Assembly (NCBI GenBank): GCA_016794525.1
Contig: JAEUJY010000067.1
Span: forward strand, 1-56,464
DNA length: 56,464 nucleotides
Source of the DNA: Myxococcales bacterium
Lineage (GTDB): Bacteria > Myxococcota_A > Polyangia > Haliangiales > Haliangiaceae
Reading direction: 5' to 3'
Part shown: piece by piece, positions 1-56,464 of the stretch
How the letters are laid out: each line of letters begins with the position of its first letter
Numbering within the stretch: position 1 is the first letter of the stretch
Position numbers and translations under genes: made by a program
Notes under the pieces: generated by a model
Told to the model about the DNA's origin: nothing
Seen by the model: the letters and a program-made list of their open reading frames with translations, nothing else
The model's database searches: none

Positions 1-227
1 CGCGGCCGGGGCGGCGGCGGGGACGTCGGAGTGGCGGCGGCGGCGGGCGCAGCGGGGGCGGCGGCGGGCGCGGGGGCGGCGGGCGCCGTCGGCGACGGCT
101 CGAACCGCATCGCCAGCGAGGTCGGCATCGGCACCCGGCGCGGGAACAGCCACGGCGCGGGCTCGTCGGCGCGCGCGGTCGCCGGCGCGGCGAGCACCAC
201 CAGCGCGGCCAGCGCCGTCCGCCTCAC
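1..227 (-). CDS. Secreted protein of unknown function, N-terminal part only
   Basis: The gene runs off the left edge; only about 75 N-terminal residues are visible. It starts at a GTG whose last two bases lie in the TGA of the upstream cytochrome gene (GTGA overlap), so the two are probably translationally coupled. The N-terminus (VRRTALAALVVLAAPATARA) is a clear Sec signal peptide with an A-R-A cleavage site. It is followed by DEPAPWLFPRR and then a Pro/Ala-rich linker. No domain can be assigned. Being coupled to a multihaem cytochrome, it may act in the same periplasmic redox process; that is inference. Confidence 0.6.
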   Translation of the reverse strand, partial: MRRTALAALVVLAAPATARADEPAPWLFPRRVPMPTSLAMRFEPSPTAPAAPAPAAAPAAPAAAATPTSPPPPRP

Positions 228-1582
228 GGCACCGCTCCGTGGCACGGCAGGCAGTCGGCGGCGACGTCGTGGCAGGTGATGCACGCCGCCGGGTTCTGCC
301 GCGCGACGTCGCCGTGATCGGCGCCGGCGAAGGTCATCGCCGGGCCGTGCGAGCGCGGGCGTTGCTGGTGGCACGCGCTGCACTGGTCGGCGACGTGGCA
401 GGTGGCGCAGCGATCGCGGTCGGCGATCGCCTCCTGGCCGTGGTCGGTCTCGCGCCACACCAGGTTGTGATCGCTCGGCCGCATCGTCTGGTGGCACTCG
501 TCGCAGGCGTTCTCGGTCGAGCCCGACATCTGGGTGTGGCAGCGGCTGCAGCGCTTGCCGTCGGCGGCCTCGCGGCCGTGGTCGCGGCGGAACGCCAGCG
601 TGTGATCGACCGGGCGCTCGGTGGCCGGCAGGTGCGAGCGCGGCGCCAGCGCACCGAACGTCAGCGAGATCGAGGCGTGGCACGTCTCGCACACCCGCAT
701 CCGCTTGGTGATCGGCACGCGATCGGGATCGTCGTGGCAGGCCACGCACGCGGCCAGCGGCGGCTTGGGCAGGCGGCCGTCGGTGGCGGCGGCCCGGCTG
801 TCCTGGTGGCAGGTCGAGCACGCGATCGGCGTGCCGCGGGCGTCGGCGCCGTGGACGCCGTGATCGAAGCGGACGTCGCGGACGATCAGCCGGCGCGGCG
901 TGCGGGCGGCGACGCCGGCGAGGTGGCAGGCGGCGCAGGTCGACATCGCCGGCGCGTCCTGCAGCCCGACCTCGTCGGCGTGGCAGCGCACGCAGGCGCG
1001 GTGGGCGGCGGTGGCCGGCTGGCCGGCGGCGTCGACCTCGTGGCAGTCGGTGCAGCCGACGTTGAAGCCGACCGCGCTCTCGATCGTGGCGTTGTCGAGG
1101 TGGACCGCGTGCGAGAACTTCGACGGCAGCGAGCGCAGCCCGTCGACCGCGGGGTAGACCCGCAGCGGCGACGCGCCGACCGCGACCACGTCGACCGCCT
1201 GGTGACAGACCCGGCACAGCGGCCCCGGGGGCTGGGTGAACGCGGCCTGGTGGCAGGCGGCGCCGTCGCACGCGGCGTGGTCGTCCTGGCCCGGCATCTG
1301 CGCGACGCCGGCGAGCGCGGCGGCGCCGTCGTGGCACGGCGTGCACGCGAGCTGGGCGTGGGCCGGGTGCGGGAAGCGATCGGGCTCGGCGGCGGGCGGT
1401 GGCAGCGGCGGCGGCGCGGCCCGCGTGCACGCCAGCGCGGCGGTGGCGATGGCGGCCATCGCGAGCACGCGCAAGGCGCGCTCGATCGCGCGTCGTCGCG
1501 ACGGCCCGCGGCGGGTGTTGCCCCCGACGTGCTCGCTGCGCTCGCACTGACCCCACCTCGGGCCTGCGCCGACGCTGATCAT
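224..1582 (-). CDS. Multihaem c-type cytochrome (about 14-15 haem sites)
   Basis: The 452-residue product contains fourteen CXXCH motifs (CTPCH, CRVCH, CTDCH, CVRCH, CAACH, CSTCH, CVACH, CETCH, CSRCH, CDECH, CATCH, CSACH, CITCH, CLPCH). There is also one CX4CH (CDGAACH), a rarer but known haem-attachment form. Several non-motif His residues (HAAH, HAVH, DHG repeats) could be distal ligands. Near residues 41-52 a hydrophobic stretch ends in TAALAC, a possible lipobox, so the protein is exported and may be a lipoprotein. TAGCGT ends 6 nt before the ATG at 1582, which fits a leaderless start. That leaves a long 40-residue n-region, so an internal start is also possible. Role: periplasmic or outer-membrane electron transfer; partner unknown. 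Confidence 0.85.
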   Translation of the reverse strand: MISVGAGPRWGQCERSEHVGGNTRRGPSRRRAIERALRVLAMAAIATAALACTRAAPPPLPPPAAEPDRFPHPAHAQLACTPCHDGAAALAGVAQMPGQDDHAACDGAACHQAAFTQPPGPLCRVCHQAVDVVAVGASPLRVYPAVDGLRSLPSKFSHAVHLDNATIESAVGFNVGCTDCHEVDAAGQPATAAHRACVRCHADEVGLQDAPAMSTCAACHLAGVAARTPRRLIVRDVRFDHGVHGADARGTPIACSTCHQDSRAAATDGRLPKPPLAACVACHDDPDRVPITKRMRVCETCHASISLTFGALAPRSHLPATERPVDHTLAFRRDHGREAADGKRCSRCHTQMSGSTENACDECHQTMRPSDHNLVWRETDHGQEAIADRDRCATCHVADQCSACHQQRPRSHGPAMTFAGADHGDVARQNPAACITCHDVAADCLPCHGAVP

Positions 1583-1591
1583 GTCCTGACG

Positions 1592-2584
1592 CTACCGCAG
1601 GTCGACGGTCGGGTGCGGGTGGCGGCCGGCCTCGATCGCATCGAGGTCGGCCCGGGTCACGAACGGCCGGCCGATCCCGAGGACGACCGGCGCTGCGACG
1701 CGGCGCGCGGGCGCGTCGGGCCGCCAGCGGATCAGCGCGAAGCCGCGGCCGCCGGGCGGCGAGTAGCGGGCCACGATCACCGCGCCGCCCAGCGCCGCCG
1801 GCGGCGCGCCGGCCCCGGCGTCGTCGACGGTGGCGTGGACCAGCACCTCGGCGCCGGGCGCGCACAGCGCCGGCAGCTGCGGCCACAGCCGCGCCGGCAG
1901 GTCGTCGGCGCTGGCGTGCCAGACGCTGTCGGCGGCGGCCAGCCCGGTCGGCCGCGGGATGGGCGCGTTCATCGTCACCAGCGCCCAGCCGCCGCCGGCG
2001 CCGGCGGCGAGGTCGGCCTCGGCCAGCGTCACGTCGGCGCGGCCGGCCAGCGCGAGGCCGAGCCGGGCCCACGCCAGCGCGCGCGGGTTGACGTCGGTGG
2101 CGCGCCGGGGCGCGGCGCCGGGCGCGATCGCCAGCGCCGCCGCCGCCGGGCCGGCCCCGAGATCGAGCCAGGCGCCGTCGACGCGCGGCGGCAGGCAGCC
2201 GATCAGGTGCAGCGTCGAGTCGTCGGGCCACGGCACGCGATCGTCGCCGGCGCGGGCGGCGACGTCGCACACCACCAGGCCGGCGCCGATCGGCGCGAGC
2301 AAGACCGCCGGCGCCAGCGCGTCGCCGTCGCGGATCGCCAGCCCGGCCGCGATCGCGGTCGCGACCGCGGCGTCCCCCAGCGCCCGCGCGAGCGCGCTCG
2401 CCGGCACCGCGCGATCGGCGCACCACAGCCAGATCGGCGCGGCGGCGGGCGGGCAGGGCGACGGCGGCGCGGCGTCGACCCGCGGCACCGCGGGGATCGC
2501 CGACACGCCGAGGCACGCGCTCACCGCGCGCGGGGTGATCGCGCCGCGCAGCCGCGCGCCGAGCGCGGCCAGCTCACGGTCCAC
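1592..2584 (-). CDS. SAM-dependent methyltransferase-like protein (small-domain type)
   Basis: The product has 330 residues. The C-terminal half resembles a class I Rossmann methyltransferase: motif I is WLDLGAGPAAAALA (near residue 140), followed by an acidic strand end at ATDVNPRALAWARL, which would bind SAM. The place where N-methyltransferases of the HemK/RlmG type carry NPPY/F reads MNAPIPRP, so the substrate-binding turn is altered. The N-terminal half looks like the companion domain (DUF7059-like) of this family; that assignment is weak. It overlaps the end of the upstream lipoprotein gene by 11 bp, so they share a transcript. The substrate cannot be predicted. Confidence 0.65.
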   Translation of the reverse strand: MDRELAALGARLRGAITPRAVSACLGVSAIPAVPRVDAAPPSPCPPAAAPIWLWCADRAVPASALARALGDAAVATAIAAGLAIRDGDALAPAVLLAPIGAGLVVCDVAARAGDDRVPWPDDSTLHLIGCLPPRVDGAWLDLGAGPAAAALAIAPGAAPRRATDVNPRALAWARLGLALAGRADVTLAEADLAAGAGGGWALVTMNAPIPRPTGLAAADSVWHASADDLPARLWPQLPALCAPGAEVLVHATVDDAGAGAPPAALGGAVIVARYSPPGGRGFALIRWRPDAPARRVAAPVVLGIGRPFVTRADLDAIEAGRHPHPTVDLR

Positions 2585-4676
2585 GGCCGAGCCGGTGGCG
2601 CGCCATGTCGTACTCGAAGAACAGCACCAGGTCCGACGCCAGCACGTCCTCGAGCAGCGCGGTCGCGGTGGCCCGGTCGTCGCCGAGCACCGCGGTGTAG
2701 TAGGCCAGCTCGGTCTGGCGCGGCCGGGTGCTGGCGCGCGCGGCCAGCGCCGCCGCGGTCAGCCGCCCGCTGGCCAGCCGCGCGATGTCGTCGTACCACA
2801 GCGGCCCGTCGCGCCCGGCGAGGTAGGTGCGGGCCTGATCGTCGTCGGGGACGCCCAGCCGCCGCCCCTCGGCGACCACCCACAGCGCCATGTAGACCTT
2901 GTAGTAGTCGCCGATGCGATCGCTGGCCAGCGCCTGGTAGAAGACGTCGCGCGCGCGGTCGTAGCGATCGTGCAGCAGCAGGAACGCGACCGCCTGGATG
3001 TGGGTGTCGGCGCCGTCGGGATCCGCGTCGCTGGCGCTGGCCAGCAGCTCGATCGCGTCGTCGGGCTTGCCTAGCGCCCAGAACAGCTTGCCGCTCTCGA
3101 CCAGGCGCTCGCCGGCGAGGTTGGGCGGCAGGTCGAGCCGCTCGCCGAGGTCGGCCCACGTCGACAGCGCCTGGGCGTAGTGCTCGGTAGCGCCGCGGGT
3201 GTCGCCGGCCGCGGTGGCGGCGTCGCCGGCCAGCCGCAGCAGCTTGGCCCGGGCGTACTCCTGGGCCGGCGCGTCGCCGGGCAGCGCCACCGCGCGCTCG
3301 AACGCCTGGCGCGCGGCGGCGGCGTCGCCGGTCTTGAGCGCGACCGTGCCGAGCATGTCGAGCGCCTCGACGGTCGGCGTCGCCGCGACCGACTCGCGCA
3401 GCGCCTGCCGCCCGGCGGCCAGCTCGCCCTGGCTGATCAGCCCGCGGCCGTAGGTGGCGAGCACCTCGGGCCAGGTCACCGACCACGCGCGGCCGGGGAA
3501 CTGCGTGCCCAGCGCGCCGTACAGCTGGCGCAGCGCCGCCAGGCAGCGGGCCGCGGCCCGGGTGCGGCCGCCGTAGATCAAGCGGCCCAGCCGCTCGCGG
3601 TGCAGCCCGAGCAGCCGCTCGGCCAGGCCGGCGTCGTCGGCGGCGTGGCGCCGGGCCGCGGTCAGCAGCGCGGTCGGGCGCGCCACCTCGTCGCCCTCCA
3701 TCGCGATCACCGCGGCGGCGGCCGCCAGCGTCGCGTCGTCCGGAAACCGGACGAGGCCGTCGAGCGCGATCGTCAGCGCGGCCCGCAGCTTGACCCGCTC
3801 GTCGCCGCCCTCGGCCGCGCGCAGCGCTGCGGCCAGCTTGGCCCAGGCCGCGGCGGTCGCCACCGGCGTGGTCACCGCGCGCGCGGCGTCGGCCAGCGGC
3901 CGGTCGCGACCGAGCCCGTGCAGGTCGGCGAGCGCCGCGCTGAGGCGGTCGACCTGGTGGCCGGCGGCCAGCGCGATCGCCAGGTCGCGGCTGGCGCCCA
4001 TCGCCGCGCGCAGCGCCGGGCTGGTGGCCGCGGTGGCCAGGCCGGCGCCGATCGCCATGTCGGCGCGGTTGGCGCGGTCGACGACCAGCGCGACGTAGCG
4101 CGGCAGCAGGTCGGGCGCGAGGCCGCGCTCGACGATCGGCGCCAGCACCGCGATCGCGCCGGTGCCCTCGCCGAGCGGCCCCATCCGCGCCATCGCCAGC
4201 TGATCGGCGAACTCGGTGATCTGGGTCAGCTCGGCGCGATCGGCGTCGGTCGGCGCGACCGCCAGCCGCACCGCCAGCACCAGCGCGGCGTCCTTGTCGG
4301 CGCCGCCGCGCGCGAACCCGGCGCGGGCGCGGACCAGGCGCTCGGTCCAGCCCGGCAGCTCGGCCAGCTCGGCCAGCGCCGCCGGCTCGCCGTGCCACAG
4401 ATCGGCGAGCGCGCCGAACGCCGCGCTGGCCCGCTCGAGCCGGCCGCTGGCCAGCGCGCGATCGAGCCGCGCGCCCAGCACCGTCGCCAGCTCGAGCCGC
4501 AGCGCGGTCCGCGCGTCGCCCGGCGGCAGCGCCTTCAGCGCGTCGGCGCGCTCGGCGAAGTCGAGGTCGTCGGCCAGCTCGTAGGGCGCGTCGACCGCGG
4601 GTGGCCGGGGCCGCGCGGGCGCGGGCCCGCCGTGACATCCGAGGACGAGCGCGCACAGGACGACGAGACGACGCAC
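2574..4676 (-). CDS. Large helical-repeat (TPR-like) lipoprotein
   Basis: The 700-residue product starts [16 protein letters not shown], a signal peptide with lipobox LVLGC, so it is lipid-anchored. The rest is almost wholly alpha-helical Ala/Leu/Arg-rich sequence. Recognisable TPR-like units lie in the C-terminal half (for example [26 protein letters not shown] and [19 protein letters not shown]). The start is GTG at 4676. TACCTT (4683-4688) stands 6 nt upstream and there is no Shine-Dalgarno, which suggests a leaderless message. It heads an operon with the methyltransferase-like gene and possibly the cytochrome. TPR lipoproteins commonly scaffold envelope complexes; no specific partner is visible. 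Confidence 0.75.
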
Positions 4677-4682
4677 CCCGGG

Positions 4683-4688
4683 AAGGTA
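4683..4688 (-). promoter_or_regulatory. Putative -10 box TACCTT for the TPR lipoprotein operon
   Basis: On the minus strand TACCTT is followed by exactly 6 nt and then the GTG start codon. That would place the transcription start at or next to the first base of the codon. No good -35 is evident. Confidence 0.45.
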
Positions 4689-4747
4689 GCACCCCGGCCG
4701 CGATCGCCGCCGCCACCTGCTACATTGCCGCGCGGAGGATTCGCGCC

Positions 4748-5928
<1,181 letters not shown>

Positions 5929-5932
<4 letters not shown>

Positions 5933-6705
5933 TCGACGCGCTGGCGCGGCTGGTGCCGCTGTTCGGGCGGGCCCGGCGCGGGCCGCGCCTGTGGCGGCGC
6001 GATCGCCCGATCGTCTGGGCCCACCGCGGCGTCAGCGCCCACGCCACCGAGAACACGTTGCCGGCGTTCGCGCTGGCCGCCGGTCACGGCGCCGACGGCA
6101 TCGAGCTCGACGCGATGATCTGCGGCAGCGGCGAGGCGGTGGTGTTCCACGACGACGAGCTGGTCCGGCTGGCCGGGCGCCCGGGCGCGATCGCCGACCT
6201 GACGCTGGCCGAGGTGCGGGCGATCGAGCTGGTCGGCGGCGGGCGCATCCCGACCCTGGCCGAGGCGGTCGAGGCCGCCGGCGACCTGCTGCTCAACGTC
6301 GAGCTGAAGACCGTCGACGCCGGCCGCCCGCGCGGCCTGCCGGCGGCGGTCGCCGCGGTGCTGGCCGACGCGCCGCACCCCGACCGGCTGGTGGTGTCGT
6401 CGTTCGATCCGGTGGCGCTGTGGCAGTTCCACCTGATCGCGCCGACGGTGCCGCTGGGCTTCTTGTTCGAGGCCGCGGTGCCGGCGCCGTGGCGGGCGAT
6501 CGGCGCGCTCCTGGGCGCGTCGTCGCTGCACGTCCACCACGAGCTGGCGACGCCGACGGCGATCGCCGGCTGGCGCCAGCGCGGCTTCGCGGTGCACGCG
6601 TGGACCGTCGACGATCCCGCCCGGCTGCGGGCGCTGGCGGCGGCCGGCATCGACGGCGTCTTCGCCAACGATCCGCGGGCCGCGCGGGCCGCGCTCGCGG
6701 GCTGA
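5929..6705 (+). CDS. Glycerophosphodiester phosphodiesterase
   Basis: Hydrolyses glycerophosphodiesters to an alcohol and sn-glycerol 3-phosphate. The 258-residue TIM-barrel shows the family signatures: [18 protein letters not shown] with catalytic His, GIELDAM with metal-binding Glu and Asp, VVFHDDEL with the second catalytic His, LNVELKT, and a C-terminal VHAWTVDD...[10 protein letters not shown]. There is no signal peptide, so it acts in the cytoplasm, unlike periplasmic GlpQ. The start GTG at 5929 overlaps the lysC stop (GTGA), so it is coupled to aspartate kinase although the two functions are not obviously linked. Confidence 0.93.
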
Positions 6706-6713
6706 ACGCCGCG

Positions 6714-7208
6714 CTACTCGGTGACGTCGGCGTGGATCGTGAACGGCGCGCCCTGGCGCACGATCGTCGCCTCGATCGCGGTCGCGGAGCGCAGCTCGTC
6801 CCACAGCGTGCCGAGATCGGGCGGGCTCTCGAGCGAGTGGCCGTTGATGGCGGTCAGCAGATCGCCGGGCTGCAGGTCGAGGCTCGCGAACCGGCGGCCG
6901 CCGCGCAGGAACCGCACCAGCCGCCAGCCCTTGAACGCGCCGTCGGGGCGCTCGGCGGTGACCTCGAACGACGCCAGCAGATCGGCGGGCCCGGCGTCGA
7001 GCACCGCGGTCAGGACCGCGCGGCTCACCGCGGTGGTGCGCACCGTCGGCGCGGCCGCGTCGATCGGCGGCGCCGCGTCGACCGGCACGCCGGCGTCGAT
7101 CGCGCGCCCGGCCCGCGGGTCGTCCTCGTCGAACGGGGTCTGCGGGTTGACCTTGGGGCCGCAGGCCGCGACGGCGAGCAAGGCGACGAGCAGCACGAGG
7201 CGGCGCAT
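6714..7208 (-). CDS. Lipoprotein with GspC-like PDZ domain
   Basis: The 164-residue product begins MRRLVLLVALLAVAACGPK (lipobox VAAC). An Asp/Ala/Pro tether follows (IDAGVPVDAAPPIDAAAP), then a domain closely patterned on the type II secretion GspC periplasmic region. That domain runs VSRAVLTAVLDAG...ASFEV, then GWRLVRFLRGGRRFASLDLQPGDLLTAINGHSL, then a PDZ-like end. True GspC is an inner-membrane bitopic protein about twice this length, whereas this one is a lipoprotein and stands alone with no gsp genes nearby. It may be a stand-alone PDZ adaptor or scaffold. It ends 8 bp from the convergent phosphodiesterase gene. Confidence 0.75.
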   Translation of the reverse strand: MRRLVLLVALLAVAACGPKVNPQTPFDEDDPRAGRAIDAGVPVDAAPPIDAAAPTVRTTAVSRAVLTAVLDAGPADLLASFEVTAERPDGAFKGWRLVRFLRGGRRFASLDLQPGDLLTAINGHSLESPPDLGTLWDELRSATAIEATIVRQGAPFTIHADVTE

Positions 7209-7276
7209 GCCTGACGCTGCCGCGCCCCGGGCCGCGACGCAAGTTCTCGGCGCTGTGGCGTCCGCCCGCCAGCGCG

Positions 7277-7903
7277 TCAGTTGGTGCCGCCGATGCGGCG
7301 CAGCACGCCCGCGAGGATCTCGGAGGTCACCTCCTCGAGCGGCAGCTCGCCGTTGACCACCTCGATGCGCTCGCCGGCGAACGCCAGCTTGTGCATGACC
7401 TCGTCGTAGCCCGCCGCCACCTTGCGCTGCATCTCGATCGCCTCGAACAGCTCCTCGGTGCGGCCGGCGGCGGCGCGGCGGGCCGCCGCCACCTCGGGCC
7501 GGACCCGCAGGAACACCGTCACGTCGGGGCGGATCGCGTGCAGGTTGGCGGTGGCGATCCACGCGCGGTCGGCGCCGGTGCCCTGGTAGGCCAAGGACGA
7601 GTGGTACCAGCGGTCCGAGATCACCAGCGTGCCGGCGGCCAGCGCCGGCGCCACCTCGCGCTGCCCGTGATCCATCCGGTCGGCGGCGAACAGCAGGCCG
7701 AACGTGCGCTGATCGATCGCCTGGCCCTCGATCGCGTGCTCGCCGGTGAGCATCGCCCGCAAGAGCTTGCCGATCGGCCCGTCCGACGGCTGGCGGGTGA
7801 CGTGGACGGTGCGGCCGCGCTCGGTCAGCGCCTGCGCCAGCAGGCGCGCCTGGGTCGTGGTGCCGGCCCCGTCGAGGCCCTCGAGCACGATGAGCTTGCT
7901 CAT
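7277..7903 (-). CDS. tmk: Thymidylate kinase
   Basis: Phosphorylates dTMP to dTDP with ATP, an essential step for dTTP. The 208-residue product begins MSKLIVLEGLDGAGTTTQARLL, giving a P-loop GLDGAGTTT. It also has the T-R-Q-P-S loop (TREPG equivalent), FAADRMDH, and the signature SDRWYHSSLAYQGTG. Length and motif order match bacterial Tmk. The ATG at 7903 is preferred over an in-frame ATG at 7915 because it puts the P-loop at the usual distance from the N-terminus. It lies between two minus-strand genes with 36 and 68 bp gaps. Confidence 0.96.
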   Translation of the reverse strand: MSKLIVLEGLDGAGTTTQARLLAQALTERGRTVHVTRQPSDGPIGKLLRAMLTGEHAIEGQAIDQRTFGLLFAADRMDHGQREVAPALAAGTLVISDRWYHSSLAYQGTGADRAWIATANLHAIRPDVTVFLRVRPEVAAARRAAAGRTEELFEAIEMQRKVAAGYDEVMHKLAFAGERIEVVNGELPLEEVTSEILAGVLRRIGGTN

Positions 7904-7939
7904 GGGCGCGACCATCGCAGGCCGGCGCGACCGGCGCAA

Positions 7940-8974
7940 TCACCCGCGGGCGAAGCGGTAGTGCGCGACCAGCCACTCGCGGCCGTCGGCGTAGCCGAAC
8001 AGCTCGGCGCAGGCCAGGAAGAACACCCGCCAGCGGTGGTAGCGGCGGCGGCCGTCGGCGCCGCCGCCGAGGGTCGCGATCGCCGCGTCGGCGCGGGCGT
8101 CGAGGTTGGCCAGCCACGCCTCGGCGGTGCGCGCGTAGTGGGTGCCGTCGACCAGCCAGCGATCCTCGAGCGCCAGCGGCGCGCACACGGCCGGCAACAG
8201 GTCGAGCGACGGCATGATGCCGCCGGTGAAGAACTCGCGGGCCATCCAGTCGCTGGGGCCGCGGTCGTCGTAGAGGTAGGCCAGGTCGCGGTGGGCGAAG
8301 ACGTGGACGAACAGCCGGCCGTCGGGAGCCAGCCAGTCGGCGATCCGCGCGAACAGCGCGGCGTGGTTGCGCACGTGCTCGAACATCTCGACCGAGACGA
8401 TCCGGTCGAAGCGGCCGGGCGGGGCGACGTGGTTGATGTCGCCGGTGACGATCCGCAGGTTGGTCAGCCCGCGCGCCGCGGCCTGGGCCTCGATGTACGC
8501 GCGCTGGCCGTGGGAGTTCGACAGCCCGACGACCTGGGCGCGCGGGTAGGCCGCGGCGGCCCACAGCGCCAGCGCGCCCCAGCCGCAGCCGAGGTCGAGG
8601 ATGGTCTGGCCGTCGGCCAGCCCGGCCCGCGCCGCGGTGGCCTCGAGCATCGCGCGCTCGGCGTCGGCCAGCGTGCGCGCCGTCGCCGGCCACAGCCCGC
8701 TCGAGTACTTGCGGTGCGGCCCCAGCACGTGGCCGTAGAACGCCGCCGGCACCTCGTAGTGCTGGGCGTTGGCGGCGTCGGTCGCGATCGCGATCGGCGC
8801 CGCGCGCAGCTGCTCGATCAGCGCCGCCTGGCGGGCCGCGACCGCCGCCGGGCCGCCGCGCCGCTCGTCGCGCAGGCGCTGCCGGCACACCGCGCGGATC
8901 CCGGCGCGCAGCGCCGCGGTCGGCACCACGCCGCGATCGACCGCCGCCGCGATCACCTGCGCCGCGGCGCTCAC
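7940..8974 (-). CDS. Cyclopropane-fatty-acid-synthase family methyltransferase
   Basis: The 344-residue SAM-dependent methyltransferase of the CFA synthase family shows [24 protein letters not shown], motif [16 protein letters not shown] and [16 protein letters not shown]. The run [12 protein letters not shown] is followed by [15 protein letters not shown]. The last block is typical of the subgroup that includes plant coclaurine N-methyltransferases, not E. coli Cfa, so the substrate may be a lipid double bond or an amine. The GTG start at 8974 overlaps the stop of the upstream DUF1295 gene (4 bp). That close pairing suggests joint work on membrane lipids; this is inference. Confidence 0.85.
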
Positions 8975-9786
8975 GTCGCCTCCGGCGCGCGCCGCGGCGG
9001 CCACGGCACGAACGCGCTGGTGGTGGCCTGGTAGCGGCGGTACGCGTCGCCGCGCGAGCGCAGCGCCTGGGCCTCGGTCGCGGGGATGCCGGTCACCTTC
9101 CAGATCGACGCCAGGATGATCGCCGGGCCGATCCACGCGATCGCGCCCCACGGGTACGCCGTCGCGTAGACCGCGTAGCCGATCCACACGCACCACTCGC
9201 CGAAGTAGTTGGGGTGACGCGACCAGCGCCACAGCCCGACGTCGCACACCTTCCCGCGGTGCGCCGGCACGCGCTTCCACGCCGCCAGCTGCGCGTCGGC
9301 GACGGCCTCGGTGATCAGCCCGGCGACGCCGATCGCCAGGCCGACCCCGCGCAGCCCGGCGCGCGCGTCGAGGGGCGCCGCGACGAACGGCACCACCATC
9401 GCCACCGCCAGCACCGCGGCCAGCAGCGCCTGGGCCTGGTAGAACACGAAGAACGCGCGGGCGCCGTCGCCGCCCTGGCCCCAGCGGCGCCGCAGCTCGA
9501 CGTAGCGGCCCTCCTCGGGGTGGCCGATCACGCGATCGCGGGCCAGGTGGAACGCCAGGCGCAGGCTCCACGTGAGGATCAGCGCGGCCAGCGGCCACGG
9601 CGGCTCGCCGCGCCACGCGATCCACACCGCGACGCCGACGGCGAACGACGCCGACCAGCCGACGTCGACCCAGGCCCAGTTGCCGACCCGCCGCCCCCAC
9701 GCCCACAGCCCGAGCTGGAGCGCCGCGGCGGCGGCCCAGAACCCGAGCAGCGAGGTGGCGGTGGCAGCGAGCACGGTTGCGATCAT
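8971..9786 (-). CDS. DUF1295 membrane protein (steroid 5-alpha-reductase / ICMT-like)
   Basis: The 271-residue integral membrane protein has six or seven hydrophobic segments and the family hallmark [18 protein letters not shown] near residue 185. That motif is shared by the steroid 5-alpha-reductase-like and isoprenylcysteine methyltransferase-like DUF1295 group, where it helps bind the cofactor. The C-terminus ([25 protein letters not shown]) is also typical. It overlaps the downstream CFA-family methyltransferase gene by 4 bp. In many bacteria DUF1295 genes sit beside CFA-family genes in lipid-modifying operons, which supports a role in fatty-acyl or isoprenoid modification. The substrate is unknown. 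Confidence 0.82.
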
Positions 9787-9813
9787 GCTCCGACGCCGGC
9801 CCGGCGGGGGAGG

Positions 9814-10716
9814 TTACGGCTCCCGCGGCAGCAACATCAGCCACGCGTGGGGCGCGCGCTCGATCAGCACGACGTGGTCGGGGCCGGCCTCGGCCACCAG
9901 CGGGTACCACGGCTCGCGCTGGTACAGCTCGACGCCCTCGACCTGCTCGGGCCGGTACAGATCGAGCTCGACGAACCGCCCGCCGGTGGCCTCGTCGACC
10001 GGCAGCGCGTAGCTCCACTCGCGGGTCGACCGCGGCGGGTACAGGTCGTTGTGCAGCGCGCCGCCGTAGACCGCGATGATCGGCCGGGCCTCGCCGTGCT
10101 CGTCGCGGTAGCGCACCGCGCTGGCGCTGATGCGCCCGAGCTCGCGGGTCACCAGCCCCAGGAGCGCCACCGGATCGACGCCGCCGGCGGTGGCCGCCTT
10201 CAGGTCGGCGCAGGTCAGGCGCATCACGTGGGCCTTGATCGAGTTGGCCTTGGTGATCCCGAACAGCGACGAGATCTGGTTGGTCGTCGCCGCCGGCCGC
10301 TTCATCGTCGCCTCGATCTTGCGCGAGTCGGCGACGCCGGTCTGGCAGCCGGGCTCGAGCGTCCAGGTCTCGATCACCAGATCCGAGGTCTGGCTGGCGA
10401 TCGCCGGCAGCAGCTCGCGCGCGAACCGCACCAGCGTCGGCACGCTGGCCGCGGCGCGATCGGTGCGCTCGTGGATCTCGCCGATGCCGAGCACCCGCGG
10501 GCGATCGCCCAGCACCACCTTCATCGCGGTCGCGACATCAGGGTAGTTCGTATGGCGCGGGACGAAGCCGGCCAGCGGGTCGGCGTCGCCGGTCGGCGCC
10601 GCGTCGACCACGGCGGCGTCGGCCACCGTCGGTGGCGGCGCGGCGGGCGCGGCCTTGTCATTGCCACACGCCGCCACCACCGCGAGCCACCACAGGGTCG
10701 ACCGAGGCTGCATCAC
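9814..10716 (-). CDS. Lipoprotein with GExH motif (EreA/ChaN/TIKI-like, tentative)
   Basis: The 300-residue product begins [21 protein letters not shown] (lipobox VAAC) with a Asp/Ala tether. The mature part has [13 protein letters not shown], which resembles the glycine-Glu-x-His motif at the start of the EreA/ChaN/TIKI-like superfamily, and later [16 protein letters not shown] with another His. These could form a metal or catalytic centre. I cannot place it in a named family with certainty. The GTG at 10716 is directly followed by ATG; TATTGT (10723-10728) lies 6 nt before the GTG, so translation may start leaderless at the GTG. It is divergent from the cNMP-PilZ gene. Confidence 0.6.
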
Positions 10717-10722
10717 GGATGG

Positions 10723-10728
10723 ACAATA
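10723..10728 (-). promoter_or_regulatory. Putative -10 box TATTGT for the GExH lipoprotein
   Basis: The minus-strand TATTGT is followed by 6 nt and then GTG ATG. No Shine-Dalgarno is visible. The geometry places the transcription start at the start codon. Confidence 0.45.
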
Positions 10729-10787
10729 GCCGCGGCGCGCGGTTGCCGGAAAGTGCGGATGGTTGCCCCTGTCGCGGCGGACCTTGT

Positions 10788-10793
10788 TACAGT
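10788..10793 (+). promoter_or_regulatory. Putative -10 box TACAGT for the cNMP-PilZ gene
   Basis: TACAGT ends 6 nt before the ATG at 10800 and there is no Shine-Dalgarno. A TTGCCC at 10763-10768 could be a -35, but with a long 19-nt spacer. Confidence 0.45.
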
Positions 10794-10799
10794 GCGCGC

Positions 10800-11666
10800 A
10801 TGTCGCCCCGGCCCGATCACTTGCGACTGGTCCCGCTGTTCCGGGGCTTCTCCGACGACGAGCTGGCCGGCGTCGCCGCGCTGTTCGAGCCGGCCAACCT
10901 CAAGCCCGACGGCACCGTCTTCGAGACCGGCGAGCCGGCCACCGAGCTGTACCTGCTGATCAGCGGCGAGGTCACGCTGGTGCGCCCCGCCGACGACACC
11001 TACCGCCTGCGCCCGCCGGCGCTGATCGGCGAGCTGGGCGCGCTCACCGGCCTGCCGCGGTCGTGCCGCGCCGTCGTCGCCGGTCAGGCCGAGCTGTTCC
11101 GCCTCGAGGCCGCGCGCCTGCAGCGCCACTTCGCCGACAACCAGGAGCTGGGCGTCCGCTTCCTCGCCAACCTGCTCGAGGTCGTCGCCGACAAGGTCCA
11201 CCGCGATCAGCGCCGCATCGGCGACATGCGCATGAACCTGGTGCGCACCCAGAAGGAGCTCAAGCAGATCCGCGAGCTCATCCTGGAGAGCCCCGAGACC
11301 ACGCTGTCGCAGCCGATCCACGACGCGGTCGATCGCCTGATCACCCACAACCGCCGCGTCAACTACCGGGTCGAGCCGCCCACCGCCGCCCAGGCCAAGT
11401 TCCGCCTCGACGCCGGCGCCGCCGACGTGCTCGAGCTGTCGCGCACCCACGTCTCGGTCACCTGGCCCAGCCGCACGCTGCCCGTCGACGGAACCTGGAT
11501 GGCCGGCGTGCTCGATCTCGGCGGCACCGAGGTCCCCGCCTCGGGCAAGGTCATCCGCTGCGACGGCAAGCGGGTCACGATCGAGCTCGATCTGTTCATC
11601 GACGCCTACGCGCAGATCCTCGAGGGGTATCTGACCCGCGTGCAGCTGCTCGATATCTTGGTGTAG
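10800..11666 (+). CDS. Cyclic-nucleotide-binding domain fused to a degenerate PilZ domain
   Basis: The 288-residue soluble protein has residues about 8-125 as a Crp/PKA-type cNMP-binding beta-barrel (LFRGFSDDELAGVAALFE, GEPATELYLLISGEVTL, phosphate cassette IGELGALTGLPRSCRAVV). Residues about 128-165 are helical. Residues about 183-285 look like PilZ: an RxxxR element in NRRVNYRV, then ELSRTH where D/NxSxxG is expected, then a barrel ending in GKVIRCDGKRVTIEL. The last Gly of the PilZ signature is replaced by His, so c-di-GMP binding may be lost or altered. There is no DNA-binding HTH, so it is not a Crp-type regulator. It could integrate two nucleotide signals. Confidence 0.8.
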   Translation: MSPRPDHLRLVPLFRGFSDDELAGVAALFEPANLKPDGTVFETGEPATELYLLISGEVTLVRPADDTYRLRPPALIGELGALTGLPRSCRAVVAGQAELFRLEAARLQRHFADNQELGVRFLANLLEVVADKVHRDQRRIGDMRMNLVRTQKELKQIRELILESPETTLSQPIHDAVDRLITHNRRVNYRVEPPTAAQAKFRLDAGAADVLELSRTHVSVTWPSRTLPVDGTWMAGVLDLGGTEVPASGKVIRCDGKRVTIELDLFIDAYAQILEGYLTRVQLLDILV

Positions 11667-11722
11667 GCCGCGCGATCAGCGACGGAGCCCGTCACCCGGT
11701 CACCGGTCCCGATCCGGTCACC

Positions 11723-11812
11723 GATCCCGATCCCGATCCCGATCGCGATCCCGATCCCGATCCCGATCCCGATCCCGATCCCGATCCCGATCGCGATCCC
11801 GATCCTGATCCC
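11723..11812. repeat. Tandem hexamer array, 15 x GATCCC
   Basis: Fifteen consecutive hexamers fill these 90 bases. Twelve are GATCCC, two are GATCGC (units 4 and 12) and one is GATCCT (unit 14). Every variant keeps GATC intact, so GATC recurs at an exact 6-bp period, and another GATC lies at 11711. The array is in the gap between the 3' ends of the convergent cNMP-PilZ and uvrA genes and stops 1 bp short of the uvrA TAG stop. It is outside both coding frames. Confidence 0.95.
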
Positions 11813-11813
11813 G

Positions 11814-14717
<2,904 letters not shown>

Positions 14718-14726
14718 CGGGCCGAC

Positions 14727-14755
14727 ACCCTACGGAACAAGCGTTCAGTCGTCAA
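14727..14755 (-). promoter_or_regulatory. Sigma-70-type promoter of uvrA
   Basis: On the minus strand a -35 TTGACG (14750-14755) and a -10 TAGGGT (14727-14732) are separated by 17 nt, near-consensus spacing. The predicted transcription start lies only a few nt before the uvrA ATG, so the message has almost no leader. Confidence 0.7.
14735..14746. promoter_or_regulatory. LexA/SOS box GAAC-N4-GTTC in the uvrA promoter
   Basis: GAACAAGCGTTC is a palindrome with GAAC/GTTC arms lying between the -35 and -10 of uvrA, where a bound repressor would block polymerase. It has the form of the Gram-positive LexA site and resembles the Myxococcus site ending in GTTCAG (the sequence here continues GTTCAG). 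uvrA is a classic SOS gene, so LexA repression is likely. The ferric-reductase-like gene is transcribed away from the same gap and could be affected. Confidence 0.65.
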
Positions 14756-14819
14756 GGCGACCACGGCATGGGCCAGCTGGCCCATTGGCGCCGCGCGTGC
14801 CGGCCGGCACCGTGCGCGC

Positions 14820-15440
14820 ATGGTTCACGCCGCTCGCCGCGCCACCCTCGTCGAAGGCCCGCGCCTGGTCGCGCTCGCCGCGCTGATCGCCGCCGTCGAG
14901 GTCGCGCTCACCGCCGCCGCCGCCGATCCGCAGCGCGCGCTGGTCCGCCTCACCGCGCAGACCTCGCTGGCGTGGTTCGTCCCGACCTTCGTCGCGTCGG
15001 CGCTGGTCGCGCTGGCGCCGGGGCCGACGGCGAAGTGGCTCTTGCGCAACCGCCGCTACCTCGGCCTCGGCATGGCGGTGTCGCACGGTGCGCACCTCGG
15101 CGGCATCGTCGCGCTGGCGGTGCGCGACGGCCACGGGTTCTGGGCCACCGTCGCCAGCTCCAGCGTCATCGGCGGCAGCCTCGGCTACGCGCTGATCGCC
15201 GCGATGGTCGCGACCAGCACCGACGGCGCGCGCCGCCGGCTCGGCCCGCGGGCGTGGCGGGCGCTGCACGCCACCGGCATGTGGGCGCTGTGGCTGATCT
15301 TCGTCGGCAGCTACGCCGGCCGCCTCGGCCGCGCGCCGTTCGCCGCGGTGGCGATGATCGCGCTGCTCGGCGGGCTCGGCCTGCGCCTCGCGGCGGTCAT
15401 GCGCCGCCGCGCGGCCCGCGCGGTTCGTCCGGCGGGGTGA
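14820..15440 (+). CDS. Ferric-reductase-like transmembrane protein
   Basis: The 206-residue protein has about five or six hydrophobic helices. Two conserved His-containing helices, GMAVSHGAHLGGIVAL and WRALHATGMWALWLIFVGSYAGR, match the haem-ligating pattern of the ferric-reductase-like (MsrQ/YedZ/Nox) family. It therefore probably carries b-type haem in the inner membrane and passes electrons to an unknown partner. No FAD or NAD domain is attached and no MsrP-like gene is adjacent. The start ATG at 14820 has no clear Shine-Dalgarno. It faces away from uvrA across a 102-bp shared upstream region. Confidence 0.75.
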   Translation: MVHAARRATLVEGPRLVALAALIAAVEVALTAAAADPQRALVRLTAQTSLAWFVPTFVASALVALAPGPTAKWLLRNRRYLGLGMAVSHGAHLGGIVALAVRDGHGFWATVASSSVIGGSLGYALIAAMVATSTDGARRRLGPRAWRALHATGMWALWLIFVGSYAGRLGRAPFAAVAMIALLGGLGLRLAAVMRRRAARAVRPAG

Positions 15441-15491
15441 TGTCATCGTGGCACGAGCCCTCGCGCCAGGATCTCGCGGTTTGGGTGGGGG

Positions 15492-15531
15492 CCCCACGTA
15501 TTGTGGGGGAGGGTCTTTGCGAAAGACCCTC
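15492..15531. terminator. Two adjacent hairpins, probable bidirectional terminator
   Basis: A perfect 10-bp inverted repeat, GAGGGTCTTT (15509-15518) and AAAGACCCTC (15522-15531), has a 3-nt GCG loop. Just beside it CCCCAC (15492-15497) and GTGGGG (15503-15508) form a 6-bp stem with a 5-nt loop. Both sit between the 3' ends of the ferric-reductase-like gene and rny, as expected for a terminator serving both strands. There is no long T-run on either side. Confidence 0.65.
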
Positions 15532-15538
15532 TAGTGTC

Positions 15539-17088
<1,550 letters not shown>

Positions 17089-17092
<4 letters not shown>

Positions 17093-17682
17093 GTCCTCGG
17101 ACCTCGGGGGCGCCGGGCGCCCTCGTGCAGCGCGACCTCGGTCGCGATCAGGTGGACGGGCAGGTCGTGCGTCGTCGGGCTGACGTCGTCGACGACCTGG
17201 TGCTCGAACGCCACCGACACCCGCAGCGCGTCGCCGCACAGCGGCAACGTGCGATCGTAGTAGCCCTTGCCCCAGCCGAGGCGGTAGCCGCGGCGGTCGA
17301 AGACCAGCCCCGGCACCACCAGCGCCGCGAGCGTCGCCGGATCGACCACCGGCGCGGTCGGCGCCGGCTCGAGGATGCCCCAGCTGCCGGGCACCAGCGC
17401 GGCCGGGGTGGCGCGGTGGAAGCGCAGCGGCTGGCCGGGGCCGACCACGACCGGGTAGGCGAGGGCGACGCCGCGGGCGTCGAGCGCCGCGCCGATCGCC
17501 GCCGGATCCAGCTCGCCGCGCATCGCACAGAAGATCGCGACCGTCGCACCGGCCGGGACGTCGGCCAGGGTCGCGAGCGCGCGCCGGCAGGCCGCGGCGG
17601 TCGCGGCGGCGCGTGCCTCGGGCGGCACGGCCAGGCGGGCGAGCCGGGCCTGGTCGCGCAGGGCCTGGCGGCGATCGGTCAC
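17089..17682 (-). CDS. 5-formyltetrahydrofolate cyclo-ligase
   Basis: Converts 5-formyl-THF to 5,10-methenyl-THF with ATP. The 197-residue form starts at GTG 17682 (VTDRRQALRDQARLARLAV). Family marks are IFCAMRGELDP, the LVVPGLVFDRRGYRLGWGKGYYDRTL signature and a C-terminal HDLPVHLIATE. An in-frame GTG at 17700 is another possible start; the frame is also open further upstream, but the promoter at 17748-17775 excludes that. A 15-codon leaderless ORF lies between promoter and gene. The gene overlaps rny by 4 bp. Confidence 0.93.
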
Positions 17683-17692
17683 CGACGCCGCT

Positions 17693-17740
17693 TCAAGCAC
17701 GGCGACCTCGGACCGAGCGGGCGCTGGTCGCCGGAACCAT
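17693..17740 (-). CDS. Possible 15-residue leader ORF upstream of the cyclo-ligase
   Basis: The ATG stands exactly 7 nt after the -10 TACAAT, the same spacing as the leaderless starts elsewhere in this window. The product would be MVPATSARSVRGRRA. Its TGA lies 10 nt before the cyclo-ligase GTG at 17682 and would overlap the alternative start at 17700. It may control or couple translation of the cyclo-ligase, or be chance. Confidence 0.35.
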   Translation of the reverse strand: MVPATSARSVRGRRA

Positions 17741-17747
17741 CCGCGGC

Positions 17748-17775
17748 ATTGTACTTTCGGCGCCCCCGCGATCAA
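17748..17775 (-). promoter_or_regulatory. Sigma-70-type promoter for the cyclo-ligase-rny operon
   Basis: On the minus strand the -35 is TTGATC (17770-17775) and the -10 is TACAAT (17748-17753), with a 16-nt spacer. It is the best -10 in the window. It predicts transcription starting near 17741, giving a leader of about 60 nt before the GTG at 17682. Confidence 0.7.
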
Positions 17776-17829
17776 GCCGCGCGGCCACGAAGTCCAGGGT
17801 TTTCGCAGCGATCCGCTGATCGCCGGAGA

Positions 17830-18141
17830 TCACCGGGCCGAGTGCGCCGACAGCACCAGGTTGGCGATCTGGCGCCGCGCGTGGTCGGCGAGGTCGTCGA
17901 AGTGCAGCCCGATGCCGTGGTGATCGGCGTGGCGGGCGACCCGGCCCTGCAGCACCAGCCGGCGATCGGCCAGGTGCACCTCGACCACCGCGTGGGTGCC
18001 GATCTCATCGCCGGGCGCGCCCGTGAAGAACAGGCCGCGCCGCGACAGGCAGGTCACGACGCCGTGCGCCGTCGCGTGCTCCGACCGGTAGGTCGCGGTC
18101 AGCCGCACGTTGACGCGCTCGGCCGTGCGTCGGTCAGTCAA
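17830..18141 (-). CDS. Single-domain PilZ protein
   Basis: The 103-residue protein is essentially one PilZ domain: RxxxR in DRRTAERVNV, then CLSRRGLFF in place of D/NxSxxG with Ser and Gly kept, and a barrel ending in HGIGLHFDDL. c-di-GMP binding is therefore plausible. The start is TTG at 18141, chosen because a GGAG Shine-Dalgarno lies 7 nt upstream and the domain begins at once. The frame stays open further upstream only because it reads antisense through the tRNA genes. No partner gene reveals its target process. Confidence 0.75.
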   Translation of the reverse strand: MTDRRTAERVNVRLTATYRSEHATAHGVVTCLSRRGLFFTGAPGDEIGTHAVVEVHLADRRLVLQGRVARHADHHGIGLHFDDLADHARRQIANLVLSAHSAR

Positions 18142-18334
18142 CGCGTGACTCCGCGCAGTTGGCACTCGCCGAGACAGCCGGGCGCCAGTACATCGCCGCG
18201 CACGATAGCAAGGCGGACCACCGATGCGAAGGCCCCTGGCCGACAACCTTGGTCGCCGCCGCGCCGCCCGTAGCGAGCTCGACCTCCCGCCGCGACCGCC
18301 CCGGCGCGCCGGCCCCGCTTGGTCGCCACCGTCC

Positions 18335-18363
18335 TTGCAACCCGTGACGTGTTGCGGCAGAGT
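18335..18363 (+). promoter_or_regulatory. Putative promoter of the tRNA-Lys/tRNA-Glu pair
   Basis: TTGCAA (18335-18340) and CAGAGT (18358-18363) are separated by 17 nt and are followed by a GC-rich discriminator. Transcription would start about 14 nt before tRNA-Lys. The -10 is weak. Confidence 0.4.
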
Positions 18364-18383
18364 CCGTTGCCCGTCGGGCACCC

Positions 18384-18455
18384 GGGCCCATAGCTCAGCG
18401 GTAGAGCAGCGGCCTTTTAAGCCGTTGGCCGAAGGTTCGAATCCTTCTGGGCTCA
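18384..18455 (+). tRNA. tRNA-Lys (anticodon TTT)
   Basis: The full cloverleaf can be folded by hand. Acceptor GGGCCCA pairs with TGGGCTC, the D stem is GCTC/GAGC, and the anticodon stem GCGGC/GCCGT carries loop CTTTTAA (anticodon TTT). The T arm is GAAGG-TTCGAAT-CCTTC and the discriminator is A. The 3' CCA is not encoded. Confidence 0.97.
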
Positions 18456-18474
18456 CACGGAACTCGTTTCACCA

Positions 18475-18833
<359 letters not shown>

Positions 18834-19646
18834 ATGGCAATGCGTACGCCCCGAACGAAGGCACCGTCTCGTACACCGCCGGCGGTGGCGGTCGAGTCGC
18901 CGCGGGTCACCGGCTGGCAGTGGGAGGCCACCACGCTGCCGTTGCCCGACGGTGAGCGCGACGGCATCGCCGAGGTAGTCTCCAAGGCCGTCGTCGAGAT
19001 GCACACCGAAGACGTCCACCTGGTCGAACTCGATGTGAGTGTCGGCGATGGCCCAGAGAGCATCGTCAAGGTCTCGAACCCCAGCGGTAGTGATTCGTTT
19101 GCGTTCGAGATTACCCGTAGCCGGATCGCCTATCGCCACGAGCCCGTCGACGGTGGCGATCGCGATCCGCGCGACCATATCGCTCGCGTCGCGTCCGGGC
19201 TCCTGCGCGCGGTCGGCAACCATCATCCGATCACGCGGCGCCTGCTTAGCGCTGGCAGTGCCTACGAGCTCAAATCGACGCTGGTCGGCCGCGATCATCC
19301 CAACCTCGAGCGAGTCACTCGCGAACTCGTCGCGCCCCTCGCGACTCGCCCGTGGGAAGCGGCGATGACGACGCGGCGCAAGAGCCTCGAGCGTGTCGAC
19401 CTCAAGTGGGCGGTCGACACGGAGGTCGCGAAGTTGCCGACCACGCTGTGGTTCAAGGTGGTCTGCCCCGCCAACAAGGACCACAGCATCGTCGAAACCA
19501 CGATCGTCGTGCAGTCCTCCATGACAGAGGAGCGAGGAAGCGGACTCCCGAGTCCCAATTGGGCGCTGTCGGCGGTGAAGATCCACGACGGCGTTTGGCC
19601 AACGGTCACGGCGTTCTTGACGTGGTTGCTCCGCACGAGGAGGTAG
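18834..19646 (+). CDS. Island protein A, unknown function
   Basis: I do not recognise this 270-residue protein. The N-terminal 25 residues are basic and Pro-rich (MAMRTPRTKAPSRTPP). The rest alternates beta-like stretches (HLVELDVSVGDG, SIVKVSNPSGSDSFAFEI, TLWFKVVCPANKDHSIVETTIVVQSS) with helices and ends in VWPTVTAFLTWLLRTRR. There is no signal peptide or membrane segment. The ATG at 18834 is preferred over the in-frame ATG at 18762 because TACGAT stands 7 nt before it. A very loose likeness to TIGR04255-type proteins was considered and not adopted. It ends 6 nt before the ATPase gene, so the two share an operon. Confidence 0.65.
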   Translation: MAMRTPRTKAPSRTPPAVAVESPRVTGWQWEATTLPLPDGERDGIAEVVSKAVVEMHTEDVHLVELDVSVGDGPESIVKVSNPSGSDSFAFEITRSRIAYRHEPVDGGDRDPRDHIARVASGLLRAVGNHHPITRRLLSAGSAYELKSTLVGRDHPNLERVTRELVAPLATRPWEAAMTTRRKSLERVDLKWAVDTEVAKLPTTLWFKVVCPANKDHSIVETTIVVQSSMTEERGSGLPSPNWALSAVKIHDGVWPTVTAFLTWLLRTRR

Positions 19647-19652
19647 TCGACG

Positions 19653-20762
19653 ATGAAGGTCTACGAACTCGCCCGCCAGTTGAAGATGCCGTCGACCGCG
19701 CTGGTGCCGTATCTTGTGTCGGCAGGGGTGAAGAAGACTCATCACCTGACGCCACTAACCGCTGATCAGATCGCCAAGGTGCGCGCGGCGGTGGTGAGGG
19801 ATCGATCGCGGCTCGCGACTGCGTCGACCGCCCCGGCGGCGCTCTCGGTCAAGCCCGCGCCACCGCTCCTTGCCTTCGGGTCGCTAAAAGGCGGTGTCGG
19901 CAAGACAACGACGTCGTTGTGCGCGGCCGAGCTGCTGCGAACCGTCGCGCCGAGGTGGCCGGTCGTGGTGGTCGACGCCGATGTCGCCGGCACCGAGTTG
20001 GACTGGGTGTGGAACGAGAGCAGTCACTCAACACGAGGTCGGGCCACGTATCAGGTGAGTGGATCGCTTGTGGAGCTTCTCGAAGAGCGACCGGATAGCC
20101 ATCGCGACGGTCCCTTGGATGCACTTAAGAGCATTGCGACGGACCTGGCGAACGACAAGGATCCGGAGCGTCGCGGGCTGGTGGTGCCGACGTTCGCGCA
20201 AGGCACGGAGGGCACCATCGAGGCTCTGGAGTGGAAGCGAGTCCTCGAGACCTCGAGCGCCTACGTAAGGCGCAACCTCGCTCGGGTGCTGCGCGCGCTG
20301 CGTGAGTGTCAGGTTGCCATCGTAGTCGATCTCCCAGCCTTCGACGTCGGGTTCGCCCACTTCGCTCGACAAGCTGTGGAGGACGCGAAAGGCACGTTCT
20401 ATTGGGTGACCGACTGTGACATCCGAACACTGCGGGCCACCATCAGCTACCTGGGAGTCCATGCCGCTACGTTGGGTGACGATCGTTGGCAACACGTGGT
20501 CGTGAACGGCGTCGATGACGCCCGCGAACCATCTTCGTTTTGGCGCATGGTCTCTCGAGCCACGAACCTGAGGATCCCGCCGACACCCAGTAAGCCGCAG
20601 GCGGGGCCAGTGCTGGTCGCGCGCGCTGACTCGATTCGCAACGCGACCAACGCCGACCGTGACAACGAAGACACCGAGCTCTTCAACGCCATCGAGGCGC
20701 TCATCAAGGGGGCGTCCTTATCAAGAGATGCCCCACGACGCCTGCGCGGGGAGGAGCCCTAG
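19653..20762 (+). CDS. Island protein B: ParA/MinD-type ATPase with IF2-N-like N-terminus
   Basis: The product has 369 residues. Residues 1-45 (MKVYELARQLKMPSTALVPYL...) look like the small helical IF2 N-terminal domain that sits at the front of translation factor IF-2. Residues about 72-300 are a deviant-Walker-A P-loop ATPase: FGSLKGGVGKTTTS with signature Lys79, switch region VVVVDADVAG around 104-113, and Walker B IVVDLPAF with Asp226. Such ATPases dimerise on ATP and position or switch partners. The start ATG has a strong Shine-Dalgarno (GAGGAGG, 9 nt spacing). It follows gene A by 6 nt and precedes gene C by 1 nt, so all three should be made together. It is not next to a parB gene, so ordinary partitioning is unlikely. 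Confidence 0.8.
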   Translation: MKVYELARQLKMPSTALVPYLVSAGVKKTHHLTPLTADQIAKVRAAVVRDRSRLATASTAPAALSVKPAPPLLAFGSLKGGVGKTTTSLCAAELLRTVAPRWPVVVVDADVAGTELDWVWNESSHSTRGRATYQVSGSLVELLEERPDSHRDGPLDALKSIATDLANDKDPERRGLVVPTFAQGTEGTIEALEWKRVLETSSAYVRRNLARVLRALRECQVAIVVDLPAFDVGFAHFARQAVEDAKGTFYWVTDCDIRTLRATISYLGVHAATLGDDRWQHVVVNGVDDAREPSSFWRMVSRATNLRIPPTPSKPQAGPVLVARADSIRNATNADRDNEDTELFNAIEALIKGASLSRDAPRRLRGEEP

Positions 20763-20763
20763 G

Positions 20764-22071
20764 ATGGCGGTCCAGTTCGATCGAGACACCCTGGTGGCCT
20801 TCGCGTCCCCGAGTCCCACGGTGGGCGCGATCCCGCTCCGCCTTCGCACGCTGCTAGAAGAAGGTCTGGCTGGCGTTAGCCCGCAGGATCCGATCGTCCG
20901 CCATCGCATCGCGGTACAGCGCGCTCGGCTCGACGCCGTTGAGGCGCGATTCGTCGGTCGCGTCGGTCAGCACCGTGTCTTGCGCTACACCGGCCGACCA
21001 CGCAGCGACATTCACCGAGTGTTGGCCAACTATGGCAAGCGCCTTCCATTGGAGTGGCAGCGCTGGCTGTGGTGGACGCACTGGTGCTACGAGCAAGCGA
21101 TCCCGGTCGACCTGCCGCTCCTCTTGGATTCGATCGAGGCGCTCATCGCGGTGGAGGCCCAACTCCAGGTCGACGGCAACCATCCCAACCGCGACCACAT
21201 CGTTCATCAACTGGCCGACGCTGAGGTTGCGGTCAACCTGCACCATATCGCCACCCCGGGGTACGACGATGGCGATTGGGACTATCTGAGAGCAAGTGTT
21301 GGCCTGCTGCCGAGCGACCGACAGCCGGTGACTCGGGCCGGCTTGTGCCTGGCGGGGATGTTCCACGATCTTGGATATCTTCGTTACGTAGGAGCGTCGG
21401 CGCGACAGGCGCTCGCGACCAACTTCGGGATCGCCGCACCGGTGCCATCGTTCGAGCTGTGGTCGGTGATGGAGTCGTTCGCCGGCAGCTATCTCGACCG
21501 GATCTTGAGCCACGGCGGCCACAGCGACGGATTGGTGGCCGATGTATTTCGGTTTGGGTGGGACAACGCTTGGCACGGACCGTTGTCGGCGTTGGTCTTG
21601 ATGGGTGCGGCGCGGCGCGTGGAACTCGAGGGACGCGCCTCGCCGCGAATGTCGGGCGCGCTCCAGGTCGCGGCGGCCGCGGCGTTCCTTCACGAGTTGC
21701 ATCCCGGGAAGCCCGACGACGTGATCGCGCCCGTCGCCATTCGCGAAGCACGTCGCCGGATCCGCGATTTCGCGTGGCCGGCCCTGTTTCGTATTGTCGA
21801 TGAACTGCAGTGCTGGTGCCGGCCGAAGTTGGTGCCGGACACGGCCGGTGAGGTCATCGATCCCACCTATCCGATGCGCTCAACTCTGCACTTCGGGGCC
21901 CGCGGAGCCAGCATCGCTGGTACCACCATGACGATTCAGGTGCAGCAGAAGGGCGACGCGAAGGGGGAGGTCGGAGTCTTGCGCTTCTTGTGCGGCGATG
22001 CCCAGGATCCCGGATCGGCGCACGCGATGTTCAAGGCGCTCGGCGTCACGAACATCAACGAAACGACGTGA
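20764..22071 (+). CDS. Island protein C: probable HD-type phosphohydrolase, divergent
   Basis: The product has 435 residues. A spread of metal-ligand-like motifs suggests an HD-superfamily fold: RDHIVHQL (His145/148), GMFHDLGY (His201-Asp202), LSHGGHSDGL (His250/253) and NAWHGPLSAL (His271), with Asp residues further on. This order resembles HD-CE-type domains more than classical HD-GYP; it is an inference by eye. The N-terminal 130 residues and the beta-rich C-terminus (STLHFGARGASIAGTTMTIQVQQK) are unassigned. The ATG at 20764 has a good GGAGG Shine-Dalgarno 9 nt upstream that lies inside the end of gene B. It converges on gene D with 12 bp between. Confidence 0.6.
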   Translation: MAVQFDRDTLVAFASPSPTVGAIPLRLRTLLEEGLAGVSPQDPIVRHRIAVQRARLDAVEARFVGRVGQHRVLRYTGRPRSDIHRVLANYGKRLPLEWQRWLWWTHWCYEQAIPVDLPLLLDSIEALIAVEAQLQVDGNHPNRDHIVHQLADAEVAVNLHHIATPGYDDGDWDYLRASVGLLPSDRQPVTRAGLCLAGMFHDLGYLRYVGASARQALATNFGIAAPVPSFELWSVMESFAGSYLDRILSHGGHSDGLVADVFRFGWDNAWHGPLSALVLMGAARRVELEGRASPRMSGALQVAAAAAFLHELHPGKPDDVIAPVAIREARRRIRDFAWPALFRIVDELQCWCRPKLVPDTAGEVIDPTYPMRSTLHFGARGASIAGTTMTIQVQQKGDAKGEVGVLRFLCGDAQDPGSAHAMFKALGVTNINETT

Positions 22072-22083
22072 CACCCGCGCCGC

Positions 22084-22821
22084 TTACCAGTAGCGCGCGA
22101 AGTATCGGGCCGCTGCCGGGTCGTTGGAGAGCAGGTCACGGTGTTCGCGAACGATCACCGCCGTGAGAGCCTGCGCCTCTGGCATCAGGGTCTCGGCCGC
22201 AAGGAGTGCCTTGATGAGTTGGCGACGCAGCGACGCTGCCGCCGGGACCTGAGGTCTCTCGTCATCGAATGCTACCGCCAGGGCGAGGCTCTGACCGAAC
22301 CGCTGCACCAACCATCGCCGCTCCTCCGGAGCGCTGTTGGCCACAACCAGGGGGAGCGCCATCGCGATCGCCACCGCGACGAGCGTGTTGTCCGACTCGA
22401 GCGCGGTTCGCCAGGTCGCGCCGAGACGACGGACGTCGCTGTCAGCCATCGCATGAGCCAGCATGACCAGATCGTCGAGCCCGAGGCCGTGCCTGGGGTT
22501 GTTGGCGGCACGTTCGAGCATCGCGGCCATGGCGACGCGCTGCCGCGCGTCGTTCAGATCCGGCATGCGAAGGCCGCTGCTCGACGAGTCGGGCGGGCTT
22601 TGAAGCCTACTCGGCAGCCGCCCCCGGTCGCGCGACTCCGATGGCGGTCGAGTCGAGCGCCCGGGCATCGACGCGACACGCGTGCCGGTTGCGAGCGCCT
22701 TCGCCATCGAGGCCAACGATTCGCCGATCCGAGCCCCGGGCTCGTCAGGCATCGTCATTGGCAATGGCTCGCCGGCCAGCAACCGCTCCAGGTTGCTTCG
22801 CGCTTGCTTACCCAACCGCAT
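22084..22821 (-). CDS. Island protein D, unknown, mostly helical
   Basis: I do not recognise this 245-residue protein. Residues 1-85 are basic and then Ser/Pro-rich (probably disordered). Residues about 90-245 are regular Ala/Leu-rich helices (RQRVAMAAMLERAA, DDLVMLAHAMADSDVRRLGATWRTAL, LVAVAIAMALPLVVAN, RRQLIKALLAAETLM), a helical-repeat or bundle appearance. One segment is hydrophobic enough to be mistaken for a membrane helix. The ATG at 22821 is chosen because TACTAT lies 9 nt upstream and the protein pattern starts there. It is transcribed toward gene C. Confidence 0.55.
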   Translation of the reverse strand: MRLGKQARSNLERLLAGEPLPMTMPDEPGARIGESLASMAKALATGTRVASMPGRSTRPPSESRDRGRLPSRLQSPPDSSSSGLRMPDLNDARQRVAMAAMLERAANNPRHGLGLDDLVMLAHAMADSDVRRLGATWRTALESDNTLVAVAIAMALPLVVANSAPEERRWLVQRFGQSLALAVAFDDERPQVPAAASLRRQLIKALLAAETLMPEAQALTAVIVREHRDLLSNDPAAARYFARYW

Positions 22822-22830
22822 CGTCCGGCG

Positions 22831-22836
22831 ATAGTA
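22831..22836 (-). promoter_or_regulatory. Putative -10 box TACTAT for island gene D
   Basis: The minus-strand TACTAT lies 9 nt before the ATG at 22821. TTGCGG upstream could be a -35, but with a 19-nt spacer. Confidence 0.4.
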
Positions 22837-22911
22837 GCGCGCCCGGGAGGGCCAGCCGCAACATTCGCCATGATCTAGCTCACGAATTCTTGCTCGCGAA
22901 GAATCAGCCTG

Positions 22912-23217
22912 TTGAATGGCCGGGCCACAGACGAGCCGCTTGAAGCGCCCCCTGGCGTCCCGATCGACAACTCGCCCACCGAATGTGTGTTCCAGGCCGT
23001 CGCCAAGCTCCGCCTCAACGTGCTCTTCGCCGGCAGCATGGAGGGCGCGCACCGCGACGGCGTCCTCCTCGGCATCGTCGCGACCTGGAGCGCGATTGGC
23101 GTCGCCGTTCAGGCGTGCCTGACCTGGGCCTTCGAGCGCCTCGGCACCCGCCGCGACGTCTTCGCGTTGTCGGTCTAGCAGCTCACGCTCGCCGCCTTCA
23201 AGCGAACGCTGCGCTGA
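22912..23217 (+). pseudogene. IS66-family transposase remnant (C-terminal end)
   Basis: The frame GVPIDNSPTECVFQAV...LNVLFAGSMEGAHRDGVLL matches the C-terminal DDE end of IS66 TnpC (IDNN..E....LGRKNWLFAGS.EG). It continues to the family's usual tail (ACLTWAFERLG, then LTLAAFKRTLR). An in-frame TAG at 23176-23178 interrupts it before the natural TGA at 23215-23217. The conserved RKNW is eroded to RLNV, and everything upstream of the last 100 or so codons is missing. It is therefore a dead fragment marking past transposition at the right side of the island. No terminal inverted repeats were seen. Confidence 0.8.
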
Positions 23218-23332
23218 CCGCGCCCGGCGCGGGCGACTACCGGGACGATCGTCGACCGCCGTCATCCCGGGGGCGCTGATCGGTCACCTGCGCGACGAGG
23301 TAGTCGCGGGCGCCGCCGGCGCGCCGATCCAG

Positions 23333-23650
23333 CTACCGATCCTCGCGGTCCGTGGCTGGGGCCTCGAAGCGGCGCTCCTCTTCTTCCAGCTCCGCCTCGA
23401 ACGCTGCCGGTCCTTCGGGCTCGGCGCGTGTCAACGGCGCGGCGTCGGGCGACGGGAAGGTGTCCTGGCCGATGCGCAGCACGAGGACCTTGGCGAGCGG
23501 ACCGGTCGTCACCAGTTCGAAGTCGCCGCTGGCGATGAGCTGCGCCGCCAGGGGACCCGGCACGAGCGCGACTGTGCCCTGCTGGAACACGCCGACGCCC
23601 CGGACGGCCCGCAGGTCATCGCCGAGGTAGCGGAGGTGGACGGCCTTCAC
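23333..23650 (-). CDS. Small phage-like protein, unknown role
   Basis: The 105-residue product starts at GTG 23650 (VKAVHLRYLGDDLRAVRGVGVFQQGTV...). The first 60 residues form a compact beta-rich unit with G-V-F-x-x-G-x-V...PGPLAAQLIASGDFE. I recall that pattern in small structural-type proteins encoded by prophages (head-tail or capsid accessory), but not well enough to name a family. The last 40 residues are acidic (EFEAELEEEERRFE-like). A weak GAGAG lies about 7 nt upstream. It is isolated beside the island edge and could be a prophage leftover. Confidence 0.5.
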   Translation of the reverse strand: MKAVHLRYLGDDLRAVRGVGVFQQGTVALVPGPLAAQLIASGDFELVTTGPLAKVLVLRIGQDTFPSPDAAPLTRAEPEGPAAFEAELEEEERRFEAPATDREDR

Positions 23651-23783
23651 GTCGAGACTCTCGCACGTCCCACGGTCGCCGTCGGCGCCGTCGCTCCATG
23701 CGGCGAGCGCCGATCGTGAACGGCCCGTCGAACCCGCGGCGGCGCTGCCTCTGACGCATCGCCGCCGTCGTACCATCGGCGCC

Positions 23784-25334
23784 ATGCACATCAGGCTCGG
23801 ACGGGGTGGACTGATCGTCGCGCTGGCGCTGGTCGCGGCATGCAAGGGCAGCGGCAAGGGTAGCGGTACGGGCAAGGGCGAGCCTCCGGCGCCGCGTCCG
23901 ACGCTGGTGGAGCAGGCGCCGGTGGTGGCGGACCCGGCGCGGCTGGCGGGCGCGGACATCGGGGTGCCGCCGGTCGTCGTGACGATCGCGGCGGACGGCG
24001 CGCTGGCGGTGGCCGACGCGCCGACGACGCCGGACGCGTGGGCGGAGCTGACCAAGGGACCGCGCGGCGCGGGGCAGCCTGTCGACCTCGCGGCGATCGG
24101 GCCGCTGGTCCGCGAGGCCACGGTGAGCGGCACGCCGATCGAGCCGATGCTCGCGAACCGCAAGGCCGCGCCGGCGATCGACCCGGCGGGGGCGCTGCCC
24201 GGCGCGGTCGACGATCCGCCGCCGCCGGAGCCGCCGGACGACCTCGAGGGGGACGACGACGACCTGGGTGGCGGCGGCACGGCGATGGTGCTCGACGAGG
24301 GCAAGATGGGGAAGAAGGACTCCGACCGCACCCCCGGCACCTACGTGATGAAGCGCGCGGATCCGGCGACGCTGGCCCGCGACGAGGCCCTCGCGGCCGC
24401 CCGCAGCGCCGGCATCATCGCGGACCTGGGCGGGGCGCGCGGCGGCGCCGCCGCCGAGCCCGACCCCGGCCGCGACCCCGCGATGCCGACCCGGGCGACG
24501 CAGATCGTCGGCCGCGCGGTCGCCCGTCGCGATGGCGATCCGCGGGCGCTCATCGTCGCCGCGCCGACCGCGAAGGCGACCGCGCTCGTCGACGTCATCG
24601 CCGCCATCGGCCCGAGCCTCGTCGCCGTCTCGCACGAGCGCACGCTGCGCGCGCTGCGCGTCGGCTTCCAGTTCGACCGTGTCGGCGCCGTCGCCGAGCC
24701 CGGCGACGATCGCTGGATCGAGGTCCGCATCGGCGCCGACGCGCTGACGGTCGAGGCGGTGCCGGCGCCGCCGGTGACGCTGCCGTGGGGGGCGGGCCCG
24801 CTCGACGCGGCGGCGCTGGCCAAGGCGTACACGACGGCCCTGGCCGAACTCGGCGACGCGCACGCCCGCAGCGTCGACGTGCTGGTCGGGCCCGACACCG
24901 CCGTCCAGCGCGCGATCGACGTGATCGCGGCCCTCGACGGCGCCGGCGCCCTGGCCATCTCGCTGGGGCGCGCGCCGGCCCCCGACAGCCCCGAGGCCGC
25001 CAAGCGCGGCAAGCGGATCCCGCGGGCCAGCGCCGGCAGCCCGCAGTCCGTCGGCGATCTCGATCGCGCCCCCATCCGCCGCGCCGTCCTCGAGCGGCTC
25101 CCGCAGATCAAGGCCTGCTACGAGCGGGCGCTGGCCACCACGCCCGATCTGGCGGGCACGGTCTCCACCCAGTTCTTCATCGCGCCCAACGGCACGGTGA
25201 TGTCGGCGAACGCGTCCGGGGTCTCGCCCGAGGTCGCCAGCTGCGTCGCGGCGATCATCAAGGCGATCGAGTTCCCGAAGCCCCGGGGCGGCGGCGGGGT
25301 CCAGGTCAACTACCCGTTCACGTTCCAGCGCTGA
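23784..25334 (+). CDS. Lipoprotein with ExbD-like repeats and AgmX/PglI C-terminal domain
   Basis: The 516-residue product begins MHIRLGRGGLIVALALVAACKGS (lipobox VAAC). The middle has two stretches resembling the periplasmic fold of ExbD/TolR (ALIVAAPTAKATALVDVIAAIG and VDVLVGPDTAVQRAIDVIAALDGAGALAI). The last 90 residues (IRRAVLERLPQIKACYERAL...VAAIIKAIEFPKP) are the TonB-like AgmX/PglI C-terminal domain typical of Myxococcota gliding/envelope proteins. An acidic Pro-rich linker (DDPPPPEPPDDLEGDDDD) separates the parts. TACCAT stands 7 nt before the ATG, so it is probably leaderless. Likely an envelope motor or energy-transduction accessory. Confidence 0.8.
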   Translation: MHIRLGRGGLIVALALVAACKGSGKGSGTGKGEPPAPRPTLVEQAPVVADPARLAGADIGVPPVVVTIAADGALAVADAPTTPDAWAELTKGPRGAGQPVDLAAIGPLVREATVSGTPIEPMLANRKAAPAIDPAGALPGAVDDPPPPEPPDDLEGDDDDLGGGGTAMVLDEGKMGKKDSDRTPGTYVMKRADPATLARDEALAAARSAGIIADLGGARGGAAAEPDPGRDPAMPTRATQIVGRAVARRDGDPRALIVAAPTAKATALVDVIAAIGPSLVAVSHERTLRALRVGFQFDRVGAVAEPGDDRWIEVRIGADALTVEAVPAPPVTLPWGAGPLDAAALAKAYTTALAELGDAHARSVDVLVGPDTAVQRAIDVIAALDGAGALAISLGRAPAPDSPEAAKRGKRIPRASAGSPQSVGDLDRAPIRRAVLERLPQIKACYERALATTPDLAGTVSTQFFIAPNGTVMSANASGVSPEVASCVAAIIKAIEFPKPRGGGGVQVNYPFTFQR

Positions 25335-25390
25335 CCGACGGGCGGCGCGACGGCGACGCGCCTGTGGCGAGCTTCGCGCGCGCGTGCGCG

Positions 25391-26302
25391 CTACTCCGCC
25401 TCCATCGCCTCGATGCGGCGGTTCTGCTGGCGACCCTCGGGCGTGGCGTTGGAGGCGATCGGGCGCTCGTCGCCGTAGCCGACGGCCTTGATGCGGCTGG
25501 CGTCGATGCCCTTGGCGACGAGGTAGGCGCGGACGGCGTCGGCGCGCTGCTGCGACAGGCGCTTGTTCTTCTTGTCGCCGCCGACGTTGTCGGTGTGGCC
25601 CGAGACCTCGATCGCGGCGGACGGCTTGTGGGTCATGTACTCGACGATGGTGTCGAGGCGCGCGTGGGAGTCGGCGGTCAGCTTGGCCGAGCCGGTCTCG
25701 AACTGCACGCCGTCGAGCACGAACCGCGGCGCGGGCGCGGGGGGCGCGGGCGCGTCCGGCGCGGCCACGATCGGCGGGGCGGTCAGGTCCTCGCGCTTGT
25801 AGCGCAGCGTGAGCTTCAGGTTGAGGCGCGGCTCGTTGGCGACCGCGACCTGCGCGGCGATGTCGCGGCGGCCGAGGCTGAGGAAGACCAGGTCGTACTT
25901 CGCGCCGATCGGGACCAGCACCTCGGTGAACCCGGCGGCGTCGGTCTCCGGGGCGTAGTACTTCTCGCCGCCGGGCGAGGTCAGCGAGATGACGATGCCG
26001 GTGATCGGCCCCTTGTCCTTGTCGACGACGAAGAACCGGATCGCGGCCTCGGTGTCGGTGGCCTTGAGCTTGCCGTTGGTCGGGCGCGACGCGGCGTCCG
26101 ACGCGTTGATCGCGAACTCGCCCGAGTCGCGCGTCTTGCGGCCGGGCTTGTCGGGCGCCGCCGCCCCGTCGTCGGTGGCGGTGCCGGCGGTCGCGTCCCC
26201 GCTGGCGCCGCCGGTGCCGTCGCCTGGCTTCGCGGCGCCGGGCTTGGAACCGCCGCAGGCGAGCAGGTGCGCGGCGAGGATGAACAGGAGCGCTCGGGTC
26301 AT
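25391..26302 (-). CDS. OmpA-family lipoprotein
   Basis: The 303-residue product begins MTRALLFILAAHLLACGGS (lipobox LLAC), followed by a Gly/Ala-rich tether, a beta-sandwich-like middle part (residues about 75-180), and a C-terminal OmpA/MotB peptidoglycan-binding domain. That domain contains FETGSAKLTADSHARLDTIVEYM and VSGHTDNVGGDKKNKRLSQQRADAVRAYL, and ends in DERPIASNATPEGRQQNRRIE. It should tether the outer membrane to the cell wall. TAACCT (26310-26315) ends 7 nt before the ATG with no Shine-Dalgarno, another leaderless candidate. Confidence 0.92.
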   Translation of the reverse strand: MTRALLFILAAHLLACGGSKPGAAKPGDGTGGASGDATAGTATDDGAAAPDKPGRKTRDSGEFAINASDAASRPTNGKLKATDTEAAIRFFVVDKDKGPITGIVISLTSPGGEKYYAPETDAAGFTEVLVPIGAKYDLVFLSLGRRDIAAQVAVANEPRLNLKLTLRYKREDLTAPPIVAAPDAPAPPAPAPRFVLDGVQFETGSAKLTADSHARLDTIVEYMTHKPSAAIEVSGHTDNVGGDKKNKRLSQQRADAVRAYLVAKGIDASRIKAVGYGDERPIASNATPEGRQQNRRIEAMEAE

Positions 26303-26309
26303 GGTGGCG

Positions 26310-26315
26310 AGGTTA
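26310..26315 (-). promoter_or_regulatory. Putative -10 box TAACCT for the OmpA-like lipoprotein
   Basis: The minus-strand TAACCT is followed by 7 nt and the ATG at 26302. Confidence 0.45.
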
Positions 26316-26360
26316 CCGCACCGCCTCGTCGCGGTCAGCGATCCGCGCGCACCCGGGCCG

Positions 26361-27338
26361 CTACTTCGCCGGCGGCGGGCCGTACATCTGGGTCATCATC
26401 GCGCGGTACTCGGCCATCGACGGCATGCCGACGGCGGCGCGGCGCGCGTCGACGTGGTCGGGATCCTCGATCGGCCGCGGCTCGCGATCCGGGCCGAACT
26501 GCGTGCCGTAGCGCTGCGGGCGACCCTCGGCGACCGCGACGCGATCGTGGAGGTAGGCGACGTCGACCGCGGTGACCTCGCCGCTGGCGGCGAGCGGCTC
26601 CATCAGCGCCAGGCACTGCTTCTGGAACGGCAGATCGAGATCGGCGTGCTGCACCAGGAGCCACGCGGCGTGGGCGCCGTCGTCGCCGACCTGGGCGCGG
26701 CCCGGCCAGCCGCTGGCGGCGACGATCGCCTTCATGCGGGCGGTGGTGCGGCGATCGATCGCGGCGACCGCGTCCATCGCCGCGCGGTCGTCGCGGTGCG
26801 CGATCATCTGCATGCGCGCCGCCTGATCCTCCGCCACCAGCGCGAGCAGCTCGCGGCGCAGCGCCGGCGCGCCCAGCGTGCGCTCGTAGGCGGCGGTGGC
26901 GGTGTCGGCGGCGGCGACCACCTCGGCCCACCGCGGGTCGGCCCGCAGGCGCGCCAGGTCCGGATCGTCCATGGCGCCGGTCAGGTCGCGCAGCCCGGCG
27001 TCGATGCCGCGGCGGAGGAGCGCGAAGCCGTCGTCGAGCGCGCCGGCGCGCGCGTGGCAGCACGCGGCGTTGTAGTACGCGGTCTGCTGGGCGGTGCCGC
27101 GGGCGTGCTCGGCGACGCGCGTGAAGGCGGCGGCGCACGCCGGGAAGTCGCCGGCCTCGTACGCCGCGTTGGCGGTGGCCGTCGTGGCCCCGACGTCGAC
27201 CGGCGCGTCGGTGCGGGGTGCGGGCGGTGCGGGCGGTGCGGCCGCGGGGGACGTGGCGGCGGCGCGGGGCGGCGCGGGCGGGGCGGCGGCGTGGCCGCAG
27301 GCGGCGAGGAGGAGGAGCGCGGCGAGGAGGCGCGTCAT
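26361..27338 (-). CDS. Lipoprotein with TPR-like part and DUF6624 domain
   Basis: The 325-residue product begins MTRLLAALLLLAACGHA (lipobox LAAC), followed by a Pro/Ala tether. Residues about 55-130 look like one or two TPR units (ANAAYEAGDFPACAAAFTRVAEHA, YYNAACCHARAGALDDGFALLRRG). The C-terminal 190 residues match the DUF6624 pattern: RRTTARMKAIVAASGWPG, WLLVQHADLDLPFQKQCL, AYLHDRVAVAEGRPQRYGTQF. The function of DUF6624 is not known to me. The ATG at 27338 is chosen for the signal peptide; upstream in-frame codons would spoil it. It is divergent from the DUF2804 gene. Confidence 0.8.
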   Translation of the reverse strand: MTRLLAALLLLAACGHAAAPPAPPRAAATSPAAAPPAPPAPRTDAPVDVGATTATANAAYEAGDFPACAAAFTRVAEHARGTAQQTAYYNAACCHARAGALDDGFALLRRGIDAGLRDLTGAMDDPDLARLRADPRWAEVVAAADTATAAYERTLGAPALRRELLALVAEDQAARMQMIAHRDDRAAMDAVAAIDRRTTARMKAIVAASGWPGRAQVGDDGAHAAWLLVQHADLDLPFQKQCLALMEPLAASGEVTAVDVAYLHDRVAVAEGRPQRYGTQFGPDREPRPIEDPDHVDARRAAVGMPSMAEYRAMMTQMYGPPPAK

Positions 27339-27465
27339 GGCGACGTGTGCTCCTGGACGCCGCGGACCTGACAAGGAATCGGCGCGAGGGCAACGCCTGG
27401 CGCCGGGCGAGGGTGCGCGGCGCGTCGTGCCCATGACCGACGCCCCGGGCGGTAGACTCGCGGGC

Positions 27466-28458
27466 ATGGAGCGCGAGTTGACCGCGCCGGTCGATCTGGC
27501 GGACGCCGAGGGGCGGCTGCGGCCCGAGGCGATCGGCTGGGCGCGGCACCCGCTGCACCGGATCGCGCTGCCGCGTGGGCTGCCGCGGGTCCACGCCTTC
27601 GACTACTGGTGCGTCACCAACCGCGAGGTGGCGCTGACGATGCTGGTGGCCGACGTCGGGTTCGCCGGCGTGGCGATGGTGTCGCTGCAGGACCTCGGCG
27701 GCGGGGCGCCGGTCGAGCGCATCTACGTGCGGCCGCGCGGGTTGCCGGCGCCGATGCCGCCCGGCGCCGACGGCGAGGTGGCGTTCGAGGTGCGGCGGCT
27801 GCGGATCGAGGTCGGGCCGCGGCGGCTGGCGGCGCAGGCGCGCACGCTCACCGGGCGGCGCCTCGACGTCGACCTGGCGATCGAGCCGCCGGCCGGGCAC
27901 GAGACGATCAACGTCGTCGTGCCGTGGTCCGAGACCCGCTACCACGTCACGTCGAAGCAGCAGGCGCTGCCGGCGCGTGGCACCGTGCGCCTCGACGGTC
28001 GCAGCTACCGCTTCGGCGCGGACACCGACGGCTTCGCGTGCCGCGACTTCGGGCGCGGGCGGTGGCCCGACGGGATCGACTGGCGCTGGGCGTTCGCGTC
28101 GACGCGGATCGACGGCCGCCCGGTCGGGTTCAACCTCGGCGCGGGGTGGACCGACACCACGCCGGTCACCGAGAACGGCCTGGTGATCGATGGCCGGGTG
28201 CACAAGCTCGGCGAGGCGGTCGCGATCGACTTCGATCCGCGCGCGCCGCGGCGGCCGTGGCGGCTGCGCACCGTCGGCACGCGCCGCGTCGACCTGACGT
28301 TCACGCCGCTGACGCTGCGCCCGGTGCACGTGCCGCCGGTGTTCCGCCTGCGCCAGTGCATGGGCCGCTACGACGGCACGATCGTCGACGACGCCGGCCG
28401 CGCGCTCCGCCTCGACGGGGCCCTCGGGCTGGCCGAGTCGGTGCACGGCCGCTGGTGA
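27466..28458 (+). CDS. DUF2804 family protein
   Basis: The 330-residue soluble protein fits the DUF2804 pattern: LTAPVDLADAEGRLRPEAIGWARHPLH at the N-terminus, FDYWCVTN, VPWSETRYHVTSKQQALPARG, WRWAFASTRIDGRPVGFNLGAGW, and a C-terminal RLRQCMGRYDGTIVDDAGR. The family is beta-rich and its activity is not established. The ATG at 27466 has no Shine-Dalgarno; TAGACT (27453-27458) lies 7 nt upstream. Confidence 0.85.
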   Translation: MERELTAPVDLADAEGRLRPEAIGWARHPLHRIALPRGLPRVHAFDYWCVTNREVALTMLVADVGFAGVAMVSLQDLGGGAPVERIYVRPRGLPAPMPPGADGEVAFEVRRLRIEVGPRRLAAQARTLTGRRLDVDLAIEPPAGHETINVVVPWSETRYHVTSKQQALPARGTVRLDGRSYRFGADTDGFACRDFGRGRWPDGIDWRWAFASTRIDGRPVGFNLGAGWTDTTPVTENGLVIDGRVHKLGEAVAIDFDPRAPRRPWRLRTVGTRRVDLTFTPLTLRPVHVPPVFRLRQCMGRYDGTIVDDAGRALRLDGALGLAESVHGRW

Positions 28459-28479
28459 ACCGCGGCGGCGCTGCGTCGG

Positions 28480-29103
28480 TCAGGGCTTCGGCGGCACGGT
28501 GGCGGTGAAGCTCTCGCGGGTGGCGAGCTGGCCGAGGAAGCGGCGCAGGTTGGGCGAGCGCTCGAGGACAGCGGCGGCCTCGGGCAGCACCGAGACGTAG
28601 GCGAGGATCGGCGCGAGGAACAGATCGGCCAGCGCCAGCGTCGGGCCGGTCAGCCAGGGGCCGCGGAAGCCGGCCTCGATCAGCGCGAGGTCGCGGGCCA
28701 TCGCCGGCGCGTCGCGCTCGATCAGCGCGCGGTCGGGCTGCTTGTCGGCGGTCTTGGGGAAGATGTAGTGGAACAGGTAGCTGGTGACGAGGTCGCCGTA
28801 GGCGTAGCAGTGGATGATCGAGATCCACTTCTCGTTCTCGGCGCGGGCGCGCGCGCTGGTCGGCACCAGCGCCGGCCCGGGGCCGATGGCGTCGAGGTAG
28901 TGGGCGATCGCCGAGGTCTCGATGAGCTCGACGTCGCCGTGGGTCAGGAGCGGCACCCGCCCCCAGGGGTGGCGGGCCAGGTGGGCCGGGCTCTTGAACT
29001 CGACGGGCTCGAGCCGGTACGGCAGGCCCTTCTCGATCGCCACCATGCGGGCGGTGCGGGTGTACGAGCTCTGGGGCGGGCCGTGGATGATCAGGTCGGA
29101 CAT
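28480..29103 (-). CDS. Glutathione S-transferase family protein
   Basis: The 207-residue product has an N-terminal thioredoxin-like half (MSDLIIHGPPQSSYTRTARMVAIEKGLPYRL...HPWGRVPLLTHGDVELIETSAIAHYLD), with Ser/Tyr in the active-site loop and the cis-Pro VPLL and E-T-S/A glutathione-binding elements. The C-terminal half is all-helical. The reaction is glutathione conjugation or a related thiol transfer; the substrate is not predictable. The start at 29103 has a clear GGAGG Shine-Dalgarno 8 nt upstream, unlike most neighbours. Confidence 0.92.
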   Translation of the reverse strand: MSDLIIHGPPQSSYTRTARMVAIEKGLPYRLEPVEFKSPAHLARHPWGRVPLLTHGDVELIETSAIAHYLDAIGPGPALVPTSARARAENEKWISIIHCYAYGDLVTSYLFHYIFPKTADKQPDRALIERDAPAMARDLALIEAGFRGPWLTGPTLALADLFLAPILAYVSVLPEAAAVLERSPNLRRFLGQLATRESFTATVPPKP

Positions 29104-29211
29104 GGGCGATTCCTCCGTGGGTTCGCCCCTGGGTCGAACCGGCCCGCCGCGGATCGACATCGGCGGGTCAGATTCTTCGCGGGCCGGCTCGGTCGAGCGC
29201 GGCGCGCGGCG

Positions 29212-30228
29212 CTACTGCTTGCAGACCTTGACCGTGAACGCGCCCGAGAGGCGGCTGGGCGGCATCGGGTTCGAGGTGGCGGTCGAGGACTCGGCGTGGA
29301 CGGTGCCCTTCACCTCGGCGCCTTCCTTGAGCTCGAGGGCGTCGAACTTGATCCAGGCCGGGCCGGCGACGTCGAAGTCGGACTTGCCGTCCTCCTTGTA
29401 CGTGACCTCGACGTCCTGCGGCGAGCCGACGAGCGGGCGCGGCCCGTAGGCCCCGCCCGGCGACCGCAGCTTGATGTGCGGGCCCTTGGCGGCGGCGAAC
29501 GTGTCGCAGGTGACGTCGGCGTCGAAGAGGTGGAGCTCCTCGATCCGATCGAGCTTGCGGGCGTCGTCGTGGCGCATCACCGCGACGCCGCTCTTGAACG
29601 CGAACGTGATGCCGCCGCCTTCGCCCTTCGCCGGGCCGGCGTCGGCCTGCTCGGGCGTCGCCTGGTACCGCCACGCGTCGGTCGACACGTCGCACACCTC
29701 GGCCTCGAAGGCGCCGTAGCCGCTGTACTGCTTGTAGCTCTCGTCGGCGGCCTTCGCGAGGTCGTCGAACTTCAGCACGCCCTTCACCTTGGCGCCGGCC
29801 TTCCACGCGGTGGCGTCGAGCCACAGCACGCCCATCAGCTCGCGGCCGTCGCTCGCGTAGTCCTCCTTGTCGTTCTTGATCGACACGCCGACCGCGTGGG
29901 GGCCGGGCGCGAAGTGCTTGCCGCCGGGCCCGGCGGCGACCCGGACGTCGAGCACGACGTCGCCCTCGGCCTCCTCGGTGCCGCAGCCGCCGGCGCGCGT
30001 CGACAGCTTGATCACGTCGCGCTGGGTCGCGGCGCTGATGGTCACGCCGGGGAAGGTGTACGGCTTGCCCTCGATCGTCGCCGCCATCGGCGACGGCGGC
30101 GCGGCATCGATCGGCGGGCCGGCGTCGACCGGGGCGCTCGCGGCGGGCGCCGTCTTGTCAGCGGACTTGCCGCACGCCGCGGGCACGAGCGCCGCGACCA
30201 GGAACGCGAACCGAGCGAATTGCCTCAT
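29212..30228 (-). CDS. Lipoprotein, two similar beta-rich halves, unknown function
   Basis: The 338-residue product begins MRQFARFAFLVAALVPAACGKS (lipobox PAAC) with tether VDAGPPIDAAPPS. The mature region seems to hold two related beta-rich halves, each with GxxVKGVLKFD/GxEVKGTVHAE-like ends and single Cys residues (CGTEE, VCDVS, VTCDTF, VCKQ) that could form disulfides in the periplasm. I do not recognise the family. No Shine-Dalgarno is evident and no partner gene is linked. Confidence 0.6.
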   Translation of the reverse strand: MRQFARFAFLVAALVPAACGKSADKTAPAASAPVDAGPPIDAAPPSPMAATIEGKPYTFPGVTISAATQRDVIKLSTRAGGCGTEEAEGDVVLDVRVAAGPGGKHFAPGPHAVGVSIKNDKEDYASDGRELMGVLWLDATAWKAGAKVKGVLKFDDLAKAADESYKQYSGYGAFEAEVCDVSTDAWRYQATPEQADAGPAKGEGGGITFAFKSGVAVMRHDDARKLDRIEELHLFDADVTCDTFAAAKGPHIKLRSPGGAYGPRPLVGSPQDVEVTYKEDGKSDFDVAGPAWIKFDALELKEGAEVKGTVHAESSTATSNPMPPSRLSGAFTVKVCKQ

Positions 30229-30401
30229 GGCCCAGGCAACAGCAAGGGCTGTGCCGCCGCCCAGGCGTCCGCGCGACGCGCTGGGCCCTCGTGGCTAGGC
30301 GAGTCGGCCAACGTGGGTGGTCGAATTGCGCGTGCGAATCGTGCGGTCAGCGCGACCGGACGGTCGGCGCAGCGGCGACGGCCGCGCGCTAGGATACGGC
30401 G

Positions 30402-30980
30402 ATGTCATCGGAGCTGGAGCGCGCGGCGTGCAGCGCCGCGTGGGCGAACGCGACGGCGCGCGAGCTCGACACGCGCCACCGCGCCGCGGCGCGCGCGTTC
30501 GTCGACGCGCTGGCGGCGGCCTACGCCAACGGCGCCGTGGTCTACGCGGAGTTCGAGGTCGACCTGGACGCGGCGGTGTTTGCGATGGCCGCGGACCCCG
30601 CGCGGTGGGCCGACGCGCAGCTGCTCGAGCGGTTGTGGCACCTGCCCGGGGTCGCGCGTGGGATCCCGCGGCTCGGGGCGCGGCGCGCCGACGTCGCGTC
30701 GTACTTCGAGCTCGCGGACCTCGCCGAGGTGGGCGACTTCCTCGAGCAGGCCGTGCGCGCCGGCGGCGCGTATTCGGCGCCGATGGTCGACACCGCGCGC
30801 AGCCGTACGCTCGGCGAGGCGTTCGCGCGGGAGCTCATGGACGCGCCGGACGCGCTGGTGCTGATCGCGCGGAGCGCCTGGTGCGAGTTCTTCCACGACG
30901 TCGCCTGGGACGTGACGGTCGTGGTGCTCGCGCCCTCGCGCCGGCAGGTGAAGCTGCTGCTGGCCACCGACGTCGACTGA
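30402..30980 (+). CDS. Hypothetical protein, helical, cytoplasmic
   Basis: The product has 192 residues with no signal or membrane segment. It is largely helical in the first two thirds (ELERAACSAAWANATARELDTRHRAAARAFVDALAAAYANG). The C-terminus ends in a beta hairpin (WDVTVVVLAPSRRQVKLLLATDVD). I do not recognise it. TAGGAT (30390-30395) is 6 nt before the ATG, which supports this start. It ends 19 bp from the convergent DUF1444-like gene. Confidence 0.5.
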   Translation: MSSELERAACSAAWANATARELDTRHRAAARAFVDALAAAYANGAVVYAEFEVDLDAAVFAMAADPARWADAQLLERLWHLPGVARGIPRLGARRADVASYFELADLAEVGDFLEQAVRAGGAYSAPMVDTARSRTLGEAFARELMDAPDALVLIARSAWCEFFHDVAWDVTVVVLAPSRRQVKLLLATDVD

Positions 30981-30999
30981 TCGTGGTGGACGCTGCGCG

Positions 31000-32337
31000 C
31001 TACGGCGGCGGCAGGTCGGCGGTCGGGGCCAGCGCGGCGAGCTCGGCGGCGGTGGGTACGTAGGTGCCGGTGGCCCAGCGCGGCGGGCTGCGGTCGTCGC
31101 GCGCGAGGCGGCTGGCGAGCACGCGCTGGAGGCGCTCCCACGGCACGAACCCGAGGCTCGCGCCGGGCTGGGTCGCGGTGGCTGCGGCGACCAGCCCGAC
31201 GTGGTCGACGTGCGGGATCAGCGTCGGCTCGCCGAACGCCCAGGTGGCGTAGCTGAGCGGGGCGCCGGTGGCCTGGTGCCGGGCGACGCTGGCCTCGCCG
31301 ACGTAGACGTCGCCGCCGAGCTGCGCCTGCAAGCGGGGGCGCTGGGCCTCGTAGACGTCGACGCGGCCGATCGTGGCGAGCCCGCGCAGCTGCCGCGCGA
31401 CGGCGGGCGACGGGGCGGGCGCGCAGTCGATCCAGGCGGCGCCGCGCAGGCACAGCGGCACGGTGTGGATGGCGCGCGGCGCGGCGGCGGCGTCGGTCGC
31501 CAGGTCGGCGATCGCCCGCAGCGCGGCGACGTCGCGATCGCCGGCGATGAGCAGCGTGTCGCGGTTCGGGATCAGCGCGACCGGGGCGCCGCGCAGCGGG
31601 AGCCGCCGGATCGGGTCGACCAGCAGGAGCCGCGAGGTGGCGTAGCCGTCGTTGGCCGCGGCGGTCCAGACGCCGGGGCGCAGCTCGACGAACGGGGCCG
31701 GCGTCGCGTCGAGGTGCTGGATCGCGAGCGCCAGGGCGTCGTCGAACGACAGCCCCAGGAGGACCAGATCGCCGGCGGTGACCAGCTGCATCGACGTCGG
31801 CAGATCGAACGCGAGGCCGACGCCGGTGACCTCGCCGAGCGGGCGCCGCGGCAGGGCGACCGGCGGGCTGCCCGGCGGCGCGTCGTCGGTGAGCGCGGCG
31901 TCGAAGTACACGCCGGCGCGGACGACCGGGCGGAGCTGCGCGCGGGCCTCGCGCAGCGGCGGCCCGTCGCGATCGGTCGCGAACGCCCGCGCGGCGTCCT
32001 CGAGATGCCTGGCGCGGCCGGCCGGCGGCAGCGCCAGGTACTCGGCGTAGAGGTCGGGGGTGGCGATGCGGAGCTCGCCGTCGGTGATCGCGTGGCGGTC
32101 GGCGTCGAAGCGCAGCGCCGGCGGTCCGCCGCAACGCACGATCGCCGCGATGAGGAGCTGCGCGTAGGCGGCCTCGCTGTCCGGCGCCACGACGGCGGTG
32201 GCGTCGGTGGTGGCGGCGGTGGCGTCGGCGGGTGCGGGGGAGGGCGCCGGTGGTGACGACCGACCGCACGCGACGGCGAGGAGCGCCGCGGCGACGGCGA
32301 CCCGACGTCCCGACGGCATGGGGCGGTGGCGGGCCAT
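31000..32337 (-). CDS. DUF1444-like (YtpQ-like) lipoprotein
   Basis: The 445-residue product has a signal region (RRVAVAAALLAVACGRS, lipobox AVAC) and a Pro/Thr/Ala tether. The main domain resembles DUF1444. It has a section predicting YxxDxxxxxxxVTAGDLVLLGLSFDDALALAIQHL, followed by GYATSRLLLVDPIRR and VALIPNRDTLLIAGDRD, which is the D-x-x-x-S-x-L-L and PaRD order of that family. Normal DUF1444 proteins are about 260-residue cytoplasmic proteins, so export on a lipid anchor is unusual. The start may be the second Met (MPSGRR...). It lies 18 bp after another lipoprotein gene in the same direction. Confidence 0.6.
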   Translation of the reverse strand: MARHRPMPSGRRVAVAAALLAVACGRSSPPAPSPAPADATAATTDATAVVAPDSEAAYAQLLIAAIVRCGGPPALRFDADRHAITDGELRIATPDLYAEYLALPPAGRARHLEDAARAFATDRDGPPLREARAQLRPVVRAGVYFDAALTDDAPPGSPPVALPRRPLGEVTGVGLAFDLPTSMQLVTAGDLVLLGLSFDDALALAIQHLDATPAPFVELRPGVWTAAANDGYATSRLLLVDPIRRLPLRGAPVALIPNRDTLLIAGDRDVAALRAIADLATDAAAAPRAIHTVPLCLRGAAWIDCAPAPSPAVARQLRGLATIGRVDVYEAQRPRLQAQLGGDVYVGEASVARHQATGAPLSYATWAFGEPTLIPHVDHVGLVAAATATQPGASLGFVPWERLQRVLASRLARDDRSPPRWATGTYVPTAAELAALAPTADLPPP

Positions 32338-32355
32338 CGTGGGGCCAGCGCGCGG

Positions 32356-32781
32356 TCAGTCGGCGCGCGGCGCGCAGTGGTAGGACGCGGCCATGTCGCC
32401 CTCGAAGACGCGCTGACCGAGCACCGGGGCCTCGAGGCGGAGCTGGTAGCGGTAGACCGCGCCGCGCTCGTCGCGCACCAGCGTGAACGGCACGTCGACG
32501 ACGTCGCGGCCGTGGTGGCGCCACAGGCGCAGGCGGTGGCCGGCGACGTGGTAGCGCAGCTCCTCGGCGCGGGCGTCGCGGTCGTCGGTGCGGTACGCGG
32601 TGGCGTAGTCCGGCTCGTAGTCGGGGTGATCGCCCCACACCTTGAGCACCTGGACGCCGCTGCGCCACGCCCCGACGCAGTCGATCACCAGCGCGTCGTC
32701 GAGTGCGGCGCGGCGGGGCGCGCGGGCGTCGCCGCAGCCCAAGGCCAGCACCAGCGGGATCCCCAGCGTGCGTGCGCGCAT
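32356..32781 (-). CDS. Small lipoprotein, unknown
   Basis: The 141-residue product begins MRARTLGIPLVLALGCGDA (lipobox ALGC). The mature part has alternating beta strands (ALVIDCVGAWRSGVQVLKVWGDH, VYRYQLRLEAPVLG) and two further Cys residues. I cannot name a family. TATCAT (32789-32794) stands 7 nt before the ATG, so it is a leaderless start and the head of an operon with the DUF1444-like gene. Confidence 0.6.
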   Translation of the reverse strand: MRARTLGIPLVLALGCGDARAPRRAALDDALVIDCVGAWRSGVQVLKVWGDHPDYEPDYATAYRTDDRDARAEELRYHVAGHRLRLWRHHGRDVVDVPFTLVRDERGAVYRYQLRLEAPVLGQRVFEGDMAASYHCAPRAD

Positions 32782-32788
32782 GTCCGCG

Positions 32789-32794
32789 ATGATA
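32789..32794 (-). promoter_or_regulatory. Putative -10 box TATCAT
   Basis: The minus-strand TATCAT is followed by 7 nt and the ATG at 32781. It is one of the best -10 matches in the window. No -35 was recognised. Confidence 0.5.
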
Positions 32795-32836
32795 CCGCGG
32801 CGGCGCGGCGGCCGCGCGCGGCGCCGCCGCGTGGGC

Positions 32837-33442
32837 TCATTCCGGCGTGGGGCGGCGCACCTCGAACTTGAACACCACGAGCGAGCAGACCGGCGCCGGC
32901 ACGCCGTCGATCGTGAACGGGGTGTGGCGCCACGTCCCCACCGCGTTGAGCAGGTCCAGGTCGAAGCCGGCGAAGCCGGTCGGGACCATCATCGCCGTGT
33001 CGACCAGGCCATCGACGCCGACGCAGACCCGGACCGGCACCTCGCCACCGCGCACGTCGCGCGCGATCATCTCGTCGCGGACCTTCGGCGACGGGCCGGC
33101 GGGCAGCGTGCCCGCGATCCGGACCTGGTCGTGGGCGACGCGCGCGTGGCCCGCGCGCGCCGGCGGCAGCGGCGGCGCCGGCGGCGACCGCCGGCCCGGG
33201 AAGGTCGCCCACGTGACACACGCGGCGCGCTCGAAGCCGCCGGTGAACTCGCGCGCGGAGCCGGCGACGTCACCCGCGCCGCTCGCTTGCAGGAGCGTCA
33301 CCGCGGGGGCGCCGCCCGGCGTCACGCACTGCGAGCGGATCGCCAGCCTCGGCACCGCCGGCGTGCTCGCGCCCGGCGGTCGCCCCGCGCATCCAACCAT
33401 TGCGAGCAGCGCGCCGACGCCGTGGAGTCTTCGCTGCGGCAT
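32837..33442 (-). CDS. Lipoprotein with TonB-C-like domain
   Basis: The 201-residue product begins MPQRRLHGVGALLAMVGCAGR (lipobox MVGC). The last 75 residues (EVPVRVCVGVDGLVDTAMMVPTGFAGFDLDLLNAVGTWRHTPFTIDGVPAPVC) follow the TonB C-terminal fold pattern of strand, helix and W-x-F/T-P turn. In true TonB this contacts outer-membrane receptors; here the protein is a lipoprotein without the Pro-rich TonB spacer or an inner-membrane anchor. It may act as a myxobacterial-type envelope adaptor. A weak TACGGG lies 7 nt upstream of the start. Confidence 0.65.
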   Translation of the reverse strand: MPQRRLHGVGALLAMVGCAGRPPGASTPAVPRLAIRSQCVTPGGAPAVTLLQASGAGDVAGSAREFTGGFERAACVTWATFPGRRSPPAPPLPPARAGHARVAHDQVRIAGTLPAGPSPKVRDEMIARDVRGGEVPVRVCVGVDGLVDTAMMVPTGFAGFDLDLLNAVGTWRHTPFTIDGVPAPVCSLVVFKFEVRRPTPE

Positions 33443-33578
33443 GGGGCGACCCGTAGCACGGGCGATGCCGGCCGGGCCGTGCCTGATCCCGCGCCGGGGC
33501 GTGGGGGGTGTCCAGCGAGCTGGACCACCGCTGCGCTGACGTCCTGCGGGCTGGACGCCCCTGCGGTAGCCTCTGGAG

Positions 33579-34016
33579 ATGCGTCGGCTGCTGGTCCTGG
33601 CCCTGGCCCTGTGCCTCAGCCACTGCGCGCCCGTCCCGGCGACGCCGGTCGCGCCGAGCAACCGGATCGCCAGCGGCGCGGGCGCGGGCCCGAGCCGCGG
33701 GCAGCCGGGGACCATCGCCGGCGACTGGCGCGAGTTCTGGGGCGAGCCCGGCGATCTCGACTACAACGACGAGTACCGCGTCGACTTCGACGGGCAGGGC
33801 GGGGTCACGGTCACGCCGGTCGGGCGCGACCACCCGATCTCGGAGGTCGCGTACCGCGGCGGCGTGTTGACGTTCACCCAGACGACGTCGTTCCCGGTGC
33901 GCTACCGGCTGACGCTCAGCCGCGACCGCGCGCGGCTCGAGGGCACCGCGACCACGCCGTCGCTCGAGGCCCGCATCCGCTGGGAGCGCATCGAGGACGC
34001 CGCGCCCGCGCGGTGA
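33579..34016 (+). CDS. Small lipoprotein, lipocalin/beta-barrel-like
   Basis: The 145-residue product begins MRRLLVLALALCLSHCAPV (lipobox LSHC). The mature part GTIAGDWREFWGEPGDLDYNDEYRVDFDGQGGVTVTP... through a final RIRWERIED looks like a small all-beta fold. It resembles the generic lipoproteins that begin with a GxW motif. No family is named. TAGCCT (33567-33572) is 6 nt before the ATG; a GGAG directly abutting the ATG is too close to be a Shine-Dalgarno. Confidence 0.6.
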   Translation: MRRLLVLALALCLSHCAPVPATPVAPSNRIASGAGAGPSRGQPGTIAGDWREFWGEPGDLDYNDEYRVDFDGQGGVTVTPVGRDHPISEVAYRGGVLTFTQTTSFPVRYRLTLSRDRARLEGTATTPSLEARIRWERIEDAAPAR

Positions 34017-34060
34017 GCCGCGCCGGGCCGCGTGGGCGAGGTACGATGACGACGATCGGC

Positions 34061-35140
34061 ATGCAGACCTGTCGGACCTGCGACGCGGAGGTGACCGACG
34101 TCGGCTGCCCCGCGTGCGAGCCGTCGGTCGACGTCGCCGCGGTGGCGGCGATCGCGTCGACGCCGCGGTGGCACGAGGCTGGGCGCCACCGCCGGCCAGC
34201 GACCCGGGCAGCCCTGGGACTGATCGGGGCGATCGCGCTGGCGGGGGCTGGCGCTGGGCTGGTGGCGGTGGCGCCGGCCGGGTTGGTCCCTGGCGCGGCG
34301 TTGATCGCGGCGGGGCTGGCGCTGGCGGTGATCGGCGCCCGGATCTGGCTAACGCCGCTCCGTCCGTGGCCGGCGGCGGTGCTGGCGTCGACGGTCGAGC
34401 GGGTCCAGGACGGCAAGGGACGCAGCACCTACCACCATGCGCTCCACGTGGTCGACCAAGACGCCCAGCGCCACGCGCTCACCGCGACCGCCGCCCAGGT
34501 CGCGGGCCACCTGCCGGGGACTGCGCTGATCGCGTTCACCCGCGGCGGTCACCTCGATGACGCCTGGGCCGTGCCATGGCCGACCGTTCCCGCGAGCGCG
34601 CCGCGGGAGGCCGAGCAGCGCGCCCGGGCCGCGCTGGCCGCGGTCGATCGCGATCGGCTGGCCGAGTTCGACGATGGCCCGCGAACCCCGCCGCGCTCGG
34701 CGTACCGGATCCCGATCGCGATCGCCGGCGCCGCCGCGCTGACCGCGGTCGCCGCGCTGGTCGTCCCGGCGTGGGTGGGCGACGCCGCCGACGCCCGCAC
34801 CGCCGCCCAGGCCGGCGGGCTGTTCGGATACGTGGCGGCCGCGACCGCTGCGGTCACCGCGGCGGCGATGGCGATCGCGATCCGGCGTCGACCGCTGGCG
34901 CGCCACCTGGTGGTGGCGCTCGGCCACGTGGCCACCGACGCGGGGCCGGCGCTCGACGTGATCGATGCCCGCGGGCAGCGCCGGCGCTGGCCGGCCGCGG
35001 CCGCGGCCGCCGCGCGCGTGCCGCTCGACGTGCCCCTGCTGGTGGGCACCCACGACGGCCGGATCGTCGCGTGCTGGGAGTTCACGGCTCGGGATCCGCT
35101 GCCGAGCGCGATCGCCGGGCCGCGCGATCGGACGTCGTAG
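34061..35140 (+). CDS. Zinc-ribbon membrane protein, unknown
   Basis: The 359-residue product has an N-terminal zinc-ribbon-like CRTCDAEVTDVGCPAC (two Cys pairs 9 residues apart). It has two hydrophobic hairpins (about residues 50-95 and 225-275) and soluble parts between and after. The repeated SH3-like pattern (YHHALHVVDQDAQRHALTATAAQVAGHL...GTALIAF, and a second copy ALDVIDARGQRRRWPAAAAAA...VPLLVGTHDGRIVACW) suggests two DUF3592-like units; that is my guess. ATG 34046 lies inside the likely -10 TACGAT (34042-34047), so ATG 34061 is taken as the start. Confidence 0.55.
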   Translation: MQTCRTCDAEVTDVGCPACEPSVDVAAVAAIASTPRWHEAGRHRRPATRAALGLIGAIALAGAGAGLVAVAPAGLVPGAALIAAGLALAVIGARIWLTPLRPWPAAVLASTVERVQDGKGRSTYHHALHVVDQDAQRHALTATAAQVAGHLPGTALIAFTRGGHLDDAWAVPWPTVPASAPREAEQRARAALAAVDRDRLAEFDDGPRTPPRSAYRIPIAIAGAAALTAVAALVVPAWVGDAADARTAAQAGGLFGYVAAATAAVTAAAMAIAIRRRPLARHLVVALGHVATDAGPALDVIDARGQRRRWPAAAAAAARVPLDVPLLVGTHDGRIVACWEFTARDPLPSAIAGPRDRTS

Positions 35141-35178
35141 CGCCCACGGCGGCTCTTCCACGCCGACCACGGGCTGTG

Positions 35179-35184
35179 TACGGT
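35179..35184 (+). promoter_or_regulatory. Putative -10 box TACGGT for the deaminase-propeller operon
   Basis: TACGGT is followed by 6 nt and ATG at 35191, with no Shine-Dalgarno between. It fits the leaderless pattern. Confidence 0.5.
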
Positions 35185-35190
35185 GCGCCG

Positions 35191-36867
35191 ATGATCGCCG
35201 TCGTTCGTCGGGTCGCGCTGCGCAGGTTCGGGTTGGTGGCGTTGGCGGTGGTGATCGCCGGCTGCAGCGACCCCGCGCCGGTGGAGCCGGCGCCCGACGC
35301 GGCGGCGATCGACGGCGCGCTCGCGATCGACGCGGCGGGGGAAGTCGACGCCGACGTCGACGCCGGACCGGACGCGTCGACGGCGTGCGCGACGCCGGCG
35401 GCGTGCGAGCAGCGGGCGGCGGATCGCTTCGACGCGATCCTGGGCGACCCGGCGGCGCTCGACGCGTTCCTCGCCGCGGTGCCCAAGGGCGGCGATCTGC
35501 ACCAGCACCTGAGCGGCGCGGTCTACGCCGAGACCTACCTCGACTGGGCCCGGGCCGACGGCGCGTGCATCAACACCACGACCTTCGCGGCGGTCGCGGC
35601 GGGCAGCTGCTCGGCCAGCACCCAGCCGGCGCCGGCGTCGGGCAGCTTCTTCGATCAGATCGTGCGGGCGTGGTCGATGCAGGGCTTCATGGCCGGCGCC
35701 GAGACCGGCCACGACCACTTCTTCGCGACGTTCGGCAAGTTCGGCGTCGTGGCCGGCGCCCACCGCGACGAGGAGCTGGCCGACGTGGTCACCCGCGCGG
35801 CCAGCGAGAACCAGCTCTACGTCGAGACGATGTTCAACCTCGGGCGCAACGTCGGGAACCTGGCCGCCACCGACTGGTCGGGCACGCTGGGCGTCGGCGA
35901 CCTGTCGACCCTCTACGCGACGCTGATGGCCGATTCGCGGTTCGCGGCCCGGGTCGCGGCCGACGTCGCGGTGGTGACCGAGGCCCACGACGGCTACCGC
36001 ACCGTGCTGGCCTGCGACGACCTGAGCCCGTCGGCGCCGTGCCGCGTCGAGCTGCGCTTCGTCGCGCAGGTGTCGCGGACCGGCGCCAACGATCAGATCT
36101 TCGGCCAGCTGATCGGCGCGTTCGAGATGGCGCGCCAGACCGGGTTGATCGTCGGCGCCAACCTGTCGTCGCCCGAGGACGATCCCGCGGCGATCGCCAA
36201 CTACGACCTGCACATGGCGATGCTCGACTTCCTGTACCAGCGCTACACGGCGACCGGGTTGAGCCCGCTGCAGATCACGCTGCACGCCGGCGAGCTGACC
36301 GCGGCGTACCTGCCGCCCGGCAGCACCGCCAACACGTTCCACATCCGGCGCGCGGTCGAGCGCGGCCACGCCGCCCGCATCGGCCACGGCGTCGATGTCA
36401 TGTCCGAGACCGATCCGACGGCGCTGCTCGATGAGCTGGCCGCGCGCAACGTGCTGGTCGAGGTGTGCCTGAGCAGCAACGATCAGATCCTCGAGGTGCG
36501 CGGCGCGGCCCACCCGCTGGCCCAGTACCTGGCCCACGGCGTGCCGGTGGCGCTGGCCACCGACGACCAGGGCGTGTCGCGCTCGAGCCTGGCCGGCGAG
36601 TACAAGCGGGCCGCGCTCGATCAGCACCTCGGCTACCGCCAGCTCAAGACGATGGCCCGCGACAGCCTCGAGCACGCGTTCTTGCCGGGCCCGAGTCTGT
36701 GGACCTCGGTGGCGACCGCGACGCCGGTGCCGGCGTGCGCCGGGACCGTGGGCGGCGTGCCGGCGGCGGCGTGCCAGGATCACCTGGCCGGCAGCGAGCG
36801 CGCGCGGCTGCAGTGGAAGCTCGAGCAGCGGTTCCTGGCCTTCGAGCAGGCGCAGCCGGCGCCGTGA
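35191..36867 (+). CDS. Lipoprotein of the adenosine deaminase family
   Basis: The 558-residue product begins with a signal peptide (VVRRVALRRFGLVALAVVIAGCSDP, lipobox IAGC), then a long Asp/Ala tether. The metal-dependent amidohydrolase barrel shows the adenosine-deaminase motif order. These are PKGGDLHQHLSGAVY (H-x-H metal ligands), ITLHAGEL (His and catalytic Glu), ARIGHGVDV (catalytic His), LVEVCLSSN, and VALATDDQGVSRSSLAGEY (metal-binding Asp-Asp). All key residues are kept, so it is probably active. Being exported, it would deaminate extracellular adenosine or a similar nucleoside, like secreted ADGF enzymes. It overlaps the next gene by GTGA. Confidence 0.88.
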   Translation: MIAVVRRVALRRFGLVALAVVIAGCSDPAPVEPAPDAAAIDGALAIDAAGEVDADVDAGPDASTACATPAACEQRAADRFDAILGDPAALDAFLAAVPKGGDLHQHLSGAVYAETYLDWARADGACINTTTFAAVAAGSCSASTQPAPASGSFFDQIVRAWSMQGFMAGAETGHDHFFATFGKFGVVAGAHRDEELADVVTRAASENQLYVETMFNLGRNVGNLAATDWSGTLGVGDLSTLYATLMADSRFAARVAADVAVVTEAHDGYRTVLACDDLSPSAPCRVELRFVAQVSRTGANDQIFGQLIGAFEMARQTGLIVGANLSSPEDDPAAIANYDLHMAMLDFLYQRYTATGLSPLQITLHAGELTAAYLPPGSTANTFHIRRAVERGHAARIGHGVDVMSETDPTALLDELAARNVLVEVCLSSNDQILEVRGAAHPLAQYLAHGVPVALATDDQGVSRSSLAGEYKRAALDQHLGYRQLKTMARDSLEHAFLPGPSLWTSVATATPVPACAGTVGGVPAAACQDHLAGSERARLQWKLEQRFLAFEQAQPAP

Positions 36868-38093
36868 GGGGCGCCCGCGCAGCGCGCCTGGCCGGGCTGG
36901 TCGCGGTGGCGTGCGCCGTCGGCTGCGGGCGTGGCGCCGCCCCGGCCGCGCCGGGCGCCGACGCGATCGCGGCGCTCGAGGCCGAGCTGCGCGCGCGGCC
37001 CGACGACGGCGCGGTGCTGTACGCGCTGGCGATGACCGCCGACCGGGCCGGCGACGTCGACGGCGCCCTGGCCTGGCTGGCGCGGCTGGCGGCGACGCCG
37101 TGGGACGCGGGGCTCGACCCGGCGGACTTCGCGCAGCTGCAGGCGCGGGCGGCGCCGCGGTTCGCGGCGGCGCGGGCGGCGGTCGAGCGGCGGTGGATCC
37201 AGGTCGACGCCGCGCGCGAGGTGCTGCGGGTCGGCGAGCGCGACCTGCTGCCCGAGGGCATGGAGGTCGATCCCGCGACCGGCGAGCTGCTGCTCAGCAG
37301 CGGGCGCAAGCGCAAGGTCGTGCGGGTCGCGGCCGACGGGACGACCCGCGACGTCGTGGCCCCCGGGCAGGACGGCTTGCTGGCCACGCTGGGGCTGCGC
37401 GTCGATCGCGCCCGCGGCGTGCTGTGGGTCGCGAACGCGGCGGCGCCGTTCATGGAGCACGCCGACGACACGCCGGCCGGTGTGTCGCGGCTGCACGCGT
37501 TCGCGCTGGCCACCGGCGCGCTGGTGGCGCGGTTCGAGCTGCCGGCGCCGTCGCTGCTCAACGACGTGGCGGTCCTGCCCGACGGTCGGGCGGTGGTGAC
37601 CGACTCGGCGGGCGACGCGGTGTGGATCACCGGCGCGGCCGGTCGCCTGGCGCCGTTCGTGGCCGCGGGCGCGGTGGTCGGCCCCAACGGCGTCGCGGTG
37701 GCCGCCGACGGCGCGACCGTGTACGTGGCGACGTGGCACGGGATCGTGGCGATCGACGTGGCGACGCGGCGGATCACGCCGGTGCCGCTGCCCGCGGGCG
37801 CGCCCAACCTGGCGGGCATCGACGGGCTGTACGTCCACGACGGCGGGTTGATCGGGATCCAGAACGCGGTCGGCCGGCCCCGCGTGGTCCGGGTGTGGCT
37901 GGCGCCGGCCGCCGGCGTCGAGATCCTCGAGTCGGCGTCGCCGATCGTCGACAACCCGACGACGGGCGTGATCGTCGACGGAGGGCTGGTGTTCATGGCG
38001 CGCCGCAACCGCGAGCGGGTGTTCCTGGGCGGCGATCCGGCGACGCTCGAGGACATCGTGATCGCGCGCGTGCCGCTGCCGACCGCGCGCTGA
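36864..38093 (+). CDS. Beta-propeller (SMP-30/NHL-like) lipoprotein
   Basis: The 409-residue product begins VRGARAARLAGLVAVACAVGCGRG, a signal peptide with lipobox AVGC. Residues about 30-110 are a short helical TPR-like part (DDGAVLYALAMTADRAGDVDGALAWLARLA). From about 125 there are repeated propeller blades of the type LPEGMEVDPATGELLLSSG, LLNDVAVLPDGRAVVTDSAGDAVW, GPNGVAVAADGATVYVATWHG and LAGIDGLYVHDGGLIGIQ. It could be a lactonase-like enzyme or a binding protein. Coupling by GTGA to the secreted deaminase suggests a joint extracellular nucleoside or metabolite process. Confidence 0.78.
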   Translation: MRGARAARLAGLVAVACAVGCGRGAAPAAPGADAIAALEAELRARPDDGAVLYALAMTADRAGDVDGALAWLARLAATPWDAGLDPADFAQLQARAAPRFAAARAAVERRWIQVDAAREVLRVGERDLLPEGMEVDPATGELLLSSGRKRKVVRVAADGTTRDVVAPGQDGLLATLGLRVDRARGVLWVANAAAPFMEHADDTPAGVSRLHAFALATGALVARFELPAPSLLNDVAVLPDGRAVVTDSAGDAVWITGAAGRLAPFVAAGAVVGPNGVAVAADGATVYVATWHGIVAIDVATRRITPVPLPAGAPNLAGIDGLYVHDGGLIGIQNAVGRPRVVRVWLAPAAGVEILESASPIVDNPTTGVIVDGGLVFMARRNRERVFLGGDPATLEDIVIARVPLPTAR

Positions 38094-38216
38094 TCGGCCG
38101 CGTGCCGAAGTGGCAGCGCGCGCGGCGACGGCGCGACGCGGTGGCGCGCCGCGGGGATGCGCGCCGCGCGGGGACCACGGCGGCGCGCGGCACGTGGCTT
38201 GCGAGGCGCTGCGGGC

Positions 38217-39287
38217 ATGGTGCTCGGACGCGCGGACATGCTGGCCGGGACGCTGCTCGGGACCGCGCTCGGCGACGCGATCGGGCTGCCGCGCGAGGGG
38301 CTGTCGCGGCGGCGGGCGGCGCGGATGTTCGGGCCGGTGGCGGGGCATCGCCTCGTGCTCGGTCGCGGCATGGTCAGCGACGACACCGAGCACGCGTGCA
38401 TGACGGGGCAGGCGTTGCTGCGCAGCGGCGCGGAGCCGGACCGGCTGGGCCGCTCGCTGGCGTGGCGGCTGCGCGGCTGGCTGCTCGGGCTGCCGGCCGG
38501 CGTCGGGTTCGCGACGCTGCGCGCGATCGGCCGGCTGTGGCTGGGCTGGTCGCCGGCGACCAGCGGCGTCCGCTCGGCGGGCAACGGCCCGGCGATGCGC
38601 GCGCCGATCATCGGCGCGTGCCTGCACGCCGATCCGGCGGGGCTGCGCGCCGCCACCGCGGTCGCGACCCGGGTCACCCACCGCGATCCGCGGGCCGACG
38701 ACGGCGCGCTGGCGATCGCGCTCGCCGCGGCGCACGCGGCGCGCCACGGCGCGGCGGTGGATCCGGCCGCGCTGCTCGCCGAGGCCCGCGCGGCCTGCCA
38801 GCACGACGAATCGCGCCGCGCGCTCGCCGAGGTCGAGGCGGCGCTGGCGCGCGAGGACACACCCGCGGCGTTCGCGGCGCGGCTCGGCCTGGCCCGCGGC
38901 GTCACCGGCTACGTGCTGCACACCGTGCCGGTCGCGCTGCACGCGTGGCTGCGTCGGCCCGCCGCGTTCCGCGAGGTGGTCGCCGACGTGGTCGCGCTCG
39001 GCGGCGACACCGACAGCGTGGGGGCGATCGTCGGCGCGCTGGGGGGCACCGTCGTCGGCGCCGCGGCGTTGCCCGACGCGTGGCTGGCCGGGCTGTGCGA
39101 GTGGCCGCGCGGCGCGCCGTGGGTGCGGCGGCTGGGCGCGGCGCTCGCGGACGCGTACCCCGACGGGCGCGCGCGGGGGCCGGCGGCGGCGGTGCCGCTG
39201 TGGTGGCCCGGCCTCGCGATCCGCAACCCGCTGTTCCTGGCGATCGTGCTCGGCCACGGCGCGCGCCGGCTGCTGCCGCCGTACTGA
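38217..39287 (+). CDS. ADP-ribosylglycohydrolase family protein
   Basis: The 356-residue helical enzyme has the DraG/ARH signatures: GTALGDAIGLPREGL near the N-terminus, MVSDDTEHACMTGQALL (metal-binding DDT) and, near the C-terminus, ALGGDTDSVGAIVGALGGTVVGAAALP (metal-binding D-x-D-S). It would remove ADP-ribose from proteins or nucleic acids, or hydrolyse a related O/N-glycosidic bond. The product lacks a signal peptide. The start is uncertain between ATG 38217 and ATG 38238. No ART partner gene is adjacent; the 123-bp gap upstream shows nothing recognisable. Confidence 0.85.
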   Translation: MVLGRADMLAGTLLGTALGDAIGLPREGLSRRRAARMFGPVAGHRLVLGRGMVSDDTEHACMTGQALLRSGAEPDRLGRSLAWRLRGWLLGLPAGVGFATLRAIGRLWLGWSPATSGVRSAGNGPAMRAPIIGACLHADPAGLRAATAVATRVTHRDPRADDGALAIALAAAHAARHGAAVDPAALLAEARAACQHDESRRALAEVEAALAREDTPAAFAARLGLARGVTGYVLHTVPVALHAWLRRPAAFREVVADVVALGGDTDSVGAIVGALGGTVVGAAALPDAWLAGLCEWPRGAPWVRRLGAALADAYPDGRARGPAAAVPLWWPGLAIRNPLFLAIVLGHGARRLLPPY

Positions 39288-39363
39288 TCGGCGCCGCGTC
39301 AGGCCGGCGACGATCAGGCGGAGGCGCGCCATCGTCAGAACCGGTCGTCGCCGAGGGAGGCGG

Positions 39364-40581
39364 TCAGGTGGTGGCGCCGGCGAGCCGGGCCCACTCGGCC
39401 TTGGCGCGCGCGGCGCAGTCCTCGATCGCGAGGCCCGCGAAGTAGTTGCCGAGCAGCGCCAGCGGCAGGCCGGCGAGCGCCTGATCGATCGCGGCGACAG
39501 CGGCGGCGTGATCGCGCGCCGGCGCCGGCAGCGTGGTGCGGCGCTCCTCGATCGTCAGCAGGCGATCGGCCTCGACGCCGAGCACCTCGCCGATCCGCCG
39601 CAGCCGCGCGGCACGATCGACGCCGGGCTTGAAGTGGAACGTGAAGGCGCGGTGGTGCTCGTCGGGGACCGGGTCGCGGGTCACGACCGACCAGAACACG
39701 TCGTCGGCGGGCACCACGAACGCGACCGGCGGCAGCGCCACCGCGGCGCGCTCGACGACCACGCCGATCGACTCGACCTCCACCGTCTTGAGCGCGGCGG
39801 CGGCCGCGGCGACCTCGGGGTGGACCCCGGCCAGCAGGCGGGCGGCGGTGGCGGGATCGGTGGCGACGCCGAGCCGGGTCGCGGCCAGCGCCGTGCCGTC
39901 GGCGAGCTCGACCCGGTAGCCGCCGTCGGCCCGCGCGATGGTGGCCACCGGCGCGTCGAGCCGCGCCGCGACGCCGGCGCCGGTGATCGCGGTGGCGATC
40001 GCCCCGACGCCGCCCGCGAACGTGAAGCTCTTGGTGACGTCCTTGCGCCGCGGCCGCTTCTTGAACAGCGAGCCGGGGCCGCTGGCGGGGAAGTCGTCGA
40101 CCGCCTGCGACGGCACCGCCGACAGGAACGGCGCCAGCACGCCGGCGTAGTTGCGGGCGCCGACCAGCCGGCTGAAGTGCTCGCGGATCGTGCGCGGGCC
40201 CTTGCCGCCGAACAACCCGCGCGGCGCGCTGGTCACGAGCTCCCAGAACCCGAACTGCCGGAACACCGACAGCGGGCCCATCGTCGTGAGGCCGCCGGCG
40301 CGCAGCAGGCCGAAGCGCTTGCGGGCGTCGCCGCGCGCGACGATCGTCGGCGGGGTCGGGCAGCCCTCGGCGATCTCGAGCAGCGCGCCGTACGAGTTGT
40401 AGAGCGTGTGGGCGCCGAGCTCGAACCAGTAGTCGGCCGGGCCGCGGCGGCTGTCGAGGCAACCGCCGAGGCGGCCGCTGGCCTCGAGGACCAGGGGCGC
40501 CTGGCCGGCGCGGGCGGCGTGCCACGCGAAGGCCAGGCCGCTGATACCGCCGCCGATGACGAGCACGGGGTGAGTCTCCAC
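39364..40581 (-). CDS. FAD-dependent oxidoreductase, protoporphyrinogen-oxidase-like (HemY-like)
   Basis: The 405-residue product starts at GTG 40581 (VETHPVLVIGGGISGLAFAWHAARAGQAPLVLEASGRLGGCL) with the Rossmann GxGxxG and the E-x(4)-GR-x-GG motif of the amine-oxidase/HemY family. The C-terminal LPLALLGNYFAGLAIEDCAARAK is the second FAD-binding motif, typical of protoporphyrinogen oxidases. It may oxidise protoporphyrinogen IX or be a paralogue with another substrate. TATGCT (40589-40594) lies 7 nt upstream of that GTG, which argues against the in-frame ATG at 40593. No other haem genes are nearby. Confidence 0.75.
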   Translation of the reverse strand: METHPVLVIGGGISGLAFAWHAARAGQAPLVLEASGRLGGCLDSRRGPADYWFELGAHTLYNSYGALLEIAEGCPTPPTIVARGDARKRFGLLRAGGLTTMGPLSVFRQFGFWELVTSAPRGLFGGKGPRTIREHFSRLVGARNYAGVLAPFLSAVPSQAVDDFPASGPGSLFKKRPRRKDVTKSFTFAGGVGAIATAITGAGVAARLDAPVATIARADGGYRVELADGTALAATRLGVATDPATAARLLAGVHPEVAAAAAALKTVEVESIGVVVERAAVALPPVAFVVPADDVFWSVVTRDPVPDEHHRAFTFHFKPGVDRAARLRRIGEVLGVEADRLLTIEERRTTLPAPARDHAAAVAAIDQALAGLPLALLGNYFAGLAIEDCAARAKAEWARLAGATT

Positions 40582-40588
40582 GGCGCGC

Positions 40589-40594
40589 AGCATA
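40589..40594 (-). promoter_or_regulatory. Putative -10 box TATGCT that selects the GTG start of the HemY-like gene
   Basis: The minus-strand TATGCT overlaps the in-frame ATG at 40593-40591 and ends 7 nt before the GTG at 40581. If this is the promoter, the ATG is not transcribed as a start. Confidence 0.45.
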
Positions 40595-40665
40595 CTCCCC
40601 CGCGGTGGGCGCGCACGCCGCCCGGCGCTGGCGTCGCGACCGCGGTCGTGGTGTGCTTGCCGACG

Positions 40666-41400
40666 ATGACCCTGCGCGCGTCGTGGTCGCCGTGGTGCCT
40701 CCCGATCGTCCTCGTCGCGGCCTGTGGTGACGACCCGGCGGGGCGCGCGATCGACGCGGCCGCGAGCGACGCGCCGGCGGACCACGACGCGCCGGTCGAC
40801 GCATCGGTCGACGCGCCGGTCGACGCGCCCGCGTGCGTCGATCGACCGCTGCTGGTCGGCGGGCAGGCGGTCGAGGCCCAGGGCTGGACGATCGTGCAGT
40901 CGGGCATGGCCGCGGTCACGCTGGCCGGCGCCGCGACCCAGCTGGCCACGACCACCGTCGGCGGCGCCGGCGCGCACCTGCTGCTGACGCGCGCCGGCGC
41001 GATCGATCCGGCCCAGCCCTTCGCGATCAGCGTCGAGCTGCAGGTGGTCGCGGTCGCCGCGCACAACCCGTTCGACGCGGCGGCGGCGATCCTGGCCGGG
41101 TTCACGCCGCCGTTCGGCGTCGGCGCCGACCGGCAGCAGATGCTGTACCTCGACGCCGCGCGCCTCGGCTGGGCCGACGACAGCGCGCAGGTCGCGGCGG
41201 CGGTGACCGACGGCGCGTACCACACGGTGCGGCTCGACTACGACGGCGCCGGCGGCATGCAGGTGCGGTTCGACGGCACCCTGGCGCTGACCCGCGCCGG
41301 CTTCGTGCCGGGCGCCACGCTGGCGATCGGCGACCAGACCAACGATCCCGGCGTCGACGCGACGGTGCGCGTCCGCGCGGTGGTCGAGCACTGCCGGTGA
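40666..41400 (+). CDS. Lipoprotein, possibly LamG/concanavalin-like fold
   Basis: The 244-residue product begins MTLRASWSPWCLPIVLVAACGDD (lipobox VAAC), with a long tether of Asp-Ala-Pro repeats (VDASVDAPVDAP). The mature part (QPFAISVELQVVAVAAHNPFDAAAAILAGFTPPFG...GAYHTVRLDYDGAGGMQVRFDGTLAL) has the strand pattern of a LamG/concanavalin-type sandwich, often sugar-binding. That assignment is tentative. No Shine-Dalgarno or TAnnnT box is evident at its start. Confidence 0.6.
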   Translation: MTLRASWSPWCLPIVLVAACGDDPAGRAIDAAASDAPADHDAPVDASVDAPVDAPACVDRPLLVGGQAVEAQGWTIVQSGMAAVTLAGAATQLATTTVGGAGAHLLLTRAGAIDPAQPFAISVELQVVAVAAHNPFDAAAAILAGFTPPFGVGADRQQMLYLDAARLGWADDSAQVAAAVTDGAYHTVRLDYDGAGGMQVRFDGTLALTRAGFVPGATLAIGDQTNDPGVDATVRVRAVVEHCR

Positions 41401-41419
41401 GCGCGGGCGCGATCCGGCG

Positions 41420-42124
41420 ATGACCCGGCGGCCGCATCCCGACGACGACGCGCTGTTCGCGCCGGCGCGCCTGCCGACCCTGCGCGCGGCGGTCGACGAC
41501 CTCGCGTGGCTGCGCGGGCGCGGCTACGCCGACGCGGCGTCGCTGGCGCTGGTCGGCGATCGCTACCAGCTGCCGGCCCGCGCGCGGCTGGCGATCGGGC
41601 GCGCGGCGGCGAGCCCGGCGGCCGCGGCGGGGCGACGGGCGCGCCGCGTGGCGGTGGCGGCGCTGCGCGGGCGGACGCTGGTCGTCGACGGGTTCAACGT
41701 GCTGGTGACCTGCGAGAGCGCGCTCGGCGGCGGCGTCGTGCTGGTCGGCCGCGACGGCGCCTGGCGCGACCTGGCCGCGGTGCACGGCGGCTACCGCGAG
41801 GTCGACGAGACGGCGCGCGCGCTGGCCGCGCTCGCCACGCTGCTGGCCGCGGCGGCGCCCGCGCGCGTGACCTGGTACGTGGATCGACCGGTGTCGGCGA
41901 GCGGCGCGCTGGCGGCGCGCCTGCGCGCGATCGATCCGGCGTGGACCGTCGAGCTGGCCAGCTCCGCCGATCCCGAGCTGGTCCGCGATCCGGCCGCGGT
42001 GGTCGCGTCGAGCGACGCGTGGGTGCTGGATCGCGCCGGCGCCTGGGTCGACCTGCCGGCGGCCGTCAGCGGCGCGCTGGAGGCGTCGCCGTGGCTGGTC
42101 GATCTGGGCGAACCGGTGGTGTAG
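41420..42124 (+). CDS. DUF434 / DUF5616 domain protein
   Basis: The 234-residue soluble protein has an N-terminal DUF434-like part (LPTLRAAVDDLAWLRGRGYADAASLALVGDRYQLPARARLAIGRAA). The C-terminal part shows the companion domain pattern TLVVDGFNVLVTCESALGGGVVLVGRDGAWRDLAAVHGGYREVDET, followed by a WYVDRPVSASG strand and ASSDAWVLDRA. The arrangement of acidic residues resembles PIN/NYN-type nucleases, but no activity has been established to my knowledge. It starts 20 nt after the lipoprotein gene stop and probably shares its transcript. Confidence 0.8.
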   Translation: MTRRPHPDDDALFAPARLPTLRAAVDDLAWLRGRGYADAASLALVGDRYQLPARARLAIGRAAASPAAAAGRRARRVAVAALRGRTLVVDGFNVLVTCESALGGGVVLVGRDGAWRDLAAVHGGYREVDETARALAALATLLAAAAPARVTWYVDRPVSASGALAARLRAIDPAWTVELASSADPELVRDPAAVVASSDAWVLDRAGAWVDLPAAVSGALEASPWLVDLGEPVV

Positions 42125-42330
42125 TCGACGCAGGACGGTCGACGTGGCCTGGTGCTCGACAGCCCGGCCGGGAAGCGGACCCCGGCCCGGCAGCGCTGAG
42201 CCGGCCGTGTCACTCCGCCCCGGGCGTTGCGATCGGCAACGTCGCGGCCCGCGCGCCAGCCGCAAGTGGCCGATGTGGCACGGTGACGCGGCGTCGCCAG
42301 CGGGAACATGGGTTGCACTGCGATCCTGGC
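42125..42330. other. 206-bp intergenic gap, nothing firm
   Basis: The gap before the DUF1592 gene holds no ORF I can support. A TGGCAC at about 42283-42288 hinted at a sigma-54 site, but the matching TTGC is absent. Confidence 0.4.
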
Positions 42331-44535
42331 GTGCGCCGCGCATCGCTCGTGTCGCTGGCCCGCTGGCTGGCCTGTGCCTCGCTCGTCTGGCTGATCGCGT
42401 GCTCGGACGACGGGCCGTCGGGCGATGGCTTCGACTTCGCCGGCAGCGCCGGCGCGGCGCGCTACGCCGAGCTGTGCCAGGTGTGCCACGGCGAGGCGGG
42501 CGAGGGCGGCCTGGGCCCGGCGGTGGTCGACCTGGCGATGTCCGAGGCCGAGCTGGCCGAGGTCATCGACGTGACGATGCCCAAGAACGATCCGGGGCGG
42601 TGCACCGGCGCCTGCGCCACCGAGATCGCGGCGTTCATGAAGCGCGGCCTGACCTCGTCGGCGCTGCGCTGCGACGCGGTGCCGCCGTCGGCGCGGCAGC
42701 TGCGGCTGCTGACCCGCCGCGAGTACCGCGCGACGGTGCAGGACCTGTTCGGCGCCGGCGCGCCGGCGATGACCTGCGGGCGCGCGACCGACTGCGCGTA
42801 CCGCGACGCGTGCACCGCAGGCCGGTGCGAGCCCAGCGCCTGCGATCGCCACACCTTCGTCTATGATCCGCAGGGGCGCGCGCTGCGCTCGGTGCACGTG
42901 GCCGGCTCGTGGAACGGCTGGCCAGGGACGGTGGCGGCCGGCGGCTGGGCGCTGACCTACGACGCCGCGACCCAGCTGTGGACCGGCAGCTTCACGCTGC
43001 CCGAGGGCGATGACGCGTACAAGCTGGTGCTCGACGAGCGCGACTGGGTGGCCGACCCGCGCGCGACCGCGTCGATCCCCGACGGCTTCGGCGGCATGAA
43101 CTCGCTCCTGCGGCTGTCGTGCAGCGGCGGCGGCGCCGACGATCCGGTGGCCGGCTTCCCGGCCGAGGCGCGGCCGGCGGGCTTCCCGTTCGACACCGCC
43201 GCGGCGGCCCAGGCGGTGACCGCGACCCACGTCGACGCGTACCTGGCGACCGCCGAGCGGCTGGCCGATCACGCCGCGGCGGCGGCGCCGGCCTGGGCGT
43301 GCGACTGGAGCGGCGATCGCGCCGGCTGCGCCCGCGGCTACGTCGGCGACATCGCGCGGCGGGCCTTCCGCCGGCCGCTCACCGACGTCGAGCGCGCGCG
43401 CTACGACGCGCTGGCCGACGCCGACGTGGCCACCGCGATCCACGCGATCCTGATCTCGCCGAACTTCCTGTACCGCTCCGAGCTGGGCGTCGCGCAAGGC
43501 GACGGCCGCTACCGGCTGACCGGCTGGGAGGTCGCGACCGCGCTCAGCTACACGCTGTGGGGCACGACCCCCGACGCCGCGCTGCTGAGCGCCGCCGAGC
43601 GCGGCGACCTCGACGGCGCCGCCGGCATCGAGCGCGAGGCGCGGCGGCTCCTGGCCGATCCGCGGGCGCGCGCGCAGCTCGGCACGTTCGCGCTGCAGTG
43701 GCTAGGCGGCGAGGCGGTGCTGACCGCCGACAAGCGCCCCGATCTGTTCCCCGGCTTCGACGACGCCACCCGCGCGGCGCTGGCCCGCGAGACCCGCGAC
43801 TTCGTCAGCCACGTGGTCTTCGACGGCGGCGGCGGCTTCGCCGAGCTCTTGACCGCCGACTACACCGTCGTCGACGCCACCGCGGCGCGCTTCTACGGGC
43901 TGGCGGCGCCGACCGGCGGGCCGGGCGTCGTGCCGTACGGCGACGGCCGCCGCGCCGGCGTGTTCGGCCACGCCAGCGTGCTGGCCTCGACCGCGCACTC
44001 GGATCAGACCTCGCCGATCCGCCGCGGGCTGTGGGTCCGCCGCAACCTGCTGTGTCAGGAGCTGCCGCCGCCGCCGCCGTTCGCCGGCGGCGTGCCCGAC
44101 GTCGACCCGAACGCGACGACCCGCGATCGCTTCGCGCAGCACACCGCCAACCCGGCGTGCCGCAGCTGCCACCAGTACATCGACGGCATCGGCTTCGGCT
44201 TCGAGCAGCTCGATCCGGTCGGCCGCTGGCGCGACACCGAGCAGGGCCACCCGATCGACGCCACCGGCGAGCTGACCGACGTCGAGCACCTCGGCAGCGA
44301 GTCGGTCGCGACCTACCGCACGATCCCCGAGCTGGCGCGGCTGGTCGCCGGCAGCCGCGCCGCGCCGGCGTGCTTCGTCCGCCAGTACTACCGGTTCGCG
44401 CGCGGCGTCCAGGACTCGCTGGCCGGGCGCTGCGCGCGCCGCGCGCTCGAGCAGCGCTTCGCCGACAGCGGCGGCGACGTGCGCCAGCTGATGCTCGACA
44501 CCATCCTCAGCCGCGACTTCGTGGTGCGCCGATGA
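42331..44535 (+). CDS. DUF1592-type cytochrome lipoprotein with inserted CBM-like domain
   Basis: The 734-residue product begins VRRASLVSLARWLACASLVWLIACSDD (lipobox LIAC). Order: a c-type cytochrome domain with CQVCHGEAGEGG; DUF1587 (ARQLRLLTRREYRATVQDLFG); an inserted AMPK-CBM/CBM48-like domain (FVYDPQGRALRSVHVAGSWNGWPG...YKLVLDERDWVADP); DUF1595 (RRAFRRPLTDVERARYDAL); DUF1592 (ILISPNFLYRSELG); DUF1588 with a second CRSCHQY; and DUF1585 at the end. Such proteins occur in Planctomycetes and Myxococcota next to DUF1552 proteins and are thought to act on polymers at the cell surface; the activity is unproven. The GTG start at 42331 is set by the signal peptide. It overlaps the DUF1552 gene by ATGA. 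Confidence 0.85.
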   Translation: MRRASLVSLARWLACASLVWLIACSDDGPSGDGFDFAGSAGAARYAELCQVCHGEAGEGGLGPAVVDLAMSEAELAEVIDVTMPKNDPGRCTGACATEIAAFMKRGLTSSALRCDAVPPSARQLRLLTRREYRATVQDLFGAGAPAMTCGRATDCAYRDACTAGRCEPSACDRHTFVYDPQGRALRSVHVAGSWNGWPGTVAAGGWALTYDAATQLWTGSFTLPEGDDAYKLVLDERDWVADPRATASIPDGFGGMNSLLRLSCSGGGADDPVAGFPAEARPAGFPFDTAAAAQAVTATHVDAYLATAERLADHAAAAAPAWACDWSGDRAGCARGYVGDIARRAFRRPLTDVERARYDALADADVATAIHAILISPNFLYRSELGVAQGDGRYRLTGWEVATALSYTLWGTTPDAALLSAAERGDLDGAAGIEREARRLLADPRARAQLGTFALQWLGGEAVLTADKRPDLFPGFDDATRAALARETRDFVSHVVFDGGGGFAELLTADYTVVDATAARFYGLAAPTGGPGVVPYGDGRRAGVFGHASVLASTAHSDQTSPIRRGLWVRRNLLCQELPPPPPFAGGVPDVDPNATTRDRFAQHTANPACRSCHQYIDGIGFGFEQLDPVGRWRDTEQGHPIDATGELTDVEHLGSESVATYRTIPELARLVAGSRAAPACFVRQYYRFARGVQDSLAGRCARRALEQRFADSGGDVRQLMLDTILSRDFVVRR

Positions 44536-45875
44536 GCCTGTCCCGCCGCGCGTTCCTCCGCCTCGGCGGCGCCGCCGCGATCGCCGCGCCGTTCCTGTCG
44601 CTCGGGCGCCGCGCCGACGCGGCCGCGGCCGGCCCGGCCCGCCGGCTGATCGTCTTCTACTTCCCCGACGGCGTGGTCGGCCCGTCCCAGGACGGCGAGC
44701 CCAGCCTGTGGGATCCCACCGGCAGCGAGACGTCGTTCAGCCTGCCGGTGCAGCTGGCGCCGCTCGAGCGCCACAAGGCGCGCTGCGTGTTCTTCCGCGG
44801 GCTGTCGATGGGGCCGACCGATCAGGGCAGCCACCCCGGCGGCGCCAAGAAGCTCCTGACCGCGGTCGACGGCGGCAACGGCGCGTCGATCGATCAGCGG
44901 CTGGCGGCGTCGATCGGCGCCGGCGCGCCGTTCCGCCACCTGTACCTCGGCGCCCAGGCCAACCAGAACAACGCCTCGGGCGACAAGCACATCTCGTACG
45001 TCGCGCCCGGCATCACGACCGCCCCCGAGGACGATCCGGTGGCGGCGTTCGCGCGGCTGTTCGGCAGCGCGGGCGGCGGCGGCGGCGCCGCCGGCGGCGA
45101 CCCGCGGACGCCGCGGCGGCTGACGGTGATCGACAACGCCGGCCAGGAGCTCGATCAGCTGCGCCGCGAGCTCGACACCCGCGACCAGCGCCGGCTCGAC
45201 CTGCACCTCGAGGCGCTGCGCGAGGTCGAGGCGCGGATCATGGCCACCGCCGGCGGCGGGCCCGCGACGTGCGAACACCCGGTGGTCGACACCGGCGGCA
45301 TCACCGCCGCGACCCTGTACGCGCCCGAGCGCTTCCCGCAGATCCTCCGCGCCCAGACCGATCTGATGGTGCAGGCGATGGCGTGCGGGCTGACCAAGGT
45401 CGGCGTGCTCCAGGCCTCGCACCACACCAGCGAGCTGATCATGAGCCGGTTCGCCGGCACGCCGATGTACGACCCGGGCTTCGACATGCGCAGCCACCAG
45501 GCGTCGCACTACGGGCCGCACCACGATCCGGCGCGGCGCGAGTACCGCGACTACCTGGCCCAGCGGGTGTGGTGGGTCGAGCAGTTCGCGTACCTGCTCG
45601 ATCAGCTGGCGGCGCGGCCCGAGGACGGCGGCACGATGCTCGACCACTCGCTGGTGCTGTTGGCCACCGAGGTCTGCGACGGCAACACCCACCGCCACGA
45701 CGACATGCCGTTCGTGCTGGCCGGCGGCGCCGGCACGATCCGCCCGGGGCGCCTGCTCGACGTCGGCGGCCGCCGCCACGCCGACCTGCTGCTGGCGCTG
45801 GCCCACGGCATGGGCGACCCGATGGGCAGCTTCGGCGACGCCTCGAGCGGGCCACTGCCCGGCCTCCTGGCCTGA
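44532..45875 (+). CDS. DUF1552 family Tat-exported protein
   Basis: The 447-residue product begins MSLSRRAFLRLGGAAAIAAPFLSLGRRADA, a twin-arginine signal (SRRAFLRLG). DUF1552 marks follow: RRLIVFYFPDGVVGPSQ, ARCVFFRGLSMGPTDQGSHPGGAKKLLTA, SIDQRLAASIG, HLYLGAQANQN, YGPHHD and a C-terminal LLATEVCDGNTHRHDDMPFVLAGG. The His- and Asp-rich parts suggest a metal enzyme of the DUF1501/alkaline-phosphatase-like superfamily folded before export. It is coupled by ATGA to the DUF1592 gene, so the two form a standard pair. It ends only 5 bp from the convergent DUF389 gene. Confidence 0.9.
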   Translation: MSLSRRAFLRLGGAAAIAAPFLSLGRRADAAAAGPARRLIVFYFPDGVVGPSQDGEPSLWDPTGSETSFSLPVQLAPLERHKARCVFFRGLSMGPTDQGSHPGGAKKLLTAVDGGNGASIDQRLAASIGAGAPFRHLYLGAQANQNNASGDKHISYVAPGITTAPEDDPVAAFARLFGSAGGGGGAAGGDPRTPRRLTVIDNAGQELDQLRRELDTRDQRRLDLHLEALREVEARIMATAGGGPATCEHPVVDTGGITAATLYAPERFPQILRAQTDLMVQAMACGLTKVGVLQASHHTSELIMSRFAGTPMYDPGFDMRSHQASHYGPHHDPARREYRDYLAQRVWWVEQFAYLLDQLAARPEDGGTMLDHSLVLLATEVCDGNTHRHDDMPFVLAGGAGTIRPGRLLDVGGRRHADLLLALAHGMGDPMGSFGDASSGPLPGLLA

Positions 45876-45880
45876 CGCGA

Positions 45881-47560
45881 TCAGGGCGGTGGCGTCGGGC
45901 TCGGGCAGGCGTCGTGGTGGATCTGCACCGCGAACGCCGCGCCGTCGGTGAGCTGCGCGCGGGGGCGGGGAGCCACCAGCGCGGCGATCAGCGCGCGGGT
46001 CGGGTCGACCGCCGGGTGCGCTCGCCGGGCGTGAGCCGGGGCGGGCGGGGCCGTCGGTGCGGTGATGCACACTGCCAGATCGTCGACGCCGTCGGTCAGC
46101 TCGAGCAGCCGGACCAACTCGGGCAGCCAGCGGGCGCCGTCGCTGGCCGGCGCGGTGATCGCGGCGTCGGGGATGGCGCGACCGCGGACCGTGACCTCGG
46201 CGCGGAGCGCGGCCGACCAGTCGCGGGCGAGCAGTTGCTCGGCGGCGGCCCCGAGCGGCGCGCCGAGGTGCGTCACCTCGAGCAGCAGCGCCGCCGCTGG
46301 CGTGTGCGCGGGCACGACCCGGACCTGGACCAGCGCGCCGGCGGCGGGCGGCCACTGCGTGGCGGTGGTCTCGCGCAGCGCGGCGACGAACGGCTCGACC
46401 ACGGGCGCGGGCGTGGCCGGGGGCGTAGGCGGCGGCGTCGCCGGCGCCGCCGTCTGGAGCTGGGTCGCCATCGCGTCGAGGGTCGCGGCGTCGGGGACGG
46501 CGATCACGTCCACGACCGCCTCGTGGCCGCTGATCGCCGCGATCTTCGCGCGCAGCTCGGCGGTCAGCGTCCGGGCGTCATCGGCGTTGCCGATCAAGAA
46601 GATCCGCACCCGGACCACCCCGGCACGGACATCGAGCGACTGTCGGACGATCGGCCCGGGGATCGTGGCGAGCAGGTCCTCGACCTCGCCCCGGACCCGG
46701 ACCTGCCAGCTCACCTCCTCGAGCGCCCGGCTCAGCGGGACCAGGATGGCGCCGAGCAGCACCGCCGGGATCAGCAGTCGCAGCACGCCCAGGCGGCGGC
46801 CGACGATCCGGCGCGTCAGGCGCGCCGCGCGGTAGCTGACGCGGTGGTTGTCGGGCGTCGCCAGGACCGCGCCCTCGATCTCGCCCACCGGCACCTGGCC
46901 GAACCCGAGCAGCAGGATCGCGACCGTCGCGACCGCTGCGATGGCCGCGAAGTTCGCGGTGAACAGCAGCAGCCCGCCGCGCAAGATGTCCATCCGGTCG
47001 ACGCCGAGCCCGTACCCGGCGGTGCACAGCGGCGGCACCAGCGAGATGCCGATCGCCGTGCCGGCGGCCGCCGACATCATGTCGCGGTTCTGGCGGACCG
47101 TCGTGTAGACCGCGGCCAGCGCGCAGAAGACCGCGACGAACAGATCGAGGATCGTCGGGCTGGTCCGCGCCGCCAGCTCGCCGGTGATCTCGTGGAACGG
47201 TAGCATCCGCGTCATCACCGCGGCGCCGACCACGACCACGGCGACGCTGGCCGCGGTGCGGACGCCGGCGCGGATCGACAGCAGCAGCGAGCCGGTCGCG
47301 AGGCCGGCGCCGAGCTCGATGAGCGGTGCCATCAGCGGCGACACCAGCATCGCGCCGATCACGACGGCGGTGCTGTCCATCGCCAGCCCGAGCGTGGCGA
47401 TGCCCATCGCCAGCACCAGCTGCAGCCAGTAGCCGACCACGTCGGAGGTCGAGCGGCCCAGCATCGCCTCGATCAGGGCGCGCCGGTCGTCCGGGGTGAC
47501 GCCGATGAAGCGGGCCACGCGATCCTGGGCATGGCCGACGACCTCCATCGGCCGGCTCAT
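45881..47560 (-). CDS. DUF389 (TIGR00341) membrane protein
   Basis: The 559-residue product has a hydrophobic core (about residues 35-265) with the family blocks MGIATLGLAMDSTAVVIGAMLVSPLMAPLIELGAGLATG and GTAIGISLVPPLCTAGYGLG. It continues with a C-terminal soluble region bearing a Pro/Thr linker. Members are putative transporters or hydrophobic-domain proteins of unproven substrate. The start ATG at 47560 has no Shine-Dalgarno; its AT overlaps the TGA of a 22-codon leader ORF (ATGA), implying translation by coupling. The CPA1-type antiporter gene lies just upstream in the same direction. Confidence 0.85.
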   Translation of the reverse strand: MSRPMEVVGHAQDRVARFIGVTPDDRRALIEAMLGRSTSDVVGYWLQLVLAMGIATLGLAMDSTAVVIGAMLVSPLMAPLIELGAGLATGSLLLSIRAGVRTAASVAVVVVGAAVMTRMLPFHEITGELAARTSPTILDLFVAVFCALAAVYTTVRQNRDMMSAAAGTAIGISLVPPLCTAGYGLGVDRMDILRGGLLLFTANFAAIAAVATVAILLLGFGQVPVGEIEGAVLATPDNHRVSYRAARLTRRIVGRRLGVLRLLIPAVLLGAILVPLSRALEEVSWQVRVRGEVEDLLATIPGPIVRQSLDVRAGVVRVRIFLIGNADDARTLTAELRAKIAAISGHEAVVDVIAVPDAATLDAMATQLQTAAPATPPPTPPATPAPVVEPFVAALRETTATQWPPAAGALVQVRVVPAHTPAAALLLEVTHLGAPLGAAAEQLLARDWSAALRAEVTVRGRAIPDAAITAPASDGARWLPELVRLLELTDGVDDLAVCITAPTAPPAPAHARRAHPAVDPTRALIAALVAPRPRAQLTDGAAFAVQIHHDACPSPTPPP

Positions 47561-47625
47561 CGGGCGCAGCCCTGCGCGGCGCGGTGGAGCGGCGGGGCGA
47601 CGACGAGGGCGGGGCGCGCGGACAT
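47557..47625 (-). CDS. 22-residue leader ORF coupled to the DUF389 gene
   Basis: The ORF starts MSARPALVV and ends GCAR. TACGGT (47632-47637) stands 6 nt before its ATG, the same geometry as leaderless starts elsewhere. Its TGA overlaps the DUF389 ATG as ATGA, and DUF389 has no Shine-Dalgarno of its own, so ribosomes would have to arrive via this ORF. Sequence does not reveal a regulatory signal; it has a run of hydrophobic residues and one Cys. Confidence 0.5.
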   Translation of the reverse strand: MSARPALVVAPPLHRAAQGCAR

Positions 47626-47631
47626 CGCGCC

Positions 47632-47637
47632 ACCGTA
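47632..47637 (-). promoter_or_regulatory. Putative -10 box TACGGT of the leader ORF / DUF389 gene
   Basis: The minus-strand TACGGT lies in the 23-bp gap after the antiporter gene and is followed by 6 nt and the leader ATG. No good -35 was found. Confidence 0.45.
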
Positions 47638-47648
47638 GCATCCATGGA

Positions 47649-49493
47649 TCAGCCGGGCGGCTGCGCTTGCCAGCCGCGCGCCTGCAGCCACGCGGTCGCG
47701 GCCTCGCGGCGATCGCTGGCGACCCCGAACGCCAGCTCGTCGCCGAGCCGCGGCGTCGTCCGCGCCGTCACCGGCGTGACGTCGGCATCGCGGCGGAGCG
47801 CGATCGGCAGGACTTGATCGGCGTCGAGCTCGGCGAACGCGTGCGCGCCGTCGGGGCCGACGAAACGCCAGCGCTGTACCTCGACAGCGCCGCGTCGCGC
47901 GAGGTCGAGCCAGCGCAGCACGTTGGTCTCGGCGGTCGCCAGCACCGCGACGTCGTGGGCGTCGGCCATCGGGACGGTGACGCCGCGGTCGTGCCGCTCG
48001 AGCAGGATCGCCAGCTGCGGGCCGCGCAGCTCGTCGGCGATCAGCCGCGCGAACAGGAAGTTGACGTGCTCGTTCGGCGTCATCCCGAGGCACCACGCCG
48101 CACCGTCGATTCGCGCTTGCGCGAGGGTCTCGAGCGTCAGCCCGTCGCCGGCCACGACCTCGAAGCCGTCGGCGCGCGCTGCGGCGCACAGCTCGTCGCG
48201 GGCCTCGACCAGCACGACGCGCATGCCGAGACCGGTCAGCACCCGCGCCACCAGCACCGCGAGGGCGTTGGCGCCGAGGATCAGCGCGCCGCTGCGCGGC
48301 GGCAGCCGCACGCCGAGCCGATCGGCCACCACTCCCGCGGTGAGGCCCTGCAGCGTGACCGTGGTCGCGATGACCACGAACACGAGCGCGCGGAGCTGCG
48401 CGCCGCCGGCGTACCCGGCGTGGCCGAGTTCGGTGGCGAACAGCGACGCCACCGCCGCGGCGACGATGCCCCGCGGCGCGATCCACGCCAGGCACAGCTT
48501 CTCGGGGCGCGTCAACGCCGAGCCGCGCGTGCTGGCGAAGACCGTCGCCGGGCGCACCACCACGAGCAGCACCGCGACCACCGCCGCGCCGCGCCAGCCC
48601 AGCGCGGCGACGTCGCTCATGCGCACGTCGGCGACCAGCAAGACGAACAACGTCGCCACCAGCAGCTCGGTGAGCTGCTCCTTGAACTCGGCGATCTGGC
48701 TGAGGCGGCGCACCGGCAGGTTGCCGACCAGGAGGCCGGCGACGATCGCCGCGGTGAGGCCGCTCTCGCTCACCAGCGCGTCGCTGACGTGGAACGCCGC
48801 GACCGCGACCGCCAGCGCCAACACGTTCTCGAGGCCGTGGGGGACGAGCCGCCGGACGCGGAGCAACCCGACGAGCAGCAATCCGGCGGCGGCGCCGACC
48901 AGCGCGCCCACGCCGAACCGCAGCACGATCGCGACCGCTTCGCCGGCCGCGGCGCGGCTGCTGTCGGCGAGCACGACCTCGAGGGTGACCACCGCGATCG
49001 TGGCGCCGACGGCGTCGACGAAGATGCCCTCGGCGATCAGGATGTCGGCGAGGTGGGGCTGCAGGCGCAGCCGCCGCACCAGCGGGTTGACGACGGTCGG
49101 GCCGGTCACGATCACCAGCGTCCCGAACAGCGCGGCGAGGCGCCAATCCCACGGCATGATCAGCGCCGCCGCCGCGGTGGCCAGGCCGCCGGTGATCAGC
49201 GCGCCGAGCGTCACCAGCCGGCGGATCGACCGGGCGCGGCGCCGCAGGGCGTCGATCCGGACGTTGAGCGCGCCTTCGAACAGGATGATCGCGACGGCGA
49301 ACCCGACGAACGCCGGCAGCCCGGCGCCGAGCACCTGGGGCCGCACCAGGTCGACGCCGTCGGGCCCCAGCGCGACGCCGAGCACCAGCAGGATGACGAT
49401 CCCGGGCACCTGGGCGTGGCGCGCGACACCCTGCGCGGTCACGCCCGCCAGCATGGCGAGCGAGAGGGTGAGCGGCGCGTCGTCGAGCGTCAT
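47649..49493 (-). CDS. CPA1-type cation/proton antiporter with TrkA-N domain
   Basis: The 614-residue product has residues about 10-390 as 12 or so membrane helices of the NhaP/CPA family. They include IVTGPTVVNPLVRRLRL with the characteristic TGP, GIFVDAVGATIAVVTLEV with the ion-coupling Asp, and WIAPRGIVAAAVASLFA (the WxxxRG motif). Residues about 400-520 form a Rossmann TrkA-N-like domain (GALILGANALAVLVARVLTGLGMRVVLVEARDEL), which usually senses NAD(H) or nucleotides. Probably Na+/H+ or K+/H+ exchange for ion and pH homeostasis. A TACCCG lies 6 nt before the ATG, a weaker match to the leaderless pattern. Confidence 0.92.
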   Translation of the reverse strand: MTLDDAPLTLSLAMLAGVTAQGVARHAQVPGIVILLVLGVALGPDGVDLVRPQVLGAGLPAFVGFAVAIILFEGALNVRIDALRRRARSIRRLVTLGALITGGLATAAAALIMPWDWRLAALFGTLVIVTGPTVVNPLVRRLRLQPHLADILIAEGIFVDAVGATIAVVTLEVVLADSSRAAAGEAVAIVLRFGVGALVGAAAGLLLVGLLRVRRLVPHGLENVLALAVAVAAFHVSDALVSESGLTAAIVAGLLVGNLPVRRLSQIAEFKEQLTELLVATLFVLLVADVRMSDVAALGWRGAAVVAVLLVVVRPATVFASTRGSALTRPEKLCLAWIAPRGIVAAAVASLFATELGHAGYAGGAQLRALVFVVIATTVTLQGLTAGVVADRLGVRLPPRSGALILGANALAVLVARVLTGLGMRVVLVEARDELCAAARADGFEVVAGDGLTLETLAQARIDGAAWCLGMTPNEHVNFLFARLIADELRGPQLAILLERHDRGVTVPMADAHDVAVLATAETNVLRWLDLARRGAVEVQRWRFVGPDGAHAFAELDADQVLPIALRRDADVTPVTARTTPRLGDELAFGVASDRREAATAWLQARGWQAQPPG

Positions 49494-49670
49494 CGTTCCC
49501 GGGTACCACGCCCGTGGTGGCGACGCGAGGCGCCCCGCTGCCCCACGTCGCTTGCGGACCTCCGCCGCTCGACGCGCAGCGGTTGCGCCGGTTGGCGATC
49601 GTCGTCGAGGTCATGTGTCCGGAACCTCACCGATGCGCCGCGCGGCATGGCCGATGCAGTCGCCGGGGAC

Positions 49671-50540
49671 ATGCGTGCCCTCACCTCGATGCGGTCGCTG
49701 CTCATCGGCGTGCTGACGGTGGCCGCGTTCCCGGCCGCCGCGGTCGCCGGCCCCTGGTACTACGAGTGGTCGTGTACCGGCCGGTGTGCGCCGGGCCAGC
49801 TCGCGATCTCGGGCCGCGAGGGCCCGTTCGACTCGCGCGAGGACTGCGAGTACGCCCGCGCCCACGATGCGCGCTCCGACGAGTTCGTCAGCGAGGGCAA
49901 CCTCGGCGGGCTGGAGTTCTGCGAGGAGGACACCACCGGCAACCACGCGCCGACCGGTGGCGCGGCGGTGGGCGGCGGCGGGGCGCCGCCGCGGCCGGCG
50001 CGGATGTCGCAGATCGAGGTCGGCGTGGCGTTCGGCCCCGGGTGGCAGGCCACCACCGCCGACGGCGGGACCACCGTCGGCGCCGGCACGCTGGGCCTCG
50101 ACATCGAGACCCACACCGGCAAGGACGTCGGCGGCGGCGCGCTCCTGTTCGGCATCCACGCGACCCGGGTCGAGGCGGCGATGCTCGGCGCCGACGCGCG
50201 CTCGGTGGTGACGATGCCGCTCCTGGTCGGGATCGATCTCACGCCGGCGGTGGCCGGCGGCAAGGGCTGGCAGGTGCGCGTCGACCTCGGCGCCAGCATC
50301 GGCGGGTTCTTGCTCGCCGGGTGCGGCGACTGCCCCGGCGCGGTCTGGGACGAGACGCTGGGCTTCGGCTACAGCCTCAAGGCCGGCGTCGACGTCTACC
50401 TGTCCAAGGACAGCGGCGTGAGCCTGGACCTGATCGTGCCGCGCTGGGAGATCGGCGACACGTCGCCGGGCAACCTGCGGCTCGACAGCCCGGTGTGGCT
50501 GGTGCGCGCGTCGATGGTCGGGCGCCCGGCCAACCCGTGA
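49671..50540 (+). CDS. Outer-membrane beta-barrel-type protein, unknown
   Basis: The product has up to 289 residues; the start could be ATG 49647, 49671 or 49689. A signal peptide ending FPAAAVAG is followed by a Cys-rich segment (WYYEWSCTGRCAPGQL...DCEYARAHD...EFCEED). A Gly/Pro linker leads to amphipathic strands (SQIEVGVAFGPGW, VRVDLGASIGGFLLAG, GYSLKAGVDVYLSKDSGVSLDLIVP) that end in WLVRASMVGRP. This fits a small outer-membrane barrel. The Cys-rich front is an extra element of unknown use. The 177-bp gap to the divergent antiporter gene shows no clear promoter. Confidence 0.65.
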   Translation: MRALTSMRSLLIGVLTVAAFPAAAVAGPWYYEWSCTGRCAPGQLAISGREGPFDSREDCEYARAHDARSDEFVSEGNLGGLEFCEEDTTGNHAPTGGAAVGGGGAPPRPARMSQIEVGVAFGPGWQATTADGGTTVGAGTLGLDIETHTGKDVGGGALLFGIHATRVEAAMLGADARSVVTMPLLVGIDLTPAVAGGKGWQVRVDLGASIGGFLLAGCGDCPGAVWDETLGFGYSLKAGVDVYLSKDSGVSLDLIVPRWEIGDTSPGNLRLDSPVWLVRASMVGRPANP

Positions 50541-50617
50541 TCCCTGCGCCCACGTGTCCCGGGGCGCCGACTGGCGCCCGGGCGCGGGCGCTGCCACAGT
50601 GTCGGTGGAGGCTTCCG

Positions 50618-50869
50618 ATGCCGCTGCGCACCTTTCACGTTCAGGTCGGCGATCAGGTGTTCCTCGAAGAGGGCGGAGAGGAGATCGGCGCGGTGCGCAT
50701 GGTCCACAAGGACCACATCGTCATCTACGTCGAGGGCGCCGGCGACTTCACGCTGACCGGACCGGAGATCGCGGCGGTCCACGACGGCAAGCTGCGGCTC
50801 GAGCCGAAGAAGCTGCCGCCGGCGCTGCTGGGCGCGGCCCAGGCCGCCCACGCGCAAGAGTCCGACTAG
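50618..50869 (+). CDS. Small PRC-barrel / DUF2171-like protein
   Basis: The 83-residue soluble protein reads VQVGDQVFLEEGGEEIGAVRMVHKDHIVIYVEGAGDFTLTGPEIAAVHDGKLRLEPKKL, the PRC-barrel/DUF2171 strand order. In this order, x-x-x-G-x-V is followed by I-x-x-V-x-D-G-x-x-L. It likely binds a partner or RNA/protein surface; the role is unknown. A GGAGG (50607-50611) 6 nt upstream fixes the start ATG at 50618. Its stop is 4 bp from the stop of the convergent DUF808 gene. Confidence 0.8.
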   Translation: MPLRTFHVQVGDQVFLEEGGEEIGAVRMVHKDHIVIYVEGAGDFTLTGPEIAAVHDGKLRLEPKKLPPALLGAAQAAHAQESD

Positions 50870-50873
50870 CGGC

Positions 50874-51812
50874 CTAGCGCCGGCCGCGCAGCCGCGCGAC
50901 GACGCGCCCGACGCCGAGCACGGCGAGCAGCACGATCGCGCCCACGACGATCCCGACCAGCGCGTTGGCGACCGACGGCACCAGCCACGCCAGCACGCCG
51001 CCCACCGTGGCGATCGCGTCGGCGCGCGCGGTCGCGTCCTCGATCGCGTGGTGCAGCGGGCCGATCGCGTGGGCGACGATGCCGCCGCCGACCATGAACA
51101 TCGCGGCGGTGCCGGCGATGGCCAGGAACCGCATCAGCCGCGGCGCGAACGCCAGGATGGCGCGGCCCAGCGCGCGCGCGCCGGCGCCCTCGCGCGTCAG
51201 CAGCGACCGGCCGGCGTCGTCGAGGCGGACGATGCCGGCCACCAGGCCGTAGACGCCGATCGTCATGACCATCGCGATCGCGCACAGGACCGCGATCCGC
51301 ACCCCGACGCTGGCGTCGGCGACCGTGCCCAGCGTGATGACGATGATCTCGGCCGACAGGATGAAGTCGGTGCGGACCGCGCCGCTGATCTTCTCGCGCT
51401 CGGCCGCGACCAGGTCGATCGTCGGGTCGGCCACGGCGGCGACCAGCTCCTGGTGGTGGGCGCGATCCTCCTCGGGGCTGTGCAGCCAGCGGTGGGCCAG
51501 CTTGTGGCAGCCCTCGTAGCAGAGGAACGCGCCGCCGATCATCAACAGCGGCAGCACCAGCCACGGCACCAGCAGGCTGATCACGAACGCCGCGGGGACG
51601 ATGATCGCCTTGTTGCGCAGCGAGCCCTTGGCCACCGCCCACACCACCGGCAGCTCGCGCTCGGCCTTGACCCCGGCGACCTGCTGGGCGTTGAGCGCGA
51701 GGTCGTCGCCGAGGACGCCGGCGGTCTTCTTGGACGCGGCGCCGGTGAGCACGACGACGTCGTCGAGGATGAGCGAGATGTCGTCGAGGAGCGCGAGGAG
51801 GCTCGAGGGCAT
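50874..51812 (-). CDS. DUF808 (YedI-like) membrane protein
   Basis: The 312-residue product begins MPSSLLALLDDISLILDDVVVLTGAASKKTAGVLGDDLALNAQQVAG, the DUF808 signature. It has several membrane helices, the conserved GAFLCYEGCHKLAHRW, TIDLVAAEREKISGAVRTDFILSAEIIVITLG, and a C-terminal VVARLRGRR. Function is not established. TAGGGT (51822-51827) lies 9 nt before the ATG, the same box and spacing as uvrA. Confidence 0.93.
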   Translation of the reverse strand: MPSSLLALLDDISLILDDVVVLTGAASKKTAGVLGDDLALNAQQVAGVKAERELPVVWAVAKGSLRNKAIIVPAAFVISLLVPWLVLPLLMIGGAFLCYEGCHKLAHRWLHSPEEDRAHHQELVAAVADPTIDLVAAEREKISGAVRTDFILSAEIIVITLGTVADASVGVRIAVLCAIAMVMTIGVYGLVAGIVRLDDAGRSLLTREGAGARALGRAILAFAPRLMRFLAIAGTAAMFMVGGGIVAHAIGPLHHAIEDATARADAIATVGGVLAWLVPSVANALVGIVVGAIVLLAVLGVGRVVARLRGRR

Positions 51813-51907
51813 CGGTCGCCCACCCTAGCAGCTCCGCCCGCGTGGTCCAGCGCGCAGCCTCGCGGGCGCTCGGCTGGCGACCCGGGCCGGCTGGCCAGCC
51901 CCGGCGA

Positions 51908-53668
51908 TCACGCCAGCTCGAGCCAGCCGAACCACGCCGGGTGGCGCTCGCAGTACCAGGCCAGGGCCCGCCGCAGGGCGTCCTTGCCGCCGGGCGGCAG
52001 CACCCGCGCGTCGATGCGATCGAAGCACACCCGGATGTGGGTGCCGTCGTGCTCGAGCGCCGTCGAGAACATCGTCTGCAGCTCGTTGCGGATGCGCCCC
52101 GAGTACGAGATCTTGGCCGGGCGATCCTGGTACGCGGTGCCGGTCAGGCAGCGCACCAGGAGCGGGCTCCATACGTCGCGGGCGCGGTCGAGGCCGTCGA
52201 GCAGCCGGACGGTGAAGCGCACGCGGGCGCGGGCGTCGCGGGTGGCCAGGCCGGTGGTGACGCGGTAGCGGTCGTCGGCCAGGCGCTCGACGCCGGGCGC
52301 GCCGGTGTACGGATCGTCGCCGATGTAGCCGGTGGTCGCGAGCACCCGCCAGCCCTTGTCGGGCAAGAGGTCGTCGGCGCGGATGACCCGCCGGCCCAGC
52401 GGGATCTCGGCGCTGGCGGCCAGCTCGATCGAGCCCGCCAGCCGGGCCACCGCCGCCGGATCGTCGCGCCCGGTGATCGCCGCGACCGCGGCGGCGAACC
52501 CGGGGGCCGCGGGAGCCAGGCGCATCAACCGGTCCTCGCGATCGATCGGCTGATCGAACGTCGCCGAGAACGGGGCCATCGTCGCGTCGACGTCGAGCAC
52601 CTCGGCCAGGCTGGCGGCCTGCACCGCCTCGGCCGACGCCGCGTAGCCGTCGCACAGGAAGACGTGGGTGGCGTCGGCGGCGTCGCGCCAGGCGCCGACC
52701 AGGAACGTCGGCGCGTAGGTGCCGGAGTCGACGAACACCGGCAGCCCCGACGGGGCGCGCCAGCCGTCCTCGACGAGGTGCACGCCGAGCGCGGCCCACT
52801 CGGCCCACAGCGGCCCGAGCCGGGTCGCGCGGCTGGCGCCGCGCAGCGTCCAGACGTGGACGTTGGCGCGGGCGACGCCGGGGTAGGCGCGCTCGATCGC
52901 CGCCAGCACCTGGGCCCGCGGCGTGCGGAAGTCGAGCAGCTCGGAGCGCTCGCTGGCCGCCGCGACCACCGCGCGCGGCACGGTCAGGCAGCCCATGTAC
53001 GCCTCGTACGGGCGCGTCACCCGCAGCGGCGTGTCGAACAGGTGCAGCACGGTCATCGGCCCGATCGCCTGGCCGTCGGCGAACCGCGACGTGTTCTCGA
53101 GCGTGTCGACCGCGGCGCCCCACACCGTGATGCCGCGGGCGCGCAGCCGGGCGCGGAACTCGTCGAAGTGCCACGCGCGATCGTTGAGCAGCCGGCGGAC
53201 CGCGTCGTCGACGATCCGCGCCACCTCGGGGCGGGCGTAGACCCGGCCGAAGCCGAGCAGCGGGTTGGCGCCCATCTCGGGCGTCTCGCCGGCCTTCGGC
53301 ATCAGGCCCTCGCCGAGCGACACCATGACCGCGTGGTTCTCGGGCAGCGCGCGGGTCAGGTGCCACAGGCCCTCGCTGAGCGCGTAGGCCGAGACCGCGT
53401 CGGCGGCCTTCTTGACCTGGTTGGTGGTCGCCTTGTCGGCGCCGCGGCCGTCGCCGAAATGGCCGAACAGCCGCGTGCCGAGCGCGGTGGCGGCGGCGGT
53501 CATCGCCAGGCTACGGGTGATGCCGCGCGGCGTGAAGGCGCGGCTCGAGACCTCGTCGGGCTGGGCCCGCTCGATCTCGACCGCCTCGAGCCACAGGTGG
53601 AAGCGCGCGAGCACCGCGTGCGTGTCGTAGGCCCACTGCGCGACGAGTTGCCGGCTGTCGACGTCCAC
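51908..53668 (-). CDS. Hypothetical 586-residue protein, unrecognised
   Basis: I do not recognise this protein. There is no signal peptide or membrane segment. Visible blocks are HAVLARFHLWLEAVEIERAQPDEVSSRAF, LSEGLWHLTRALPENHAVMVSLGEGLMPK, DRAWHFDEFRARLRARGITVWG, VHVWTLRGASRATRLGPLWAEWAALGVHLVEDGW, and near the end YSGRIRNELQTMFSTALEHDGTHIRVCFDRIDARVLPPGGKDALRRALAWYCERH. The GTG start at 53668 is set by a strong AGGAGG 6 nt upstream. It follows the acyltransferase gene after 89 bp. Confidence 0.7.
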   Translation of the reverse strand: MDVDSRQLVAQWAYDTHAVLARFHLWLEAVEIERAQPDEVSSRAFTPRGITRSLAMTAAATALGTRLFGHFGDGRGADKATTNQVKKAADAVSAYALSEGLWHLTRALPENHAVMVSLGEGLMPKAGETPEMGANPLLGFGRVYARPEVARIVDDAVRRLLNDRAWHFDEFRARLRARGITVWGAAVDTLENTSRFADGQAIGPMTVLHLFDTPLRVTRPYEAYMGCLTVPRAVVAAASERSELLDFRTPRAQVLAAIERAYPGVARANVHVWTLRGASRATRLGPLWAEWAALGVHLVEDGWRAPSGLPVFVDSGTYAPTFLVGAWRDAADATHVFLCDGYAASAEAVQAASLAEVLDVDATMAPFSATFDQPIDREDRLMRLAPAAPGFAAAVAAITGRDDPAAVARLAGSIELAASAEIPLGRRVIRADDLLPDKGWRVLATTGYIGDDPYTGAPGVERLADDRYRVTTGLATRDARARVRFTVRLLDGLDRARDVWSPLLVRCLTGTAYQDRPAKISYSGRIRNELQTMFSTALEHDGTHIRVCFDRIDARVLPPGGKDALRRALAWYCERHPAWFGWLELA

Positions 53669-53729
53669 GGGCGACCTCCTGGGGTTCCCTGCAGCGTGGA
53701 TCCATCGTCGGCCGCTGCCAACCGCGGCG

Positions 53730-53747
53730 AGTTGACGGCGATCAACT
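53730..53747. repeat. Short inverted repeat AGTTGA-6-TCAACT
   Basis: A perfect 6-bp stem with a 6-nt loop lies in the 89-bp gap between the acyltransferase stop and the next minus-strand gene. It could be a weak hairpin or protein-binding site. Confidence 0.4.
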
Positions 53748-53757
53748 GGTCGCGCGG

Positions 53758-54573
53758 CTACCCCAGCACCGGGCGGCGGCGGGCCGCGGCCAGCGCGTCG
53801 ACCTCGCGCTGCACCAGCGCGGTGAGGTAGGCGAGGGCGGCGTCGACCTGGCGGGCGTCGTCGGGGTCGTCCCAGCCGTGCTCCCACAGCCGCACCGGCG
53901 CCAGCACCCGCATCGCGATCTTCGACGGCAGCGGGATCGCCGGGTACAGCGGGCCGACGCTCAGGCCGAACGGGACGCTGAGGATGATCGGGAACACCTT
54001 GAGGCCGGTCAGCCGGTCGAGCCGCAGCGCCCGGGCGATGCGATCGCCGCGCGACAGCACGAACAGCGTCTCGTGGGTGCCGACGTGGGCGAACGGCACC
54101 AGCGGCGCGCGCGCGGTCATCGCCATGCGGATGAAGCCGCCGTGGCCGTGGAAGTCGACCTTGTGGCGGTCGCGGAACGGCTTGTGCGAGTCGCGATCGC
54201 CGCCGGGGAACACGACGAACTGCCCGCCGCGGGCCAGGATGCGCAGCGCGACCTCGCGATCGGCGAGCACCGCGCCGACGCGCGGCAGCCACGGGCCGAC
54301 GCCGGGCAGCGTGTAGAACGCGCGGTGGGCCAGGAAGTACAGCGGGTGGGCCACGCCGAAGCGGCGGAAGATCGCCGTCGCCAGCATCGCGCCCTCGACG
54401 GTGTAGGTGCTGCCGCAGTGGTTGCCGAAGTAGATCGCCGGGCCGGTCGGCAGGTGGTCGGCGCCGTCGAGCGCGACCCGGAAGTAGCGATCGAAGGCGA
54501 ACTCGAGCGACGGCAGCAGCCGCCGGAGCAGGTCCGGCTCGCGGCGGTCGAGGTCGGTCGGATCGACGGTCAC
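53758..54573 (-). CDS. Acyltransferase of the PlsC/DGAT-like superfamily
   Basis: The 271-residue product has the acyltransferase core as IYFGNHCGSTYTVEGAML, where the usual HX4D catalytic pair reads HX4Y, and FVVFPGGDRDSHKPF in place of FPEGTRS. This is followed by GFIRMAMTARAPLVPFAHVGTHET. The FPGG form and the GF-x-R-x-A block resemble diacylglycerol-type or TMEM68-like acyltransferases more than PlsC. GTG 54573 has GGGAG 4 nt upstream; GTG 54576 is also possible. TACCAT at 54589-54594 could be its -10. It probably acts on a membrane lipid. Confidence 0.75.
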   Translation of the reverse strand: MTVDPTDLDRREPDLLRRLLPSLEFAFDRYFRVALDGADHLPTGPAIYFGNHCGSTYTVEGAMLATAIFRRFGVAHPLYFLAHRAFYTLPGVGPWLPRVGAVLADREVALRILARGGQFVVFPGGDRDSHKPFRDRHKVDFHGHGGFIRMAMTARAPLVPFAHVGTHETLFVLSRGDRIARALRLDRLTGLKVFPIILSVPFGLSVGPLYPAIPLPSKIAMRVLAPVRLWEHGWDDPDDARQVDAALAYLTALVQREVDALAAARRRPVLG

Positions 54574-54730
54574 CACGCTCCCGCGTCGATGGTACGGCAG
54601 GTCGGGTGCGCGCCGTCGATGGATTGGCGGCTGCGACCACCGGCCGCGCTCGACCGGGCCGTCGCCCGCGCGGGCTGGCAGCGGCGCGCGAACTGCGCGA
54701 CCATGGCCACCGCAACCACCGGGAGATGCC

Positions 54731-55351
<621 letters not shown>

Positions 55352-55374
55352 CCTGGGCGACCTGCGGCTGAGGC

Positions 55375-55380
55375 TATCCT
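55375..55380 (+). promoter_or_regulatory. Putative -10 box TATCCT for the Ser/Thr kinase
   Basis: TATCCT is followed by 7 nt and then the ATG at 55388, with no Shine-Dalgarno. Confidence 0.5.
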
Positions 55381-55387
55381 CGGGGCG

Positions 55388-56464
<1,077 letters not shown>

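Follow-up and report, generated by a model that had tools for sequence, protein, structure and literature searches.

The short open reading frame (ORF) in front of the DUF389 gene analyzed here raises the question of how this gene is expressed, and whether the ORF is a regulatory leader, a means of delivering ribosomes or an accident of sequence. The locus lies on the minus strand of a stretch of 56,464 nt (the window), and inspection of the sequence found all coordinates given in the first-pass annotation to be exact: a -10-like box TACGGT (47632-47637), a spacer of 6 nt, the leader ORF MSARPALVVAPPLHRAAQGCAR of 22 codons, which opens at ATG 47625 and ends in TGA (47557-47625), and an ATGA overlap (47557-47560), in which the leader stop at 47559-47557 is overlapped by the ATG at 47560-47558, the first ATG past the promoter that is in frame with the DUF389 ORF. 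The box is embedded in TGCTACGGT, an extended-(-10)-like context (TGn) without a -35 element, matches TATAAT at three of six positions and holds the only TA dinucleotide within the 100-nt gap between the genes; a sigma-70 consensus scan called no promoter, TACGGT failing that criterion. Upstream of the gap ends a cation/H+ antiporter gene (Na_H_Exchanger and TrkA_N; 47649-49493), identified by profile search (PF00999, E 7.3e-41; PF02254, E 4.6e-10), 88 nt before 47560.

DUF389 is a family of unknown function. The gene (45881-47560, 559 aa counted from 47560) had been named a DUF389 transporter gene, of which the family name was corroborated by a profile match to PF04087 (E 2.8e-26, 92.6 bits against a cut-off of 23.9), while TIGR00271 and TIGR00341 stayed below cut-off on the protein, and ‘transporter’ can be kept as an inferred function only. 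The reported lack of a strong Shine-Dalgarno (SD) sequence was confirmed, with duplex energies of -3.1 kcal/mol for the start at 47560 and -2.7 kcal/mol for 47548. The start at 47560 is itself doubtful and may not be the native one, because the GTG of the closest relative aligns without gaps with Met5 of the window protein at 47548; this N-terminal alignment makes Met5 the probable homologous start, and the gene caller also picked 47548.

Were DUF389 to start still farther upstream, at ATG 47641 behind the antiporter stop, it would be coupled to the antiporter and the leader frame would stay untranslated. The ORF is open from this codon (586 aa), which is situated 7 nt past the antiporter stop, yet we regard this start as highly improbable and rejected it on codon usage: the 27-residue, Arg/Pro-rich extension that it would add (47561-47641) appears strongly non-coding, with a codon score of -18.8 over 21 codons (47623-47561), a value as low as which was found over the first 22 codons in none of 210 leaderless genes, and no comparable extension is seen in the relative loci L002, L004 or L008.

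Whether the box is a promoter was approached through the genome from which the window derives. The sample consisted of 140 stretches of this genome, in which genes were called by codon usage; gene starts are those of the simple codon-score caller of this analysis and not of an annotation. In the first 438 kb, TANNNT stood exactly 6 nt before the start of 28 of 212 genes that are likely first in their transcription unit, as compared with 2 of 5784 internal in-frame ATG or GTG codons serving as control, and 6 nt was the commonest leaderless spacing of TANNNT in this genome. Across 1.47 Mb with 1014 genes, 268 TANNNT-N6-9-RTG sites were located around gene fronts, 252 of them in frame, against 30.4 sites (sd 5.7) in any frame in shuffles of the same stretches; across 2.62 Mb, 423 of 455 such sites at gene fronts read in frame with their gene. 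The in-frame sites amount to about a quarter of the gene number (423 against 1783 genes in the 140 stretches and the window). Judged by this signature, leaderless-type starts are a major and common mode in this organism, which agrees with Zheng et al., 2011 (PMC3160421), where leaderless genes averaged 15.8% in 8 of 33 delta-Proteobacteria genomes. The signature can also help to fix or correct start codons in this genome. With a score at the 41st percentile among 145 in-frame sites of spacing 6, the window site is typical of the leaderless class of the genome.

A typical appearance has to be weighed against coincidence. In a genome of 75% GC, TACGGT, its ATG and the ATGA might be accidental and DUF389 might start at 47548 by itself, from a transcript supplied by the antiporter (gap 88-100 nt) or by an unrecognised promoter. 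Same-strand gaps of 80-110 nt are not rare (61 of 650), and DUF389 overlaps the preceding gene, an antiporter when read by eye, in the relative loci L005, L006 and L034. We consider this account rather unlikely, since an accidental site is expected at only about 3% of genes (30 in shuffles per 1014) and since a promoter of this kind recurs in 12 of 29 relatives, the closest of which shares a block identical at 12 of 14 positions. The relatives were drawn from DUF389 homologues found in searches of 95 and 317 genomes; 29 relative loci were analyzed, L009, L010 and L011 (partial or weak matches) as well as matches listed without a locus being excluded. In those 12 loci a -10-like box precedes an in-frame DUF389 start by 5-10 nt; five of them have a strict TANNNT and seven satisfy the relaxed rule only (at least 4 of 6 matches to TATAAT), and each of nine other six-position spacing bins held such a box in 0-4 loci. 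In the closest relative (L002/L012; G009, a Myxococcales MAG), whose DUF389 protein is 61% identical, the sequence reads TGCTACCCTGGCGCCAAC-GTG where the window reads TGCTACGGTGGCGCG-ATG, and the 14-nt block TGCTACnnTGGCGC is common to both.

The neighbourhood of the gene also speaks for a promoter of its own. In L002/L012, inspection of the ORFs by eye showed no antiporter in front of DUF389, the preceding gene appearing to be divergent, and the antiporter homologues with 59-61% identity (G013, G001, G005) lie on other contigs than the DUF389 matches of those genomes, so that DUF389 would have its own promoter and is probably independent of the antiporter transcript; the same lack of linkage, in family genomes holding the closest homologues of the antiporter, stands against an accidental site fed by antiporter transcription. 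The leaderless promoter of DUF389 is probably real, and of the earlier claim of a leaderless leader ORF the promoter half is supported by the spacing, the genome-wide signature and the relatives, while the leader-ORF half is weak. As a separate observation, the gene before DUF389 resembles a cation/proton antiporter in L005, L006, L034 and L026 (C-terminal motifs, by eye), and in the first three of these it overlaps DUF389 by RTGA; such neighbours suggest that DUF389 and ion antiport are functionally connected.

The comparison of the gap in related genomes, proposed in the first-pass annotation as a check, turned out against the leader. Behind the promoter block of L002/L012 DUF389 itself begins directly and the leader ORF is absent; in the window, 77 nt separate the leaderless ATG 47625 from the homologous start at 47548. 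When the 150 nt upstream of DUF389 were examined, a single one of the 29 relatives (L030) had any leaderless-like ORF that is out of frame with the gene; there, TACCGT-6-GTG starts an ORF of 41 codons whose end forms GTGA with an in-frame DUF389 GTG. This look-alike was discarded as independent support, its sequence being unrelated and the arrangement not being seen in L032-L034, and was treated as chance. In 16 of the 29 relatives an open frame overlaps an RTGA at DUF389. The box, spacer, ORF and overlap had been described as a complete small expression unit; a complete, maintained unit was not supported, the arrangement being kept neither in L002/L012 nor across the 29 loci.

Within the genome, too, overlaps of this type are common. 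RTGA opens 187 of the 817 non-coupled genes in the sample of 1.47 Mb, and 104 of these 187 are overlapped by an ATG- or GTG-started ORF when no promoter is required; the ATGA overlap is not above chance, and at 75% GC an RTGA that overlaps an open frame carries little weight as evidence. Out-of-frame leaderless-like sites numbered 16 at 1014 genes, with about 20 expected (two thirds of the 30.4 in shuffles), and hence showed no excess over shuffles in the 1.47 Mb. Both the fit of these sites to shuffled sequence and the frequency of RTGA with an overlapping open frame are what an accidental leader would predict. In 2.62 Mb, 4 of 17 cases were RTGA-coupled against 3.4 expected (P 0.45); the inclusion of 1-nt stop-start overlaps raised the count to 7 of 17 (4.5 expected, P 0.11), and restriction to the predicted gene start left 5 of 17 (2.4 expected, P 0.07). 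Leaderless-like mini-ORFs of 5-11 codons were noted at L074 15235, L154 17130, L139 5033, L060 7040 and L133 439, all five ending in RTGA or in a 1-nt stop-start overlap exactly at the predicted gene start; as a class they did not reach significance (P 0.07). An origin of the 77-nt stretch as a dispersed repeat was rejected, since its own genome yielded nothing but short, partial matches rich in GC; a search for repeats found none.

The composition of the leader frame leaves room for a further origin, namely that the leader once was, or still is, the N-terminal extension of DUF389 and that a small frameshift has separated the two. The shift could be an assembly error or a genuine mutation, in which case restart at the ATGA would rescue the gene. 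The codon score of the leader frame is -0.04 as against -18.8 and -12.9 for the other two frames, which makes it the most coding-like of the three and is weakly informative: the density of this score is 0.233 for gene starts as compared with 0.109 for open non-coding frames of GC>=80% and 0.062 over all open non-coding frames, a ratio of about 2-4, and of about 2 for GC-rich frames. The start codons of the signature are moreover usually in frame with their gene (423 of 455), and in some relatives 14-23 codons lie between a leaderless start and the conserved QD. Nevertheless, we hold a frameshift to be distinctly unlikely: the closest relative is without such an extension, comparison by eye showed no likeness between the leader peptide and any extension, and the coding frame seldom switches without a stop (five places in 1.47 Mb), so that an error within a stretch of 70 nt is improbable beforehand. 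Those five places in the same genome (L075 13812 and 14130, L046 17716, L113 5926 and L074 6024) are candidate frameshifted genes or assembly indels.

The suggestion that the leader peptide could serve as a sensor found no backing. Reading of the peptide revealed no regulatory codon run, the RNA folded no better than its shuffles (z +0.99), and a terminator scan of 45.5-50 kb detected none in the gap, the only terminator-like site (46616-46601) being located inside DUF389. A search against Rfam returned no riboregulator; its single match was to a CRISPR repeat, below threshold and on the opposite strand. A sensor or attenuator was rejected, the fold, Rfam, terminator and repeat searches all having come back empty; with conservation likewise missing, nothing supports a sensor role.

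Our preferred reading, which we advance tentatively and with somewhat less than even confidence, is that DUF389 has its own leaderless-type promoter and that the 5'-AUG of this promoter opens here a lineage-specific mini-ORF serving ribosome delivery at most. In this genome, 77 nt intervene between the start codon that follows the promoter and the homologous start of DUF389. Transcription would begin at AUG 47625 and so place the 22-codon mini-ORF, out of frame with DUF389, at the head of the mRNA. Initiation by a 70S ribosome would take place at this 5'-terminal AUG, a position which leaderless-competent ribosomes are known to use (PMC9031893); after termination at UGA 47559-47557 the ribosome would begin anew, either at the overlapping AUG 47560 or 8 nt farther on, at 47548. 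Termination at the UGA followed by restart would be the evident route, because neither of the two DUF389 starts has a strong SD, and translation of DUF389 by termination-reinitiation is plausible. Overlapping starts without an SD are normal here, because 59 of 174 genes which overlap their upstream gene by 4 or 1 nt have neither an SD nor TANNNT. The mini-ORF would be lineage-specific, its peptide probably meaningless and its possible role ribosome delivery, not sensing; to judge from the comparisons, the leader ORF amounts to a by-product specific to this lineage or, at most, to a device for delivering ribosomes.

Several known systems invite comparison. In Shell et al., 2015 (PMC4633059), mycobacterial ‘coupled’ leaderless small ORFs are described, with RTGA over-represented (p < 0.0003) and coupling sometimes kept between species while the peptide is not; these cases are backed by mapping of transcription start sites, ribosome profiling and significant enrichment, and the idea of ribosome delivery is repeated in a 2025 review (PMC12548453). 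The window case resembles the mycobacterial ORFs of that account (PMC4633059) in that the TGA of a small ORF forms RTGA with the start of the next gene, and in the proposed ribosome delivery with a peptide sequence that is not conserved. It presents a small ORF below 50 aa ending in RTGA (22 codons, ATGA 47557-47560, with the homologous start at 47548), and an arrangement that is not kept in relatives. Unlike the mycobacterial cases so reported (PMC4633059), the window arrangement is known from sequence alone and accompanied by no significant enrichment in 2.62 Mb, and unlike some of them it is absent from the closest relative. With the leaderless genes predicted in Zheng et al., 2011 (PMC3160421), the window case shares a TANNNT situated some 12 nt ahead of the start codon; those genes have a leaderless start of their own, whereas in the window a mini-ORF lies between promoter and gene. 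To leader-peptide attenuation and uORF sensors, as discussed in Shell et al., 2015 (PMC4633059), the likeness consists in a short ORF before a gene, and the window case differs from them in having no codon run, competing structure, terminator or conservation.

The arrangement can be put forward as a candidate member of the class of coupled leaderless small ORFs described in mycobacteria. That this group of Myxococcota makes use of leaderless mini-ORFs, coupled by RTGA or by a 1-nt stop-start overlap, for ribosome delivery to genes lacking an SD, as mycobacteria do, appears unlikely to us; if it were so, DUF389 would be one case and the mini-ORFs in L074, L154, L139, L060 and L133 further candidates. 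Literature searches on leaderless genes found no paper on leaderless mini-ORFs in myxobacteria, Sorangium, Myxococcus or Myxococcota. If real, the arrangement would extend the start-stop-coupled leaderless mini-ORFs of mycobacteria to a distant phylum rich in leaderless genes.

Elsewhere in the window, a stretch of about 4.4 kb (18550-22980) differs by its lower GC content (64-68% against about 75%). It is situated directly behind two tandem tRNA genes (18384-18455 and 18475-18547), contains a ParA-like ATPase ORF (19653-20762) and an HD-motif-like ORF (20659-22071), both named by eye, and looks like a tRNA-adjacent acquired island.
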